Origin: Gemmatimonadota bacterium
GTDB lineage: Bacteria > Gemmatimonadota > Gemmatimonadetes > Longimicrobiales > Gaopeijiaceae
Assembly (NCBI GenBank): GCA_015664885.1
Contig: DQPL01000019.1
Location: forward strand, 1 to 64,000
Length of the DNA stretch: 64,000 nucleotides
Direction of reading: 5' to 3'
Positions 1 to 64,000 of this stretch are shown here, in pieces. Both the position numbers and the translations under genes were made by a program. The notes below the pieces were generated by a model. That model did not search any database and had not been told where the DNA came from. It was given only the letters and a program-made list of their open reading frames with translations. How positions within the stretch are numbered: position 1 is the stretch's first letter; each line of letters opens with the position of its first letter.

Positions 1-228
1 GACGTGACAGCCGACGCGGTCGGCACGGAGGCCGACGGCGCCGACACCCCGGACGACACTACCGGCGCAGAGGCTGACGCAGCAGCGGACACCGCGGGGG
101 CAGTGGCAGACACCACACTTGTGGCTGAACCCGACACGAGCTCGGCGCGGCCAGACACGACCACGGGACGGGCGGATACGACGGGCACAGGGGCGGCATT
201 GGGGAGAGGCCCCGGTCGCCTCGAATGA
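1..228 (+). CDS. C-terminal tail of an Ala/Asp/Thr-rich protein (5' partial)
   Basis: The frame is open from the first base and stops at 226-228, so this is the end of a gene that starts upstream. The visible 75 residues are almost entirely Ala, Asp, Thr and Gly, with many loose repeats of the type ADT, PDTT and ADTTG, and no recognisable fold. Such a tail suggests an exported or surface linker, but that is inference. The stop overlaps the next start (ATGA at 225-228), so the two genes are probably translationally coupled. It could also be chance-open GC-rich sequence; the overlap with a good lipoprotein gene argues against this. Confidence 0.5.
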   Translation, partial: DVTADAVGTEADGADTPDDTTGAEADAAADTAGAVADTTLVAEPDTSSARPDTTTGRADTTGTGAALGRGPGRLE

Positions 229-1241
229 GGTGCTTCTCGAGGAAGCTCGCGTTCGGGCTCGCATCACTCGCGCTGACGGCGTGCGTCGAGCAGGCAGTCT
301 ACGAATTCGAAGTCCCTGAAGACCTCGGAGATCGTTGGTTTAAGGGCAATACACACGCGCATACCACGGCGAGCGACGGTGACTCATCGCCCGAGTACGT
401 TGCGCAGTGGTACAAGGACCACGGCTACGACTTTCTGGTGCTCACCGATCACAACGTCTTCACCGACCCCGCCGCGCTCGGGCATCTAGTCGACTCCACT
501 TTCTTGCTCATCCCTGGTGAGGAAGTCACCACCAGCTTCGAAGACGCGTCGATTCATGTGAACGGCCTGAACATTCCCGGGCTCATCGAAGCGCGGCGGG
601 CGGAGACGCTCGTCGCCACCATCCAGACGAACGTAGACGCCATCCGCGACGTCGAGGGCGTGCCGCACATCAATCATCCGAACTTCCGCTGGTCGTTCGG
701 AGTCGAGGAGCTGAGGCAAATCGAGCGCGACAAGTTGCTCGAGATCTGGAACGGACATCCGACGGTCCACAACGAAGGCGGCGGCGGCGTCCCCGGTCTC
801 GAAGAGATCTGGGACATCCTGCTCACGGAGGGGAAGATCCTGTACGGCATCGCGGTCGACGACGCTCATCACTTCCAGGGAGAGTTCGCCCCTCATCGGG
901 TGAACCCCGGACGTGGGTGGGTCGCCGTGAACGCACGCTCGCTGGACGCGCTGGAGCTGATGGCGTCGCTCGAGGCGGGTCGCTTCTACGCGAGCACCGG
1001 TGTCGCGCTCTTAGGCATCGTGATCACCGCGGACCGCATCGAGATCCACATCACTGATGTGGGCGACTTCAGGTTCAGCACGGTCTTCTCGGGTGCTTCG
1101 GGCGTGATCTTGGCAGAGACCGACGGGAACCCAGCGACGTTCCACCTCAGGGGGCGCGACGTTGGTTACATTCGGGCGAAGGTGACCGACTCCGGTGGTC
1201 GAGTCGCCTGGACTCAACCCGTCTTCGTGACCCGGAGATAG
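225..1241 (+). CDS. PHP-domain lipoprotein (putative metal-dependent phosphoesterase)
   Basis: This 338-residue protein starts with a lipoprotein signal (about residues 1-20, LALTAC lipobox), so it is probably anchored in a membrane facing the periplasm. The mature part is a PHP-type metal hydrolase domain: the first metal motif reads NTHAHTTASDGD, followed by LTDHN, a HINHPN segment and VDDAHH near residue 210, all in the order expected for PHP proteins. PHP domains hydrolyse phosphoesters with two or three metals; exported members have unknown substrates. The C-terminal 90 residues look like a small beta-rich domain. The start overlaps the upstream stop by ATGA. Confidence 0.85.
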   Translation: MRCFSRKLAFGLASLALTACVEQAVYEFEVPEDLGDRWFKGNTHAHTTASDGDSSPEYVAQWYKDHGYDFLVLTDHNVFTDPAALGHLVDSTFLLIPGEEVTTSFEDASIHVNGLNIPGLIEARRAETLVATIQTNVDAIRDVEGVPHINHPNFRWSFGVEELRQIERDKLLEIWNGHPTVHNEGGGGVPGLEEIWDILLTEGKILYGIAVDDAHHFQGEFAPHRVNPGRGWVAVNARSLDALELMASLEAGRFYASTGVALLGIVITADRIEIHITDVGDFRFSTVFSGASGVILAETDGNPATFHLRGRDVGYIRAKVTDSGGRVAWTQPVFVTRR

Positions 1242-1365
1242 TGGAGCGTTCGCACAGTGAGACCCGTGCGCCTGGCCAGGGCACCTACTTTCATCGCTGC
1301 CTGCATGCTTCACCCCCGGGCGGTTCGAGGCACACGCCACGATAAGCCCTAACGTTACGTGAAGT

Positions 1366-2574
1366 TCAAGGGGAGAAGAAGCCGTAATGCTCGAGCATGA
1401 AGGCTCGGATCGACCGGGCGAGCTGGGCCGCGTAAACGCCCCGATTCCCTGATGTGTCGCGGAGACCCGAAAAATGATGCTCGATCTGGACGCCGCTGAT
1501 GACCTCGCCATCCGACCGCGCGCCATGCTCGCGGGTGTTGTACCCGCCGGTGAAGTAGGCGTCGGAACCTGGCGAGACATCGCCTGGGCTGGGCACGCCG
1601 CGCACACCCTCAGCCTGCAGATAGCCGCCGAGGGAGGTCGGTCCACGCAGAAGCTGTGAGAAGGGAAGCGGCGAATCCCGGCCCAGGTCGCGAATGCTGC
1701 TGCTGGCGACGAAGGCCACTGCGTTGAGCGCCACATCCGACCGGTTGAGGTCCGCGGCGCTCAGCAGGTAGCCGAGCTCGAGCCGGTCGATGTCGTGCCC
1801 ATGACCGTGCAGGTCGAAATACATACCCCGGCCAAAATCCACATCGATCGTCACGCGCGCCGCCTTGATCCAGCCCTGAAACTCCTGCCAAGCCTGCTCC
1901 GCGTAGGGATCGTCCTGCGCAGCCTCGACGATCTCTCGGTTCGGATCCAGCTTGACGCGTGCGAGGCGGGAAATGATGACGTGGGGGGCTCGTCCTGTCT
2001 GCTCGAGGAACGCCTCGCGCACCGCGAGAATGAGCTCGACGGTATTCCGATCCGTGCCCGTGACGCCAAAAGTGCGATCCGCGATCTCGTTGGGCGTGAA
2101 CGCGCCACCGTGAGGTGCCGACATCACGACGGGAAGGTCACCGGGGATGTACTCGACGTATTCCCTGCGCCCGAAGTAGCTCGTGCCCACCTCGTACGTG
2201 CCGACCTGCTCGGGCACGAAGACTTCCAACTGAGCCGTTCCAGTGAAGCCCTCTATGGTGGCGGAGATCGTCGTGACGCCGGCCGCCACACCTGTCGCCA
2301 GGCCATTGGAGAGAATCTCAGCGATCGCAGCGTCCGACGACCACTGAACCTCCCCGGACACCAGCGCGCCACGGGCGTCGCGTGCCACCGCGTCGAAGTC
2401 CAGGCTCTGGCCGACACCAACGATCAGCGCCCGCCTCGGCTGGATGGAGACCGTGAGCGACTGGATGACGGTTACTTGGTCACCACTGCAAGCCGTCAGC
2501 GCGAGGGCCGCGAGCAGCTTCGCCGCAGTACGAAGGCGATGCGCCGCCGGAATTGGCAATATCGTTCCCGTCAT
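1366..2574 (-). CDS. Lipoprotein with Big_2 domain and N-formylglutamate amidohydrolase-like domain
   Basis: I place the start at 2574 because the 402-residue product then begins with a clear lipoprotein signal (AALALTACSG); the frame stays open for a further 119 codons upstream without signal-like features. Residues about 30-115 resemble a bacterial Ig-like (Big_2) domain, with VQWSSDAAIAEILSNGLATG as its typical core. The rest resembles N-formylglutamate amidohydrolases: SAPHGG, a conserved LDPNREI segment and YFDLHGHGH supply candidate zinc ligands. The family cleaves N-formylglutamate in histidine breakdown, but an exported version with an Ig domain probably has another amide substrate. 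It is transcribed divergently from the LRR gene. Confidence 0.75.
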   Translation of the reverse strand: MTGTILPIPAAHRLRTAAKLLAALALTACSGDQVTVIQSLTVSIQPRRALIVGVGQSLDFDAVARDARGALVSGEVQWSSDAAIAEILSNGLATGVAAGVTTISATIEGFTGTAQLEVFVPEQVGTYEVGTSYFGRREYVEYIPGDLPVVMSAPHGGAFTPNEIADRTFGVTGTDRNTVELILAVREAFLEQTGRAPHVIISRLARVKLDPNREIVEAAQDDPYAEQAWQEFQGWIKAARVTIDVDFGRGMYFDLHGHGHDIDRLELGYLLSAADLNRSDVALNAVAFVASSSIRDLGRDSPLPFSQLLRGPTSLGGYLQAEGVRGVPSPGDVSPGSDAYFTGGYNTREHGARSDGEVISGVQIEHHFSGLRDTSGNRGVYAAQLARSIRAFMLEHYGFFSP

Positions 2575-2755
2575 CCTATGAATCTGATGGGCGTCGGCTA
2601 AACCGATGCCGTGGAGCACGCGTCTTCCAAGCGAGTGAACGATACAAACGTAAACGGAATCCCTCGTATGGAACTGCTCAAGCGCTACTTCGTCCGACGG
2701 CGGTGAGTATGATTGAGTAGTCTTGACTGTGAAGCATTTGGGTCGGGGGATGATT
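2575..2755. promoter_or_regulatory. Divergent intergenic region
   Basis: About 180 bases separate the amidohydrolase-like lipoprotein (minus) from the LRR gene (plus), so both promoters should lie here. The only site I can point to is a ribosome binding site, GGGGGA at 2745-2750, five bases before the ATG at 2756. I see no convincing -35/-10 pair or operator. Confidence 0.4.
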
Positions 2756-3609
2756 ATGAGAGGACGAGGGGTGGTGTGTGTGTGGCTCGCGATCAGCCTC
2801 CAGTTAGCGGCGGCGGCGTCAGCATCGAGCCAGGTCGTTTCGATTCCGGATGCTGCGCTCGAAGCGAGTGTCCGAGAGTCGCTTGGAATCGCGGAGCGTG
2901 ACATCACCCGTGAAGACATGCTTCGGCTCATCCAGTTGCGGGTGGTATGGTGCAGGAGTGGCCGACCTCACTGGTCTAGAGCACGCCACGCGCCTCACGA
3001 CGTTGGTGATAGGTGCGAACCAAGTAGCGGATCTTCGCCCTCTCGCAGCCTTGGAAGCGCTCGAGGAACTCCACGCTTGGTTCAATCGCATTGACGACCT
3101 GACTCCATTGGCTCGACTCATGAACCTTCGCCAGCTGCACCTTGGCGCGAATCGGGTCCCGGACCTGTCCCCGCTCGTCGGGATGCGCGGCCTGACGCAC
3201 CTCAACCTGGCGTCCAATCGGGTAGAAGACCTCACGGCCCTCGCTGGTCTGGCCAGCCTCCAATGGCTCGACCTAAGCGACAATGAGATCGTCGATCTTG
3301 GTCCGCTTTCCGCATTGGTGGGACTCCGCAAGCTCTGGCTATGGCGAAATCGCGTCGCTGATGCTTCGCCGCTCGACGGTCTCGCGGCTCTCCGGTGGCG
3401 TAGACCTGGGCGCCAACGAACTCGGCAGCGTAGAGGCCATTCTGGGGTTGTCTCAGCTTGCCACTCTCTCGTTCCAAGACAACTACATCGACCTGACAGC
3501 AGCAGACCTGATCGAATCGCTTGCGACCCTCAGCGGTAGGGGAACTTCGGTTCGCGCCGAGCCGCAACGGGACTTGGGCTTCTGGGCTACCAGCGAAGAT
3601 GGACGTTGA
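2756..3609 (+). pseudogene. Leucine-rich-repeat (internalin-like) secreted protein, two frameshifts
   Basis: The ATG at 2756 follows GGGGGA and gives a secretion signal of about 24 residues (VWLAISLQLAAAASASS), then an N-cap with VRESLGIAERDITREDM. The frame then has to shift near 2941-2947 to continue into at least six 22-residue leucine-rich repeats (for example LTHLNLASNRVEDLTALAGL), and again at about 3399, where one extra C separates AALRW from VDLGANELGSVEAIL. The last frame stops at 3607-3609. LRR proteins of this type bind proteins or polysaccharides outside the cell. Both breaks are single-base events, so either real decay or sequencing error could explain them. Confidence 0.75.
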
Positions 3610-3616
3610 GGAGGAA

Positions 3617-4129
3617 TCAGCCGCCGTCTCCTAGTACCTCCCGCGAGTCATCTTCGGTAAGCCCGGCCTCGCCCGCGCCCTCACTGGCCTCGAGCGACTC
3701 CCGGTCCTCCGCCCTCCTGGCCAGGGCCAGCGCCCCCGCAGCGGAGGCAGCACCGCCAAATGCGAACACCGGGCCTAACACCACCAGATTCCGAAGGAAA
3801 GCGGGGTCCCCTACAAGGGCCACGACAACGACAAAGATGGCGGACAGCAAGAAGCCGCCAGCGGCCCCCCACCCGGCGAAGCGTGGAAGGGACATCTGAT
3901 CAAACCGGCGACGACCCTCGGCGATCCCCAGGACCCCAGAGAACGTGACGCCCGCAACAAAGCCGAACGCACCAAACCCGAGAGGATACGGGACATCTGC
4001 GCCGGTACTGCCGGTTACCAGCAGAAGCCCCAGCAGCATGATCATCCCCGCGCCGAACCATGCTACAGCCCAGGTCAGGCCCATTCCAATGGCGCCGCGG
4101 ACGCGTCTCAGCCACTTCTTCATTTTCAT
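3617..4129 (-). CDS. Small multi-pass membrane protein, function unknown
   Basis: The product of 170 residues starts at 4129, where GGGAGG sits five bases upstream of ATGAAAATG; a GTG 18 bases further up is possible but has no ribosome site. Four hydrophobic segments are visible (about residues 15-38, 50-70, 90-112 and 118-138), with a basic N-terminus and an acidic C-terminal tail rich in Glu, Asp and Ser. I do not recognise the family. The gene is convergent with the LRR pseudogene and carries a perfect inverted repeat in its promoter region (see 4191-4207), so it is probably under specific transcriptional control. Confidence 0.7.
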   Translation of the reverse strand: MKMKKWLRRVRGAIGMGLTWAVAWFGAGMIMLLGLLLVTGSTGADVPYPLGFGAFGFVAGVTFSGVLGIAEGRRRFDQMSLPRFAGWGAAGGFLLSAIFVVVVALVGDPAFLRNLVVLGPVFAFGGAASAAGALALARRAEDRESLEASEGAGEAGLTEDDSREVLGDGG

Positions 4130-4190
4130 TGCGGCCTCCCGTTGCACTTGTCCCTTCTACCACCGATGCTCCTGACAATCTACACATAGT

Positions 4191-4207
4191 ACTTTGCAAT
4201 ACAAAGT
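4191..4207. promoter_or_regulatory. Inverted repeat ACTTTG-N5-CAAAGT, probable operator
   Basis: ACTTTG (4191-4196) and CAAAGT (4202-4207) form a perfect 6-base palindrome around CAATA. Read on the minus strand, a TTGACT -35-like hexamer (4204-4209) overlaps one arm and a weak TATGTG -10-like hexamer follows 16 bases later, so a bound dimer would block the promoter of the small membrane protein at 3617-4129. The regulator is not encoded next to it. Operator function is inferred from symmetry and position only. Confidence 0.45.
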
Positions 4208-4325
4208 CAATGTGCCAGAAGAGAGGCGGGATCGCGAGACTTAGCCAGCCTACGGTGAGCAGCAGCGATTCGCGCAGAAACGCCCTCGAGCCCACACTGA
4301 GGCTTCGAAACCAAGGGAGGAAACC

Positions 4326-6002
4326 ATGAAGCTCCCCATGTTGAGGAGCCGCCAGTTGCTGGAGGGGCCCGCGCGGGCCCCAGCACGGGCCATGTTGCGT
4401 GCAGTGGGTCTGGAGGACGAAGACTTCGAGCGTCCCCTCATAGGGATCGCGAATACCTGGACCGATACCACCCCCTGCAACTCGCACCTCCGGGGACTGG
4501 CAGATGCCGTCCGCGAAGGTATCCGAGAGGCCGGTGGAACACCGCTCGAATTCAATACCATCGCGGTCTCCGATGGTATCACGATGGGCACTTCAGGCAT
4601 GCGCGCCTCGCTCATCAGCCGTGAGGTGATCGCCGACTCCATAGAGCTAATGAGCCGTGGCTACCTGTTCGACGGCGTCGTGGCGCTCTCGGGGTGTGAT
4701 AAGACGATCCCAGGCACGGTGATGGCATTGGCTCGCTTGGACCGGCCCAGCCTCATGCTGTACGGCGGATCGATCCAAGCGGGTATGCACAATGGCCAAC
4801 CGATAACGATTCAGGACGTTTTCGAGGCTGTCGGCGCACATGCTGCGGGGCGTATTGATGACGAGGAACTGAAAGCAATCGAGGAGGCCGCCTGCCCCGG
4901 AGCTGGGGCCTGCGGCGGGCAGTTCACAGCCAATACGATGGCGACAGTCTTCGAGGCGATGGGCATCTCGCCCATGGGAAGCGGGTCGGTTCCGGCGACC
5001 GACCCGGCCAAGATGGACGTCGCGCGTGAGTGCGGACGTCTGGTGGTGGCGCTGGTTGAGTCGGGCCTCACCGCCCGGCAGATCCTCACGCGGGCGGCTT
5101 TGGAGAATGGCATAGCGCTGGCCGTGGCCACCGGGGGGTCGACCAACTCGGTCCTCCACTTGCTGGCGGTGGCCCGCGAGGCGGGCGTAGAGCTCTCGCT
5201 CGATGACTTCAATCGGATCAGCGCCAAGACCCCGGTCCTGGCGGACATGAAACCCTGGGGCCGGTTCAACGCGCCGGATTTGCACGCCGCAGGCGGCGTG
5301 GCGCTCGTCACTCGTCGGCTACTCGACGCTGGCTGCGTGGCTGGTGAGACGCCCACGGTTACTGGGCGTACGCTCGCCGAAGAGGTTGCCGAAGTCCAAG
5401 AGGCGCCCGGCCAGGAGGTCGTTCGCCCGATCGAGGATCCGCTGAAGGCTCGCGGCGGCCTCTACATCTTGCGAGGCAACCTGGCGCCTGACGGGTGCGT
5501 CTTGAAGGCCGCGGGTCTCGAGCGTGGGTTCCACTCGGGTCCTGCTCGCGTCTTCGACAGCGAGGAGGACGCATTCCAAGCGTTTCAGGAGGGTGTCTTC
5601 AAGGAGGGCGACGTCGTGGTCATCCGATGTGAAGGGCCGCGCGGTGGGCCCGGCATGCGTGAGATGCTGGCGGTGACCGCCGCGCTAGCCGGAGCCGGAC
5701 TCGGCTCCTCCGTCGCGCTGTTGACGGACGGCCGCTTCTCCGGCGCCACGCATGGGCTCATGGCCGGACACGTGTCACCCGAAGCCGTAGAGGGTGGTCC
5801 GATTGCCGCTGTGCGCGACGGCGACACAATCACGCTGGACCTCGCCGAGGGCACGGTTTCTCTGGACTTGAGCGCGGAGGACATCACGAGGCGCATCTCC
5901 GAGTGGACGGCCCCGATCAAACCACTGCCTGACGGTGTGCTGTCCAAGTATGCGCGGCTCGTCTCGTCGGCCTCCGAGGGCGCGGTCACAGTCGGAAGCT
6001 AA
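4326..6002 (+). CDS. ilvD: Dihydroxy-acid dehydratase
   Basis: This enzyme removes water from 2,3-dihydroxy-isovalerate and 2,3-dihydroxy-3-methylvalerate, the third step of valine and isoleucine synthesis. The product is 558 residues, the usual IlvD length. Signature segments are SGCDKTIPG (around residue 124), [17 protein letters not shown] (around 196) and the C-terminal [13 protein letters not shown]. Cysteines 51, 124 and 196 match the ligands of the iron-sulfur cluster, which links it functionally to the SUF operon at 24 kb. The start has a good GGGAGGA site eight bases upstream. It stands alone; no other ilv genes are nearby. Confidence 0.97.
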
Positions 6003-6004
6003 AA

Positions 6005-6100
6005 ATGGATGCCAAAGACCCGAAAGCCGAGCGCTTCAAGAAGGCCGTGGAGGCCGCTGACGCGGGCGGGCACAACACCCTGGCGGAGTTTCTGAGCTAG
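6005..6100 (+). CDS. Possible 31-residue small protein
   Basis: An ATG two bases after the ilvD stop opens a 31-codon frame, charged at the N-terminus (MDAKDPKAERFKKAVEAAD) and ending GGHNTLAEFLS. It stops at a TAG that overlaps the GTG start of the next gene by one base. There is no visible ribosome site, so it would depend on coupling to ilvD. The frame stays readable for a while past the TAG, so it may instead be the remnant of a longer N-terminus. Weakly supported. Confidence 0.3.
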   Translation: MDAKDPKAERFKKAVEAADAGGHNTLAEFLS

Positions 6101-7260
6101 TGGGCGAAGACCGGCGCGCCGTGCTCGCTCTGGCTGCACTCGTTCGACTTCTCGAGCACTGCGGCGAGGGCCGATGGCTCTTGTGGGCCCGCCGGCACCT
6201 GGAGAAGGCCCAGGCAACATCCATCGAAGCTACCGTGTTGGACGCCTACGGTGGCCCCGGTTCGTTCAACGAGCTAACGCTCGACCCCGTGAACGGACAC
6301 GCACTCGAACGCATGCAGGTACCATGGGCCAACCGGCTGCTCGCTGTGCTCGGTGAACGCGTCTATCAGCTCGCGTATGAACGAACGGACGAGCGCTTCG
6401 AGGCCGCATGGGTGCGTCTCGCGGACCCGCCGGTCGAAGGATGGCGATGCCTCGTATGCGGACACGCAGAGATCAGCGACTATGACATCGAGTGGTGGGT
6501 GGCGCGCATTCTGGTGCCCGCGCACGTCGCGGACTCGACGCTCGCCGACGGTCCAGAGTTGATCGCCACCCTACTGTCGGGCCAGGTGATGGGCGCGGCG
6601 GAATCACGCGCCGACGTCATGGCCAGGGCGAGCGCATCAGGCGTCCATGTCGCGTACCGCGATGACGTGATGCGGCCCTGTCCGGGGTGTGGCAGCGGCG
6701 ACACTGATGTGTACCGCTGGATCTTCGCGGGCGGCGGTCTGCACCCGGCCGAAGACAACGTCGAGCTGCGTGGGCCTCAGCATCGATATAGAGAGGAGCG
6801 CTCGACGGCGGAACTCGCCGGCGTCCTCACGACGCACGGCAGCAGCCTCGAGGCGGCTGGGTTGTGGGAGCTCGAGCGGGACATCGCCAACAACTGGCTC
6901 GACGCGCAGACCAACGTCATGGAGGCGCTTCGCGGGCTGGCAGGACCGACCTTCCTGACCATCTACGAGGAAATGGAGGTGGTCGCCCAGCGAGACGGGT
7001 GGAAACACGTTGGCGAGCACACGTGGATGATCTCCGACAGCATGTCCACGCCTGTCCTGATCCAGGCGCACCTCGAGGTGGGTGCTTGGCAGATGTACGT
7101 CGCACCGAGCGCGGTAGCTGCGACCGACCTGCCAGACCTCTTCAAGGGAGACCAAGCGTCGCTCCCCGAGGCGATCGCCGGCCTAGAGCTCGTGGCGCTC
7201 ATCGATGCTTGGCACGACAACACCGAATGGAGAGTGGCTGTCGTCTTGTCGGGCGCTTAG
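6100..7260 (+). CDS. DUF6966-like N-terminal domain fused to a zinc-ribbon protein of unknown function
   Basis: This 386-residue protein begins with a helical domain (about residues 1-95) that resembles the DUF6966 family, with the core LDAYGGPGSFNELTL. Two cysteine pairs follow, CLVCG (near residue 112) and CPGCG (near 190), spaced like split halves of a zinc ribbon. The C-terminal 150 residues are alpha/beta with no motif I know. There is no signal peptide, so it is cytoplasmic. The GTG start at 6100 overlaps the preceding stop by one base. I cannot assign a function; the domain fusion is seen, its role is not. Confidence 0.7.
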   Translation: MGEDRRAVLALAALVRLLEHCGEGRWLLWARRHLEKAQATSIEATVLDAYGGPGSFNELTLDPVNGHALERMQVPWANRLLAVLGERVYQLAYERTDERFEAAWVRLADPPVEGWRCLVCGHAEISDYDIEWWVARILVPAHVADSTLADGPELIATLLSGQVMGAAESRADVMARASASGVHVAYRDDVMRPCPGCGSGDTDVYRWIFAGGGLHPAEDNVELRGPQHRYREERSTAELAGVLTTHGSSLEAAGLWELERDIANNWLDAQTNVMEALRGLAGPTFLTIYEEMEVVAQRDGWKHVGEHTWMISDSMSTPVLIQAHLEVGAWQMYVAPSAVAATDLPDLFKGDQASLPEAIAGLELVALIDAWHDNTEWRVAVVLSGA

Positions 7261-7318
7261 GCGGCACCTACCCTCCGTAGCCAATCAACCGGAAACTAGG
7301 CGAGAGCGGAACGCCGAG

Positions 7319-9463
7319 ATGACTCCTTCGCTCCTTCTTACGCTACTTGCGCTCCAGGCCACCGGCTCGGGTGCGGCCCTGGAGAGCCGTGTCGAGATCG
7401 TGCGCACCGAGTACGGCATTCCGCACATCATGGCGGAAGACCTCGAAGCGATGGGCTTCGGACTCGCATACGTGCAGTCGGAGGACTTCGGCGCCTCCGT
7501 CGCCATTGGACTCCTTCAGAGCCGCGGCACGCTGGCACGCTACGAAGGCCGTGCAGAGATCGAGGCCGACTTCGTCGCGCGGGTTCTGCACGCGCGTGCG
7601 GTGGAGACCTTCCACCGCCTGGACACTGATACCCGAGCGGTATACGAGGGCTTCGCGGAGGGCCTGAACCACTACATCCGTCTGCACCCGAACGAGTTCC
7701 CGCAGTGGATGGAGCCGAACTTCACGGGGGTAGACGCACACGCGCGCGACGTGCAAACCTGGAGTCGTGGTGATGCGGCCCAGTTCGTGCGCGATACGCA
7801 GCGCGGCGCGGACGCTCCGCCTGAGCTCGGCACGGCCGAAGACATCGCGTTTGACCTCGACGGCTCAAACGCTTGGGCCTTCGACGGAACCCGCACCACA
7901 TCGGGCAAAGCGATCCTGCTCCGCAATCCACACCTCACGTGGGGCCGAAACGCAACTCTCCTCACCCGCCTGCTCGGATCCACCTACTACGAGGCACACG
8001 TGCGTGTGCCGGGCGTGCTCGAGTTCTACGGCGACTTCAGAATCGGCGGCGCGTTCGGCATTATCGGAGGATTCAATCGATACCTGGGATGGGCGACCAC
8101 GAACAACTACCCGAGGTACTCCCAGGTGTACGCGCTCGCTGCCCACCCCGCGCTCGAGAACCACGCCGTGCTGGACGGAGAACCTTTGGCTCTGACCGAG
8201 CGCACAACGGTGGTGGACTACCGAACGGCGGACGGCGATGCCGCTACCGAGTCCCGGTCGACCTGGTGGACGGAGTACGGACCCGTCATCCACCGGACGC
8301 CTGAGCGGATCTACATCCTCAAGGATCCGCGGGACGGCGAGTTCAGGCGGGGAGAGCAGTTCCTGATGATGATGATGTCGAAGAGCCTTGATGAGTGGCT
8401 CGACGTCATGCGCATGCGGGCACATCCGAGCTCGAACTTCACCTACGCGGACGCGGACGGAAACATTGTCCACTATTACAACGCGCGCCTCCCGCTGCTG
8501 CCGCACGAGGCGACCGGTGACACTGCCGCCTTCGCCGCTTCATCCGCGGACATGTGGTCAGAACTGGTGCCCTGGGCAGATTTGCCACTGTACATCAACC
8601 CACCCGGTGGTTACGTGCAGCAGGCCAACGATACGCCGGACTTCACGAACCTAAACGTGCCTCTCGACCGCGACACGGTGGCCGCCAACCTACCCGAGCC
8701 TCGGCTCCGTCTACGCAGCCAACTCTCACTCGATCTGGTGCACAACGATCGCGTCTTCAGCCTCGAAGACGTGATCGAGCAGAAGCACTCGCCGCGAATG
8801 CTCATGGCCGAGCGAGTCATGCGGGACCTGCTCGCCGCGGGGCGAGAGTCGGCTGTCCCCGGACTCGACGACGCCCTTGACGTGTTGGCCGCGTGGGACC
8901 GCACCGCGCATGCGGAGAGCCGTGGTGGCGTGCTGTTCAAGCGCTGGGCTGAGATCTACTTCTCGAACCCGGATACAACGACGCTTTGGGCCCAGAGCTG
9001 GGACCCGGCTCGTCCGGCCGAGACACCCTTCGGCCTCGGGAGTAGCTCCGATGCGATGAGCGCGTTGGGCCGAGCCGTGGAGTCCCTTCGTCGCGAAGGA
9101 ATCCCGCTCGACGCCCGTTGGGGCGATGTCCATCGTGTGGTCCGAGGAGAGGTAGATGAGCCGGTGTCGGGCTGCGAACCGACCTTGGGATGCTTCCGGG
9201 CACTCTCCTACGAACGTGTACGTGACGGCCGGTACGCCGCGAACCGCGGGGACGCCTGGGTGTTGTTGGTCGAGTTCGGAGAGATCCCTCGTGCATACTC
9301 GGTGCTCGCGTACGGCCAGACGGCGCGCGACGATTCTCCTCACTTCGCCGACCAAGCGAGCTTGTTCGCGCGAGGAGAAATGAAGAGCGTTGCATGGAGC
9401 GATGAAGACATCGCGCGGGTGACCCTGCGGAAATACCGACCGGGAGAGGACGTGCGGCGATGA
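7319..9463 (+). CDS. Penicillin acylase-family (Ntn) amidase, acyl-homoserine-lactone acylase-like
   Basis: The 714-residue product starts at the ATG 7319, giving a short Sec-type N-terminus. It belongs to the S45 family of self-cleaving Ntn hydrolases, which cut amide bonds of penicillins, N-acyl-homoserine lactones or related N-acyl compounds. The catalytic serine is Ser183 in DGSNAWAFDG: cleavage before it would release an alpha chain of about 180 residues and a beta chain of about 530. LLRNPHLTWG and IGGFNRYLGWATTNNYP are further family segments. It heads a run with the desaturase and lutABC genes. Substrate cannot be told from sequence. Confidence 0.9.
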   Translation: MTPSLLLTLLALQATGSGAALESRVEIVRTEYGIPHIMAEDLEAMGFGLAYVQSEDFGASVAIGLLQSRGTLARYEGRAEIEADFVARVLHARAVETFHRLDTDTRAVYEGFAEGLNHYIRLHPNEFPQWMEPNFTGVDAHARDVQTWSRGDAAQFVRDTQRGADAPPELGTAEDIAFDLDGSNAWAFDGTRTTSGKAILLRNPHLTWGRNATLLTRLLGSTYYEAHVRVPGVLEFYGDFRIGGAFGIIGGFNRYLGWATTNNYPRYSQVYALAAHPALENHAVLDGEPLALTERTTVVDYRTADGDAATESRSTWWTEYGPVIHRTPERIYILKDPRDGEFRRGEQFLMMMMSKSLDEWLDVMRMRAHPSSNFTYADADGNIVHYYNARLPLLPHEATGDTAAFAASSADMWSELVPWADLPLYINPPGGYVQQANDTPDFTNLNVPLDRDTVAANLPEPRLRLRSQLSLDLVHNDRVFSLEDVIEQKHSPRMLMAERVMRDLLAAGRESAVPGLDDALDVLAAWDRTAHAESRGGVLFKRWAEIYFSNPDTTTLWAQSWDPARPAETPFGLGSSSDAMSALGRAVESLRREGIPLDARWGDVHRVVRGEVDEPVSGCEPTLGCFRALSYERVRDGRYAANRGDAWVLLVEFGEIPRAYSVLAYGQTARDDSPHFADQASLFARGEMKSVAWSDEDIARVTLRKYRPGEDVRR

Positions 9464-9491
9464 GTGAGAGGAAGACAACAGGAGGGACCGT

Positions 9492-10550
9492 CTGAAGATC
9501 GCGAATGCGAAGCGCAGTTCCGCGACGCACCACGTCAAGCCCGATCGCGAAAAGATCGAGCAATGGAATCGCATCCTGAAGCCCTATTGGGGCGCGGATA
9601 CCAGGCGCAGCGTCACACAGTTGCTCACGTCCGCGATCCCGTTCGTGATTCTGTGGTATTCGATGCTGCGCAGCCTCGAGTACAGCTATTGGCTGACGCT
9701 CGCGCTCGCGGTCCCGACCGCAGGCTTCCTGATCCGCCTCTTCATCATCCAGCACGACTGCGGACACGGAAACTTCTTCAAGTCGCGGCGCGTGAGGGAT
9801 TGGGTCGGGCGGGCGATCGGGACGCTGCTGCTGACACCGTACGACTACTGGCGCAAGGCACATGCGTACCACCACGCGCACTCGGGCGATCTCGACTTCC
9901 GCGGCTTCGGGGACGTCGACACGATCACAGTGGATGAGTATTACGCGTTGACCCGGCTACAGAGATTCCAGTACCGAATCTATCGGCACCCGCTGGTGCT
10001 CTTCGGTGTGGGGCCCGCGTACCAGTTCCTGATCAAGCACCGCTACCCGACGGACGCACCAAGGGAGTGGACGCAGGCGTGGCGAAGCGTCTGGTGGACC
10101 AACGTGGCGATCGCAGGAGTCGTCGCCGTGATGTGGCTCACCATCGGGATCGAAAACTTCCTACTGGTTCAACTTCCAGTAACGCTGATCGGCTCCACGC
10201 TAGGCGTCTGGATGTTCTACGTGCAGCACCAATTCGAAGAGACGTACTGGCACTGGCATGACGGCTGGGACTACTACGACGCCTCGCTGCTGGGGAGCTC
10301 CTACCTCGTGCTGCCCGCACCCTTACAGTGGATTACGGGCAACATCGGCGTGCATCACGTGCACCACATGAGTGCGCGAATTCCGAACTACAAGTTGCAG
10401 CAAGCGCACGACGAGAACGAAGAGTTTCATGTAGTCACCAAGGTGCGATTCCGCGATACACTGAAGCTGATCAACCTCTCATTGTGGGACGAAGAGAATC
10501 AGCAATTGATCCGATTCCGGGACCTCAAGAAGCTCCGGAAGGCCGCGTAG
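9492..10550 (+). CDS. Membrane fatty acid desaturase, probable CTG start
   Basis: The protein introduces double bonds into membrane acyl chains with a di-iron centre. The three histidine boxes are HDCGH, HAYHH and HHVHH, with hydrophobic pairs between them. The first in-frame ATG is 9621, but family-like sequence (KPYWGADTRRSVTQLLTSA) lies upstream in the same frame, with no ATG, GTG or earlier stop. A perfect AGGAGG at 9480-9485 sits six bases before CTG at 9492, which I therefore take as the start (352 residues). It lies 28 bases after the acylase gene and 10 before lutA, so it is likely co-transcribed. Confidence 0.9.
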   Translation: MKIANAKRSSATHHVKPDREKIEQWNRILKPYWGADTRRSVTQLLTSAIPFVILWYSMLRSLEYSYWLTLALAVPTAGFLIRLFIIQHDCGHGNFFKSRRVRDWVGRAIGTLLLTPYDYWRKAHAYHHAHSGDLDFRGFGDVDTITVDEYYALTRLQRFQYRIYRHPLVLFGVGPAYQFLIKHRYPTDAPREWTQAWRSVWWTNVAIAGVVAVMWLTIGIENFLLVQLPVTLIGSTLGVWMFYVQHQFEETYWHWHDGWDYYDASLLGSSYLVLPAPLQWITGNIGVHHVHHMSARIPNYKLQQAHDENEEFHVVTKVRFRDTLKLINLSLWDEENQQLIRFRDLKKLRKAA

Positions 10551-10560
10551 GCTCACTCGC

Positions 10561-11280
10561 ATGGCGATGCGAGTCTCTCTATTCGCCACCTGTCTGTGCG
10601 ATCAGTTCTACGCTGAGGCCTGCGCAGACGCCGTCCTGCTGTTGCGCCACCTGGGTGTCGACGTAGACGTGCCGAGAGGGCAGACATGCTGCGGGCAGCC
10701 CGCCTACAACGCCGGCAGGCCGGCGGAAGCCCGAGACATGGCTGCGCATACGATGCACGTCTTCGAGGACGCCGAATACGTGGTGCTGCCTTCGGGCAGC
10801 TGCGCGGGCATGATCCGATGCTTCTACGGGGAGATTAGCGGCGTGGACACCGAACGCGCAGAATCGCTCGCGCGCCGGACGTATGAGCTGTCACAGTTCC
10901 TGCGCCAGGTGTTGAACGTCGAAACGCTCGGGCCGGGCCTGGAGGGACGTCGAGTCGCGTATCATCACGGCTGTCATGCGCTGCGCGAGCTCGGCGTGAA
11001 AGACGAGCCGCTCGCGCTGCTCGCTGGCTGTGCCGCTGAGGTTGTGGAGTGGGAGGCCGATGAGGAGTGCTGTGGCTTTGGCGGTCTCTTCAGCGCGAAG
11101 CTTCCCGAAGTATCCGCGGCCATGGCCGACCGAAAGCTCGACACGCTGCCCGACGTGGACTTCGTGGCCTCGTCCGACGGAGGATGCTTGCTACAGCTTT
11201 CGGGGCGCGCAAAGAAGCGGCGCACCGGCCCTCCGTTCGTGCACCTCGCGAGCGCGCTATGGCGGGGCGTGGCCCGATGA
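10561..11280 (+). CDS. lutA: Lactate utilization protein A (Fe-S oxidoreductase subunit)
   Basis: LutA is one of three proteins that oxidise L-lactate to pyruvate in place of a flavin dehydrogenase. At 239 residues it has the family length and two cysteine-rich CCG motifs: TCCGQPAYN with the upstream FATCLCDQF, and HHGCHALRELGV paired with EECCGFGGLFS. These bind an iron-sulfur cluster of the heterodisulfide-reductase type. It is followed by lutB with an ATGA overlap and then lutC, the classic order. The preceding fatty acid desaturase ends only 10 bases upstream. Confidence 0.95.
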   Translation: MAMRVSLFATCLCDQFYAEACADAVLLLRHLGVDVDVPRGQTCCGQPAYNAGRPAEARDMAAHTMHVFEDAEYVVLPSGSCAGMIRCFYGEISGVDTERAESLARRTYELSQFLRQVLNVETLGPGLEGRRVAYHHGCHALRELGVKDEPLALLAGCAAEVVEWEADEECCGFGGLFSAKLPEVSAAMADRKLDTLPDVDFVASSDGGCLLQLSGRAKKRRTGPPFVHLASALWRGVAR

Positions 11281-12671
11281 GCTTCACGGGACCCGGGAAT
11301 TACCGGGAGGAGGCAGCGAAGACGATTCGCGACAAGCCGGAGGTGCGCACGTCGATTACTGCGGCTACGCGCGCGTTCGACGCGCACCGTGTTCACGCCT
11401 GGGGGCAGATCGATGCGGACCGGTGGCGCGACTGGGCTCGAGATGTGAAGTCGCACGTGCTGGGGCACCTGGACGAATATCTGGAGCAGGCCGAAGAACA
11501 ACTCACCGCCAACGGAGCCCGCGTACACTGGGCGGAAACCGCAGAAGACGCGCTAGCGATACTGGGCGACATCGTGCGCGAGCACGGCGTCGAGAGCGCC
11601 GTGAAGGCCAAGAGCATGCTCAGCGAGGAGCTGGGGGTGAATGCGCACCTCGAGAGCCTCGGCGTGCACGTACGTGAGACCGACCTCGGCGAGTACATCA
11701 TCCAACTGTTGGGTCAGCCGCCGAGCCACATCGTGGGGCCCGCGATTCACCTGAGCGTGGACGACTGCCGAAGACTCTTCCACGAACGTTTGGGTACGCC
11801 GCTGGACGCGGAACCGGACGAGCTCGCGGGAGCGGCACGGGATGCGCTCCGCGCCGAGTTCCTCGCCGCCGATTTGGGGATCTCCGGCGGCAACTTCCTG
11901 GCGGCGGACACCGGGACGGTCGCGCTCATAGAGAACGAGGGCAATATCCGCCTCTCGACATCGCTTCCCCGCATTCACGTGGCCTGCGTGGGCATCGAGA
12001 AGCTGGTGCCGAAGCTCGAGGACGTGTCCGGGTTTCTCCAGCTCACGGCGCGCGCCGCGACGGGGCAGCCGATCGGGAACTTCGTCTCGCTCATCCAGGG
12101 ACCGCGGAAGAACGACGAGGTCGACGGTCCCGAAGAGGTGCACGTCGTGCTCGTGGACAACGGGCGTACCAAGTTGCTCGCCGACGACGCGGCATGGGAG
12201 GCGCTCAGGTGCGTGCGCTGCGGAGCATGTCTCAACATCTGCCCGGTCTACAGGCAAACGGGAGGCCACGCATACGGCTGGACGTATTCCGGCCCCATCG
12301 GAGCCATCATCGCTCCGGCCATGCTCGGCCTGGAGGAGGCGATGCCTCTGCCTTATGCGTCCAGCCTGTGCGGAGCCTGCACCGACGTCTGCCCGGTACG
12401 AATCCCGATTCCCGAGTTGCTCGTGCACTGGAGGGAGAAGGCCGTCGAGCAGGGTCTCACGCCCATGACCGAGACCATGGGCCTCAAGGCATACGCGAAG
12501 CTCGCGCAGAAGCCCGATCTGTTCGCCGCCGCGGGCTCGGTGCTGCGTCACGTACCGCTCGAGCTCGGCGGCCGTGCGTTGCCGGTTCTGGCCGGGTGGA
12601 TGCAGGAGCGGTCGGCGCCAAAGTCGAGTAAGAAGAGCTTCCTGCAAATGTGGAAGGAAGGCATCGAGTGA
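11277..12671 (+). CDS. lutB: Lactate utilization protein B (4Fe-4S iron-sulfur protein)
   Basis: LutB is the central subunit of the LutABC lactate oxidation complex. The N-terminal two thirds form the LUD domain (GGNFLAADTGTVALIENEGN). Two ferredoxin-type cluster motifs follow: CVRCGACLNICPVYRQTGGH and CGACTDVCPVRIPIPELL, close to residues 305-380. The 464-residue length is normal. Start at 11277 by the ATGA overlap with lutA; an ATG 18 bases earlier is less likely. Its stop overlaps the lutC start as GTGA. Confidence 0.95.
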   Translation: MSFTGPGNYREEAAKTIRDKPEVRTSITAATRAFDAHRVHAWGQIDADRWRDWARDVKSHVLGHLDEYLEQAEEQLTANGARVHWAETAEDALAILGDIVREHGVESAVKAKSMLSEELGVNAHLESLGVHVRETDLGEYIIQLLGQPPSHIVGPAIHLSVDDCRRLFHERLGTPLDAEPDELAGAARDALRAEFLAADLGISGGNFLAADTGTVALIENEGNIRLSTSLPRIHVACVGIEKLVPKLEDVSGFLQLTARAATGQPIGNFVSLIQGPRKNDEVDGPEEVHVVLVDNGRTKLLADDAAWEALRCVRCGACLNICPVYRQTGGHAYGWTYSGPIGAIIAPAMLGLEEAMPLPYASSLCGACTDVCPVRIPIPELLVHWREKAVEQGLTPMTETMGLKAYAKLAQKPDLFAAAGSVLRHVPLELGGRALPVLAGWMQERSAPKSSKKSFLQMWKEGIE

Positions 12672-13255
12672 GCGCTCGGGATCGAATTCTCGGTCGAGTG
12701 CGGGAGGCGCTGAGCGAGCGGACTGCGGTGGAGCACCCCGGATCGTTCGAGGGGTGGCGACCAGCGGCTCCGGCGCTTCCGGTAGACGGCCTAGCACATC
12801 TGCTGGAAGCAGCGGGTGGTGAAATCGTACGGCAGCCCAACGTCGACGCCGCCGCGGCGTGGCTCGCGTCCTTCTGCGCTGATTTTGGGAGCAGCGCGGT
12901 GGGCGAAACCGTGCCTGAGCCTCTGAGACCTCCGCTTCCCGCAGGCGCCCCCGACACCGCCCCCCTCGGCGTGTCTCTCGCCCGAGGAGCGGTCGCCGAG
13001 ACGGGCTCACTCATCATGGACGCCCGCGATGGACGACGCGCCCAACTGCTCGTGCCGACGCACGTCGTGTTCGTTCGCACCAGGGATGTCTACGTAACGC
13101 TGCGGGAGGCGCTCATCGAGCTGGCTGACGACCTACCGTCCGCGATCGGCTTCCATTCAGGTCCGTCCAAGTCCGCAGACATCGGGCAGATTCTGGTGAA
13201 GGGGGTGCACGGGCCTGGCCGGCTGGTGGCGGTGCTAATGGGAGACGGAGACTAG
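12668..13255 (+). CDS. lutC: Lactate utilization protein C (LUD domain)
   Basis: This is the smallest LutABC subunit, a single LUD domain of 195 residues. Family segments are AVAETGSLIMD and HSGPSKSADIGQILVKGVHG near the C-terminus. The GTG start at 12668 overlaps the lutB stop (GTGA), so all three lut genes are coupled. No LldR/LutR-type regulator or lactate permease is present nearby. The residues between about 25 and 75 are Ala/Pro-rich and poorly conserved, as usual for this family. Confidence 0.93.
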   Translation: MSARDRILGRVREALSERTAVEHPGSFEGWRPAAPALPVDGLAHLLEAAGGEIVRQPNVDAAAAWLASFCADFGSSAVGETVPEPLRPPLPAGAPDTAPLGVSLARGAVAETGSLIMDARDGRRAQLLVPTHVVFVRTRDVYVTLREALIELADDLPSAIGFHSGPSKSADIGQILVKGVHGPGRLVAVLMGDGD

Positions 13256-13263
13256 CCATTTCA

Positions 13264-13962
13264 ATGATTCGCAGGCGTGCGTCGGTGTGTGCCATAGTGC
13301 TCGGCTTCCCGCTGCTTTCCTGCTCCCGCACGCCGGAGCACCCAAGGCCCGTCGCTTCTGAGCCCTCCACAACGCGAGCGATTCTACTGGACCCCACCCA
13401 TCCCGGGTGGTCCGAGCCAGCGCCGGACACATACCGCGCGCACTTCGAGACCACGCGGGGCACTTTCGCCGTCGAGATCGTGCGCGCGTGGGCCCCGCTC
13501 GGCGCCGACCGCTTCTACAACCTCATCCGGCACGGGTACTACGACGACGTGCGTTTCCACAGGGCTGTTCCGGGCTTCATCACCCAGTGGGGTGTCTCGG
13601 GTGATCCGGAAGTGAGCGCGGTCTGGTACGAGCGAGGCATGGCGGACGACTCGGTGGCGGTTAGCAACACGCGCGGCAGGATCGCGTTCGCGTTCACCGA
13701 ACCAGGCACACGCTCCACGCAGGTCTTCATCAGCATGGGCGCCAACGCTCGTCTCGATACGCAGGGCTTCGCCCCATTCGGGCGGGTCGTGGAAGGCATG
13801 GACAGCGTGGTAGACTCGATCTACACCGGGTACGGCGAGAATTCGGGCGGCGGCGTGCGCCGCGGAGACCAGAGCCGGATCGTGTCGGAGGGGAACGCGT
13901 ATCTCGATGCGGAGTTCCCTGAGTTGGACCGGCTCATACGCGTGACGATCGAGCGGCACTAG
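13264..13962 (+). CDS. Cyclophilin-type peptidyl-prolyl isomerase, lipoprotein
   Basis: The 232-residue product has a lipobox (FPLLSC, Cys about 20) and should act in the periplasm on folding proteins, catalysing cis-trans isomerisation of proline bonds. The cyclophilin core runs from about residue 58: RFYNLIRHGYYDDVRFHRAVPGFITQWG holds the catalytic Arg of FHR, and STQVFISMGANARLDTQGFAPFG is the second conserved stretch. It lies 8 bases after lutC and may be read through from that operon. Confidence 0.92.
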   Translation: MIRRRASVCAIVLGFPLLSCSRTPEHPRPVASEPSTTRAILLDPTHPGWSEPAPDTYRAHFETTRGTFAVEIVRAWAPLGADRFYNLIRHGYYDDVRFHRAVPGFITQWGVSGDPEVSAVWYERGMADDSVAVSNTRGRIAFAFTEPGTRSTQVFISMGANARLDTQGFAPFGRVVEGMDSVVDSIYTGYGENSGGGVRRGDQSRIVSEGNAYLDAEFPELDRLIRVTIERH

Positions 13963-14017
13963 GCACGAGCACGCTCGCGCGGAGCCCCTTGCTTGTGGGG
14001 CGAAGCCTTGGTGGCGC

Positions 14018-15433
14018 ATGTTGCGCGCTCGCGGTGGCGCCGCAAAGCGGCCTGCCCCCTTCCGATCACCGTTCCAAAGTCACGTGACCGAATCCGGATC
14101 GAAATACCAGCTGCACCGAGTCCTCGGTATTCGGGACGGTATGGCGGTGACCGTCGGTATCGTGATCGGCGCGGGCATTCTGCGCACGCCCGGTATCATC
14201 GCGGGGCACCTCGGCAACCCTTGGATCATTCTCGCGGCCTGGTTCTTCGGCGGTGTGGTGGTGGCGCTCTCCACGCTGGTGCTCGCCGAGATGGCCGCCG
14301 CGCTGCCCGAGGCCGGAGGCAAGTACGTCTATGCTCGCCACGCGTGGGGCGACACCATGGGCTTCCTCGCCGGCTGGTCCGAGTTACTCGTGAGCCGCGG
14401 ATTCTCGGGAGCCGCCAAGGCGGTCGCGATCGCCGAATACATCCGAATTCTGACCGGGGATCGTGGCTCGATCCGGTTGTTCGCGCTCGCCGTGTGCGTC
14501 GCATTCTTCTTCCTGCACACGCGGGGGCTCGAGGCGAGCACGAAATTTCAGAACGTCACCACCGCAATCAAGGTCCTGGTGGTAATCGCGATCGCAGGTG
14601 CTGGCCTCTGGGCCGGCGACCTCGTCGGCTTCCAGCCGTCGGTCACCAGTGCGTCCGGTCCGACTGCCGGCCTGCTGGGCTTTGCGCTCGCGTATCAGTC
14701 GATTTCGTTCGCGTACTACGGTTGGGAAGACGCCGCTAAGATGGCCGCGGAGGTCAAGAATCCGGGCAGCGCTCTGCCCAAAATTCTGGTCGGTGGTTCG
14801 CTCGCGGTGATGGTGCTCTACCTATTGATGAACGTCGCTTTCCTCTCGGCGCTCACCCCGGAGGAAATGGCCGGCTCCGATCTGGTCGCGCGGGACGCCA
14901 TCGCGGCAGTGTTCGGGGGGACCGCGGGCACGGTGGTCGTCGTAGCGAGTCTGCTCATCCTGGTGAGCAGCTTGAACGTGAACTTCTTGGGACTCCCGCG
15001 CGTGGCGTATGGTCTCTCGCAGCACGGGCTTGCGCCGGAAGCGTTCTCGAAGGTCGACGCTCAGGGGACGCCCAGAAACGCTCTGTACTTCATCTCACTG
15101 TGGATCGCACTGCTCGCACTTTCGGGCGCATTCGAACTGCTCATCCGATTCATGATGACGGTCGCGATCACCGTGGATACGATGGTGCTCATGGGCTACT
15201 TCAAGCTTCGTCGCTCGCAGCCGGACCTCGAGCGCCCCTTCACCATGCCGGGCCACCCGTTGCTGCCGGCGATCACGATCGCGCTCTACATCGGCATCCT
15301 CGCGATTCTCATCTGGACCCAATGGCAGTTGGCGCTGGGCGCGGGCGCCATGATCGGCGCCATTCTTCTGGCAGGCTGGATTACTACGCGAAGAGCCACA
15401 GGCGCAGCTGCCGATACGACTCACGGACGGTAA
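14018..15433 (+). CDS. APC-superfamily amino acid permease
   Basis: A 471-residue integral membrane protein with about twelve hydrophobic segments. The first helix has the APC signature VGIVIGAGILRTPG, where the broken helix binds the amino acid carboxylate; a conserved FAYYGWEDAAKMAAEVKNPG segment follows in the middle. It should import an amino acid by proton symport. Start is uncertain: ATG at 14018 adds a basic, unconserved leader of 22 residues, and GTG at 14084 fits the family better. The next gene starts two bases after its stop, so the substrate may feed the TPP-dependent enzyme downstream. Confidence 0.88.
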   Translation: MLRARGGAAKRPAPFRSPFQSHVTESGSKYQLHRVLGIRDGMAVTVGIVIGAGILRTPGIIAGHLGNPWIILAAWFFGGVVVALSTLVLAEMAAALPEAGGKYVYARHAWGDTMGFLAGWSELLVSRGFSGAAKAVAIAEYIRILTGDRGSIRLFALAVCVAFFFLHTRGLEASTKFQNVTTAIKVLVVIAIAGAGLWAGDLVGFQPSVTSASGPTAGLLGFALAYQSISFAYYGWEDAAKMAAEVKNPGSALPKILVGGSLAVMVLYLLMNVAFLSALTPEEMAGSDLVARDAIAAVFGGTAGTVVVVASLLILVSSLNVNFLGLPRVAYGLSQHGLAPEAFSKVDAQGTPRNALYFISLWIALLALSGAFELLIRFMMTVAITVDTMVLMGYFKLRRSQPDLERPFTMPGHPLLPAITIALYIGILAILIWTQWQLALGAGAMIGAILLAGWITTRRATGAAADTTHGR

Positions 15434-15435
15434 CT

Positions 15436-15975
15436 TTGGCCACACTGAACGAGACGCTGCGCACGTTGGCGGCGGCGCGCATCACGCACGTCGTGGGGCT
15501 GCCTGACAATACGTCCGCGCCACTCTTCGACGCGCTTCAAAGCCACCCCTCGGTGCGACTGGTGACCGTCACGCGAGAGGGCGAGGCGTTCGCCATAGCC
15601 TCGGGCTTGTGGCTCGGGGGTGCACGGCCGCTCGTGGTCATCCAGAACACCGGTCTGCTCGAGTCGGGCGACAGCATCCGCGGCACGGCGGTGCGCATGG
15701 CGGCACCCATCCCGATCCTGATCACGGGCCGGGGCTATGGGAAAATGGCCGACGCCGGCCTCACACCGGCCGAGCCACGCACCAGCGAGCTCATGACCCG
15801 CGTGGACATCGACTCGACCGCACTGCTCACCGAGCCGACGCTCGATGCCTGGGGCGTACCGTTCGAACGGTGCCAGGGGGAGCAGAATCCGGCCGCCGCG
15901 CTCGCGCGGGCTATCGAGTCGGCTCGATCGGAGCAGCGCCCGACGGCGGTGATTGTGGCACGAGCGCTGAACTGA
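15436..15975 (+). CDS. TPP-dependent decarboxylase alpha subunit, ComD/phosphonopyruvate decarboxylase-like
   Basis: This 179-residue protein matches the N-terminal (PYR) half of thiamine-diphosphate decarboxylases in the sulfopyruvate/phosphonopyruvate branch. Conserved features are GLPDNTSAPLFDAL, the catalytic-type Glu in VTREGEAFAIASG, and VVIQNTGLLESGDSI. The start is a TTG two bases after the permease stop with a GGACGG-like site. Together with the next gene it forms a split enzyme that should decarboxylate a 2-oxo acid. The true substrate is unknown; no phosphonate or coenzyme M genes are nearby. Confidence 0.82.
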   Translation: MATLNETLRTLAAARITHVVGLPDNTSAPLFDALQSHPSVRLVTVTREGEAFAIASGLWLGGARPLVVIQNTGLLESGDSIRGTAVRMAAPIPILITGRGYGKMADAGLTPAEPRTSELMTRVDIDSTALLTEPTLDAWGVPFERCQGEQNPAAALARAIESARSEQRPTAVIVARALN

Positions 15976-16006
15976 TGCCCGGTCCTCCACTTCCCCAGCC
16001 ACGCTC

Positions 16007-16606
16007 ATGCTAACACGCGCACAACTGCTCGAACCGCTGGCACGTCACCGAAGCAACGAGGTCGTCGTCACGACCATGAGCGTCACTCGCGCCTGGGGCC
16101 GACTCTCCGATCATGACCTCGACTTCGCCTCAACGGACAGCGCAATGGGCCACGCGGCCGACCTGGCGTTGGGGATCGCGCTCGCGCGCCCAGACCGAAC
16201 CGTGGTCTGCTTGAACGGGGACGGAAGCATGCTCATGACGCTCGGGACCTTGGCGACCGCCGCCGGGACGGCTGCGACGAACTTCGTGCTCATCGTGGTC
16301 GACAACGGGGGCTACGAGATCACGGGCAACCAGCCGGTCGCGGCGGCCGGGTCCCTCGATTTCGCGGCCATGGCTCACGCCGCGGGATTCCCACGAGCCT
16401 TCAGCTTCGAGGACCCTCGGGACTACGTCGAGGCCATACCAGACCTCCTCACCACTCCCGGCCCGACGCTTGTGCACGTGGCCGTCGAGCCCGGAACGGA
16501 GGGTCCGATCAGTCGCACCGAGAGCGAGCCCGCGCGTTACCTGCGCGTATCCCTGGCGGAGTGGTCGAGGTCCTTCCGCGATGCGCTCGCCGCGGGACCT
16601 CGCTAG
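16007..16606 (+). CDS. TPP-dependent decarboxylase beta subunit, ComE-like
   Basis: The 199-residue product is the C-terminal (PP) half of the split TPP enzyme. The diphosphate-binding motif is NGDGSMLMTLG with VVDNGGYEITG about 30 residues later, the GDG-X(~27)-N signature for magnesium and TPP. It begins 31 bases after the alpha subunit gene. The pair resembles ComDE, and the upstream amino acid permease hints at a 2-oxo acid made by transamination, which is inference. Confidence 0.85.
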   Translation: MLTRAQLLEPLARHRSNEVVVTTMSVTRAWGRLSDHDLDFASTDSAMGHAADLALGIALARPDRTVVCLNGDGSMLMTLGTLATAAGTAATNFVLIVVDNGGYEITGNQPVAAAGSLDFAAMAHAAGFPRAFSFEDPRDYVEAIPDLLTTPGPTLVHVAVEPGTEGPISRTESEPARYLRVSLAEWSRSFRDALAAGPR

Positions 16607-16706
16607 CACGTGCTTTAACGAAATCCCTGTCGACCTCCTCTATCGCTCACAACAGTGCAAGCAGCGCTTGCTCTCCGGAGCGGGCGATTAAGCGAAGGAG
16701 CATTCG

Positions 16707-17279
16707 ATGAAGACGACGGCGGGTGGATTCCTGGTCCTTGGGACCTTGTTCCTGACGCTGTTTGCCGGCGGGGCAACAGGTCTCGCGGCCCAACAGGGTC
16801 GGCGCGGCCCTCAGCCGCGAGGTATGGAAGGTCGACAGAAAGCCCGGCAGGATGGCGGCATCGAGTCGATCATGAGGCTGCGGGAGCGTCTGGAGTTGAC
16901 CGAAGATCAGATGGATCAACTCGACGCCATCCGACGTGCGAACGTGGAACGGCGCACCGCCGACATGGTGGAAATGACAGAAGTGCAGTCCCAGTACGCC
17001 GCAGGCCTCATCCGACGCAGCGACGTCATGGCGGTGATGGAAGACCAAGAGGAGGTGCGGCGCGGGCGGGCCGGCCAGCAACGCGAAAGTCTGCAGGCGA
17101 TCCTGACGGAAGGACAACAGGAGTCGCTCAAGCGAGTCAGGCGCGAATCCCGGGCCTCTAGGGGCGACGGAAGGCGAGGGCAAGGTGGACAGGGTGGATT
17201 CCGTAGCGATCGCGGCCAACAGCGGGGCTCATTCCGAGGCGATCGCCGAGGGTCCTCGCAGCGCGGCCGAGGCGGCTGA
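16707..17279 (+). CDS. Spy/CpxP-like periplasmic protein with Arg/Gly-rich tail
   Basis: A signal peptide of about 29 residues (ending LAAQQ) leads a 190-residue product. Two LTxxQ motifs, LELTEDQMDQL and ILTEGQQESLKRV, mark the helical cradle of Spy/CpxP chaperones, which bind unfolded proteins or sense envelope stress. The last 45 residues are an RG/RGG-like tail (GGQGGFRSDRGQQRGS), unusual for the family and strongly basic. An AAGGAG site seven bases before the ATG supports the start. A rho-independent terminator follows about 60 bases downstream. Confidence 0.8.
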   Translation: MKTTAGGFLVLGTLFLTLFAGGATGLAAQQGRRGPQPRGMEGRQKARQDGGIESIMRLRERLELTEDQMDQLDAIRRANVERRTADMVEMTEVQSQYAAGLIRRSDVMAVMEDQEEVRRGRAGQQRESLQAILTEGQQESLKRVRRESRASRGDGRRGQGGQGGFRSDRGQQRGSFRGDRRGSSQRGRGG

Positions 17280-17340
17280 CGCAGCGAAGGAGATATCGGG
17301 TCCCGCTAATTTCACACGCACCTCACCAGTGCGCCCGATG

Positions 17341-17380
17341 CGAGTCCCGTCCAGCTACGGCTGGGCGGGGCTCGTTTTTT
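17341..17380 (+). terminator. Rho-independent terminator
   Basis: A stem of about 15 base pairs (17341-17355 with 17359-17374, including G-U pairs) encloses a TAC loop and is followed by six T at 17375-17380. It closes the long plus-strand run ending with the Spy-like gene, and also sits just before the convergent metalloprotease gene. Confidence 0.88.
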
Positions 17381-17390
17381 CGCGAGTCGG

Positions 17391-19055
17391 CTAGTTCCCG
17401 TGTTCGCGCAGCCAGCGGCGCAGATCCCCTACGTCCAACCTTCCGTTCCGGTTGCCTTCGCTGTCCACATAGGCGAGTTCGAGCTCGGACAGCGGCTCGG
17501 AGTTCGGCTCGAGGAAGAACTGCACGATCTGTTGCTCAGTGACTACCAGTTGCGTCGATAGCGTAATACGGGCCTGCCCGCCCTGCACGAAGATCGAGTG
17601 GAACACCACCTCCGTCGCGCGGCCGTTGTTGAGGCGTGTACTCGGAGAGGTGATGCTGCTGAGCTGGTTCGGCACCTCCCCAAGACCCCATGCATCACCG
17701 GCTTCCCCGCGATTGCCTCCCTCGAAGCTGTTCCTCACCAACCCGTCGTTGTCATCCTGCTCGAGCAAGGAGAGGAAATACGGGAGGCCACTGGTGGGGT
17801 CTGGTCTGGTCGCGGCACCCAGGTCCTGGTGGTAGATGAGCACGCCGCCCGCCGGGAGGCCATGGTCGAATCCGATTTGGGCTCGGTATTCCACCAGGAG
17901 GAATTCGCTACCGCTCTGGTCGAGATGGATGCGCAACGCGTCGCCTGAAGTCTGCACCGGATCGAGCACGTACTCCTGATTACTGACGGGTTCGAGTCCA
18001 ACCTCCGTGAAGTCCAACCAACCGAGCACGTTCTTGTTGCGCACACTCATGTGCGACGGCCCGTAGGGAAGGCGATCTCCCCCGACCGGACCACATCCCC
18101 ACGAACCCGCAGCCATGAGCGCCCAACACCCGAGCACCCAGCGCCGGCCGGCGGCTCCCCCGCTGGCCGTCGGATGGTAAAAGTCGGGTAGCCCGAGCAC
18201 ATGTCCATACTCGTGCGCGATGACGTTCGCGCTCTGCACGTTGAGACCTTCGCAGTCGGTCACTCCTTGCACGATGTAGCCGTCGACCTGAACAAAACCA
18301 CCGTTGGGGCGAGCATCGTTGGTGGTGAACGGCTGGCCGTCGTTCTGGGCAGCGATGCCCCAGCGGTGCGGCCAGATCGACGGTCCCGGGCATGAGCCCG
18401 GGATCTCGAGAAACTCGAACGTCATGGCATCGACGTAGCCGTCGTCGTCCCCGCTGTTGGGCACGTTGTCAGGGCCGTCGTTGTCGTAGAGGCTGAAGTC
18501 GGTGTCCACGTCCGCGAGCTCGAGCGCCTCCAGGAAGTAAGGCGCCATATCCGAGTCGGAACCGAGGCCGTTGCCCGAACCCACGACGACCTCCAGCGTT
18601 CGCGAGGTGCGCACCCACGGAAGCACATCCCCGATCAAGTTGAACTTTCCCCGAGACATCTCTGCGTAAGCCTCGGTGACAGTCCCGTACTCGGAAGGAC
18701 CATCGAAGAGCGACGCCTGGATCATGTCCCGGGTGATGTGCGGCTCCTGCGAATCGGAGAACAGCGCCGGCAGAACCAGGAGGCGGTGGGTCCCGCCAAT
18801 ATCTCGCACCGGCTCGACCTGCCCCTGAGCGTTCAAGCGAAAGAGGCCGTTCGGCAGCTCATAGGCACCCCGGGCCTGCGCGACGCGAGCGTAGTAGCTC
18901 TGCGGGAGCGTCAGCCCGCGGACCTCGGCGAGCGCCTCGATGTCCTGGGCTGAGAGAGACTCTGCCGACCATGGCGTCGCATGGCTGATGAGCAACAGGG
19001 CGATCGCCAACCGGGTGAGCGGCGCCCACCAACGCTCGTCGCGGCTCGCGCTCAT
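17391..19055 (-). CDS. Secreted M6-type zinc metalloprotease with C-terminal dockerin-like motif
   Basis: A 554-residue exported protease. After a signal region (about residues 15-36) the catalytic domain carries HEYGHVLGLPDFYH, the zinc motif HExxHxxGxxD of immune-inhibitor-A-like (M6) enzymes. Asp-rich turns such as DNDGPDNVPNSGDDDGYVDA probably bind calcium. The last 25 residues, DSEGNRNGRLDVGDLRRWL, resemble one dockerin/EF-hand repeat, which here more likely serves calcium binding or cell-surface sorting than cellulosome assembly. ATG 19055 overlaps the upstream stop by ATGA, so it is coupled to the lipoprotein gene. Confidence 0.88.
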   Translation of the reverse strand: MSASRDERWWAPLTRLAIALLLISHATPWSAESLSAQDIEALAEVRGLTLPQSYYARVAQARGAYELPNGLFRLNAQGQVEPVRDIGGTHRLLVLPALFSDSQEPHITRDMIQASLFDGPSEYGTVTEAYAEMSRGKFNLIGDVLPWVRTSRTLEVVVGSGNGLGSDSDMAPYFLEALELADVDTDFSLYDNDGPDNVPNSGDDDGYVDAMTFEFLEIPGSCPGPSIWPHRWGIAAQNDGQPFTTNDARPNGGFVQVDGYIVQGVTDCEGLNVQSANVIAHEYGHVLGLPDFYHPTASGGAAGRRWVLGCWALMAAGSWGCGPVGGDRLPYGPSHMSVRNKNVLGWLDFTEVGLEPVSNQEYVLDPVQTSGDALRIHLDQSGSEFLLVEYRAQIGFDHGLPAGGVLIYHQDLGAATRPDPTSGLPYFLSLLEQDDNDGLVRNSFEGGNRGEAGDAWGLGEVPNQLSSITSPSTRLNNGRATEVVFHSIFVQGGQARITLSTQLVVTEQQIVQFFLEPNSEPLSELELAYVDSEGNRNGRLDVGDLRRWLREHGN

Positions 19056-19432
19056 CGCCGGATCTCCACTTCGTAATCGGCGAGCACGGGGCGCAGCACG
19101 TCATGCGGAGCGGCCACCTGAAGCACGTGGGCCTCGAACGCGGCAAGCGTGTCGAGCACCTGCAAGCCGAAGGTCAGTTCGGCGGACGGCTCAGCCACGA
19201 CAACCACGATGAAGGAATCTGCGTCATGCTCGCCAAAGACGCGACTGTTGATCTGAGTCACGCCGGTGATGCCGTCGCCGAATATCGAGATGAGCGCCGC
19301 ACCCTCGGTCACCCACGGACCCTTCAACGTCACGGTCATGGTGCCAGGACCGGGAATCGAGTCGGCGCACGCCGATAGAGCGATGGCGACGACAAAAGCT
19401 GGAACGAGGCGGCGGAGGGTCATGTGGCGCAT
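19052..19432 (-). CDS. Small lipoprotein of unknown function
   Basis: The 126-residue product has a lipobox (IALSACAD, Cys about 22) and a single beta-rich domain of about 100 residues with no cysteines or recognised motif. It is coupled to the M6 protease by an ATGA overlap, which suggests an inhibitor, propeptide-like or anchoring role, but nothing in the sequence proves this. ATG at 19423 is an alternative start. Confidence 0.7.
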   Translation of the reverse strand: MRHMTLRRLVPAFVVAIALSACADSIPGPGTMTVTLKGPWVTEGAALISIFGDGITGVTQINSRVFGEHDADSFIVVVVAEPSAELTFGLQVLDTLAAFEAHVLQVAAPHDVLRPVLADYEVEIRR

Positions 19433-19577
19433 GCTAGGGAGGTCCGGTCGGAATCATGTACGCCCGTGCAATGAGACGGATTTCGCCATGGTCGCTGCAC
19501 ATGGAACGACTACGAGCCGCACGGTCTGACGAGCAGAGCAGGAATGCATGTGGGCCATTACCTATAAACGACCGCTG
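19433..19577. other. Intergenic stretch between two minus-strand genes
   Basis: About 145 bases between the LVIVD gene end and the small lipoprotein start. It should carry the promoter of the lipoprotein-protease pair. I see no strong hairpin, palindrome or convincing -35/-10 pair. Confidence 0.3.
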
Positions 19578-21596
19578 CTAGGAGATGGGACGATCCGTGG
19601 GCACCATCTTCACCGCCCACATGCCGGAATTGATGTCGCTGAAGAAGATGTTGCCCTTCCACGGCATCACACTCCAGACGCCCGGCGCGTTCGGAATGTA
19701 GCCGACGGGATCGTGTGCCTTGAACACCGCCATCTCGCGGCCCTGGGTGTAGAGATTCCCCATGAGGTCGCCCGAGATGTCGACCATGCGTACGCCGCCC
19801 TCGTAGTACGCCTGGTACAGGACGTCGTCCTCGACCCACATGTTGTGCGTGCCGTATTCGCTGGCCTCGTAGCGCGCGAGTTGTACAGGATTCGTCGGGT
19901 CGGTGAAGTCGAAGATCTGCGTGTAACCGGATGTCGCCCGAGGGTAGCCACCCTTACCGGTGATGGGGTCGTACTGTTGACGGTGATCCGGTCCGGTTCC
20001 CTCCCATGCGAGGCCCCTACGCTGCACGCGCTCGTCACCCACGATGAGCAGGAAGCGTCCAGTCGACTCCTGGTAGTAGGGGAAAATCGCGTGTGTCGAG
20101 CCCGTTGTGGTCGGAAAGACCGTCACGAGCTGTGGATTCTCGATCGAACCGCCCCACTTTCCGTTTCCAACGTCCACGACGACCACGCCGGTCTCCCATT
20201 CCGCCGAATAAGCGAGCCCGTCATGCACGAACACGTCGTGCACGCGCGAGTCGGGGTGGTTGTACTCGCTCACGTACTTCGGATTGTCGAGGTCGCGCAC
20301 GTCGATGATTACGTACTTGTCGCCGTTCGCGAGCGAGAACAGGTAATCATTCGTCGCGAACATATTGTGCACGCCGCCGGTGACTCCGTGGCTCTCGAAG
20401 GTCGACGCAATCCTCGGGTGCGCAGGCTCCGCGAGGTCGAGAATCACGAGGCCATTTCTTCGGCTCGAGGCGCCCTCTCTGGAGATGACCCCGTAGCGAC
20501 CGTCCGGCGAGACCTTCATGTCGTTGGTGCTGCGAGCGTCCACGGGTATCGAATCGGTCTTAAAGATGTTGGCCGGGTCGGTGACGTCCCAGACCATCGA
20601 GATGCCGTCCCCGTATTTGGATCCGGTCAGTGCGTAGTCACGACCGTCGAGGCCCTCCCAGATCCAGAAGTCGGTCGTAAAGATGCGCGCCTCGCTGCCG
20701 TGACCCACGATTTCGATTTTGCGAATTACGTCCCGAGGAACTACTCGGAAGGAATATTCCGCCGAGGCGCCCGTCGTCGAAGCGATCGCCGTGTACACGC
20801 CGGGCACGTCCGCGACCATACGCCCCTCGAGAATCTGGGCGGGCCCCGCGGGCGCCTTGATGGAATCGTCCGGTTGGTAGATAAAGCTCCAGGAGATCGG
20901 CGCGTCATCGACGGCCGAGCCGCCTTCGTCAAACGCGGTCACCGTGAAGCTCTGCACGTCGCCGGTGCGGACCTGTTGCAGGCCCCCAACGAGCGACATC
21001 GACGCGACCGGCGACGGAACCACCGTGTGTGTCATCTCGCCGCGCACCCCTTCCACACTGGCGGAGATGGTCACAGTACCCGTACCGACGGCGCGCACGT
21101 TTCCGAATGCGTCGACGGTGGCAATGTCTTCGTCCGAGCTATCCCAGGAGACCTCAATGAACTGCCGCCGAGACCCGTCGCGGTGGGACGCGGCGACCCC
21201 GTGCGGGACCCGAGCACCTTCGTACAACCGGTCTCCGTCCGTTTCGATTCGCACTTCCGTGATCGCCGGCCAATCGACGTGCACCGGGATACGCAGCGTC
21301 ACAGGAGCGGCCCCGTCCGCCGGCACACTCGTGACCACGATCTCGTATTCGCCGACTACGAGTCCCCTCACGGACGTTCCGTCCACAGCCAGCCCGCGGC
21401 GAGGACCCGACACCCGGAGGGCGCCGTCTGTGGGCCGACCCGCGGCATCGAACGCCCAGATCACCAGAGGGGCGGTGGCACCCCGCTCGACTCGGATCAC
21501 CGCGGTCTGGGACTCGAGGCGTGCGATGTCCTGGGACATTGCAGGAGAAGTGGCGACCAGGGCGAGAAAGGTCACGGTGACGGCGATGCGGTTCAT
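19578..21596 (-). CDS. Secreted Big_2 plus LVIVD beta-propeller protein
   Basis: I set the start at 21596: GGAG lies six bases upstream and the product begins with a signal peptide (VTFLALVATSPAMSQ). The open frame continues upstream into the permease relic, which is a chance in-frame read-through. Of 672 residues, about 30-310 form Ig-like units (Big_2 core IEVSWDSSDEDIATVDAFGN). Residues about 330-670 are LVIVD-type beta-propeller repeats, with YVIIDVRDLDNPKYVSEYN, VVVVDVGNG and TQIFDFTDPTNPVQLARYE. Such proteins are surface-exposed, with suggested adhesive roles; no enzyme motif is seen. Confidence 0.88.
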   Translation of the reverse strand: MNRIAVTVTFLALVATSPAMSQDIARLESQTAVIRVERGATAPLVIWAFDAAGRPTDGALRVSGPRRGLAVDGTSVRGLVVGEYEIVVTSVPADGAAPVTLRIPVHVDWPAITEVRIETDGDRLYEGARVPHGVAASHRDGSRRQFIEVSWDSSDEDIATVDAFGNVRAVGTGTVTISASVEGVRGEMTHTVVPSPVASMSLVGGLQQVRTGDVQSFTVTAFDEGGSAVDDAPISWSFIYQPDDSIKAPAGPAQILEGRMVADVPGVYTAIASTTGASAEYSFRVVPRDVIRKIEIVGHGSEARIFTTDFWIWEGLDGRDYALTGSKYGDGISMVWDVTDPANIFKTDSIPVDARSTNDMKVSPDGRYGVISREGASSRRNGLVILDLAEPAHPRIASTFESHGVTGGVHNMFATNDYLFSLANGDKYVIIDVRDLDNPKYVSEYNHPDSRVHDVFVHDGLAYSAEWETGVVVVDVGNGKWGGSIENPQLVTVFPTTTGSTHAIFPYYQESTGRFLLIVGDERVQRRGLAWEGTGPDHRQQYDPITGKGGYPRATSGYTQIFDFTDPTNPVQLARYEASEYGTHNMWVEDDVLYQAYYEGGVRMVDISGDLMGNLYTQGREMAVFKAHDPVGYIPNAPGVWSVMPWKGNIFFSDINSGMWAVKMVPTDRPIS

Positions 21597-21599
21597 GCG

Positions 21600-22733
21600 G
21601 GACTCCGAAGACGGATGCAAGACTGCCCCATCTTCATAATGAGCCAGGCGATGCCGAGCAAGGTGGATCCTTCTGCCTTCGTTGATGACGGGGTATGTCG
21701 CGGCCAGCTCATCGCCGAGCCGGGTCATCGCCACCTGCGCCTGCTCAACGCTCACGCCGGGCAATAGCCGGGCCCGCACGAGGAACGGGTGATCCTGTCT
21801 GCGCTCCAGTGACTGGGCCGCAAAAGACCCGGTCGGCCGCAGGGCGCTGATCGAGAGCCACATGTCCATCACAGCGGGGCCCGCGCCTCCATTGAATTCA
21901 ATCGGGCCCACGCCTATCACGGTTATCAACGAACCGCCAATGCGGACCGTGGTACCGATGACGTTGGGTCCCGAGCCGAGGCGGTCGCGCCACATCTTGT
22001 GCGTGATCACCGCGACTGGTCGCCCATCGGCGAGGTCCTCCGCTTCATCGAACCATCGACCGCGCGAGGGCGCGAAGCCCAGCACCCGCATGTAGCCGGA
22101 GGTAGCAAACTCGGTCGACACGCTCACCAAGCCGCCGTCCTGTTCCATGAAGCCCTGTGACACACTGATCGCGGCGACATCAGCGAAGACACCCTCGGTC
22201 CTGGAGATGTCCTGGAAGGCCGGATAGGACGTCGAGTTGGGACCACCGTCGTCTGAGCCCTAGAGCACGTCTACCACGGCTTCGACGTCGGGGAAGGGAG
22301 GCGGCTGCAGAAGCAGAGCGTTCACGAGGCTGAACGCCGTCGTGTTCACGCCGATGCCCAGCACGAGAATCACGAGTGCCGTCAGACTGAGTCCCGGGCT
22401 CCGCCACAGTCGGCGGGCGGCGTATGCGAGGTCGTCGAACCATCCCCTCATCCCATCTCCCCCTCGGTCAGGCTGGACGCTTGGGCGTCCGTTCGATTCA
22501 AGCGCCTCCCTTCTCTCTTTCCAACTGGAGGCGAGCACGTCACGCAGCATGAAGAACCAGAAGCCGGCCCCGAGCTGGCCAGTAGCACGTAGCCGCTCAT
22601 CTCGGTGGTGCCGAAACCTGTCCATCAGCGCTGCGCCGTACTGCTCTCGGTGACGCCTCGGGTACGCGCGCAGAAGTGCGGCATAGAGCCGTTCTCCGCG
22701 CCCACGGCTCGATCGATTGCTGTCGTTCGGCAT
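21600..22733 (-). pseudogene. MacB/FtsX-type (ADOP) permease, nonsense-mutated and truncated
   Basis: The ATG at 22733 begins a permease-prefix domain (LYAALLRAYPRRHREQYG), then a linker, the first membrane helix (LVILVLGIGVNTTAFSLVNA) and the start of the MacB periplasmic domain. A TAG at 22260-22262 interrupts it in frame; homologous sequence continues directly after (TSYPAFQDISRTEGVFADVA) to about 21650, where the gene ends within the periplasmic domain. The remaining membrane helices and second half, normally some 400 residues, are missing. It follows its PadR regulator by two bases. The permease cannot be functional as drawn. Confidence 0.82.
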
Positions 22734-22735
22734 GG

Positions 22736-23074
22736 CTACGACGCGCTCGGCAGGACTCGGTTTTCGCGCGCCACGTCCACGATGCGCGCGAGTCTCTCGG
22801 CTTCTGCCTGCACGAGTGCTCGCCCTCGCTTCGTGATGTCGTAAAAGCGCCGGCGCGGGTCCTCACTCTCGGAGGGCGCCTGCACTTCGCTGATGAGACC
22901 GTCGCGTGCCATCTCTTTGAGGGAGCGGTAGAGCGTGCCGGGGCCGAGTTTCACCGAACCCGTCGTGGCCTCGGCGACCGCCTCGGCGATTCCGAGTCCA
23001 TGCAGAGCCGTACCCGCGAGCGCGAGCAAGATGTGGAAGACTGCGGGTCGAAGCGGTGTCTCATGGCCAGGCAT
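22736..23074 (-). CDS. PadR-family transcriptional regulator
   Basis: The 112-residue protein is a winged-helix PadR-type repressor. Typical segments are ALHGLGIAEAV, LGPGTLYRSLKEMARDGLI (recognition helix and wing) and DPRRRFYDITKRG. GGGAG six bases before ATG 23074 fixes the start. It is co-oriented with, and two bases ahead of, the ADOP permease relic, the usual pairing of these families, and a perfect palindrome lies just upstream, so autoregulation is likely. The regulator is intact although its partner is broken. Confidence 0.92.
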   Translation of the reverse strand: MPGHETPLRPAVFHILLALAGTALHGLGIAEAVAEATTGSVKLGPGTLYRSLKEMARDGLISEVQAPSESEDPRRRFYDITKRGRALVQAEAERLARIVDVARENRVLPSAS

Positions 23075-23092
23075 ATCGAGCTCCCGAGAATT

Positions 23093-23107
23093 TATCCGTT
23101 GCGGATA
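23093..23107. promoter_or_regulatory. Palindrome TATCCG-TTG-CGGATA, probable PadR operator
   Basis: A perfect 6-base inverted repeat with a 3-base centre lies 19 bases upstream of the padR-type start codon, within an AT-rich patch (GATATATC-like sequence continues to 23112). Position and symmetry suit autoregulation by the PadR protein; binding is inferred. Confidence 0.55.
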
Positions 23108-23165
23108 TATCTACGATGGATACCTCGAGAGTGTTACCTGGAAAGTTTCAAGTGACGAAGGGACG

Positions 23166-24036
23166 TCAGCGCGCCAACACTTCCTTCATCGCTCGATACG
23201 CTTCGTCCAGGAAGTACTCGACGTGGTCGAAGTCGAAGGCCGCGTACCCGTCGAATCGCGGCCGCACGTACAGGAGCGGCGGACCGTCCCATTGGGCGAG
23301 TAGGTCACGGCGGCGGCGCCAAGTCATGATCGAGAAGATGCGTTGCTGTACTCCGAGAATTCCCTGCGCGAGGATCTTCTCGCAGTCCCCGGTCTCCCCG
23401 GAGCCGACGTCGATGCCCACGATCCCGGTCGCGCCTTGTTCCTCCGCACGGTCGAGCGCGAGCGGGTATTCGGTTCCGCCATCAACGAACGCCCGCCCCC
23501 CGTTCTCGAAAGCCGGGTAAAAAACCGGAAGCGCCGACGACGCGTATACGGCCTCCACCAATGACACGTCTGTCCTCGCATCCGTACCGAACCACCCTGT
23601 CGAACCGTCGGTCAGGTCCACGGCGTTCAGCAGCAGGGGCATCTGAATCGAGTCCCAACCGCCGTCCGGCAGCAACTCCGAGTAGAAGTCCATGAGCGCA
23701 TCACCACGGAAGACGCTGGGTTGACGGATCCCGTTGATCCAGGCCACCCGACGGTTCACGCGCACGATGTCCGTCTTCTCGAGCGCGAGCGCGTGCTTGC
23801 GCATCTCCTGCTCAGGTCATACCACTAGCCGCGAGTGCTCCTGCCAGTGCGCCGATACTGGTGCCAACGATGCCCGCGGGCTGCACGCCGGCCTCGGTGA
23901 GAGCCCGCCACGCTCCGACGTGAGCTAGACCCTTCAGGCCACCACCACCGAGCACCACCCAGGGCGTGTCACCGAGGTCTTCCAAACGGACTGAATCACC
24001 CGTATGAAGCGTAGAGTTGGCGCTGTCTATCCCCAC
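23166..24036 (-). pseudogene. Patatin-like phospholipase, one frameshift
   Basis: The GTG at 24036, behind AGGGGGG, opens a patatin domain: LGGGGLKGLAHVGAWRALTE is the oxyanion loop and GTSIGALAGALAASGM holds the serine nucleophile in GxSxG. The frame ends at TGA (23813-23815). Removing the single A at 23814 (plus strand) restores SGMTEQEMRKHALALEKTD and the rest of the protein, including FVDGGTEYPL with the catalytic Asp (DGG). The intact product would be about 289 residues. It is a lipid acyl hydrolase family. A single-base break could be a sequencing error or real inactivation. Confidence 0.82.
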
Positions 24037-24065
24037 TTGACCCCCCTATTTGCCCCGTCTAGGTT
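24037..24065 (+). promoter_or_regulatory. Probable promoter of the suf operon
   Basis: TTGACC (24037-24042) and TAGGTT (24060-24065) are separated by 17 bases and lie about 70 bases before sufC. It abuts the divergent patatin start. No Iron-Fur box or IscR-like site could be made out with confidence. Confidence 0.4.
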
Positions 24066-24135
24066 TCGGGACCTGAAACGTAGAATCATTCTTGATAAGC
24101 GAGCCAAGCGGCTCCGCGCATCGCCTGAGAACCGC

Positions 24136-24921
24136 ATGAGCGACGCTTCAATTCTGAAGATAGAGGGCCTAGAAGCCAAGGTGGCCGACGAAGATCTGCC
24201 GATACTCACCGGGGTCGATCTCGAGATCGGCAAGGGCGAGATCCATGCGATCATGGGTCCAAACGGCTCGGGAAAAAGCACTCTTGCCAAGGTTCTCGCG
24301 GGCCACCCTGGCTACGAAGTGACGTCCGGATCGGTCCTGTTCCAGGGCAGCAACCTGCTCGAGCTCGAAGCCGACGAGCGCTCGCAGGCCGGCATCTTCC
24401 TCGCCTTCCAGTATCCTGTCGAGATCCCGGGCGTCTCCATCGCGAACTTCCTTCGCACTGCGGTGCAGGCTCACCAGGCAGATGGTGAGGAGCTCGATAT
24501 CTTCGAATTCTCTGACATCCTGACCGAGCGCATGGAGCTGCTGGAGATGGATGTCACGTTCGCCGAGCGTCATGTGAATGACGGCTTCAGCGGTGGCGAA
24601 AAGAAGCGCAACGAGATCCTTCAGATGGCGATGCTGAAGCCCAAGCTCGCGGTGATGGACGAGACCGACTCTGGCCTCGACATCGATGCGCTGAAGGTCG
24701 TCGCCAGCGGGGTGAACACACTGACCGAGGAGGATCCCGAAATGTCGATCCTCCTCATCACGCACTACCAGCGGCTTCTGGACCACATCGAGCCCGACCG
24801 TGTACACGTGATGGTCGACGGTCGCATCGTCCGCTCCGGCGGACCGGAAGTCGCCCACCAGCTCGAGGCCGAAGGCTACAGGGGCTGGAGCGAGGCGGAC
24901 TCAATTGCGGACGGCGTCTAA
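24136..24921 (+). CDS. sufC: Fe-S cluster assembly ATPase SufC
   Basis: SufC is the ABC-type ATPase of the SufBC2D scaffold that builds iron-sulfur clusters. The 261-residue product shows Walker [10 protein letters not shown], the Q-loop in [14 protein letters not shown], the ABC signature [11 protein letters not shown], Walker [14 protein letters not shown] and the switch His in [10 protein letters not shown]. Start at ATG 24136; the frame stays open further upstream, but that sequence is not SufC-like. First gene of a seven-gene run ending with ogt. Confidence 0.97.
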
Positions 24922-24938
24922 GGCGCCAGGAGAGCACT

Positions 24939-26354
24939 ATGCCACAGAATGAAACCATCCAAGACCTCGGCCTAGACGAGTACAAGTACGACTTCGTCAC
25001 GGAGACCGAGCCAGTCTTCCGCGCCGAGAAGGGCCTGAGCGAAGAGGTGGTGCGCCAGATCTCCGCGCACAAAGAAGAGCCGGAGTGGATGCTCGAGTAC
25101 CGCCTCAAGGCGCTCGACGTCTACAACTCGAAGCCGATGCCCAAGTGGGGCGGTGATCTTTCGAGTCTCGAAGCCGTGCTCGACGAGATCTACTTCTACG
25201 TGCGTCCTCAGGACCAGATGGAGCGCTCCTGGGACGACGTGCCCGACGAGATCAAGAACACGTTCGAGAAGCTCGGCATCCCCGAGGCCGAGCGGAAGAT
25301 CCTTGCTGGCGTGGGCGCGCAGTACGAGTCCGAGATGGTGTACCACTCGTTGCGTGAGGAGTGGGCGGCCCAGGGCGTCATCTTCGATTCGATCGAAGAC
25401 GGCCTGAAGAACCACCCCGAGCTCTTCCGCGAGCACTTCGGCACGATCATCCCGATGCACGACAACAAGTTCGCCGCGATGAACTCGGCGGTCTGGTCAG
25501 GCGGATCGTTCGTGTACATCCCGAAGGGCGTCTCGCTCGACACCCCCCTGCAAGCGTACTTCCGCGTTAACCAGGAGCGCATGGGCCAGTTCGAGCGCAC
25601 GCTCATCATCATCGATGAAGGCGCGCAAGCGCACTACATCGAGGGATGCACCGCTCCGGTCTACACGACCGAGTCCTTCCATTCGGGTGTCATCGAGATT
25701 GTCGTCAAGAAGAACGCCCGCTTCCGGTACACGACCATCCAGAACTGGTCGAACAACATGTACAACCTGGTCACGCAGCGCTCAATGGTACACGAGAACG
25801 CCACCATGGAGTGGCTGGACGGCAACCTGGGCTCGAAGCTCACGATGAAGTACCCGTCCTGCTACCTGATTGGCGAGGGCGCGCACGGCGAGATCATGTC
25901 GATCGCGTATGCCGGTGACGGCCAGCACCAGGACACCGGCGGCAAGGTGGTCCACGTGGCTCCTCATACGACGTCCTCGATCACCTCGAAGTCGATCTCG
26001 AAAGGGACCGGACGCTCGACCTACCGTGGCCTGTGCAAGGTTCATAAAGGCGCGCGCCACGCGCGTTCGAACGTCGAGTGCGACGCGCTGCTCATCAACG
26101 ACACGTCACGTACCGATACGTACCCCTACATCGAGATCGAAGAGAACGACGCCAGCGTGGGCCACGAAGCTTCGGTGTCGAAGATCGGTGAGGAGCAACT
26201 CTTCTACCTGGCGAGCCGCGGCATCGCCAAGGACGAAGCCATGGCAATGATCGTGCGCGGCTTCATCGAACCCATCGCCAAGCAGCTGCCGCTCGAGTAC
26301 GCGGTGGAACTCAACCGGCTCATCGAGATGGAGATGGAAGGCTCCGTTGGCTAA
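24939..26354 (+). CDS. sufB: Fe-S cluster assembly scaffold SufB
   Basis: SufB forms the scaffold with SufC and SufD on which the cluster is assembled. At 471 residues it has the family length. Conserved stretches include [37 protein letters not shown] and [14 protein letters not shown]-like sequence ([20 protein letters not shown]), with the cysteine proposed to take part in cluster assembly. An AGGAGAG site precedes ATG 24939. Its end overlaps the sufD start by eight bases. Confidence 0.98.
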
Positions 26355-27693
26355 AGCCGTCGCAGGAATGGAGGGCGTGACGAGCGCGCTGAACCCGGCG
26401 GCGGTCGAGCGGATCGGCATGAGTGAGCCTGAGTGGCTGCGCGAGCGTCGCGCACATGCCTGGGACGTGTATGAGCGTACGCCGATGCCGACGATCCGGC
26501 TCGAGGAGTGGCGTTACACGAACCTCAAGAAGAAGCTCGACCTCAATTCGCTACAACTCAGCGATGCCGAAGCGATGTCGGACGACGCTAGCACGTGGCC
26601 CGAGCGGTTGCGCGCGGCCATGGACGAAGATCGCGAGGCCTCGGGCCACATCGTCATCATCGACGGTCACGTCGTGCACGCCGACGTCGATAAGCAGCTC
26701 GCCACACAGGGCGTGATCCTGGAGTCTCTGCAAGAAGCGATCACGAATCACGAGGAACTGGTGCGAGAGCACCTCGCCACTGACGCTGTTCCCGCCGAGG
26801 AGGGGAAGTTCGCGGCGCTCAACGCTGCACTGTGGAGCGACGGCATCTTCCTGTACGTGCCCAAGGGCGTGCAACTCGAACTTCCGGTCCGCGTGACGCG
26901 CTGGCTGAGCGAGGCCGGAACCGCATACTTCAGCCGTGTGCTCATCGTGGCCGAGGCACAGAGCCAGGTCTCCTATGTCGACGAGGTTCTATCCGACGAC
27001 TTCGAGTCGCAGACGTATACTTCGACGGCCGTGGAGCTGATCGCGCGCGAGGGCGCCAGGGTGCAGTACGTGGCCGTGCAGCGCCTGGGTCGGGGGGCGT
27101 TCTACCAGTCCATGCAGCGTACGCTCGCACAGCGCGACTCGAAGCTCGATACGCTCAACGTGGCGCTGGGCGCGTCCGTGACGCGTGTCGACCTGAACGC
27201 GCGCCTGCTCGGTCCCGGCGCGAATTCAGACATGCTGGGTCTCTACTTCGGGGACGACGACCAGCACTTCGACTTCAACACCAGCCAGGACCACGTCGCG
27301 GAGCACACTTCGAGCGACCTGCTCTATAAGGGTGCACTCGACGGTGCCAGCCGGGCGGCTTTTCGGGGCATCATCCGAGTTCTGCCCGGTGCCCAAGGCA
27401 CCGACGCGTATCAAACGAACCGAAATCTTCTGCTCTCGCCGGAGTCACGAGCCGACTCGTTGCCCAACCTCGAAATCGAGGCCGACGACGTGAAGTGCTC
27501 CCACGGAGCCACCGTCGGCCAACTCGACGACGAGGCGAAGTTCTACCTGATGAGCCGCGGCCTCAGCCTCATCCAGGCCGAGCGCCTGGTGGTGCTGGGA
27601 TTCCTAGGAGAGGTCCTGGCGAAGCTCCCATTAGGTGGTGTTGTCGACAAGGTGACCAGAGTCATCGAGCAAAAACTGGCGCAGCACGGCTAA
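26347..27693 (+). CDS. sufD: Fe-S cluster assembly protein SufD
   Basis: SufD pairs with SufB in the scaffold. The 448-residue product has the N-terminal motif [14 protein letters not shown] and the C-terminal SufBD core ([22 protein letters not shown], carrying the conserved His/Cys region). I use the TTG at 26347, which overlaps the sufB end and follows GGAAGG; ATG at 26368 is a close alternative that changes only seven residues. Order sufC-B-D is usual for Actinobacteria-, Bacteroidota- and Gemmatimonadota-type operons. Confidence 0.96.
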
Positions 27694-27702
27694 TGAGCAC
27701 CC

Positions 27703-28014
27703 ATGGCTAGCTGGATAGAAGTAGGCCCCACCAGCGAGTGCCCCGTCGGCGAACTCAAGGGCGTGACCGCCGACGGCAGCGAAATCGTACTGGCCAACTT
27801 CGAAGGCACCATTTACGCGATCGCAGACGAGTGCAGCCACGAGGAGTTCCCGCTCTCCGACGGCGAGCTGGAGGGCGATGAGATCCTGTGCATCTACCAC
27901 GGCGCGCGCTTCGACTGTAAGACCGGCAAGAACCTCTGTATTCCGGCCACGCGGCCGGTGAAATCGTTCCCGGTGGAAGTCCGCGCCGGACAGATCTACG
28001 TCGACGTGAGCTGA
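27703..28014 (+). CDS. Rieske-type [2Fe-2S] ferredoxin in the suf operon
   Basis: The 103-residue protein is a small soluble Rieske domain of the NirD/biphenyl-dioxygenase-ferredoxin kind. Cluster ligands are in CSHEEFPLS (Cys, His) and CIYHGARFD (Cys, His), 17 residues apart. Embedded between sufD and sufS it probably supplies electrons for cluster assembly, or is itself an abundant client; this is inferred from position. Some SUF operons in several phyla carry the same gene. Confidence 0.93.
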   Translation: MASWIEVGPTSECPVGELKGVTADGSEIVLANFEGTIYAIADECSHEEFPLSDGELEGDEILCIYHGARFDCKTGKNLCIPATRPVKSFPVEVRAGQIYVDVS

Positions 28015-28035
28015 GAAGCACCGAGGCAACTTCGA

Positions 28036-29265
28036 ATGACCGCATTCGACCCAATCAAGATCCGGAGTGAGTTCCCGGCGCTGGATCAGACGGTCAACGA
28101 CAAGCCGCTCGTTTACCTCGACAACGCGGCGACATCGCAAAAGCCCAAAGCGGTGCTGGATGCGCTCGAGCGGTACTACACGCGCGACAACGCCAACGTG
28201 CACCGCGGCATCCACGAACTATCGCGTCGAGCCACGGTGGCGTACGAGGACGCCCGCATCAAGGTTGCCCAGTGGATCAACGCACCCGATTCCGACGAGC
28301 TGGTTTGGACTCGGGGCACGACGGAAGCCATCAACCTCATCACGATCGCGTGGGGGTTGGACAACGTCGGCGAGGGCGACGAGATCCTGATCTCGACGAT
28401 GGAGCACCACTCGAACATCATTCCGTGGCAACTGCTCGCTCGTCGCAAAGGCGCTTCGCTTCGCTACATCGAGATGGACAGCCAGGGTAGACTCATCCTC
28501 GACGACCTGCCCTCGCTGCTCTCGGAGCGCACCAAGGTCGTTGCCCTCGGACACGTCTCGAACGCGCTCGGCACCGTGAACCCCATCAAGGACATCGCTG
28601 CTGCGGCTCATGAAGTCGGCGCGCTGGTGGTGGTCGACGGTGCCCAAGGCGCGGTACACACCAAGGTCGACGTGCAGGACCTGGGCGTTGACTGTTATGC
28701 CTTCAGTGGTCACAAGATGTGTGGCCCCACGGGCATCGGAGCGCTCTGGGCACGAAAGGACTTGCTCGAGTCGATGTCCCCTTATCAGGGGGGCGGCGAA
28801 ATGATCCACTTCGTGGGACGCGAGGAAAGCACCTGGGCGAAGGTGCCCCACAAGTTCGAAGCAGGCACCCCGAACATCGCTGGAGCCATCGGCATGGGCG
28901 CTGCGGTAGACTTCCTGGCCGGCGTCGGCATGGACGCAATCGCCGCACACGAAGACGAGCTTCTGGCCTATGCGATCGAGCAGGTGGGCTCGATCGAGGG
29001 CGTGCACATCTACGGCCCAGAGTCGCTCGAGGAGCGCTCCGCCGTGGTCTCATTCACGTTGGGCGACGCCCACCCGCACGACATCTCGACGATCCTGGAC
29101 GCGGAAGGCATAGCGGTTCGGGCGGGACACCACTGCGCGCAACTCGTGATGAAGCACTTCGGTATTGCCGCCACCGCGCGGGCTTCTTTCTACCTGTACA
29201 ACACCAAAGACGACGTGGATCGACTGGTTGAAGGCCTGGGCATAGTACGCGGCATCTTCGGCTGA
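28036..29265 (+). CDS. sufS: Cysteine desulfurase SufS
   Basis: SufS is a PLP enzyme that takes sulfur from cysteine and hands it on as a persulfide. The 409-residue product is a group II desulfurase: PLP lysine 227 in FSGHKMCGPTGIGALW, and the catalytic loop cysteine in RAGHHCAQLVMKHFG near residue 365. VYLDNAATSQKP and EHHSNIIPWQ are further family segments. It works with SufU, encoded next, as sulfur acceptor. Confidence 0.97.
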   Translation: MTAFDPIKIRSEFPALDQTVNDKPLVYLDNAATSQKPKAVLDALERYYTRDNANVHRGIHELSRRATVAYEDARIKVAQWINAPDSDELVWTRGTTEAINLITIAWGLDNVGEGDEILISTMEHHSNIIPWQLLARRKGASLRYIEMDSQGRLILDDLPSLLSERTKVVALGHVSNALGTVNPIKDIAAAAHEVGALVVVDGAQGAVHTKVDVQDLGVDCYAFSGHKMCGPTGIGALWARKDLLESMSPYQGGGEMIHFVGREESTWAKVPHKFEAGTPNIAGAIGMGAAVDFLAGVGMDAIAAHEDELLAYAIEQVGSIEGVHIYGPESLEERSAVVSFTLGDAHPHDISTILDAEGIAVRAGHHCAQLVMKHFGIAATARASFYLYNTKDDVDRLVEGLGIVRGIFG

Positions 29266-29361
29266 GAATGCCAAATGGAAAGCATGCCAACGCCCGCAGG
29301 GGCGAGCGCGCTGCGGCCGTGGCGATTAGATTGTTTCACCGATCATCAGGTGTAGCGAACG

Positions 29362-29814
29362 ATGGAAACACCTCGACTCAGCTCGCTCTACCAGCAGCTC
29401 ATTCTCGAGCATTACCGCAATCCGCGGAATAAAGCGGAGATGGACGAGAAGACCGTTGAGATCCACATGGCCAATCCGGTCTGTGGAGACGAAATCCGCC
29501 TACAGTTGCGCATCGAAGGCGATCAGATCGCGGAGGCCAAGTTCGTCGGGCAGGGCTGCTCGATCTCCCAGGCGGCGATCAGCATGATGACCGCGAAGAT
29601 CCAGGGTGCCTCGCTGAGCGACGCGGAAGGGCTCGCCGAGCGTTTCACCGCCCTCATGCACGGCGATACGGAGGTAGCGAAGGACAGGAGCCTCGGCGAC
29701 CTGCGGGCGCTTCAGGGGGTGAGCAAGTTCCCTGTGCGCATCAAGTGTGCGTTGATTGGCTTCGACGCGCTTCAGGAGGCCCTCAAGAAGCACGCGGCGG
29801 AGGGACCACACTGA
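29362..29814 (+). CDS. sufU: Sulfur-transfer protein SufU
   Basis: SufU accepts sulfur from SufS through a zinc-ligand swap. At 150 residues it has NPVCGDEI, GQGCSISQAAISMM and the third conserved cysteine in FPVRIKCALIGFDAL; the usual Asp-Cys-Cys-Cys zinc site is complete. A gap of 96 bases from sufS may hold a weak secondary promoter. Its stop TGA overlaps the probable CTG start of ogt (CTGA). Confidence 0.96.
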   Translation: METPRLSSLYQQLILEHYRNPRNKAEMDEKTVEIHMANPVCGDEIRLQLRIEGDQIAEAKFVGQGCSISQAAISMMTAKIQGASLSDAEGLAERFTALMHGDTEVAKDRSLGDLRALQGVSKFPVRIKCALIGFDALQEALKKHAAEGPH

Positions 29815-30359
29815 CGCCTGTCGAGATTCACTCGGCTCACCTCTCCGACACTCGTGCAGGCCCCATCACGGTGTGGATGTCGCCGGCCGGGGTCCGACGC
29901 ATCGAGTTCGGAGTTCTTCCCCGCGAGCACCACACGGATCCCTCAGAGGCCTGGCCCGACTACTTGCGGGGAGCCGTGGAGCAACTCGAGGCGTATCTGG
30001 CCAAGAAGCGTCGGACGTTCGACCTCCCGCTCGACTTCGCGGCTTCGACGACGGGCTTTCAGCACGATGTCTACCGCAGGCTCCTCGACATCGAGTACGG
30101 TCACGTCGCTTCCTACGGTCAGGTCGCGCGGGACTTGGGCAAGCCCGACATGGCGCGCGCCGTCGGACAGGCCGTCGGAGCCAATCCCATCCCGATCGTG
30201 GTACCCTGCCACCGCGTGGTCGCTGCGGACCGACGCCTCACCGGATTCGGTGGCGGCTTACCCGCGAAGGTTGCACTGCTAAAGCTCGAGGGCATCGACG
30301 TAGACGGAGACAAGCCGAACAGCAAGGTGCACCCCGAGGTCATCCCCCTGGATCTTTAG
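29811..30359 (+). CDS. ogt: Methylated-DNA-protein-cysteine methyltransferase, probable CTG start
   Basis: The enzyme repairs O6-alkylguanine by moving the alkyl group to its own cysteine. Cys133 lies in PIVVPCHRVVAADRRLTGFGGG, the family hallmark, and the helix-turn-helix segment GHVASYGQVARDLG precedes it. No ATG begins the conserved region. A CTG at 29811, six bases after GGAGGG and overlapping the sufU stop, gives 182 residues, the normal length. A GTG at 29745 is possible but overlaps sufU by 70 bases. Coupling a DNA repair gene to sufU is unusual. Confidence 0.9.
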   Translation: MTPVEIHSAHLSDTRAGPITVWMSPAGVRRIEFGVLPREHHTDPSEAWPDYLRGAVEQLEAYLAKKRRTFDLPLDFAASTTGFQHDVYRRLLDIEYGHVASYGQVARDLGKPDMARAVGQAVGANPIPIVVPCHRVVAADRRLTGFGGGLPAKVALLKLEGIDVDGDKPNSKVHPEVIPLDL

Positions 30360-30408
30360 TCCCGAACTTCGACATTAACGCGACCGTTCACTCGACCTCG
30401 CCACTCCG

Positions 30409-31080
30409 ATGAAGCCAAGAACCGCTCTCGTTTGCTTCCTACTGCTCGCGCTCCCCGCGTGTGGAAGCGAGCCGGAAGCGTCCAACGTCTAAGCCGCGCA
30501 GGCCGCGGACACAGCCATCAGGCCGCTCGAGCGTGAGCCACTGACGGAGGCCGATCTAGTCGGTCTCGAGATGGCCGATCTCTCTGTCGAGCTGCCCTGG
30601 ACGACGAACTCGATCAATCGCAGTCCCAATCCCGTGGCGCCGCGCTCCATGGTCGAGAGCGTCGAGGTCACCGCTCACGAGGGCTTTGACCGCATGACGT
30701 TCACGTTCAGCTCAGACGCACCTGCTCCGAGCTACGAAATACGACTCGTTCGTCCTGGTTTGGCGGTGCGATGCGGAGAAGGAACGGACGCTGAGGGCGA
30801 CCCCCAGGACGAAGAAGCGCAGCAGGCGGCCGAGCACACACCTGAGCTGGCCGGTAACCAGTTTCTGGTGCTGCGCCTCAGGCCAGCGCGCATCATCGAC
30901 CAGGGTCGGCGCACGATGTCCATCGAGACAGAAAGCTATGATCTCGCGCTCGTGCAGGAGGGCGGAATCTCCTGCGACGCAGACGATGTCGTCACCTGGA
31001 TCGTTGGCCTCAAGAAAGGCGACAACGTGCGGGTGCTCGAGATGAGATCCCCACCGCGTCTGCTGATCGACGTCCGCTGA
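30409..31080 (+). pseudogene. AMIN-like domain lipoprotein with in-frame stop
   Basis: ATG 30409 starts a lipoprotein signal (LVCFLLLALPACGSEPEAS), but TAA at 30490-30492 ends it after 27 codons. The same frame then reads on without a break as a beta-rich domain (DRMTFTFSSDAPAPSYEIRLV) to 31078-31080, matching AMIN-like lipoproteins; CAA to TAA is the simplest change. The gene would otherwise encode 223 residues. An internal ATG at 30571 could give an untargeted fragment. AMIN-like domains bind cell-wall components. Confidence 0.72.
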
Positions 31081-31093
31081 ACCTGAACAACGG

Positions 31094-31111
31094 CGGCGGG
31101 TGAACCCGCCG
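31094..31111. terminator. Possible bidirectional hairpin between convergent genes
   Basis: CGGCGGGT and ACCCGCCG form an 8-base perfect inverted repeat around GA, between the ends of the AMIN-like gene and the convergent oxidoreductase gene. There is no T run, so factor-independent termination is uncertain. Confidence 0.4.
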
Positions 31112-31112
31112 G

Positions 31113-32366
31113 TCAGCCAAAGCGCTCTGGAGCCAGGGATCGGTACCTAGCCTCACCCACCCCCGTCACCTGCTTCGCGATGATCCGTCCCGTCACGGGA
31201 GCGAGCGTGAGCCCCAGCATCCCGTGGCCCGTGGCAATACTGAGCCCGTCGATACCTGCCAAAGGCCCGACGATCGGAAGCCCATCTACGGACATGGGAC
31301 GCAGCCCGCACCATTCGGAGATCGGCGCCTCGTCTCCGAGGCGGGGAAAGCATGTGCGTGCAGCGTCGGTGAGCTGACGAAGCCGGGCGGGCCGCATCAC
31401 CTGGTTGAGCCCCGAAAACTCCATAGTGCCGGCGAAGCGCACGAACCCGTCCATTGGCGTGCAGAACACGGAAGTCTCGTTGAGCACGCACGCCGTGCGC
31501 AGCGGTGGTGCGCCGGCGGGACCTACAGCAACATCTCGGTGATACCCCTTCCCAGGCTGCACAGGCAGCCGAACACCGAGTCGGCGCGCCAGTTCGAGGC
31601 TGAACGGCCCAGTCGCGAGCACGACGTGGTCCGCTCCCACGAAGTCGCCGTGTTCGGTGCGCACGCCCGCCACACGCCCGCCATCGGTTGCGACGCTGGC
31701 GACGCTCACTCGCTCTCGAAGCTCGACACCTCGATCCCTTGCGAGCTCCATGACCGCGGTCACGAATCGGTACGGGTCGAGCGTGCGAGCTTCGGGATAG
31801 TGCACGCCGCCCACCACCTCGTGCCCGAACTCTGGTTCTCTCCTGCGTAACTCATGGGCGTCGACAACCTCAGGGTGGTAGCCACTGCGCCCGATGATCG
31901 ACGCTTCATGTCGAGCTCTGGCAATGCCCTTCTCGGTCGTGCAGACCTCGAAGTACCCCTCGGATCGGTACCCGCAGTCGATGTGCTCCTCCTCGATGAG
32001 CCGATCGAAGATCGCGAGAGCCTCTATGCCGAGCGGCGCCATGACGCTCATGCAGCGTTCGACGTGCGCGTCGGTGCAGTGTCGCGCAAACGAGAGCAGC
32101 CACCGCCAGAGCTCGGGGTCCCAGCGTGGAGGCACGTAGAGCGGGCTCTTGGGGTCGAGCATCTGGAAGACAGCTTGCTTGATTCGTCCCGGCCGGTTCA
32201 GGGGAGGATGCCCCGCTGAGACTGTGCCGGCGTTGCCACGCGAAGCTCCGGAAGCGACCTCCCCCCGCTCGAGAAGCACGACGTCGAGTCCTTCACGCGC
32301 GAGGGCGTAAGCGCAGCATACACCGACCACACCGCCACCGACTACGACGGTTCGAGCACCACTCAC
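31113..32366 (-). CDS. FAD-dependent oxidoreductase, D-amino acid dehydrogenase-like
   Basis: The 417-residue protein is of the DadA type in the DAO family, which deaminates D-amino acids or related imino acids and passes electrons to the membrane chain. The FAD-binding motif VVVGGGVVGVCCAYALAREG is at the N-terminus, followed by GASRGNAGTVSAG; the C-terminus has SEWCGLRPMSVDGLPIVGPL and IATGHGMLGLTLAPVTGR, both typical. Start is GTG 32366. Downstream of a zinc dehydrogenase gene on the same strand, 46 bases apart. Confidence 0.88.
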   Translation of the reverse strand: MSGARTVVVGGGVVGVCCAYALAREGLDVVLLERGEVASGASRGNAGTVSAGHPPLNRPGRIKQAVFQMLDPKSPLYVPPRWDPELWRWLLSFARHCTDAHVERCMSVMAPLGIEALAIFDRLIEEEHIDCGYRSEGYFEVCTTEKGIARARHEASIIGRSGYHPEVVDAHELRRREPEFGHEVVGGVHYPEARTLDPYRFVTAVMELARDRGVELRERVSVASVATDGGRVAGVRTEHGDFVGADHVVLATGPFSLELARRLGVRLPVQPGKGYHRDVAVGPAGAPPLRTACVLNETSVFCTPMDGFVRFAGTMEFSGLNQVMRPARLRQLTDAARTCFPRLGDEAPISEWCGLRPMSVDGLPIVGPLAGIDGLSIATGHGMLGLTLAPVTGRIIAKQVTGVGEARYRSLAPERFG

Positions 32367-32412
32367 GGCACGGTCGGGGTCAACCGCTCATTGATCTTCA
32401 GCGGCGTCGATC

Positions 32413-33669
32413 TCACCCCGCCGTGGGATCCAGCAATACCTTGATGGAGCCCGTGCGCCTTCGGTTGGCAGCGGTTGACAGGGCGTCACGGTACTGCCCG
32501 AGCGGGTATACGTGGGTCACCATCGGTTCGACCGGAGCTCCTGATTCGAGCAGCATGTCGTGGGTGATCTGGAAGGTGTGCACACGTTGACCGCGCCAGT
32601 CTTCGATGCCGTAGCCAACGTACCCTTTCACGTCGAGCTCTCGCGCCCACACGAAGGTGAGATCCAGCTTGGGGATCTCCGCGGCACAACCCAGCATGAC
32701 GATGCGGCCGCGCGGACTCGCATAGCGTAGACACTGCTTGACGGTATGTCTGCTGCCCACGCAGTCGAAGATGAGCGGGAAGCCGCCGCCGGCATACACT
32801 TCATCGCCCACGATCGGCATGTAGGCGCTGGCGCCCGTGTCCACCAGGGCTTGGCGAGCCTCGTCACCCGGGGAAACAACCGTGCTCGCGCCGAGGCCCC
32901 GGGCGATCTCGGCTTCGTGCCCACGCTTGATCTGGGCGACAAGCTCACCCTGGTACCCGGCCGTACGCAGAGCCCAAATCGTGCCGAGCGCGATCGGACC
33001 ACTCCCGATCACCAGCACGGGCCCATCACTGAACGGCCGCGAGCCGAGCACCGCGTGCATGCCCACGGCGAGCGGCTCGATCAGCGCTGCGGTGCGGTCG
33101 TTCATGCCGTCGTCAACGACGAAGAGCTGGCTCTGGTGGGCGATCATGCGCTCCGCCCAACCACCCGGCAACGACGCGTGGTATCCGATCGTCGCACCGC
33201 GCTGCAGCGCGGCACCATCGACCATCAACGCACCCTCTTCTCCACTACGCTCGCACGTGCAGTGAAGGCCCGCCGTGCAGGAATGGCAACGAGCATCACC
33301 CTCGAAGCCACGCATCGTGCATGAGATCATGGGATCGACGGCGACGCGCTGTCCGGTCTCGACAGAATGCACGCCCGGCCCGACCTCGAGGACACGAGCC
33401 AGAATCTCGTGCCCGAGTACTGCAGGGAACGATCCGAAGGGCTCCATGGCGGGGCTCGCCTTGAACGTCAGCGTGCCGATGTCCGTACCGCAAATGCCCG
33501 CCTTGAGGATCTCGAGCCGCACCCAGTCACCCGCAGGTAGTGACGGCTCGGACACCTCGCCGAAGCGCACGCCGCTGAGTCCACCGAAGATGGCGGACTC
33601 CGTGAGTCCACCGAGCCCCTTCCCGATCAGAAAGCTTGGGATCGTGACGTTGAACGAGACAGCGCGCAT
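32413..33669 (-). CDS. Zinc-dependent medium-chain dehydrogenase
   Basis: The 418-residue product is an MDR-family alcohol/threonine dehydrogenase-like enzyme. Zinc ligands appear in KAGICGTD (Cys) and LGHEILARV (His-Glu), a structural-zinc-like cysteine group in GDARCHSCTAGLHCTCE is longer than usual, and VLVIGSGPIALGTIWALRTAG is the NAD-binding Rossmann motif. I place the start at ATG 33669, overlapping the upstream stop as TGATG; a GTG three bases earlier is equivalent. Substrate cannot be read from sequence. Confidence 0.87.
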   Translation of the reverse strand: MRAVSFNVTIPSFLIGKGLGGLTESAIFGGLSGVRFGEVSEPSLPAGDWVRLEILKAGICGTDIGTLTFKASPAMEPFGSFPAVLGHEILARVLEVGPGVHSVETGQRVAVDPMISCTMRGFEGDARCHSCTAGLHCTCERSGEEGALMVDGAALQRGATIGYHASLPGGWAERMIAHQSQLFVVDDGMNDRTAALIEPLAVGMHAVLGSRPFSDGPVLVIGSGPIALGTIWALRTAGYQGELVAQIKRGHEAEIARGLGASTVVSPGDEARQALVDTGASAYMPIVGDEVYAGGGFPLIFDCVGSRHTVKQCLRYASPRGRIVMLGCAAEIPKLDLTFVWARELDVKGYVGYGIEDWRGQRVHTFQITHDMLLESGAPVEPMVTHVYPLGQYRDALSTAANRRRTGSIKVLLDPTAG

Positions 33670-34166
33670 CACTTCATGTGACCCGAGAACATGCGCAATG
33701 CGAGACGCACTGGAGCCACGGTGCGCCCGAACACCGCCGCGATACCGAAGACCAGCGCCAGAACGAAGCTTACTATCGTGAGCACGGAGGACAGGACCAC
33801 GGGCGTGATGCCCAGTCCCACTACCAGGGAGACGCTGCCGACCGTACCAGCGAGCAGGCGTTCCCGAGCCACCAGCACAGTCCCGGAAGCGTCCGGCCGC
33901 GCAGGGGACCGGCTGGCCACCGCCGTGCCACGGGTCTCTACTACGTCGAGCTCGAGCACGTCACGCGCCTCGTCGACGTCCTCGCGCCGAACCCAAAGGC
34001 GCGCCGGGCGAGTGATGGTCATGAAGGAATCTGCCCCACCGGCATCGTCGGTCTGGAGGCGAAACGGGATTCCGGCATTCTCCAGGAAACCGGCCGCGAA
34101 CTCAGCCTCGTGGCGATACGAGTATTCCGCTATGGGCACGTCGCGTTGCTTGGGGTAGAACGCCAC
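33669..34166 (-). CDS. DUF2007-like domain plus two membrane segments
   Basis: The 165-residue protein has an N-terminal domain (about 1-75) resembling DUF2007, with YRHEAEFAAGFLENAGIPFRL and RLWVRREDVDEARDVLEL. After a linker, two hydrophobic segments (about 105-130 and 132-150) anchor it in the membrane. DUF2007 proteins are proposed signal-transducing or PII-like folds; function is unproven. GTG 34166 follows directly on the stop of the lipoprotein gene, and its own stop overlaps the dehydrogenase start. Confidence 0.75.
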   Translation of the reverse strand: MAFYPKQRDVPIAEYSYRHEAEFAAGFLENAGIPFRLQTDDAGGADSFMTITRPARLWVRREDVDEARDVLELDVVETRGTAVASRSPARPDASGTVLVARERLLAGTVGSVSLVVGLGITPVVLSSVLTIVSFVLALVFGIAAVFGRTVAPVRLALRMFSGHMK

Positions 34167-34502
34167 CTAGCCCTCGATCTCACCAATCCACGTGATTTCG
34201 ATAATCCGGCCGGGGCAGAAAGTGGACAGGTCCATACGCGAGATAGCCTCGAACTGCACTTCGATCCCTGCGACTTGCAGGTTCTGGGGAAGATTGACCG
34301 GGAAGTAATCCTCCGTGTCGGTGTCGATAAGCCAGCACCCGCCCTCGATGTCCTGGAACACTATCGTACCGATGCCCCCGATCTCAGGCTCCAGCAGCCC
34401 ACACGCCGCAACCGAGACGGCCACCAATAGCGCAGCAAGAAGCGATACGCTCCGGAACCACCGCCTCGTGGCATCAGCGGGACCTCTTCGCTTCTTGAAC
34501 AC
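34167..34502 (-). CDS. Small lipoprotein of unknown function
   Basis: The start GTG at 34502 lies behind GGAGGT and yields 111 residues: a basic leader, hydrophobic stretch and lipobox (VAVSVAACG, Cys about 34). The mature part of about 78 residues is beta-rich and holds two cysteines in GGCWLIDTD and LSTFCPG, which may form a disulfide. The frame is open 33 codons further up without signal features. First gene of a four-gene minus-strand run with the DUF2007-like protein, the dehydrogenase and the DadA-like enzyme. Confidence 0.72.
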   Translation of the reverse strand: MFKKRRGPADATRRWFRSVSLLAALLVAVSVAACGLLEPEIGGIGTIVFQDIEGGCWLIDTDTEDYFPVNLPQNLQVAGIEVQFEAISRMDLSTFCPGRIIEITWIGEIEG

Positions 34503-34607
34503 GGTACTCGTGACCTCCCTCGCAACTTGCGTCCAGTGGCGGTGTCTCGTGGTAGTTACTGGTGGCGGATACGTGTCCGAACCTGGTAGGCACGATATCA
34601 TTTGCCT
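34503..34607. promoter_or_regulatory. Divergent promoter region
   Basis: About 105 bases between the small lipoprotein gene (minus) and the serine hydrolase gene (plus). It must contain both start regions. I see no clear hexamers or operator beyond the ribosome site of the lipoprotein gene. Confidence 0.35.
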
Positions 34608-35954
34608 ATGCGTGCGCTCCCCATCCTATCGGTCCTTGGCCTGCTCGGCATGTTATCCCCGGTGGAGCGACAAGGTCCACAGTGGACGTCAGTGGAAGCG
34701 CCGGGCGCGAGATCGCCGTTGGACCGGAACCTCGTGGCGGCAGACTCCGTGGTCGCCGACTGGGTCGACGCCGGCCGGATCCCCGGAGCCGTTTTGCTCG
34801 TGGCACTAGACGGCGCAGTCGTACTCGAGCGGGCGTACGGGTGGAGTGAGCTCTACGACTACGGGCCCGGACAGTACCAAGCGTGGACCGCAGACGGGAC
34901 AGGAGCGCGCGGCATCCAGCGCCGGGTTGACCCGGTTCGCATGACCCCATCGACCCTCTTCGACCTCGCGTCGGTCACCAAAGTCATGGCAACCACGCTG
35001 GCCGTCATGCTCATGGTGGAGAGCGGCGACATGGACGTCGACGCACCTCTGTCCCACTACCTCCCGGACTTTCGCGGGGGCGGGAAGGACGGCGTCACGC
35101 TTCGCCACCTGCTCACCCATCGCGCAGGGCTCTACCAATGGCTGCCCACTTACTACTATGCGACGAACCGCGACGAGGCATCCGAGTACGTGCGGGCACA
35201 ACCGCTGGCATGGGAGGCAGGAGAGGGACGCCACTACTCGGACCTGGGTTTCATGTTGCTTGGGCTCGCCGTGGAGCGAGTGGCCGGCACGTCCCTCGAC
35301 GACTTCCTGCGCGAGCGCATATATGGACCGCTGGGACTGGACTGGACCGGTTTTCGCCCGCTGGACGGAGCCGCGGGGGCAGACGGGGAGGCGGCCGGGC
35401 CGGGAAACGCCGGCTCGCGCTTCGCGTCCACCTCACACGGCAATCCCTACGAGCAGCGAATGGTGCACGACTCGACGTTCGGTTATCGCATCGCGGGCGA
35501 TGCTGAGGCGTGGGACGGATGGAGGAGGCGCACGCTCAGCGGTGAGGTCAACGACGCCAACGCGTTTCACGCATTCGGCGGCATCGCGGGGCATGCAGGT
35601 CTCTTCTCGACTGCGAGCGAGCTGAATGTGCTGCTGCAGCTTCTGCTCAACCGAGGCGCATACGGCGGCCGACGGTACCTGAATGCCCAGGTCGTCGACA
35701 CCTTCCTTGCGTCGACCAGTGGGGGACAGGCGCTCGGCTGGCAACTTCAGGCCTACATCGGGCAGGCGAGCTTCAGCCATACAGGTTTCACCGGCACGCT
35801 GGTTCTTGCCGTGCCGGAATACGACCTCGCGCTTGTCCTCCTGACGAACCGGCAGAATCTAGGGGTCGATCAAGACGGCCTCTACCCCGATGTGGACCCT
35901 CTACAGCGAGCCGTGGTAGCCGCGGTGATTAAGGGAGTGCGGAACGCCTCATGA
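34608..35954 (+). CDS. Beta-lactamase-family serine hydrolase (esterase/DD-peptidase-like)
   Basis: The 448-residue product is a class C beta-lactamase/PBP-like serine hydrolase. The nucleophile motif SxxK is SVTK in FDLASVTKVMATTLA; YSD in HYSDLGFMLLGLA replaces the YxN triad element, and HTGFTGT fills the KTG position. Exported, with a weak N-terminal signal. Members cut esters or peptidoglycan peptides and usually not beta-lactams. The start is ATG 34608 rather than the TTG six bases before. The thiolase gene follows within 11 bases. Confidence 0.88.
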   Translation: MRALPILSVLGLLGMLSPVERQGPQWTSVEAPGARSPLDRNLVAADSVVADWVDAGRIPGAVLLVALDGAVVLERAYGWSELYDYGPGQYQAWTADGTGARGIQRRVDPVRMTPSTLFDLASVTKVMATTLAVMLMVESGDMDVDAPLSHYLPDFRGGGKDGVTLRHLLTHRAGLYQWLPTYYYATNRDEASEYVRAQPLAWEAGEGRHYSDLGFMLLGLAVERVAGTSLDDFLRERIYGPLGLDWTGFRPLDGAAGADGEAAGPGNAGSRFASTSHGNPYEQRMVHDSTFGYRIAGDAEAWDGWRRRTLSGEVNDANAFHAFGGIAGHAGLFSTASELNVLLQLLLNRGAYGGRRYLNAQVVDTFLASTSGGQALGWQLQAYIGQASFSHTGFTGTLVLAVPEYDLALVLLTNRQNLGVDQDGLYPDVDPLQRAVVAAVIKGVRNAS

Positions 35955-35964
35955 GGAGCCAGAC

Positions 35965-37239
35965 ATGAAGACCGCGATCATCGCCGGGTGTCGCACGCCG
36001 TTCGCACGCTCGGGCAGCGTCTTCGCTGACCTTACTGCGATCGAGCTCGGAAAGATCGCGGTGCGAGACGCGCTCGGCCGCAGCGGGTTGAAGGGCGAGC
36101 GCGTGGACCAGCTCATTTACGGCACCGTCGTGCACGATACACAAGCGCCGAACATCGCGCGTGAGGTCGGCCTCGCAGTCCTCCCGAAGACCGTGCCCGC
36201 CGTGACGGTCTCCCGAGCATGTTCCTCGGCGAACCAGGCGATCACGGACGCCGCCCAGATGATCGAAGTCGGTCAGGCCGAAGTCGTCGTCGCCGGCGGG
36301 GCGGAGTCGTTGTCGCACGTACCGATCACGGTGAGTGACAAGCTCTCGAAGACGCTCGTTATCGCGTCCAGGGGGAAAACGCTCGGGCAGCGCCTTTCTC
36401 TTTTCTCGTCCGTGCGTCCCAAAGACCTAATCCCGGTGACGCCTGCCATCGCGGAGCCGACCACGGGCGAAACGATGGGAGAGTCCGCCGAACGAATGGC
36501 GAAGGAGAACGGCATCTCCCGGGAGGACCAGGACGCGTGGGCACTTCGCTCCCATGAGCTGGCCGGCGCCGGGACGCAGGATGGAAGGCTAACCCGCGAG
36601 ATCACTCCAGTGTACTTGCCGCCGGGTTACGAGAAGGTCATCGACCGTGACAACGGTGTCCGCACCGACTCCTCGCTGGAGAAGCTCGCCAAGCTTCGGC
36701 CAGCTTTCGACCGTAGGTACGGCTCCGTGAGTGCGGGCAACTCGTCACCGCTCACCGACGGCGCGTCGGCTTTGGTACTGATGAACGCGGAGCTCGCGGC
36801 AGCCGAGGGCATCGACGCCATCGGGTACGTGCGTAGTTGGGCGTGGACAGCCTTGGATCCCGCTGGGCAGCTATTGCAGGGACCCGCATACGCGGCCCCG
36901 CTCGCCCTAGACCGTGCGGGACTCACCATGAAGGACATCGGCCTCATGGAGATGCACGAAGCGTTCGCCGCCCAGGTTCTGTCGAACCTTCAGGCGCTCT
37001 CATCCAAGCAGTTCGCTCGGGACGAGCTCGGCCGAAGCGACGCCGTTGGCCACCCGGATGTCGACGTCATCAATGTGATGGGAGGCTCGCTCGCGATCGG
37101 ACACCCCTTTGGCGCGACCGGAGGCCGAATCACCGTGACGCTCCTGAACGAGATGGCGCGGCGCGACGTCGAGTTCGGATTGATCACCGTGTGCGCGGCC
37201 GGAGGTATGGGCTTCGCGATGGTGGTGGAGCGCCGCTAG
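35965..37239 (+). CDS. Acetyl-CoA C-acyltransferase (thiolase, FadI/FadA-like)
   Basis: The enzyme splits 3-oxoacyl-CoA with CoA, the last step of fatty acid beta-oxidation. The 424-residue protein has the acyl-enzyme Cys in VTVSRACSSANQAI, NVMGGSLAIGHPFGATGGR with the catalytic His, and the second Cys in TVCAAGGMGFAM. An insertion around residues 115-170 resembles FadI and trifunctional-protein beta subunits. No fadJ-like partner is adjacent. Its stop overlaps that of the convergent thioesterase gene within CTAG at 37236-37239. Confidence 0.93.
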   Translation: MKTAIIAGCRTPFARSGSVFADLTAIELGKIAVRDALGRSGLKGERVDQLIYGTVVHDTQAPNIAREVGLAVLPKTVPAVTVSRACSSANQAITDAAQMIEVGQAEVVVAGGAESLSHVPITVSDKLSKTLVIASRGKTLGQRLSLFSSVRPKDLIPVTPAIAEPTTGETMGESAERMAKENGISREDQDAWALRSHELAGAGTQDGRLTREITPVYLPPGYEKVIDRDNGVRTDSSLEKLAKLRPAFDRRYGSVSAGNSSPLTDGASALVLMNAELAAAEGIDAIGYVRSWAWTALDPAGQLLQGPAYAAPLALDRAGLTMKDIGLMEMHEAFAAQVLSNLQALSSKQFARDELGRSDAVGHPDVDVINVMGGSLAIGHPFGATGGRITVTLLNEMARRDVEFGLITVCAAGGMGFAMVVERR

Positions 37240-37757
37240 GGGGCTGCCTTACCTCTGGGCCCCCTCTCCCGCTCGAGCTCACGGTCCAACAGCTCGCGCA
37301 CCTCGCGGCGCCTCTGGCCCTCCCGGTAGCGCCGGGCGTCCTCGGGCTCCGAAGTGTCGAGCCTGGGCACCTCGCACGGTCGGTGGTCACGGTCGATGGC
37401 GACGAAGGTCAGCAGACAACTCGTCGTATGTCGCTTCACACCCGAGAGTAGGTTCTCCGCTTCGACCCGAACACCGACCTCCATCGACGTGCGCCCGACG
37501 AAGTTGACTTGCGCCAAGCAGGTCACGAACTCGCCCGACTGGATGGGCTCCTTGAAATCGACACGATCGATCGAGACGGTGACGGAGGGATGCCCAGAGT
37601 GACGCATAGCGGCGACCGCAGCGGCGCGGTCGACCATGGAGAGCACCACTCCGCCGAAGACGTGCCCCAGGTTGTTCACTTGGTGGGGCATCATCAGCTC
37701 GGAGACCATCGTGGCCGAGTCGGCCGGCTTCCGGGGGCTCATCTTGGCGGCGTTCAT
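37236..37757 (-). CDS. Acyl-CoA thioesterase (hotdog fold)
   Basis: A 173-residue member of the cytosolic acyl-CoA hydrolase group. Family segments are MPHQVNNLGHVFGGVVLSMVD (Asn and His-Gly region with catalytic Asp) and RVDFKEPIQSGEFV, with VGRTSMEVGVRVEAEN. It frees CoA from acyl-CoA in the cytoplasm. The C-terminal 40 residues are Arg/Glu-rich and variable. Start overlaps the upstream gene's stop by ATGA; tail-to-tail with the thiolase gene. Confidence 0.9.
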   Translation of the reverse strand: MNAAKMSPRKPADSATMVSELMMPHQVNNLGHVFGGVVLSMVDRAAAVAAMRHSGHPSVTVSIDRVDFKEPIQSGEFVTCLAQVNFVGRTSMEVGVRVEAENLLSGVKRHTTSCLLTFVAIDRDHRPCEVPRLDTSEPEDARRYREGQRRREVRELLDRELERERGPRGKAAP

Positions 37758-38278
37758 GGCCGGACGAGCTGGTCGCCCGCAGCCGCGCGAATTCGCTCTT
37801 CGAGTCTTTGCGGATGATCGCTACCGACGTACAACTCGCGATCACCGGCCAGTCTCAAAGCGACCGCCCGGTCCCCGCGCGCCGTCCAGGCCCTCTTCTT
37901 GCCGAATCCACGAATGCCCCATCCCCCGAATTCCCGGATGGGGTGGTACTGAACGGAAGCGAGCTCAATGATATCGACGTACGGCACCTTCGTGCGCAGG
38001 AGGGGCGTCGAACCGAGGTGGATGAAGAGCTGGGTCTCCTGCACGAGCACGGTGAGGCCGCCAAGCACGAACTTCGCGGCTACGATGACCGCCACGATCG
38101 AACCGACGATCGCCAGCCGCGTCCCGAAACCCAGGTCTGTGTCCCAGCCCGCCAGCAATGGGTAGCACGGCACGATGATGGCACCCCAGAGGATGGCATT
38201 CACCCAACCCGGCCAGGGCGTCACTTCGGTGTAGCTGGTCTCTTCTTCCACTATGCTAGTCTCACGAAAGCCGGCCAC
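37754..38278 (-). CDS. Membrane protein with PH-like domain, unknown function
   Basis: The 174-residue product has two hydrophobic segments (about residues 24-46 and 52-74) followed by a cytoplasmic, PH-like beta domain with VPYVDIIELASVQYHPIREFGGWG. That arrangement recurs in small uncharacterised bacterial proteins. GTG start at 38278. Coupled to the thioesterase gene by ATGA. No catalytic motif. Confidence 0.7.
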   Translation of the reverse strand: MAGFRETSIVEEETSYTEVTPWPGWVNAILWGAIIVPCYPLLAGWDTDLGFGTRLAIVGSIVAVIVAAKFVLGGLTVLVQETQLFIHLGSTPLLRTKVPYVDIIELASVQYHPIREFGGWGIRGFGKKRAWTARGDRAVALRLAGDRELYVGSDHPQRLEERIRAAAGDQLVRP

Positions 38279-38401
38279 GGCACACCTATTGGGCCACGTT
38301 CGGGTCGTTGGTTGCCATATACGGTTGCTTCGTCCGGGCTCTTCCGCCAGACTCGGCGCCGAGCACCTGAAGCGCGACGCCGCCTCCTTCGCGGAGACAT
38401 C

Positions 38402-39883
38402 TTGGACGACACTTCCGCCCCCACCACCTATCGGAGGGCCCAGCGCCTCGGATTGATCGGCGGTGCTCTCGTATTTGTCGTACTCCTACTGCTCCCGCCT
38501 CCGGGAGGTCTGACCGAAGTTGGGTGGCGCACCGCGGCAGTCGCGATCCTGATGGCGATCTGGTGGATGACCGAAGCGATTCCCATTCCCGCCACCGCAA
38601 TCCTGCCGCTCGGGCTCTTCCCGATGCTCGGAGTGCTCGACGCTCCGAACGCGAGCGCCCCCTACGCGAACGAGCTTATTTTTCTCTTCATGGGCGGCTT
38701 CTTCCTCGCGGTCACGATGGAGAAGTGGGGGCTGCATAAGCGCATCGCGCTTCGGATTCTGGCGTGGGTGGGCACCAGCCCGAATCGCCTGGTGCTCGGA
38801 TTCATGCTCGCGACCGCGTTCTTGTCGATGTGGATCAGCAATACCGCCACCACCGCAATGATGCTGCCCATCGCGCTCGCGGTGGGCGAGATGTTCCGAC
38901 CCGAAGACCAGAAGGGCCCCTACCAGTTCGGAATCGCGCTCATGCTGGGCGTCGCGTACGCGGCATCGATCGGAGGCGTTTCGACGCTCATCGGCACGCC
39001 CCCGAACGCGGTACTCGCCGGAGCGGCGAACGAGCTCCTGGGTACGGAAATCGGCTTCGTCGAGTGGATGGGAGTCGGGCTGCCTCTGACCGCGGTGATG
39101 CTCCCGCTGACCTGGATCTTGCTCACGCGCTTCCTGTATCCGCCGGGCAACCTTTCGGGGGACGCCGCGAACATCATCGACGGCGAACGCAAGGGACTCG
39201 GCTCGATGAGCCGCGGTGAGAAGCTGACCGCAGTGGTGTTCTGCCTGACCGCTTTCGCTTGGGTGATGCGCTCCGAAAAGACCTTTGGCAGCGTGACGAT
39301 CCCGGGGCTCCAGACCATCTCTCCGAACATCCGCGATTCGACGATCGCCATGACCGCAGCCGCGGTGCTCTTCTTGCTCCCGGTGAATTGGCGGAAAGGC
39401 GAGTTCGCCCTGGACTGGCGCACTGCAAGACGCATCCCCTGGGGGGTGTTGGTGCTGTTCGGAGGCGGACTGTCCTTGGCGCGCGCGATGGATCAGTCGG
39501 GTCTCGCAGCCTGGATCGGTGGCGTCGTTGCATCGCTGGACACAGTACCAGTGATCGTGATCATCGCGGTGGTCGCGACGCTGGTCATCTTCCTCACGGA
39601 AGTGACGTCCAACACCGCGACCTCGACCATGGCGATGCCGATCATGGCCGGTGCCGCCATGGGGCTGGGAATGGAGCCACTGCTCGTCATGACGACCGCC
39701 GGGCTCGCCGCGTCGATGGCATTCATGCTCCCCGTCGCGACCCCCCCGAACGCCATCGTCTTCGCGTCGGGCTACATCACGATTCCGCAGATGAGCCGCG
39801 CCGGCATATGGCTCAACATCTTGGCGATCGTTCTCATAACGACCGTCGCTACGCTGCTGATTCCGATCGTTTTGATTGGCTAG
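38402..39883 (+). CDS. DASS-family (SLC13) sodium/dicarboxylate transporter
   Basis: The TTG at 38402 follows GGAG by five bases and gives 493 residues, the normal size; the frame is open far upstream but unlike the family. About eleven to twelve hydrophobic segments are seen. Both sodium/substrate signature loops are present: WISNTATTAMMLPIALAVGE and FLTEVTSNTATSTMAMPIMA, plus GGVSTLIGTPPNAV. It should import C4-dicarboxylates or citrate-like anions with sodium ions. The following gene starts eight bases later. Confidence 0.93.
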   Translation: MDDTSAPTTYRRAQRLGLIGGALVFVVLLLLPPPGGLTEVGWRTAAVAILMAIWWMTEAIPIPATAILPLGLFPMLGVLDAPNASAPYANELIFLFMGGFFLAVTMEKWGLHKRIALRILAWVGTSPNRLVLGFMLATAFLSMWISNTATTAMMLPIALAVGEMFRPEDQKGPYQFGIALMLGVAYAASIGGVSTLIGTPPNAVLAGAANELLGTEIGFVEWMGVGLPLTAVMLPLTWILLTRFLYPPGNLSGDAANIIDGERKGLGSMSRGEKLTAVVFCLTAFAWVMRSEKTFGSVTIPGLQTISPNIRDSTIAMTAAAVLFLLPVNWRKGEFALDWRTARRIPWGVLVLFGGGLSLARAMDQSGLAAWIGGVVASLDTVPVIVIIAVVATLVIFLTEVTSNTATSTMAMPIMAGAAMGLGMEPLLVMTTAGLAASMAFMLPVATPPNAIVFASGYITIPQMSRAGIWLNILAIVLITTVATLLIPIVLIG

Positions 39884-39891
39884 GGGGACGG

Positions 39892-40380
39892 ATGCAACCA
39901 CGGAGAAGGGCCCTTGCACTTTCGGCGTTGGTGCTCACGGCGACCATCTGTACCGCGCCCGAACTGTGCGCTCAGGACGGCAAGGCAGCGGTGGAGACCG
40001 CGATAATGCGGGTGTTCGAGGGCATGCACACCGCCAACCCCGACATGGTGCGCGCGGTCTTTGCTCCGGACGCGCGCTTCGCGGTGATCTCCGCGAGCAA
40101 CGGGCCGGCAGTTATCGCTGCGCAGACCGTCGACGGGTGGATCGAGGCCATCGGCGGCTCCGAAGGCCGCTGGGACGAACAGGTGTACGACCTCGACATC
40201 AACGTCGACGGCGACATGGCGTCCGCCTGGGTACCGTACACCTTCTACCTCGACGGCGCCGTTCGGCACTGCGGCATCAATTCGATCGAGCTGCTGCGCG
40301 ACGCCAAGGGGTGGAGGATTACGCAGCTCTCCGACACACGCCGGACTGAGAACTGTCCGGACCCGCTCGGCGGGCGTTAG
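39892..40380 (+). CDS. Secreted NTF2/SnoaL-like domain protein
   Basis: The 162-residue product has a signal peptide ending around LCAQDG and then one SnoaL/NTF2-like cone-shaped domain, with AIMRVFEGMHTANPDMVRAVF and DMASAWVPYTFYLDGA. GGGGGAC precedes the ATG at 39892. Such domains bind small hydrophobic molecules; some are enzymes. The closest group is putative lumazine-binding/DUF4440-like proteins, function unknown. It is probably co-transcribed with the DASS transporter gene. Confidence 0.8.
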   Translation: MQPRRRALALSALVLTATICTAPELCAQDGKAAVETAIMRVFEGMHTANPDMVRAVFAPDARFAVISASNGPAVIAAQTVDGWIEAIGGSEGRWDEQVYDLDINVDGDMASAWVPYTFYLDGAVRHCGINSIELLRDAKGWRITQLSDTRRTENCPDPLGGR

Positions 40381-40413
40381 TCCGGCAGCAGCCTCAGTGC
40401 TTCAGTGGTAGGG

Positions 40414-40839
40414 TTACTCGCCGCTGGCCACATACCGATCAATGGCGGTCCGTAGTGACTCGAGAATCCAGGCACGCCTCTCGTCGTCGGTCTCCAATAG
40501 CGTAGCGCGAAATCCGTGGTGGGCGCACTGGAAGCCGGTCAGCGGCACGACCACGATACCGGTCGCCCCCATGAGGTAGTACACGAAGCGCTTGTCCGGC
40601 TGCACGCCTTCCACCATTCACTCTATAGTCGCCCGGATGCCGGTGTCGGCGATATCCAGGACTTGATCGTTACCAAGGACGCCGTCCTTGAACATCACCG
40701 TGAAATAGAACGCCCCGCTCGGCTTGTTCAGGATGATGTGCTCGCAGCCCTCGAAGGCCGCTACCATCTCATCAGCCCGCTCGGAGAACATCTGCTCTCG
40801 CGCGGCCAGGTGGTCCGGGTACCTGTCGTCGCCCATCAC
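40414..40839 (-). pseudogene. C-terminal relic of a PLP aminotransferase, with an in-frame stop
   Basis: Read on the minus strand, this 142-codon piece resembles the last third of a class I/II aminotransferase: KPSGAFYFTVMFKDGVL, then a TGA at 40618-40620, then PDKRFVYYLMGATGIVVVPL and HGFRATLLETDDERRAWILE, where the Arg would bind the substrate carboxylate. The frame stops again just upstream of 40865, so the first two thirds, including the PLP lysine, are gone. The in-frame TGA is one base from TGG. Dead gene fragment; assignment to the family rests on pattern memory. Confidence 0.6.
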
Positions 40840-40842
40840 GAG

Positions 40843-42024
40843 ATGTTGATCTTCGTGCTCTCACTCCTCACCGCATGTGGAGACGAGGAGCCGCTCGCAC
40901 CAGACACGGAAGACCCGGAAGTCACGGAGAACGTCGGCACCTTCGAGCCCATGAGCACGGGGTCTTCGCATACGTGCGGCATCAACACCGACCATATTCT
41001 CTACTGCTGGGGCTGCAGCCACTGGGGCCAGCTCGGCGGCTCAAGGGAACCTCCGCCGGACACGCACCCGTCAAAGGCGGGCTCACCTTCGCCTCGGTGA
41101 CGGCCGCGTAGGTTAGCACGTGCGGCGTTACCACAAGCGGCGCTGCGTACTGCTGGGGTCGTAACCCCGATGGGCAGCTTGGCAATGGTACGAGCACCGC
41201 CAGAGTCACGCCCACGCCCGTCTCGGGCGGGCTCACCTTCGAGTCGGTGAGTTTGGGGGACGATCACGCCTGCGGGATAACCATGGACGGGGCGTCTTAT
41301 TGCTGGGGTCGGAATGACAGTGGGCAGCTCGGCACGAACCTCGTCGCCGAGACGTGCATGTCCGGCGTGAGTCGTCCCTGTGGCACCACGCCCGTGGCCG
41401 TCTCCGGGGGGCTTTCCTTTGTTTCGTTGGACGTCGGTGCCTCTGTCACCTGCGCTCTCACTGCCGGTGGCGCGGCCTACTGCTGAGGGAGTGGCAATGA
41501 GGGAACGCTTGGCCACGGCTCAACAACCGATAGTAGCAGGCCCGTGCCCGTCTCTGGTGGGCTCACCTTCGCCTCGATTTCGGTAGGCTTCTGGTCTGCT
41601 GCCTGCGGCCTCACGCCCGGTGGCGAGGCCTATTGTTGGGGCAACAACCAATTCGGGAAACTTGGCACCGGGACGACCAGCGATAACACGGTACCCGTGG
41701 CCGTCACGGGCGGGGCATACCTTCACCTCGGTGAGCGGAGGCGGGGATCACATGTGCGGCCTCACAGCCAGCGGCGAAGCCTACTGTTGGGGCTTCAACC
41801 GCTGGGGCCAGCTCGGTGATGGCACGACCACCGATAAAAGCACGCCCGTGGCCGTCGCCGGCGGGCTCCAGTTCGCGTCTTTGTGGGCGGGTGGGCGGCG
41901 CACCTGCGGCGTCACCACCAGCGGTACGGCATACTGCTGGGGCGAAAATAGGTACGCGCTCGGCGACGGCACCGGCATCAACCGAACTACCCCGACGCCA
42001 GTGCTGTGGCAGTCGCCACCCTGA
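40843..42024 (+). pseudogene. RCC1-repeat lipoprotein, heavily disrupted
   Basis: ATG 40843 gives a lipoprotein signal (IFVLSLLTACGDEEP) and then RCC1-type propeller repeats, each with a CGI/CGV...YCWG...GQLG core. At least five are readable, for example AYCWGRNPDGQLGNGTST and EAYCWGFNRWGQLGDGTTTD. The frame shifts near 41040 and again in a G run at about 41712-41715, and two stops interrupt it: TAG 41109-41111 and TGA 41484-41486 (YCWG becoming YC-stop-G). RCC1-like proteins fold as seven-bladed propellers and act in binding. Clearly not functional. Confidence 0.82.
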
Positions 42025-42075
42025 CCCGCCCAGGTCGAGAGTGTGACGTTGTGCAGCCGAATTGACTAGGCGCCG

Positions 42076-43062
42076 TCATGCAGCCCCCAACTTCTCCAAC
42101 GCCCGCCGCACGTACACCGGCACCATCGCGCGTCGCCACTCGTGATCGACGATCATGTTCTCGAGCGGATGACACTGTTTGTGCGCTCGCTCGGCGAGCT
42201 CGTCCACGACTTGGTCGTCGAGCCGACGACCGACCGCGACGTCACCCCAGCCCGTGAGCACGTGCGGTCGCGAGCCTAGCGCGGTGACCACGCCTTCGAT
42301 GGATCGCACCGTGCCGTCCCCGTCCAGGTCGGCGGCGATTGCCACGGTAAGCAACGGAAAGTCGATCGACTTGCGAACCCGCAGCTTTGCATACGCCTGC
42401 TTGCGCTCAGCGGAGGCCAAGGGGATGCGCAGCTCGGTTACGATTTCGTCCGGCGCACGCCGTGAGTTTACGATGCCATCCGCTACGAAGAAGTCGCGCA
42501 CCGGCACGCTTCGTTGACCGTCCGGTCCAACGAGCGTCGCTACCGCGTCGAGCGTCATGAGCACCGGTGGGGTGTCCGCTGAGTGGGCGGCGACGCACTT
42601 CTTGCCGACCCTGATGACGTGGCAGACATCCCCATCCTTCTTGAGGCAATAGCCCAGGGCCTCCCGCCAGAAGGCGGTCTGGTTGTAGTATGTGCAGCGC
42701 GTATCGAGGCACAGGTTGCCCCCGATGGTCCCAGAGTTCCGGAGCTGCGGTCCTGCTATGTGGCCGGCCGCGTCAGCCAGAGCCGGAAATCGGTTGAGGA
42801 CCTCAGGGTTGCTCGCCACATGCGAGATGGTCTCGGCGGCCCCAATCCGCAGGTGACCGTCGTCGATGCGCACGCCCCGCAGTTCCTCGATCCCCTTGAG
42901 CGCCACGAGATGACCCGGCTCGAAGAGGCGGTGCTTCATGTTCGGGATCAGGTCCGTGCCACCGGCCACGAACATCGCGTCGCCGGCGTGTTCTCCCATG
43001 ACTTCGATCGCCTGCGCAACCGTGGCAGGCCTGTGGTAGCGGAACGGTGGCAGCCTCAGCAT
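42076..43062 (-). CDS. Molybdenum hydroxylase FAD subunit with extra [4Fe-4S] insert (HcrB-like)
   Basis: This 328-residue FAD subunit of the xanthine-oxidase family has FVAGGTDLIP and NSGTIGGNLC for FAD binding. It carries an insertion that ordinary CoxM/XdhB subunits lack, with cysteines 123, 139, 147 and 156 (spacings 16, 8, 9), in TRCTYYNQTAFW and GYCLKKDGDVCHV. From memory the same spacing binds a [4Fe-4S] cluster in the beta subunit of 4-hydroxybenzoyl-CoA reductase. The subunit passes electrons between FAD and that cluster. It ends the minus-strand run 46518-42076. Confidence 0.88.
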   Translation of the reverse strand: MLRLPPFRYHRPATVAQAIEVMGEHAGDAMFVAGGTDLIPNMKHRLFEPGHLVALKGIEELRGVRIDDGHLRIGAAETISHVASNPEVLNRFPALADAAGHIAGPQLRNSGTIGGNLCLDTRCTYYNQTAFWREALGYCLKKDGDVCHVIRVGKKCVAAHSADTPPVLMTLDAVATLVGPDGQRSVPVRDFFVADGIVNSRRAPDEIVTELRIPLASAERKQAYAKLRVRKSIDFPLLTVAIAADLDGDGTVRSIEGVVTALGSRPHVLTGWGDVAVGRRLDDQVVDELAERAHKQCHPLENMIVDHEWRRAMVPVYVRRALEKLGAA

Positions 43063-43063
43063 T

Positions 43064-44071
43064 TCACCGCTCCAGCTCCGGCGCGGCCAAGGGCCGCCCG
43101 ACCATGATCCCGTCCTGCCCGCTGATGCGCTTTATACGGTCCGCGAGTGACACTTCGCTGATCTGTACCGCCTCCCCCACTAGCGGCGCGTGCAGCAAGT
43201 GGAGTGTGTCGTCGACCCAAAGCGCGAGGCCGGTGTGAGCGATATCGAGCCCAGGCACGGTGCTGGTGGCGGCAATGATATCTCCATTCCGGATTCTCCC
43301 TGCCACTTCCTCGATGCGGTCCTCAGGCACATAGTAACGCCCGGCTTCACTGAGCCGCTGCTCGGTCTGCCTCACGAGCACTACGAAGGACGGGTCGGCG
43401 AGCTGCCTGTAGGAATCCGTATGCGCGGTCATGAAGTCGACGGGTTCGGTGTCGCGCGTGCCGCCCAACTCGCGGCTGATGTCACGCAGGAGACCCCGCC
43501 TATCGTTCTCGCCGATCCAGTCCGAGAAATAGTGCAGACGACTCGAGTATCCGTCGATCGTGCCTGCGCGGTAGCGCACACTCCTGAGCAGCGACTCGTA
43601 CCGGTCCTCGGTTAGCGGGCGATTGGCGAGCGTTTGCGTCGCGTCAGCCCCAAACGCGCCACCGATCGTGCGCACGAAGCTCGAGAGCGCCCAAACGTTC
43701 TCGACGAACGTGACGCAGTCGAGGCCCTGGAAGTTGATCACGAGCCGTTCTGGTCCTTCGACCTCGAGCGTGCCAGGCACGTAGGCCGAGCCCACCAAGG
43801 AACGGCCGATCTCCGCCATGGCGGCGCCGAGCGGAAGCGTGTCGAGTCGTTGCTCGAACGCCCACCGCACCTTGGACTCGAAGACGGTCCAGTCCTCTTC
43901 GGCCCACGCAGAGGCGGCGGTGACCGTCATCTCGTCACCAGGCGCGACAGCCACGGGTGGACGGTGCGGCTCGAAAGGCGACCAGAGAGCCGCCACGATG
44001 ACGATCCCCACCAGGGCCAGCGGACCAAGCAGGGCCCGATACTTAACCAGGCCGGCCAGTGCCTCCTTCAT
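43064..44071 (-). CDS. DUF1460 (amidase-like) membrane-anchored protein
   Basis: Start at 44071, overlapping the large Mo subunit's stop (ATGA), gives 335 residues. One N-terminal hydrophobic segment (about 12-30) anchors a periplasmic DUF1460 domain: the probable nucleophile is Cys in NFQGLDCVTFVEN, with His in GLDIAHTGLALW completing an NlpC/P60-like pair. DUF1460 enzymes are linked to N-acetylmuramoyl-alanine amidase or peptide cleavage. Its place between two Mo-enzyme subunit genes is unusual. One base separates it from the FAD subunit gene. Confidence 0.87.
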   Translation of the reverse strand: MKEALAGLVKYRALLGPLALVGIVIVAALWSPFEPHRPPVAVAPGDEMTVTAASAWAEEDWTVFESKVRWAFEQRLDTLPLGAAMAEIGRSLVGSAYVPGTLEVEGPERLVINFQGLDCVTFVENVWALSSFVRTIGGAFGADATQTLANRPLTEDRYESLLRSVRYRAGTIDGYSSRLHYFSDWIGENDRRGLLRDISRELGGTRDTEPVDFMTAHTDSYRQLADPSFVVLVRQTEQRLSEAGRYYVPEDRIEEVAGRIRNGDIIAATSTVPGLDIAHTGLALWVDDTLHLLHAPLVGEAVQISEVSLADRIKRISGQDGIMVGRPLAAPELER

Positions 44072-46521
44072 CAATCCCCCGGCACCAGTTCGGGGGTGGA
44101 CGTGGGCGCACCAGCCCCAGGATTCAAGATCGGCTTGCGCAGAGTATCCGCCTCTCGAGCCGCCTCGAGGGCACGCCACACATTCGGTGGTGAGAACGGC
44201 AACCGGTCCATACGCACGCCCACCGCGTCGTAGATCGCGTTGGCGATCGCCGGGATCGACGGGTGCAGCGGACCCTCGCCCGCCTCCTTGGCGCCGTACG
44301 GACCCTCGGGATCGATCGACTCGACAATCAGCGACTGCAGTTCCGGAGTGTCGAGGCTGGTCGGAATCCGGTAGTCGAGCAGTGAGGGCGCGTCGTGCAG
44401 ACCGGCCCTGCCGTGTTCGGCGTCCTTGAAGACCTGCTCTTCCATGAGCGCCTCACCGAAGCCCATATAGGCGGAGCCCTCCATCTGGCCTTCGACGAGA
44501 ACCGGATTGAGCGCCCGGCCGCAGTCGTGCGCGACCCAGATCTTCTTCACGTCGACGATGCCGGTCTCGACGTCGACCTCGACCTCGGCGACGTGCGCGG
44601 TAAACGAATAGGCAGGCGACGCACCGATGGTCGCTCCGCGGTACTCACCGTGCACGTCTTTGGGGGTATTGTACGAGCCCGTTGAGCCGAGCGTCCCGAA
44701 CTTGGCTTCGGCCAGGTTGAACGCCTCCTTGACGTGCATTTGGCGTTCGGTGTCGGGCGCCCACAGCGCGAGGCCGCCTGCGAGCAGTACCTCGCCGGGC
44801 TTCACGTCCCACTCCTCCGCGACCGCCTCCTGCACCATGCCACGCAGCTTGCGCGCGGCGTCGATCGCGGCGTTGCCGACCATGAAGGTCACTCGGCTGG
44901 AATAGGCTCCCAGGTCGACGGGCGTAAAGTCGGTGTCGCCGCGTAGAACGCGTACGTAATCGAGCGGGACACCCAGCTCCTCCGCGGCGATGTAAGCCAC
45001 CATGGAGTCACACCCCTGGCCGATCTCGCTGGCGCCGCTGAATACAGCGACGCGCCCTGAACGGTCGACTTGCATCTGCACGCCGGACTGCGGCATGTCG
45101 TTCGGGTAGATCGGATAGTTCGTTCCGGTGATGTAGGTCGATCCCGCGACGCCGAGTCCGCATCCGAAGGGCAGCTTGCGAAAGCGGTCCTTCCAGGCGC
45201 TCTCGCGCTCGACCGACTCGAGGCACTCCATGAACCCGTTCGACGTCACGCGCAGTTCATTGATCGTGCGGGTATTCGAGCCGATGAAGTTGAGCCGGCG
45301 GAACTCGATGGGGTCGAGGTCGAGCCGCTCTGACAGCTTGTCGATCTGCACCTCGAAGGCGAAGCGAGGCTGGACCGAGCCGTGCCCGCGCTTCGGGCCG
45401 CAGGCGGGCTTGTTGGTATACACGCGAGTCGAATCGAATCGGTACGCCGGCATCTCATACGGCGCGCACAGCAACTGGCCCGCGTAGTACGTCGTGACGA
45501 GCCCGAACGACGCGTAGGCGCCTCCGTCGAGCACGATCTCCGCGTCGACCGACGTCAGCTTGCCGGCTGCGGTAGCACCCGTCCGGTACTTCATGTGGAA
45601 GGGGTGTCTGCCACGGTGCGCGTAGAAGACTTCTTCTCGGGTGTACAGGATTTTCACCGGACGGCCCGTGATCATCGACAGCTTGGCTACGCAGAATTCG
45701 AGATCGAACGGCTCGCTCTTACCGCCGAACGCGCCGCCCACGAGGGGCTGGAGCACGCGCACGTGAGCCTGGTCGACTTCGAGCACACGAGCGAGCTCCC
45801 GGTGTAAGTAGTGGGGCACCTGGGTGGCGGACCAAACGGTGAGCTTGCCGGAAGACTCACCATCCTGCCGCTGGAAGCCGCCACCAGCCTGCCACAGCCC
45901 GATGGCACAATGCGGTTCGATGGCCGTGTGGGTCGAGCCCTCGAAAAAGTACTCGCCCTCCACCACGGCATCGGAGCCGTCCATCAACTCGTCCACCTCG
46001 CCGAACTCCAAATGCACCTTCTTGGTGACGTTGCCGTTCCAGTCGGCCTTCTTCGGTTCGTGCACGTAGGGCGTTGAGCCATCCGCCTCGAGCGCCTCGA
46101 ACGGATCGAAAAATGCCGGCAACTCCTCGTATTCGACTTCGATGAGCTCGAGCGCTCGCAGCGCGGTGTCCTCGTCGACCGCCGCCACCGCAGCGACGCC
46201 GTCGCCGACATAGCGGACTCGGTCTACACAGAGTGGGTATTCATCGGGCGTCCAGGGGATGATGCCATACGTGGTCGGCATGTCCTGACCCGTAACCACC
46301 CCGTGTACCCCGTCCAGCGCCTCAGCAGAACTGGTGTCGATCGAGACGATTCTCGCGTGCGGGTGCGGACTACGCAGGATCTTGCCGTGAAGCATGCCCG
46401 GAAAGACCAGATCGTCAGTGTAGAGCGCCCGACCGGTCGACTTGTCGAGCCCTTCCACTTTACGCATGGGCGTGCCGATTAAATTCCAGTCGGACTTAAT
46501 CTTACGTCCGTTGTTACTCAT
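44071..46521 (-). CDS. Molybdenum hydroxylase large (Mo-pterin) subunit, HcrA-like
   Basis: The 816-residue catalytic subunit starts at ATG 46521 (GGGGAG upstream; overlaps the small subunit stop by ATGA); the frame extends 105 codons further up without family similarity. It has LVGGAFGGKSEPFDLE for Mo-cofactor binding and PYGAKEAGEGPLHPSIPA with the probable catalytic Glu near the C-terminus. N-terminal GRALYTDDLVFPGMLHGKILRS is typical. Together with the two other subunits it forms a xanthine-oxidase-family enzyme hydroxylating or, in the HcrA branch, reductively dehydroxylating an aromatic substrate. Confidence 0.93.
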   Translation of the reverse strand: MSNNGRKIKSDWNLIGTPMRKVEGLDKSTGRALYTDDLVFPGMLHGKILRSPHPHARIVSIDTSSAEALDGVHGVVTGQDMPTTYGIIPWTPDEYPLCVDRVRYVGDGVAAVAAVDEDTALRALELIEVEYEELPAFFDPFEALEADGSTPYVHEPKKADWNGNVTKKVHLEFGEVDELMDGSDAVVEGEYFFEGSTHTAIEPHCAIGLWQAGGGFQRQDGESSGKLTVWSATQVPHYLHRELARVLEVDQAHVRVLQPLVGGAFGGKSEPFDLEFCVAKLSMITGRPVKILYTREEVFYAHRGRHPFHMKYRTGATAAGKLTSVDAEIVLDGGAYASFGLVTTYYAGQLLCAPYEMPAYRFDSTRVYTNKPACGPKRGHGSVQPRFAFEVQIDKLSERLDLDPIEFRRLNFIGSNTRTINELRVTSNGFMECLESVERESAWKDRFRKLPFGCGLGVAGSTYITGTNYPIYPNDMPQSGVQMQVDRSGRVAVFSGASEIGQGCDSMVAYIAAEELGVPLDYVRVLRGDTDFTPVDLGAYSSRVTFMVGNAAIDAARKLRGMVQEAVAEEWDVKPGEVLLAGGLALWAPDTERQMHVKEAFNLAEAKFGTLGSTGSYNTPKDVHGEYRGATIGASPAYSFTAHVAEVEVDVETGIVDVKKIWVAHDCGRALNPVLVEGQMEGSAYMGFGEALMEEQVFKDAEHGRAGLHDAPSLLDYRIPTSLDTPELQSLIVESIDPEGPYGAKEAGEGPLHPSIPAIANAIYDAVGVRMDRLPFSPPNVWRALEAAREADTLRKPILNPGAGAPTSTPELVPGD

Positions 46522-47024
46522 CCTGAGGCTCCCCCGACACTTGCACCATTTTGCATCGCGGCAGCAGCAGCCTCCACGGCGTCGTAGATCTTCGTATAGC
46601 CCGTGCAGCGACACAGATTTCCCGCCAAGGCCTCCTTGATCTGCTCGCGAGTGGGGTCCCCGGTGCGCTCGAGAAGCGCGGCCGCGGAGCAAAGGATGCC
46701 GGGTGTGCAGAAACCGCACTGGGCGGCGCCGTTCAGGTCGAACGCGTCCTGTAGTGGATGCGGGGCCTCCCGTGAAGCCAAGCCCTCCACCGTCGTGACC
46801 GTTCGGCCCTCGGCCTCCCAAACCGGCGTGATGCAAGAGAGGGTGGGCTCACCGTCCAGAATTACCGTGCACGCGCCGCAGTCACCCTTGTCACACCCCT
46901 GTTTCGACCCCGTGAGGCCGAGGGCATATCGCAGCGTCTCGAGCAAGGTGAAGTGAGTCGGAACCCCAACTTCCTGGCGGTCGCCGTTGACCGTGAGACG
47001 GACGATCTCTGTAGCAGCGGACAT
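46518..47024 (-). CDS. Molybdenum hydroxylase [2Fe-2S] small subunit
   Basis: The 168-residue protein holds two [2Fe-2S] clusters: ferredoxin-type GCDKGDCGACTVILDG with a later cysteine in LSCITP, and the C-terminal QCGFCTPG with GNLCRCTGYTKI. It moves electrons between the Mo centre and FAD subunit. The start ATG 47024 gives the normal N-terminus (MSAATEIVRLTVNGDRQ); the frame runs another 50 codons upstream. First gene of the operon. Confidence 0.94.
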   Translation of the reverse strand: MSAATEIVRLTVNGDRQEVGVPTHFTLLETLRYALGLTGSKQGCDKGDCGACTVILDGEPTLSCITPVWEAEGRTVTTVEGLASREAPHPLQDAFDLNGAAQCGFCTPGILCSAAALLERTGDPTREQIKEALAGNLCRCTGYTKIYDAVEAAAAAMQNGASVGGASG

Positions 47025-47172
47025 GTGAAAAAGGTCGCCGGACGAGAAGGAGCCTGCAATATGAGGAATGCCGAGTAACGGCGGTGGAACACTATTTCGA
47101 GTCGGGGTAGTCCCAGTTTCCCAATCCCAAGAACCCCGGTCGCCCCCCCGGTGGAAGCACAGGAGAGCAAGC

Positions 47173-47589
47173 ATGCCTTATCCGGAAATGATGGTAGCCC
47201 CGATGCGTGAGGACCTGGTCCGCGTCGGGTTCGCTGAGATGCGGACGCCCGAAGATGTCGATGCAGTGCTCGGGACTGAGAAGCGCACCACACTCGTCGT
47301 GGTGAACTCCATATGCGGTTGCGCTGCCGCGATGATGCGCCCGGCCGTCTACATGTCGCTACAGGGAGACAAGAAGCCCGAGGTCCTGACCACGGTGTTC
47401 GCCGGCCAGGACATGGAAGCCACGGACCGCACCCGGGACTACATCACCGGCTATCCGCCATCGTCCCCGTCGATCGCGCTCTTCAAGGACGGCGAGCTGG
47501 CATACTTCATCGAGCGCCACCAGATCGAGGGGCGCAACCCGGAAGACATCGCAGCCGACCTCTGCGCCGCATACGAGCAGCACTGCTGA
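47173..47589 (+). CDS. Bacilliredoxin (BrxA/BrxB family)
   Basis: A 138-residue thioredoxin-fold protein of the YphP/YqiW family that removes bacillithiol or other thiols from proteins under oxidative stress. The signature CGC site is in VVNSICGCAAAMMRPA; IALFKDGELAYFIERHQIEGR is also typical. AGGAGAG six bases before ATG 47173. A rho-independent terminator follows. Divergent from the Mo enzyme operon; other bacillithiol genes are not visible here. Confidence 0.93.
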   Translation: MPYPEMMVAPMREDLVRVGFAEMRTPEDVDAVLGTEKRTTLVVVNSICGCAAAMMRPAVYMSLQGDKKPEVLTTVFAGQDMEATDRTRDYITGYPPSSPSIALFKDGELAYFIERHQIEGRNPEDIAADLCAAYEQHC

Positions 47590-47639
47590 GGTAATGAGCT
47601 GGCGGGCCGACGCGCGCCCTACTCGCTCAGAGGCTCCCA

Positions 47640-47671
47640 GGGGGCTCCGGTGAAAGGCCGGAGCCTCTTTT
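47640..47671 (+). terminator. Rho-independent terminator after the bacilliredoxin gene
   Basis: GGGGCTCCGG (47641-47650) pairs with CCGGAGCCTC (47658-47667) across a TGAAAGG loop, followed by TTTT at 47668-47671. Well placed about 50 bases after the stop. Confidence 0.85.
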
Positions 47672-47842
47672 GCGTATGGCCAACACGCGGGTGAAGAACG
47701 CAGGACCACCGTGCTGCAACCCCGCGCTGCAACCTTAGGCCTGCTCTGAACGTCTGTTTTAGATACAGGAACATGCCAGCAGGGGGTGGAGTTCTACCTC
47801 TGAATGCTGGGGCGAGCCAGGGGGCTCGCTACCACTCACGTG

Positions 47843-48259
47843 ATGATGATGATGAAGGGGATTTGTCGAGTGGCACTGGTGATGGGGATGGTCGCTTTCA
47901 GCGCGGCTTCAGCCGAAGCCGTGCAAGTGAAGGGGTCCTGGGACGACGCTGGCCACGAAGTGCGCGTCGTGAACAACTACCAGTCGCCAGTGCGCGTATA
48001 CGTGCAGGACGTCAACGGCCGTATGCACCTGATTGGCCGCGTGGCCCGGGGCCAGTTCAAAGTGCTCGAGGTCTCGGCAGAGATCGCCGACATGGACGAC
48101 GTGCGACTGAAGGTCTATCCGAACGAGCCGGTCTGGTCGCTGGTGGGCAATACAACCGGGATCAAGACCAAGGAACTCAGTTTGCAGGAGGGTGACGCTG
48201 TCACCATGTGGCTCGAGACGGATCTCACGCAGTCGATGATCGAGGTCCAGCAGGGCTGA
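47843..48259 (+). CDS. Secreted protein of unknown function
   Basis: The start is one of four tandem ATGs (47843-47854). The about 135-residue product has a signal peptide (VALVMGMVAFSAASAEA) and a compact beta-rich domain of about 115 residues (EVRVVNNYQSPVRVYVQDVNG). I do not know the family. The terminator at 48279 ends it. About 170 bases upstream contain no visible gene, presumably its promoter. Confidence 0.7.
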   Translation: MMMMKGICRVALVMGMVAFSAASAEAVQVKGSWDDAGHEVRVVNNYQSPVRVYVQDVNGRMHLIGRVARGQFKVLEVSAEIADMDDVRLKVYPNEPVWSLVGNTTGIKTKELSLQEGDAVTMWLETDLTQSMIEVQQG

Positions 48260-48278
48260 GTTCTCTTACTGGGAATCC

Positions 48279-48312
48279 GGGCCGCGAGGGCATCAGCTCT
48301 CGCGGCCCTTTC
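48279..48312 (+). terminator. Rho-independent terminator
   Basis: GGGCCGCGAG (48279-48288) pairs perfectly with CTCGCGGCCC (48299-48308), followed by TTTC. It lies between the secreted protein gene and the convergent DUF1028 gene. Confidence 0.78.
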
Positions 48313-48319
48313 TCGCGCG

Positions 48320-49165
48320 CTACCTACCGCGGATTCTGTCCCGCCGTCGACCGGCGATCTCGACCAGCCGGCGCAACTCCACGATGGGATTCTCGGCATC
48401 GTCGACCTGCAGACGCAGTACGACGTCATTGTTGAGCCAGACCCCGCCGTCTTCCTTTACGATGATCATCGCTGCCGACTGCATACCCCGTCGATCACCG
48501 CCCGCGGCCTGACCCGCCTCCAAAGCAGCCATCAGCTTGAACGAGAGGTGACCCTCCGTCGCCTCGAACGCCTCCACCATATCGGCCACGACGTCCGGAC
48601 CCGCCAGGATGTTGCCCTGAGCCGAGACATTGGCGCCGATCCGGTGACCGGCCCAGTCCGACGCTTCCGGACCAGTGTGCGTCGCCACATCGCCCCGCGC
48701 GTCCATCACCGAGAACTGCCGGCCCAGTTTGGTCCACCCATCCGGACGAGGGTCCCGATCGTTGTCGAGAATCGTGCGCACGACGTCCTGCGCCGAAAGT
48801 CCCTGCCGTAGTAGCGCGAGGCCCTGAGGCCCATAGCTCACGTCGACGATCGCCTGCGTGGCAACGACGCCAACATTGGCCTCTGCCCAGAGTACGCCGT
48901 TGCCGACGGAGAAGACGCGTGACTGAACCGCCCCGCCGACCTCACCAGTCTCGGGGTCGTAGCCGACGATCGAGAACGTCGCGACGGGCGGCCAGCGTTC
49001 GACTTCATGTACCGCGACGGCGGGCCGCTCACCGGGTGCCGGCACCTCCTGGGCGCCGGCCGGGGCTATCACCACCGGCAGTGTCAGCCCTACAGCCAGC
49101 GGTAGCACTACCCATAGCGTCCGCGTCGCCAGCCCCGGCCCGCGGCATCGGAGGCGGAGCCTCAA
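48320..49165 (-). CDS. DUF1028 family Ntn-like putative hydrolase, secreted
   Basis: A 281-residue protein with a signal sequence (about 15-37) and a DUF1028 domain: ATFSIVGYDPETGEVGGAVQSRVFSVGN, then VDVSYGPQGLALLRQGLSAQ and the C-terminal RRGMQSAAMIIV. DUF1028 resembles Ntn hydrolases (gamma-glutamyl or peptidase-like); substrates are unproven. The TTG start at 49165 overlaps the cupin stop (TTGA), so it ends a coupled run M20-cupin-DUF1028. Confidence 0.85.
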   Translation of the reverse strand: MRLRLRCRGPGLATRTLWVVLPLAVGLTLPVVIAPAGAQEVPAPGERPAVAVHEVERWPPVATFSIVGYDPETGEVGGAVQSRVFSVGNGVLWAEANVGVVATQAIVDVSYGPQGLALLRQGLSAQDVVRTILDNDRDPRPDGWTKLGRQFSVMDARGDVATHTGPEASDWAGHRIGANVSAQGNILAGPDVVADMVEAFEATEGHLSFKLMAALEAGQAAGGDRRGMQSAAMIIVKEDGGVWLNNDVVLRLQVDDAENPIVELRRLVEIAGRRRDRIRGR

Positions 49166-49488
49166 CGGTACTCCTCACGCACGGGCGAAAAGACGTCCAG
49201 AATCTTGCATGCGGTGCACGCGGTACCGCCGTGTACCTGCCCCCCCTCGATCACGAGCACATCCCCCGCACTCAACACATGGCTGGTTCCGTCCACGACC
49301 AACTCGATCGTGCCCTCGAGCATGTTGACGATCTGCTCGTGCGGATGGCTGTGGTCGGGCACGCTCGCGCCCTCATCCACATCCCAGAAGACATGAGTGG
49401 TGTGCTCGGAATGCACGAAGTGCCCACGGAAGCCGGGCATGATCTCACGCACCTCGGTCGACCAGACGTCCTGCACATATTCAGCCAT
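49162..49488 (-). CDS. Small cupin-fold protein
   Basis: The 108-residue single-domain cupin has metal-type residues in VPDHSHPHEQIVNMLEG (motif 1) and LVIEGGQVHGGTACTACK (motif 2), with His and Glu as likely metal ligands. Such proteins are dioxygenases, isomerases or binding proteins, or sit in regulators. ATG 49488 overlaps the peptidase stop (TGATG). Possibly processes or senses products of the neighbouring peptidase. Confidence 0.85.
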   Translation of the reverse strand: MAEYVQDVWSTEVREIMPGFRGHFVHSEHTTHVFWDVDEGASVPDHSHPHEQIVNMLEGTIELVVDGTSHVLSAGDVLVIEGGQVHGGTACTACKILDVFSPVREEYR

Positions 49489-50981
49489 CACTGCTCCTCC
49501 ATGATTGGTCGCGTCGCCGCGAAGCGTTCCAGGATCTTGATGGTCATTTCAACGCCTCTGCGCACGTTCTCTTCGGTCACTCGCTCGTCGTTCCCGTGCA
49601 CCCCGCCCGAGTCCTCGGCCGGCGTCGCGGTCGCGCTGTACCCGTAGCTCACGATGCCGATGTCGCGAAAGAAGTGGCTGTCGGTGAAGCCTCCCGAAAC
49701 CTGGGGGACGAAACTCGCTTCCGGGAACGTCTCGAGCGTGACCTCGCGCAGGGTTTCGTACAGGCCGGTATCAATCGAGGATACGGCGGGTGTGAAGCCC
49801 ATCAGCACTTCCATCTCGATGTCGGGCCCAAGCACTTCCTGCAGCTCGGCGAGCCACGACTCCGGATCTTGATCCGGCAGCAACCGGCAGTCGATTTCTG
49901 CCCAGACCTCCGGCGATACCACGTTGATCTTCTCACTACCACCGAAGCGCGTGATCGAGCAGGTATTACGCACGAGCGTATGAAGGCCGGGCGCATACTC
50001 CTGCAGCTCGAGCAGAACCCCGGGTTCCCTGATCGCCGACGAAAGATCCTGGAAGCGACTGCGCCAGGGCTCCGGATAACGCTCGGCCATGCCCTTGAAG
50101 TGGCGATCGACGGCCGGGATTACTCGAGCGTCGAATTGGTAACGGCGGAAACGGTCCAATGCTTCGATCATGACCAAGGACGCATACGACACCAGCGGCC
50201 TCGAGCCGTGCCCCGGCTCGCCCGTCGCCGTGAGCCGCACCCAGTACGGCACTTTCTGAGTGACCTCGACTCCGAATTGCACCTTTCCCTGCACGACGGA
50301 GCCACCGCCTCCCTCGTTGAGAAGAAAACCGATGTCCTCGAAAAGCTCGCTTCGGTTGTCCACGAGCCATCCGGCCCCGAAGAATCCGCCAGCCTCTTCG
50401 TCCGCGGTGGCCATGAAGACGACGTCGCGATTCAGCGGTGTCCGAGTCCGATGCAGCGCCAGGAAGGTCGCCAGATGCAGGATCCCACTCGCCTTGGTAT
50501 CGAGCGCGCCCCGTCCGTAGATGTATCCGTCGCGTAATTCGCCCGCGAGCGGATCGGTGGTCCAAAACCGTTCATCGGCTGGCACGACGTCCATGTGGTG
50601 CAGAAGCAGCAGCCCAGGTTCGTCCCCGCCTTCGATGCGCGCCCAAATGTTTCCGCGTCCGGGCGCCGACTCGACCATCTCGTATTCGATGCCCTCGGCC
50701 TCGAAGATCTCGGCGAAGAACTCGGCGCCCCGGGTCTCGTTTCCCGGCGGGTTGACGGTGTTGATGCGGATGTACTGCTGCACCCACTCGACAGCCTCGT
50801 CTTGAAGCGCAGCGAGGTCGATCTGTCCGGAGGCGTGCGCTGGAACTGCGGCGCTGAACAGCACACCAGCAGTGAGCTGCGCCGTACCAGTGATCCATCT
50901 TCGCGCAGCAACCCGGGCCATGGCTTCAGGCTTCGCTGGGCTGCGCGCATCGGGCCCGAGATTCGTTCGATAGAGCATCAT
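49488..50981 (-). CDS. M20-family zinc peptidase/carboxypeptidase, secreted
   Basis: The 497-residue protein (start ATG 50981 behind GGA; ATG 50921 would also give the signal SAAVPAHASG) is of the PM20D1/carboxypeptidase-S type. Zinc ligands and catalytic residues fall in LLLLHHMDVVPAD, YGRGALDTKA, FMATADEEAGG and the final HGNDERV. It removes C-terminal residues or splits N-acyl amino acids in the periplasm. Coupled to the cupin gene. The divergent Gfo/Idh gene lies 180 bases away. Confidence 0.92.
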   Translation of the reverse strand: MMLYRTNLGPDARSPAKPEAMARVAARRWITGTAQLTAGVLFSAAVPAHASGQIDLAALQDEAVEWVQQYIRINTVNPPGNETRGAEFFAEIFEAEGIEYEMVESAPGRGNIWARIEGGDEPGLLLLHHMDVVPADERFWTTDPLAGELRDGYIYGRGALDTKASGILHLATFLALHRTRTPLNRDVVFMATADEEAGGFFGAGWLVDNRSELFEDIGFLLNEGGGGSVVQGKVQFGVEVTQKVPYWVRLTATGEPGHGSRPLVSYASLVMIEALDRFRRYQFDARVIPAVDRHFKGMAERYPEPWRSRFQDLSSAIREPGVLLELQEYAPGLHTLVRNTCSITRFGGSEKINVVSPEVWAEIDCRLLPDQDPESWLAELQEVLGPDIEMEVLMGFTPAVSSIDTGLYETLREVTLETFPEASFVPQVSGGFTDSHFFRDIGIVSYGYSATATPAEDSGGVHGNDERVTEENVRRGVEMTIKILERFAATRPIMEEQ

Positions 50982-51160
50982 CTTTCCTTTCAGCAAAGTG
51001 CAGCGCCTCGCGCAGTCGAGCTGGGCTCAAGATCATGGCACCGAGCAGATTACTACCGACCCGATGCTCTAGCCACAGAAGGTCTCGGGCATCGGCTGGC
51101 AATCGGGCGACGGCGCGCGCATTCTTCGGAGTCCACCACTGGCCACCCGAGAACCTAACC

Positions 51161-52525
51161 ATGACCGATCTCCGACCGCCTCAATCACGCCGCAGCTTCC
51201 TGAGCAAGCTCGCCGCGGGCGCGCTCGCCTCCGGCGCGACACCGCTCGTGCTCTCTGCCACGGAAAGACGCAACGCATATACGATGGCGACCCGCGCCTA
51301 TCAATCAGCCAACGATCGAATCAACCTGGCCGTGATCGGGGCAGGCGGCATGGGCATGTCCGACGTGGACACGGCGCTGCGCGTGCCTGGCGTGAAGCTC
51401 GTCGCTGCCGCCGACTGCTTTGATGGCAGGCTGAGCGATGCGAAGCAGGGCCACGGGAGCGACCTCTTCACCACGCGGGACTACCGGGAGATTCTCGCGC
51501 GCGACGACATCGACGCCGTCATCGTCGGAACACCGGACCACTGGCATCAGAAAATCTCTGTAGACGCTCTGCGCGCCGGCAAAGCGGTTTATTGCGAGAA
51601 GCCAATGGTGCACAAGATCGAAGAGGGCGCCGAGCTGATCCGCGCGCAGCAGGAATCCGGAAAGACGTTCCAGGTCGGCAGCCAGGGCATGAGCTCGCTC
51701 GGCAATGAGAAAGCGAAGGAGCTGCTCGAGCAGGGCGCCATCGGTGAGCTCAACTACGCCGAAGGATTTTGGGCGAGGAACGACCCGATCGGTGCCTGGC
51801 AGTACGCGATTCCCGAAGACGCGTCGGAGGAGACCGTCGATTGGGACATGTTCCTGGGCAGTGCGCCACATAAGCCATACGACCCGCTGCGCATCTTCCG
51901 CTGGCGCAACTACCGAGACTACGGAACCGGCGTGTCGGGCGACCTCTTCGTGCACCTCTTTTCGAGCCTGCACTTCGTGACGTCATCGCACGGGCCCCGG
52001 AAGGTCATGGCTCAGGGCGGCCTGCGGTATTGGAAGGACGGCCGCGAGGTGCCGGACATCCTGCTGGGCATGTTCGACTACCCGGAGACCGACGCACATC
52101 CTCCGTTCAATCTTTCGCTGAGGGTGAACTTCGTGGACGGCACTTCCGGCACCACATTCCTGCGGTTGGTGGGGAGCGAGGGCGCGATGGACGTGACCTG
52201 GACCGACGTCGTGCTGCGCCGGAACAAGTCGGTCAGCGCCACCGACGTGTTCAGCCAGATGAAAGCGGACGAAATGGACCAAGGCCTCGAAGCACGAAAG
52301 CAGATGCTGCCGCCGGCCGAGAGTGTATACACTGTCGAAAGGGGCTACATGGGCGCCCACTTCGACCACTTCATGAACTTCTTCCGCGGCGTGCGCAACG
52401 GGACGCCGGTTCACGAGGACGCGGTCTTCGGCTTACGTGCCGCCGCGCCGGCGCTCGCGTGCAACAACAGCTATTTCGATGAGAAGGTGGTCTCTTGGGA
52501 TCCCGAGCAGATGAGGGTGTTATGA
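51161..52525 (+). CDS. Gfo/Idh/MocA-family oxidoreductase, Tat-exported
   Basis: Start at ATG 51161 yields 454 residues with a Tat signal (SRRSFLSKLAAGALASG). NAD(P) is bound by VIGAGGMGMSDVD, and CEKPMVHKIEEG is the conserved EKP step with the catalytic Lys. The C-terminal beta sheet domain contains GSEGAMDVTW. Tat export implies the protein is folded with cofactor before export. Coupled by ATGA to a DUF1080 protein, which supports a role in oxidising sugars or glycosides to 3-keto forms. Confidence 0.92.
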   Translation: MTDLRPPQSRRSFLSKLAAGALASGATPLVLSATERRNAYTMATRAYQSANDRINLAVIGAGGMGMSDVDTALRVPGVKLVAAADCFDGRLSDAKQGHGSDLFTTRDYREILARDDIDAVIVGTPDHWHQKISVDALRAGKAVYCEKPMVHKIEEGAELIRAQQESGKTFQVGSQGMSSLGNEKAKELLEQGAIGELNYAEGFWARNDPIGAWQYAIPEDASEETVDWDMFLGSAPHKPYDPLRIFRWRNYRDYGTGVSGDLFVHLFSSLHFVTSSHGPRKVMAQGGLRYWKDGREVPDILLGMFDYPETDAHPPFNLSLRVNFVDGTSGTTFLRLVGSEGAMDVTWTDVVLRRNKSVSATDVFSQMKADEMDQGLEARKQMLPPAESVYTVERGYMGAHFDHFMNFFRGVRNGTPVHEDAVFGLRAAAPALACNNSYFDEKVVSWDPEQMRVL

Positions 52526-53298
52526 GAATCCCGCGATGGCCAACCGCGCTTCTATTGTGCGCCTTTGCGGCGGCATGCGGCGGCGAGCGCACAGACGATA
52601 CTGCAGCAGCGGATGACATGGCCCTTGCGATTGCCCACAACACGTTGGGCGCCGACGAGGAAGCCGCAGGCTGGATCCTGCTCTTCGACGGACATAGCTC
52701 CGACGGATGGCGGGGCTACGGCCGTGACGATCTGCCGCCAGGCAGCTGGAAGGCCGAGGACGGCGAGCTCGCAGGCCTGTCGTCGGACGGAAACATGGAC
52801 GGGGGGGACGCAATCACCGTCGCGGAGTTCACGGACTTCGATCTCGTATTCGACTTCAAGGTGGGTCCCGAGGGCAACAGCGGGGTTTTCTACCGCGTGA
52901 AGGAGACGCCGGACAAGGGACTTTGGCAGGTCGCGGCGGAGTACCAGGTGCTCGATGACCCCGCGTACGTCGCTATGGGCACGATGGACATGAGGACCCA
53001 CCTCACGGGTGACAACTACGACCTGCATTCGGCCACCGAGAGGACCATTAACCCGACCGGCGACTGGAACACGGGTCGCATCGTCGTAGACGGCAACCAC
53101 GTCACGCATTGGCTGAACGATCACATCACGGTCGAATTCGAACTGTATTCCGACGAGTGGGAACAGTTGGTCGCCAAGAGCAAGTTCGGCGTGGAGGAGT
53201 TCTACTCTCGCGCGCCCTCGGGCTCGATCGGGCTGCAGGACCACGGTACGCCCGTGTGGTATCGGAACATGAAGATCCGGCCTCTGAACGAGAACTGA
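52522..53298 (+). CDS. DUF1080 (3-keto-disaccharide hydrolase-like) lipoprotein
   Basis: The 258-residue product has a lipobox (LLCAFAAACGG) and one lectin-like jelly-roll domain, DUF1080: FDGHSSDGWRGYG, EGNSGVFYRVKE and IGLQDHGTPVWYRNMKI. Proven members hydrolyse 3-keto-glycosides made by an oxidoreductase such as the one just upstream (overlap ATGA). It acts outside the cytoplasm. A second, different DUF1080 protein follows. Confidence 0.9.
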   Translation: MRIPRWPTALLLCAFAAACGGERTDDTAAADDMALAIAHNTLGADEEAAGWILLFDGHSSDGWRGYGRDDLPPGSWKAEDGELAGLSSDGNMDGGDAITVAEFTDFDLVFDFKVGPEGNSGVFYRVKETPDKGLWQVAAEYQVLDDPAYVAMGTMDMRTHLTGDNYDLHSATERTINPTGDWNTGRIVVDGNHVTHWLNDHITVEFELYSDEWEQLVAKSKFGVEEFYSRAPSGSIGLQDHGTPVWYRNMKIRPLNEN

Positions 53299-53299
53299 T

Positions 53300-53914
53300 T
53301 TGCGTACGACATCCCTGGTCGCGGCCGCGGTATGCGCGCTGTTGCTGCTGTTCGCGGGCGACGGTGCGGCGCAGGAGTCGGTCTCGATCTTCAATGGCCG
53401 GGACCTCGACGGGTGGACGATTCACGGCACCGAGTTGTGGTACGTCGAAGACGGCGAGCTCATTTGCGCGAGTGGTCCTGACGCGCAATACGGTTACTTG
53501 CGAACCGATGCCACCTACACCGATTTCGAGCTCACGCTCGAGTTCAAGCAGGAGGCCGACGGCAACAGCGGTGTCTTCTTCCGCTCGACACTCGACGGGG
53601 TAATCATCACCGGCTGGCAGGCGGAGGTCGCGCCGCCCGGACTCTTTTCAGGCGGCATTTATGAGTCGTACGGGCGCGGCTGGCTCATCCAGCCCGAGCC
53701 GGAGAAGGACAGCGCGCTGCGCATGGGCGAGTGGAACGCGATGCGAATAAGGGTCGTCGGCTCGCGCGTGACTACCTGGCTCAACGGCACCGAGATGATC
53801 GACCTCGTCGACGAAAAGATCGGTGCCGCCACGGGTCACATCGTGCTCCAGATCCATGATGGCGGTGGTATCAAGGTGCGATGGAAGAATCTGCGCCTGC
53901 GGGAACTCTCCTAG
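53300..53914 (+). CDS. Secreted DUF1080 protein, second copy
   Basis: This 204-residue protein begins with TTG 53300, two bases after the first copy's stop region, and has a normal Sec signal (AALLLLFAGDGAAQ-like). Core segments are FNGRDLDGWTIHG and DGNSGVFFRSTL, with IHDGGGIKVRWKNLRLREL at the end. It differs from the first copy through most of its length (only the jelly-roll core agrees), so it is an ancient paralogue. Probably another 3-keto-glycoside hydrolase or sugar-binding partner. Confidence 0.88.
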   Translation: MRTTSLVAAAVCALLLLFAGDGAAQESVSIFNGRDLDGWTIHGTELWYVEDGELICASGPDAQYGYLRTDATYTDFELTLEFKQEADGNSGVFFRSTLDGVIITGWQAEVAPPGLFSGGIYESYGRGWLIQPEPEKDSALRMGEWNAMRIRVVGSRVTTWLNGTEMIDLVDEKIGAATGHIVLQIHDGGGIKVRWKNLRLRELS

Positions 53915-53965
53915 CAGCCGCCGCGCCGTGAATTTCTTACGCGCTTCCTGGACCAGCTCCTCGGG

Positions 53966-55390
53966 TCAGCGGAGCCGCGCTCGAACCGCCCGACCTGGTC
54001 TCGCATCGGTGACCTCCCCTCCGTCCACCACGACCTCCCCGGCGATGATCACGTAGGGGATCCCTTCGGCCGGAATCGTCGCATCCTCATAGGTCGATCG
54101 ATCGATGACCGTCTCGGGGTCGAAGATTGTGATGTCGGCATCCGCACCCATGGTGATCCGGCCCTTCAGCGCCATCGCCGGAACCCGAGTCTGCAAGCGA
54201 AGCGCGGGCCCGAGCGTCATCCGGCGAATCGCGTCAGGAAGCGAGAGCAGCCCTTCATCGCGCACATAGCGCCCCAGCACCTTGGAGTAGGTACCCGACG
54301 TTCGTGGGTGCCCCCGTCCCTGGTCGATGAAACCGTCGCTCGCGATCATGGTGATCGGGCTCGCGATCGCCGCGCGCGTCAGTTGCTCGCTGCGGCCGTG
54401 AATGATCACGGTGCCGCCATCAGCCCGCGCCTGAGCGAACGTCTCACGGGTCGTTCGTTCTCCGGTCGAGACCAGTTGATGCCTGGCAAACCTCTCGTCC
54501 GGCCAACTCTCCCAATCGTCGAAGAGCGAGGATTGGATCTCCGTCATGCCGGCGCCATACGGGTAAGCCTCCGTTGTCACGTCCTGACCGTCGTCCTGGG
54601 CACTCTTGATCATGTCGAGGAAGGGCCCAATCGCCTGTCCGGCACTCGAGTTCGCGTGCACGATGTGCAGCCGCGCTCGGGCCTCTCGAGCAACCGTGAT
54701 GGTCGAGTCGAGCCCGACCAGCCCGCCTCGCATATGGATGTGGGAGACAGCCCCATACTCTGCCGCCACAGCGAACAGTCGCGCGACCTCGGACATTTCT
54801 GCGCCCGGCGTGTAGGCGGAGCCGAAGCCGACAGCCACGGCGCCCTGATCGAGCCCCGCGCGGACGCGGCGTTCCATTTCGTCGATCTGCTGCTCTGAGG
54901 CGCTGCCGAAACCGCCGATGCCCGCGGGCAGGAGCCCGGTGCTCGGGTCACCGAGCACGGCCATTCGCGTGGACACGTGTCCGATGCTCACGCCGTAGTT
55001 CACGATCTGTCCGCCTTCGCGGGAGGCGTACCAGGCATCGACATCCGCGGTACCGATCTCGAGCTCGAAAGCGCTCGTCACGCCGTCCCGCACCATGAGC
55101 GCGTACGATTCCTCCGCCTGCCCGTGCTCGTGCAGGTCGATGAAGCCAGGCACGACCACCAGACCGCTAGCATCGATCGTGCGGTCCCCTTGCACGTCCC
55201 CGTCGCGGATGAGCACGATGCGCCCCTCCCGGATCGCCACACTACGGACGGCGTCGAGGCCAGACTCGGGGTCGATCACCCGCCCGTTGGCAATTACCAG
55301 ATCGTAAGGCGTGTCCGCCGGCTCTTCCCCACCACACGCAAATACCAAGAGCAGTGGGAACACCGGCAAGCTGCGTCGAACTCTTCTCAT
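53966..55390 (-). CDS. D-aminoacylase/amidohydrolase-family lipoprotein
   Basis: The 474-residue product has a lipobox (PLLLVFACGG) and an amidohydrolase barrel. DLHEHGQAEESYALMVRDG supplies the HxH metal pair, HIHMRGG and HIVHANS the further histidines, and MIASDGFIDQGRGHPRTSG the Asp. The sequence is of the N-acyl-D-amino-acid deacylase branch, which releases amino acids from N-acylated D-forms. It is the last gene of a coupled minus-strand run with an imidazolonepropionase-like enzyme and an M1 peptidase. Confidence 0.9.
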   Translation of the reverse strand: MRRVRRSLPVFPLLLVFACGGEEPADTPYDLVIANGRVIDPESGLDAVRSVAIREGRIVLIRDGDVQGDRTIDASGLVVVPGFIDLHEHGQAEESYALMVRDGVTSAFELEIGTADVDAWYASREGGQIVNYGVSIGHVSTRMAVLGDPSTGLLPAGIGGFGSASEQQIDEMERRVRAGLDQGAVAVGFGSAYTPGAEMSEVARLFAVAAEYGAVSHIHMRGGLVGLDSTITVAREARARLHIVHANSSAGQAIGPFLDMIKSAQDDGQDVTTEAYPYGAGMTEIQSSLFDDWESWPDERFARHQLVSTGERTTRETFAQARADGGTVIIHGRSEQLTRAAIASPITMIASDGFIDQGRGHPRTSGTYSKVLGRYVRDEGLLSLPDAIRRMTLGPALRLQTRVPAMALKGRITMGADADITIFDPETVIDRSTYEDATIPAEGIPYVIIAGEVVVDGGEVTDARPGRAVRARLR

Positions 55391-56676
55391 CGTTCAGGGC
55401 TCCTATAGATCTCGCCGTCCTTCATGACCAGCAGCAACCTGCGCAGTGCGTTGATATCCACGAGCGGGTCCCCCTCCACTGCGATGACGTCGGCACGATA
55501 TCCGCTGACCAAGTTTCCGATGTCCGCAATCTGCAGTGCCTCAGCGGCTCGACTGGTCGCGCTGACGATTGCGTCCTTGGTCGACTGGCCCGCCGCCACG
55601 CGCCGGTCGAACTCGATCGCGGTATCGCCCGACCAAACCCACCCAGAGTTCGCGTCGGTGCTGAACACGATCGCTACGCCCTTCTGGACGGCTTGGGTGA
55701 AGACCTGCGTGCGGGGCGGCAGAAGCCGCTCTGTCCAACCGAGTTGCTCCGCCGTGTAGCCGAAGCGATCCCCGTTTTCGAGGTAGTACTCCGAGAGGTA
55801 GAGGTTCGGCATGTAGTACGTGCCCCGTTCGATCATCAACTCCAGCACTGATTCGTCGAGCAGGGCACCGTGTTCGATGGTTCGGGCGCCAGCCTCGATC
55901 GCTCGGCGAGCGGCCTCCGCGGCGTGCGCGTGCGCGGAGGTCGATACGCCCGCCCGATCCGCCTCGTCGATCGCCCATTCGAGTTGTTCGAGCGAGTAAG
56001 TCGGCGTGCCCCCTGCCCGGCTGCTTCGGCTTGCGAAGATCTTGAGCCAGTCGACTCTCCCCTCAATTCGTTCGCGTACAAAAGCGCGAATGTCCTGCTC
56101 GTTGGCCGGATCATCACCTGCTGCCACACGGTCACCGTCCACCGCCGCGTGAAGACCATCGGTGAGCCCTTGGCTCGATGCGATCATGCGCGATCCAGGT
56201 ACCTCGCCGGCGTCGATGGCTTCCCGGAGCAGGACGTCCTGGAAGTTGCGGCTACCGAGCGAGCGCACGGTGGTGAAGCCGCTCAGCAGCAGTGCCTCTG
56301 CCGTGCTCGCCCCCACGACACCGGTATCAGCATCACGATCGGGCTCGTTCGTGAACGAATTCGTGATGTGCACGTGAGCGTCGATGAGGCCGGGCAGCAG
56401 AGTCGCGTCCCCGAGATCGATGCGTAGAGCTCCACTCGGGGCATCCACGTCCGCCCCAACGCCTGCGATGCGGTCTCCCACTACGTAGATCACAGCGGGC
56501 ACGACAGGCTCGCCAAATCCGTCGTACGCGCGCGCAGCAGTCAGCACGATCCCCGTCTTGAGCGTGGACTCGGGCCCCGCGCACGCCGCGCCGATCGCAG
56601 CCACCAAAACCGCCAAACCCCCCGGTAGCGCGGCACACCTCCTGCCCCGCAAGCCGCCAGCTTCGGTCATGCTCAT
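55387..56676 (-). CDS. Metal-dependent amidohydrolase, imidazolonepropionase-like, lipoprotein
   Basis: Start ATG 56676 overlaps the M1 peptidase stop (ATGA) and gives 429 residues with a lipobox (VAAIGAACAG). The barrel carries LIDAHVHITNSF (HxH), a Lys in VDWLKIFAS that is typical of this branch, TSAHAHAAEAARRAIEAGARTIEHG, and FSTDANSG with the Asp. This branch includes Xaa-Pro dipeptidase-type and prolidase-like hydrolases. Its own stop overlaps the next start by ATGA. Acting with neighbours in peptide use is inferred. Confidence 0.9.
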   Translation of the reverse strand: MSMTEAGGLRGRRCAALPGGLAVLVAAIGAACAGPESTLKTGIVLTAARAYDGFGEPVVPAVIYVVGDRIAGVGADVDAPSGALRIDLGDATLLPGLIDAHVHITNSFTNEPDRDADTGVVGASTAEALLLSGFTTVRSLGSRNFQDVLLREAIDAGEVPGSRMIASSQGLTDGLHAAVDGDRVAAGDDPANEQDIRAFVRERIEGRVDWLKIFASRSSRAGGTPTYSLEQLEWAIDEADRAGVSTSAHAHAAEAARRAIEAGARTIEHGALLDESVLELMIERGTYYMPNLYLSEYYLENGDRFGYTAEQLGWTERLLPPRTQVFTQAVQKGVAIVFSTDANSGWVWSGDTAIEFDRRVAAGQSTKDAIVSATSRAAEALQIADIGNLVSGYRADVIAVEGDPLVDINALRRLLLVMKDGEIYRSPER

Positions 56677-58316
56677 CGGCGCTCGAAGTCCGCTCTGAAC
56701 AACGCCCAAGTGTCTGGATCGAGCCGTACGTCGTCGGGCTCCCCGGACACCGGAATGACGAAGCGATGGAAGCCGCCCGTGACATGGACGGTGTGAATGG
56801 ACGTCGGACGCTCACCGGTACCGATGTAGATCCCCACCTCCAACGGAAGATCGAACGGGCCCACGTTGGTCTGCGTCTGGTTGATCTCGATGCTCACTGC
56901 CTGAGCCGTCGGATCGTACCGCCACCACCCAGTCAGATGCGGATTGCCGCCCTGGTACAGCCACTGGCGGAAGAATGGCTCTAGATCCTCTCCAGCAGCC
57001 TGCTCCATCGCGCTGCGGAAGTCGTCGGTAGTCGCAGACCCGTTCAGGTGCGCCGCATAGTACCGCTGGATTCCAGACCAGAAAGCCTCATCGCCCATGC
57101 GCTTCCTGAGCATGTGCAATACCCAGGCGCCCTTCTGGTAGGTCGCGCCACTCGTGACCCGGCTCATGTCGTCCAGGTCGTCGTGCACGATCCGGTAGTC
57201 CGGGTCTTGCTCGTACTGTGCGAAGACACGCTCGGCCGAGCTCTTGAGTCCATCGACGAAGTCGTCGCGGCCGTACGCGTGCTCACGGAAGAGAAGGGTG
57301 AAGTAGGTCGCGAAACCCTCACTCAACCACACGTCGTCCCAGTCGGCCTCGGTAACAGCATTGCCGAACCATTGATGCGCGACTTCATGGATGATGACGT
57401 TGCGCCACCGGATGCTACGGTTTCCCGTCACGGAGTTCTCTCCGTACATGATGGCCGACGCGGCTTCCATGCCCCCGCCAGTCGCCGGCGAAGTCACGTT
57501 CGCGAGCTTTTCGTATGCGAAGGGCCCGACGTAGTCGTCGAAGAACTCCAATACTTGCTTCGTCGGCACGGCGAAGTCGTAGAAACCGGCATCCCGGTCC
57601 TGCCGGGAGACCCAAGTCTGGATCGGCTTTCCCTCGAAGTCGTCGACCTTCTGCACCGCGAAGCGCGCGACACCCAACGTGAACAGCCACGGGGAGATCG
57701 GAACGGACTGCTTCCAGTGCGTGAGACGCGCGCCGTCTCCGAGATCCGATTCTTCGACCAATAGCCCGTTCGAAACCACTTGATATTGGCTCGGTGCGGT
57801 TACCACGAATTCATTCGTCGCCTTTTCGTAGACGTGGTCGATGGTTGGCAACCAGTTCCTGGCGCGATTCGGCCAGTTGTCGCTGAAGAAGGTGCGATCC
57901 CCGTATTTGTTCGGCCCGATGCGCAAACCGCCCGCGGGAGTGCCGCGGTACTCGACGGTCACGTCGATGCGGTGCCCGGCCCGCCCGAGCTCGGCCAGCC
58001 GGATGGTGAGCAAATCGTCTTCGTGCGTGTAGTCGAGGGCGGCACCGGACATGGTAACAGCCGACACCCGCATCCCTCGCCCCGAGTCGTCCACGTTGCT
58101 CAAGTCGAGCGGGAGCGTCACTACGCCGTTGGCCCGAAAACGAAGCGATACCGTAGCCCGACCCTCGATTTCGTCCGTGTCATCGCTGAGGGTGATCTCG
58201 AAACGATAGTTCTCGACATCGATCCCTGTGCGGCGCGGATACGTGTCGAGCCGCGTGTCGGCGCCCAAGGTCGGCAGAACCAAGAAGGCCAATACCAGCA
58301 GACGGGCTTGAGGCAT
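56673..58316 (-). CDS. M1-family zinc aminopeptidase, secreted
   Basis: I set the start at ATG 58316, where a signal peptide (LLVLAFLVLPTLGAD) begins; the product is 547 residues, about half as long as PepN. The gluzincin motif HEVAHQWFGNAV plus SEGFATYF supplies two His and the Glu zinc ligand, and GGMEAAS is the substrate N-terminus site. It trims amino acids from peptides in the periplasm. Opens a translationally coupled three-gene operon. Confidence 0.93.
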   Translation of the reverse strand: MPQARLLVLAFLVLPTLGADTRLDTYPRRTGIDVENYRFEITLSDDTDEIEGRATVSLRFRANGVVTLPLDLSNVDDSGRGMRVSAVTMSGAALDYTHEDDLLTIRLAELGRAGHRIDVTVEYRGTPAGGLRIGPNKYGDRTFFSDNWPNRARNWLPTIDHVYEKATNEFVVTAPSQYQVVSNGLLVEESDLGDGARLTHWKQSVPISPWLFTLGVARFAVQKVDDFEGKPIQTWVSRQDRDAGFYDFAVPTKQVLEFFDDYVGPFAYEKLANVTSPATGGGMEAASAIMYGENSVTGNRSIRWRNVIIHEVAHQWFGNAVTEADWDDVWLSEGFATYFTLLFREHAYGRDDFVDGLKSSAERVFAQYEQDPDYRIVHDDLDDMSRVTSGATYQKGAWVLHMLRKRMGDEAFWSGIQRYYAAHLNGSATTDDFRSAMEQAAGEDLEPFFRQWLYQGGNPHLTGWWRYDPTAQAVSIEINQTQTNVGPFDLPLEVGIYIGTGERPTSIHTVHVTGGFHRFVIPVSGEPDDVRLDPDTWALFRADFERR

Positions 58317-58511
58317 TCGGCACTCCACGTGGTGAGGGATCAAGGGGTCGCCAAGATGCCGCCGGCTGCCACCAGCCAGCAAGGCGTCCGCCAAAGGCAT
58401 CTCGCGGCACCTAGCTGCGACCGAACCAAGCAAGTCGTTGCGCTAACCCTATTGGACACCCACCCGAGGCGGGCAGGTCGCTTGTGGAGCGTCGCCACGC
58501 ACCGCCGCGTG
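58317..58511. other. Intergenic stretch before cysK
   Basis: About 195 bases without a gene between the M1 peptidase start and the end of cysK. It should hold the promoter of the peptidase operon. I see no strong hairpin with a T run, palindrome or repeat. Confidence 0.3.
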
Positions 58512-59471
58512 CTACCCAAACAGCTCCGTGGACATGTAGCGCTCGGCGAAGGACGGGAGGATGGTTACGATCGTTTTGTCGGCCATGCCTTCTCGAGCGG
58601 CGACTTGCATGGTGGCCCAGATCGCGGCGCCCGCGCTGATGCCGCAGGGCAGCCCCTCGACTCTCGCGGCTTCTTTCGCCATCGCGAAGGCATCGTCATT
58701 CGCGATGGTCATGACCTCGTCGACGATATCCATGTTGAGCACCTCGGGGACGAACCCCGCTCCGATGCCCTGAATCATGTTCCCGGGACCGGCCTCGCCG
58801 CCCGAGAGCACGGGGCTGACCTCCGGCTCGAGCGCAATCGAACGCAGGTCGGGATTGCGCTGTTTGAGGACTTCGGAAACACCGGTAATGGTGCCGCCCG
58901 TTCCCACGCCAGAAATGAAAATGTCGACCTTGCCGCCGGTGTCGTTCCAGATCTCCAGGGCCGTGGTGCGCCGGTGGATCTCTGGGTTCGCCGGGTTCAC
59001 GAACTGACCCGTCTGCACCGCGCCGTCGATCTCTTCAGTGAGCCGATCCGCGGCGGTGAAGGCACCGCCAATGCCTTCTTCTTTCGGAGTGAGCACGACC
59101 TCGGCACCCAGGTGCTCGATCATCTTCACCCGCTCGATGGACATCGTCTCCGGCATCGTGAGCACACACCGGTATCCCTTGGACGCCGCAACGAAGGCCA
59201 GCGAAATGCCGGTATTGCCGGAGGTGGGCTCTACGATCGTGCTGCCCTCCACGAGCACTCCCTGTTGCTCGAGCGCTTCGATCATCGCCACGCCGATGCG
59301 GTCCTTCACCGACCCGAGCGGATTGAAGAACTCGCACTTCATCAGGAGGTCGGCGGTGACCCCATACTTCGCCTTCAGACGCGGAATCCGCACCAGGGGC
59401 GTGTCCCCCGTGGTCGCGGCGAAGTCGCCGTAGATGCGGTTCCGGCCCGGAGTGGACGAGGCGTCGGACAT
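58512..59471 (-). CDS. cysK: Cysteine synthase A
   Basis: CysK makes cysteine from O-acetylserine and sulfide with PLP. The 319-residue product has the PLP lysine in FFNPLGSVKDRIGVAM, the substrate loop PTSGNTGISLAF, the phosphate loop GVGTGGTITGVSEVLK and PCGISAGAA. AGGAGAG precedes the ATG at 59471. A short SDASSTPGRNRIYGD leader comes before the core. Its product feeds the SufS sulfur relay, a metabolic link rather than a shared operon. Confidence 0.97.
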   Translation of the reverse strand: MSDASSTPGRNRIYGDFAATTGDTPLVRIPRLKAKYGVTADLLMKCEFFNPLGSVKDRIGVAMIEALEQQGVLVEGSTIVEPTSGNTGISLAFVAASKGYRCVLTMPETMSIERVKMIEHLGAEVVLTPKEEGIGGAFTAADRLTEEIDGAVQTGQFVNPANPEIHRRTTALEIWNDTGGKVDIFISGVGTGGTITGVSEVLKQRNPDLRSIALEPEVSPVLSGGEAGPGNMIQGIGAGFVPEVLNMDIVDEVMTIANDDAFAMAKEAARVEGLPCGISAGAAIWATMQVAAREGMADKTIVTILPSFAERYMSTELFG

Positions 59472-59525
59472 GGGACTCTCCTAGAAGGGTTCTGGCCCCA
59501 ACCATAGCGGCCACGCGGTCCAGCG

Positions 59526-60386
59526 CTACCAGGTCACGCTGGACGCCCAGTCCTCGAAGCCGGTAGCCGGAATCCCGTATCGCTCCTTGTTGCCCTGAAT
59601 GTCCACTGAATAGCCAACGGCATCGAACCATTCGAGCATGATCGCGAAGTCGTCGCTGAACTCCCGCACCTGCTCAATGGGCACCTGGAAGTGCTTGATC
59701 TCACGACCCGTGACTTCGCTAAGCGTCGTGGCCAACTGAAGGGGGGTCATTTCGTCCCCAGCAAAGTCGATTGCCTGGCCGTTCAGTTCCTGGTGCTGCT
59801 CGAAGGCCATCTTGCCGTACTCGCCGATGTCCTCCACTGCGACCATCTGGATCTGGGTATCGGGTAGGACTGCGATGGCCACGGCACCGTCGTCGACGCC
59901 CGGCTTGAAGAACGGCAAAGTCCAATTCTCCATGAAGAAGGCCGGCCGGAGAATCACATAGGAGGGTAAGCCGAGTTCACGAACCGTCTCTTTGATGCGG
60001 TACTTGTTGTCGAAGTGCGGGATGCCCGTGGCCTGGTTGGCAGAGCCGACCGAGGCGTACACGAAATGCTGGACCCCCGCTTCCTTGGCGAGGCGCGCAA
60101 GACGCTTCCCCTGCTCTTCCTCGCCTTCGACGCCTGCTTCCCATGTGTTCTGGACCGCGTATACGCCCCACTTGCCCTCGAGGACGGAGCGCAGCGACGC
60201 CTCGTCATCCAAGTCCGCTTGTACGAAGTCGGCCCCTAGGACAGCGAGCTCTTCGGCCTTCGGTGACGACGGATTCCTGGTCATGGCGACGACCTTGTGT
60301 CCCGCGGCGAGTAGTGCCCTAGCGGTTGCCCCGCCTTGTTGACCTGTCGCACCCGTGATCAGAATGGCATCCTGTCCCTTGATCAC
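59526..60386 (-). CDS. NmrA-like NAD(P)-binding protein
   Basis: A 286-residue Rossmann-fold protein of the NmrA/HSCARG type. The nucleotide motif is ILITGATGQQGGATARALL, then VVAMTRNPSS and YASVGSANQATGIPHFDNKY; the last replaces the Tyr-Lys active site of true reductases. It probably senses the NADP(H) ratio or reduces quinones. GTG start at 60386. It faces the dienelactone hydrolase gene across an AT-rich gap. Confidence 0.87.
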   Translation of the reverse strand: MIKGQDAILITGATGQQGGATARALLAAGHKVVAMTRNPSSPKAEELAVLGADFVQADLDDEASLRSVLEGKWGVYAVQNTWEAGVEGEEEQGKRLARLAKEAGVQHFVYASVGSANQATGIPHFDNKYRIKETVRELGLPSYVILRPAFFMENWTLPFFKPGVDDGAVAIAVLPDTQIQMVAVEDIGEYGKMAFEQHQELNGQAIDFAGDEMTPLQLATTLSEVTGREIKHFQVPIEQVREFSDDFAIMLEWFDAVGYSVDIQGNKERYGIPATGFEDWASSVTW

Positions 60387-60480
60387 ATCGACCTCATATA
60401 CTTAACGGATGATTAATTAAAGATTAAAGTAATAACCATCGATGTTGTTTCGATGCAACCTACTTCAGGACGCCAGAACC
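60387..60480. promoter_or_regulatory. AT-rich divergent promoter region
   Basis: The stretch 60402-60440 is strikingly AT-rich for this genome (GATTAATTAAAGATTAAAG). It lies between two divergent genes, so both promoters should lie here. The TTAATTAA palindrome is a possible operator but too AT-rich to be sure. Confidence 0.45.
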
Positions 60481-61356
60481 ATGTTCCGATTCCGCTCGCT
60501 ACTAATAGCCCTTCTCATCGCTGCGACTACCGCCTGCGCGGCTTCAGATGCCGAAGACGCTGCGATGGACGAATCGGGGGCGGCACTGCCCGGCCCCCGT
60601 GTAGCCCTCAACCCGACCGCATCCGGACAACTGCCCTCAGCGATCATCGGGGAGGCCGGTGATCCGCAGGGCGAAGACCTCGGTTACCTGGAGGGCGACG
60701 CAGCCACGATGGGGTACCTGGCGGTCCCGGAAGGTGACGGGCCTTTCCCAGCGCTGGTGATCATCCATGAGTGGAACGGGCTGGTCGACCGCGTCCGGCA
60801 AGTCGCGGACAACTTCGCCGCCGAAGGGTACGTGACCCTGGCGGCCGACCTCTACCAGGGCCGAACGGGGTCGAACTCGGACGAGAACATCGCGCTCATG
60901 CAGGAGGCGATGGCCAACCTGCCCGTGGCCGTGGCCAACTTGAACGCAGCGGTCGCCTACCTCAAAGCACGGCCCGATGTCACGGGTCGCGTTGGGGCCA
61001 TGGGCTGGTGCTTCGGAGGCGGCATCGCGCTCTCTTTTGGGTTGGACGGCGAACACCACAACGCCACCGCGATTTTCTATGGCCGCCTCATCGAGGATCC
61101 TGAAGTTCTCGCGCAGATGGATCACGAGGTCTACGGCACGTTCGCGGAGAACGACGGTGGCATTCCGCCCGAGCAGGTAAGGTCCTTCGAAGCCGCGCTA
61201 CGCACTGCCGGAATCGAGAACGACCTACACATCTACGATGACGTAATGCACGGCTTTTGGCTGCGCGTCGACGGAAACCCAGAGCTGCGAACCGGTCCGG
61301 CATTGGACGCCTGGCAGCGTCTCAAGGCCTATTTGGACCGGTCGTTGAGCGACTGA
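60481..61356 (+). CDS. Dienelactone hydrolase-family lipoprotein
   Basis: ATG 60481 begins a lipobox (IAATTACAAS, Cys about 18) and gives 291 residues. It is an alpha/beta hydrolase: VIIHEWNGLVDRVRQVADN with the family Glu, the Cys nucleophile in MGWCFGGGIALSFG, and His in DDVMHGFW. Dienelactone hydrolases open lactones in aromatic breakdown; exported relatives probably hydrolyse other esters. A low-complexity region (about 20-65) links lipid to domain. Confidence 0.91.
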   Translation: MFRFRSLLIALLIAATTACAASDAEDAAMDESGAALPGPRVALNPTASGQLPSAIIGEAGDPQGEDLGYLEGDAATMGYLAVPEGDGPFPALVIIHEWNGLVDRVRQVADNFAAEGYVTLAADLYQGRTGSNSDENIALMQEAMANLPVAVANLNAAVAYLKARPDVTGRVGAMGWCFGGGIALSFGLDGEHHNATAIFYGRLIEDPEVLAQMDHEVYGTFAENDGGIPPEQVRSFEAALRTAGIENDLHIYDDVMHGFWLRVDGNPELRTGPALDAWQRLKAYLDRSLSD

Positions 61357-61375
61357 AGCTTAGAGAGCGGGCCCC

Positions 61376-61789
61376 TCAGAGGTTGGACTTCGCACGTCTT
61401 CGAGCCAACAGGCCGTCCAGGCTGAACGAACCACCGCCGTTCGCGGCGATGAACAGGTAGATCCAGCAATACAGGACCGTCAGCTCACCGCGGTTCACGA
61501 TGGGGACCCAGTCACGAGGGAAGTGCGACTGGAAGTAGGCCACTGCCATCTCACCGGCGAGCAGGAACGCCACGGGTCGAGTAAACAGACCCAAGAGAAT
61601 GAGACCGCCGCCGAAGAGCTCCAGCACACCTGCAAACCAGAGCTTGCTCATGAACTCGACCGGGGCTTCAAAGCCGAAGACCGCGAAGAGCTTCTGCGCC
61701 CCGTGTTGCATGAACATCAGCGCTACAACAATGCGCATCGTATTGAGGAAGAAATGCGAGACGCCGGAGCGCGAGCCTTCACTAGTCAT
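61376..61789 (-). CDS. DoxX-family membrane protein
   Basis: The 137-residue product (start ATG 61789, overlapping the arginase stop) has four hydrophobic segments and the DoxX/MauE-type sequence MQHGAQKLFAVFGFEAPV, followed by ELFGGGLILLGLFTRPVAFLLAGEMAVAYF. DoxX proteins are small inner membrane proteins with suggested roles in thiol or quinone redox. It is the last gene of a run DUF1707-arginase-DoxX. Confidence 0.88.
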   Translation of the reverse strand: MTSEGSRSGVSHFFLNTMRIVVALMFMQHGAQKLFAVFGFEAPVEFMSKLWFAGVLELFGGGLILLGLFTRPVAFLLAGEMAVAYFQSHFPRDWVPIVNRGELTVLYCWIYLFIAANGGGSFSLDGLLARRRAKSNL

Positions 61790-62738
61790 AGGTCGCAGCG
61801 TGGAGCGTCCATGGAGTTCCGAGAATGGACTTGCCCAGCGCCGAAGCCACAAGGCCAACGGCCATTTGCGCAGTATGGTTTCTGTCGTCCAGAACCGGAT
61901 TCAGTTCCACCACCTCCAGGCTGACCAGTCTGCCTGATCGGGCGGCTTTTTCGCATACGAGATGCCCTTCTCGATACGTCAATCCGCCCTGGATCGGCGT
62001 GCCCACACCCGGAGCTACGCGTGGATCGAGCACGTCGAGATCGAACGAGAGGTGAAAGCCGCTAGTACCGTCGTTCGCGCGCTCTAGCGCCTCCTCCATA
62101 CAAACTCCCAAGCCTCGTTCGTCGATCTCCGACATGGTGAAGACGCGAACCCCCAATTCGGAAATCAGCGCCTGCTCGCCGGCGTCGAGTTCACGCGCGC
62201 CCAGAACGCTCACGTTCTCAGGCCTAACGTCGGCAGTGGCGCCGAAGAGCTCGACCAGCCGAGCATGACCGTGACCCAACAGCACTGCCAGGCTCATGCC
62301 ATGCACGTTCCCGCTCGGAGTGGTCTCGGGACTGTTCATGTCCGCGTGAGCATCGACCCATATCAGGCCGATCGACTCGCCGCGTTCTCGGAAGTGCCGC
62401 GCGACCGCCCCCACCGAGCCGATGGAGAGTGAATGGTCACCGCCTAGCACGAGTGGGAAGCAGCCATCGTCCATCCCGTCGTTGACCATCATGCCTACCC
62501 GCAGCGCCACCTCGATGATCTCCTCGAGGAAGCGCGTCTTCGTCTCGCCCTGATCCGTGGTCTCGAATCCACCTGCGGTCACGGTACCGATCTCGCGCAC
62601 AGTATGGCCGAGGGACTCGATGGTCTTCGTGATGCCGGCGATGCGAAGGGCGGACGGGCCCATGTCGACGCCTCGACGACCCGCGCCCAGGTCGATCGAA
62701 ACGCTCACGAGTGCAACGTCTCGCACGCCCTCAGCCAC
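61782..62738 (-). CDS. rocF: Arginase
   Basis: Arginase splits arginine into ornithine and urea at a two-manganese centre. The 318-residue protein has all metal motifs in order: LVLGGDHSLSIGS, IWVDAHADMNSP, LSFDLDVLDPRVAPGVG, and SLEVVELNPVLD near the end. The start is GTG 62738, overlapping the DUF1707 gene's stop by eight bases. Agmatinase is a possible alternative; the GNVHGMSLA and VVELNPVLD segments favour arginase. Confidence 0.93.
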   Translation of the reverse strand: MAEGVRDVALVSVSIDLGAGRRGVDMGPSALRIAGITKTIESLGHTVREIGTVTAGGFETTDQGETKTRFLEEIIEVALRVGMMVNDGMDDGCFPLVLGGDHSLSIGSVGAVARHFRERGESIGLIWVDAHADMNSPETTPSGNVHGMSLAVLLGHGHARLVELFGATADVRPENVSVLGARELDAGEQALISELGVRVFTMSEIDERGLGVCMEEALERANDGTSGFHLSFDLDVLDPRVAPGVGTPIQGGLTYREGHLVCEKAARSGRLVSLEVVELNPVLDDRNHTAQMAVGLVASALGKSILGTPWTLHAATYD

Positions 62739-63426
62739 CCTTCATCAGCCGCCGACGTTCCTTCCGCTCCAACTTGCGGCGCCTACGAGCGTCACGGGCG
62801 GTCTCACCTGGGTGACGAACCGTGACCTCCACGCCACCCATGATCGCGACGCCCGTGATCCTGAGCGTGGGCGCGTGCGGGTCCGGATTGTGATAGTCGT
62901 CTCCCCTGTGCTCGAACCCGCCCATGATGGCGATGCCATGGCTCTCCACGTTGAGCCCGGGAGGGACAATGACCTCTACGCCGCCGCAGAGTGTTAAGAC
63001 TTGTAGCTCGGTAACGCCCGGTCCCATCACGGCCTCGCGAAAGTCGAGCTCACACCCTCCCATCACGGCAATGGAATAGTTCTTCCTGGCCGGGCTCCAG
63101 CGCCCCTTTCGAGCACTGCCTCCCATGATGGCGACAATGAAGCCTTGTTCTTTCACCTGCCCAGCCGAAGTGACGGTGAACTGGGAATCAGGTGCGGGCG
63201 ACGGAGTAGTCTGAGGCTCGACGACCGCGGGTACGCCACCGCCAGGTAGATCCTGCAGCAGCTCTTTCAAAGCATCTACGGAAGTGGCGGCATGCGCAGC
63301 GTCCACACGCCGCTCGAACTCCTCGACGCTCATGATGTCGTTGGCGAAATGCTCGCACAGCGCGTCGATGGTCACGTCGCGAGTGTTGGCAACCGGTGCC
63401 AGGCCCGAATCGCTCTCGTTCGCCAT
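62731..63426 (-). CDS. DUF1707 plus LiaF-like C-terminal domain protein
   Basis: The 231-residue protein begins with a DUF1707/SHOCT-like helical domain (ITIDALCEHFANDIMSVEEFERRVDAA-like, about 20-60). After a Pro-rich linker come beta-helical repeats of the LiaF/DUF2154 kind, with VAIMGGSARKGRW, AVMGGCELDFREA and AIMGGFEHRG, each IMGG repeat spaced about 25-30 residues. LiaF-like domains repress envelope-stress kinases in Firmicutes; here no kinase is adjacent. No membrane segment is seen. Overlaps the arginase gene. Confidence 0.85.
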   Translation of the reverse strand: MANESDSGLAPVANTRDVTIDALCEHFANDIMSVEEFERRVDAAHAATSVDALKELLQDLPGGGVPAVVEPQTTPSPAPDSQFTVTSAGQVKEQGFIVAIMGGSARKGRWSPARKNYSIAVMGGCELDFREAVMGPGVTELQVLTLCGGVEVIVPPGLNVESHGIAIMGGFEHRGDDYHNPDPHAPTLRITGVAIMGGVEVTVRHPGETARDARRRRKLERKERRRLMKGG

Positions 63427-63627
63427 CGCTTGGTCGGTACTCCTTTTCTCGTGACGCGTTTGAAACCGCCACCTACCCCATAACAGTGTCGTCTAAGTCT
63501 ACGCTTCCCAAGTCCTTCGGGTTCAAGCGGACGTCACCCGTATGTAAGGTGCGTTGGTAGACCGGTAGCCAAAGCCGGCTCCACCCCGCATAATGCCCTA
63601 GTTGAACCTCAGAAGAAGGAGCGAGAG
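63427..63627. other. Intergenic region before the last gene
   Basis: About 200 bases between divergent genes. The only clear element is AAGGAG at 63616-63621, seven bases before the final ATG. No repeat or terminator was found. Confidence 0.3.
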
Positions 63628-64000
63628 ATGCGTGCTATCTCGTCCAAGCGTTTGATGTTGCTCTCGTTTGCGCTGATGATCGGTTTCGCCGGCTGCGCCA
63701 GTGGCAGCGGCGGTGGCGGTGGCGGCAGCCGCAGCAGCTCGAACCGACTCGTCACAGCGGACATGGCCAACCAACAGGAATTGGATCTGTACCAGGCCAT
63801 CCGCCAACTTCGCGGCCGATGGCTCACCTCGCGCGGCCGCGGAACACCCAGAGTGCACGTCGACGGCGGAGCGCGTCAGGGCGGCGTCCAGGAGCTGCAG
63901 AACATTCGCGTCTCGGAAGTCCAGGAAGTCGAATTCATGGGCGCCGCAGATGCGACGCTGCGCTTCGGGACCGGCTACGAAGCCGGTGCGATCCTGGTCA
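63628..64000 (+). CDS. Lipoprotein with TonB-plug-like C-terminal motif (3' partial)
   Basis: The gene begins at ATG 63628 behind AAGGAG and is cut by the window edge after 124 residues. It has a lipobox (LMIGFAGCASG, Cys about 23), a glycine run, and then about 85 residues with the motif VEFMGAADATLRFGTGYEAG. That motif resembles the plug domain of TonB-dependent receptors (DATxRFGTxxxxGxIxV) and recurs in small Gemmatimonadota lipoproteins. Function unknown; proposed role in outer-membrane uptake. Confidence 0.72.
   Translation, partial: MRAISSKRLMLLSFALMIGFAGCASGSGGGGGGSRSSSNRLVTADMANQQELDLYQAIRQLRGRWLTSRGRGTPRVHVDGGARQGGVQELQNIRVSEVQEVEFMGAADATLRFGTGYEAGAILV

Follow-up and report, generated by a model that had tools for sequence, protein, structure and literature searches.

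Split ThDP decarboxylases, in which the two halves are encoded by separate genes, act on very diverse substrates, including sulfopyruvate, phosphonopyruvate, a heterocyclic acid and an alpha-imino acid, and many other members are annotated by analogy. In bacteria, ComDE can also take part in the breakdown of sulfonates, by way of Xsc. RhiEF of Bacillus subtilis ATCC 6633 is described as a split phosphonopyruvate decarboxylase (PDB 9iz3 and 9iz4; PMC12141560). LumK/LumL is described as a ThDP heterocycle decarboxylase of riboflavin catabolism, a split pair that forms a 1:1 complex (PMC12746152). An acetone-induced ThDP enzyme of COG0028 has also been reported, with no tie to the pair described here in the accessible portion of that paper (PMC4103992).

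The locus analyzed here lies in a 64,000-nucleotide stretch of a Gemmatimonadota bacterium genome (GCA_015664885.1, contig DQPL01000019.1, positions 1 to 64,000), hereafter the window. To the known ComDE, RhiEF, LumKL and AzcBC it looks to add a new subfamily (here “window-type”) and its linkage to lut genes and a permease; no paper on either was found in the open literature, a search scope outside which most subscription journals lie. We consider it somewhat probable (roughly 55%) that the pair is a split 2-oxo-acid decarboxylase of its own subfamily, tied to the use of lactate or other 2-hydroxy acids and of amino acids.

Organization of the locus

The forward strand of the window carries an APC-superfamily, LAT-like amino acid permease (14018 to 15433; 471 aa, PF13520), followed by the N half (PYR domain; 15436 to 15975; TTG start, 179 aa, PF02776) and the C half (PP domain; 16007 to 16606; 199 aa, PF02775) of a split ThDP enzyme. 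All three Pfam matches were past their cut-offs (E = 5e-48, 3.1e-10 and 8.7e-22, respectively; permease score 164.5 against a cut-off of 27 bits), and open reading frame coordinates placed 2 bases between permease and N half and 31 bases between N and C halves, in agreement with the gene order and spacing given in the initial annotation of this DNA. Just 5′ of these genes and on the same strand lies lutABC (10561 to 13255), which that annotation did not mention. It comprises genes for a LutA-like cysteine-rich (CCG) protein (10561 to 11280; PF02754), which related loci also keep 5′ of the pair, a LutB-like L-lactate oxidation iron-sulfur protein (11268 to 12671) and a LutC-like LUD-domain protein (12650 to 13255; PF02589); assignment to LutABC rests on the three linked genes and on a LutB score of 460.2 bits against TIGR00273 (cut-off 444.8).

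Two further forward-strand genes belong to this run: a cyclophilin-type peptidyl-prolyl isomerase (13264 to 13962; PF00160) and, 5′ of lutA, a DesA-like fatty acid desaturase (9621 to 10550; PF00487), which reached 354 bits against NF052548 of NCBIfam, under its cut-off of 500. From the desaturase through lutA, lutB, lutC and the cyclophilin to the permease, neighboring genes overlap or are separated by gaps of ≤55 bases. The cyclophilin, though within the gene run, is probably not part of the pathway, and the desaturase is probably unrelated to it. A scan for sigma-70 promoters and terminators returned about as many as in shuffled sequence. The solved chain closest to the permease was 6f2g_A (4.8e-45), which we take to be BasC, an alanine-serine-cysteine exchanger; among the matches listed, no substrate-level NCBIfam model was past its cut-off.

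A probable separate subfamily of split ThDP decarboxylases

The top NCBIfam model for the N half was ComD (TIGR03845), at 65.6 bits against a cut-off of 147.95, and the third for the C half was ComE (TIGR03846), at 108 bits against 221.5; the C half scored 118.4 bits with Ppd and 111.1 bits with PRK06163. As a positive control, the annotated ComD and ComE of a Leisingera plasmid passed both cut-offs (149.4 and 243 bits). The Ppd model TIGR03297 (N half 45.9, C half 118.4, cut-off 312.5) was built on the fused protein and is unfair to separate halves. The catalytic Glu and the GDG-N motif have well-established roles in ThDP enzymes. Glu48 was kept in 49/49 N sequences (52 collected, with 3 partial ones left out), and a GDG-x24-30-N motif was found in 81/81 C sequences, starting at residue 71 in the C half of the window, where it reads GDG-x26-N. 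With its PYR and PP domains encoded by different genes and both of these motifs present, the pair has the features of the split ThDP decarboxylase superfamily. The position after Pro23 is Cys in ComD, RhiE and both AepY and is Asp24 in all 49 N sequences of the window-type family, a distinction noticed in this alignment rather than taken from a paper. Almost invariant in the family are Asp24, Glu76, Gly78, Asp79, Arg82 and Trp139 of the N half and Trp30, His49, Asn70 and Glu104 of the C half, which replace residues common to ComD, RhiE and AepY. AlphaFold2 models (pLDDT of 90.3 for N and 88.9 for C) were compared to the PDB with Foldseek; the best match was RhiE (9iz4_A) for the N model and RhiF (9iz3_B) for the C model, with AzcBC next best for both, and as modeled the two halves share the fold of RhiEF and AzcBC.

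An N half had a C-half neighbor in 51 of 80 related loci (the best 80 of 148), so the pairing is not a chance one. A tree was built from 11 references and 49 of the 81 C sequences, and in it the window-type family came out as a single clade (98/98), with ComE and Ppd outside; this separation is of moderate strength because references were few (one for ComE), branches were long and members had been picked by similarity to the query. A second split pair of the same genome (L008) joined the Leisingera ComE (97/97), and the window pair did not. Records bearing the pair were labeled Gemmatimonadota, Acidobacteriota, Verrucomicrobiota, Chloroflexota, Armatimonadota/Abditibacteriota, Aminicenantes, Poribacteria, Bacteroidota and Deltaproteobacteria/Myxococcota, although single labels may be wrong, since most of these records are metagenome bins. 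The subfamily is real and conserved, and from its sequences it looks like a further branch of the split ThDP decarboxylases, spread over about nine phyla by label. The ComDE-like split decarboxylase of the initial annotation is upheld in its domains, motifs and predicted fold, its activity being a prediction; the phylogeny which that annotation had proposed as a check separates the pair, with moderate strength, from the one ComE reference used, and its genome gave no ComA match.

Linkage to lutABC and the permease

Gene neighborhoods were compared for the best 80 of the 148 loci. The lutB gene and/or the permease occurred in 22 of these, all labeled Gemmatimonadota: 15 had both, three had lutB only (L026, L027 and L032) and four had the permease only (L011, L013, L015 and L025). 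Two of the permease-only loci (L013 and L015) have lutC at the locus edge, and in L025 lutB may lie further up in the corresponding genome region. L026 and L027 have no permease, and there lutC is followed directly by the N half. Elsewhere lut genes and pair are separated by inserted genes, over 5.4 kb in G164 and 9.3 kb in G189, and a decayed pair in G131 is still 3′ of lutC. Permease and pair were found together in 19 loci, all Gemmatimonadota-labeled; outside this phylum, the 80 loci showed no homologue of the window permease close to the pair, and none was seen near six lut loci of pair-less genomes (0/6). The link of permease to pair is clade-specific and dispensable, and lutABC is the more constant partner of the pair in Gemmatimonadota. 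The coupling of an APC permease to the decarboxylase, as initially annotated and suggested for checking in other genomes, thus holds in related genomes of Gemmatimonadota but does not extend to other phyla within the 80 loci, and the permease was rejected as a constant partner on that absence and on the lutABC-N-C arrangement of L026 and L027. Other genes around the pair are conserved too, including an M6-peptidase-like gene, which is encoded on the opposite strand and syntenic in 18 loci, and a small LTXXQ gene; the gene 5′ of lutA in some loci was scanned in three copies, none of which matched a Pfam family. As a rule gene order changes little in this clade, so adjacency by itself carries little weight.

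Across 200 genomes of the phylum, 13 had a window-type C half (≥62% identity), and every one of them belongs to the same family as the window; LutB was present in 51 of the 200, including 11 of those 13. In nine of the 11, LutB lies upstream on the same strand (1.3 to 9.3 kb from LutB end to C-half start); in G181 and G196, LutB and the pair are on different contigs. Within the window's own family (51 genomes), pair and LutB were not significantly associated (P = 0.17). The L-lactate permease (PF02652) was present in 11/11 genomes with both lut and pair versus 6/23 LutB-only genomes of the family (P = 8.7e-5; by genus, 6/6 versus 2/6, P = 0.06), a post hoc contrast drawn first in 21 chosen genomes and then in the 200, with statistics that ignore relatedness. 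Two genomes with the pair (G166 and G187) lack both LutB and the lactate permease.

In the other phyla, lut genes gave no matches near the pair (best 80 of 148 loci), and the selected neighbors that were scanned were varied, with no common substrate clue. The comDE genes of Leisingera adjoin an alpha-hydroxy acid oxidase, a pair in Ruegeria adjoins an aminotransferase, and a split pair in Bradyrhizobium adjoins FAD oxidoreductases and a semialdehyde dehydrogenase. In Poribacteria, the N half was present in 7/7 genomes tested and adjacent to the C half only in L060; it adjoins a gene of one cluster in 6/6 regions fetched, and the two of the six cluster members that were scored are acetate-CoA ligases past the cut-off. 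Other genes seen near the pair encode a succinate-CoA ligase (L036), DHDPS-like aldolases (L035 and L050), a UxuA-like cluster (six loci, two members scanned), an enolase-type protein like sugar-acid dehydratases (L059), a GltP-like symporter (L039), a gamma-glutamyltranspeptidase cluster (L028, L029 and L040, one scanned) and, in Chloroflexota, an AMP-forming ligase.

Proposed function and alternatives

The analysis shows how the genes are ordered, to which families they belong, which motifs they keep, what fold is predicted, how the clade is placed and what co-occurs with the pair; beyond this we infer decarboxylation, a 2-oxo-acid class of substrate and a flow from LutABC to the pair. The N half (alpha, PYR) and the C half (beta, PP) would together form one ThDP-dependent, non-oxidative decarboxylase of the RhiEF/ComDE type. 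LutABC would oxidize L-lactate, or a 2-hydroxy acid similar to it, to a 2-oxo acid, the LAT-like permease would bring a small neutral amino acid into the cell, and the pair would decarboxylate a 2-oxo acid, either the LutABC product or one derived from the imported amino acid by deamination, to an aldehyde. Against a limitation to 2-oxo acids stands the fact that the known split relatives LumKL and AzcBC use other substrates.

The initial annotation had argued from a lack of coenzyme M and phosphonate genes to a substrate that may be new. The lack itself holds genome-wide for two markers, as neither PEP mutase (PF13714) nor ComA (PF02679) had a match anywhere in the window's own genome; the argument was incomplete, however, because bacterial ComDE can work through Xsc, an overlooked sulfonate route, and this genome encodes Xsc (TIGR03457, 745 bits against a cut-off of 676.4). 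A bacterial sulfopyruvate decarboxylase, taking cysteate or sulfolactate via sulfopyruvate to sulfoacetaldehyde and on to Xsc, would also agree with ComD being the best NCBIfam match of the N half, but it appears improbable: the pair stays under the ComD and ComE cut-offs that the Leisingera plasmid ComDE passes, and it is L008 that groups with the Leisingera ComE. The genome's Xsc gene is not linked to the pair; it shares its strand with a class III aminotransferase, one unassigned gene and an AGCS symporter, a cluster such as would be expected for taurine use. Xsc, the exit examined, occurred in 15 of the 200 genomes (at E 1e-150) and in 1 of the 13 that carry the pair; the 35 genomes from which related loci come (a set that partly overlaps the 13) also included one with Xsc, and the route through it was set aside on this lack of co-occurrence with the pair and on the taurine-like neighborhood. 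More improbable still is a RhiEF-like split phosphonopyruvate decarboxylase in phosphonate synthesis, even with RhiEF as the closest predicted fold and a C-half score of 118 bits to Ppd, slightly above that to ComE, since the residues of the Ppd/RhiE motif differ in the window-type family; the phosphonate route was dropped for want of a PEP mutase in the window's own genome and with TIGR02320 past its cut-off in only 4/35 pair-bearing related genomes. Both substrates are unlikely because 12 of the 13 pair genomes are without Xsc, the window genome's own Xsc is taurine-like and its PEP mutase and ComA are missing. The pair lacks the ComDE features tested, and likewise the Ppd features of PEP mutase and Cys after Pro; it is by these tests a member of neither group, and that part of the original argument, that another substrate is probable, stands.

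A special case of the split 2-oxo-acid decarboxylase is a pyruvate decarboxylase or carboligase, with pyruvate from LutABC or from imported alanine, serine or cysteine going to acetaldehyde or acetolactate. The co-occurrence of lut genes and lactate permease with the pair, the closeness of the permease to 6f2g and the acetate-CoA ligase cluster beside the poribacterial N half are consistent with it, and lactate permease, LutABC, a permease of small-amino-acid type and acetate-CoA ligase together hint, as a guess, at a step from pyruvate to acetaldehyde. All of this is circumstantial, however; acetate-CoA ligase is a common gene, the gene unit has no aldehyde dehydrogenase and other phyla show other neighbors, and we regard pyruvate as an unlikely substrate. 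A little more doubtful again is the broadest version, in which a two-gene decarboxylase of pyruvate or a lactate-derived 2-oxo acid would be spread over about nine phyla and would let Gemmatimonadota turn lactate and small amino acids into acetaldehyde, bypassing pyruvate dehydrogenase. The pair could instead be functionally unrelated to its neighbors, with linkage reflecting slow change of gene order in one family. The conserved but unrelated flanking genes and the non-significant association with LutB within the family fit such an account, which nonetheless seems rather unlikely, given that lut genes and pair stay close where the permease is missing, stay near each other despite insertions and keep their order even where the pair has decayed.

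Because the clade has its own invariant residues, a stable neighborhood and members in many phyla, assaying a single enzyme could change the annotation of many genes that at present bear sulfopyruvate or phosphonopyruvate decarboxylase-like names. The identity of the substrate would also show whether a 2-oxo-acid decarboxylase encoded by two genes and connected with the use of lactate exists in bacteria.

Comparison with known systems

Like RhiEF, the window pair consists of PYR and PP halves of a ThDP enzyme on two genes, and RhiEF was the best fold match of both models. It differs in having 21 to 27% identity to RhiEF in structural alignments, in the replacement of the PC[S] of RhiEF by PD in the N half and of TGGQ by TGNQ in the C half, and in that no phosphonate genes were found with it (PF13714, own genome). 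With ComDE it shares the split alpha/beta layout and the ranking of TIGR03845 and TIGR03846 among its models, but it falls far below both cut-offs, in another clade, with no ComA and no co-occurring Xsc. AzcB/AzcC of Streptomyces (PDB 9u8q), the next-best fold match, is also a split ThDP decarboxylase; identity to it is about 20 to 26%, no paper on it was found in the open literature searched, and for its alpha-imino acid substrate the title of the PDB entry is the only source. LumK/LumL, compared here by its published description, is similarly a split ThDP pair that catalyzes decarboxylation, a reaction that for the window pair is predicted, but its substrate is a heterocyclic acid. The lut genes at 10561 to 13255 resemble described LutABC systems, with LutB past the TIGR00273 cut-off; unlike the lut loci of six pair-less relatives, which are without both, they are followed by a permease and a split decarboxylase.

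Variation in gene context and active-site residues

A lutABC cluster is also followed by a split thiamine diphosphate (ThDP) enzyme pair in genome G131, where the two genes are in frame but decayed (6147-6686 and 6695-7285 of locus L113, contig C5). The catalytic Glu of the N half is replaced there by Asp, and the GDG-N motif is no longer present in the C half, which shows 42% identity; the L113 pair is likely a pseudoenzyme or a copy in decay. Beside the pair in the window, a large gene lies on the opposite strand (17391-19055), with a counterpart in the corresponding position of related loci; synteny of this gene type with the pair was found in 18 loci, and the one copy scanned, that of L030, is M6-peptidase-like. 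In the Poribacteria loci (L061-L088 and L130-L135), no N half was found near the C half, which adjoins a DUF4861 protein and often also an aldo-keto reductase. The N half in genomes with these C-only loci is present as one copy at another site, adjoining an acetate-CoA ligase cluster.

Relationship to ComDE and Xsc

Outside the window, the genome to which the window belongs (G000) carries a minus-strand, taurine-type cluster on contig C91 (L096, 148-6617) comprising a class III aminotransferase, the sulfoacetaldehyde-using enzyme Xsc, one gene without an assigned family and an AGCS symporter. A second split ThDP pair of this genome, on contig C62 at ~82.7-83.8 kb (L008, 1456-2564), is nearer to sulfopyruvate decarboxylase (ComDE), at 113 and 146.1 bits, yet these scores are below the cut-offs; Leisingera ComE groups with this second pair. 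In Leisingera (L100, 5498-7667), the gene immediately downstream of comDE encodes an alpha-hydroxy acid oxidase, and TRAP transporter and dehydrogenase genes precede comDE; this set may represent a 2-hydroxy-acid route employing ComDE.
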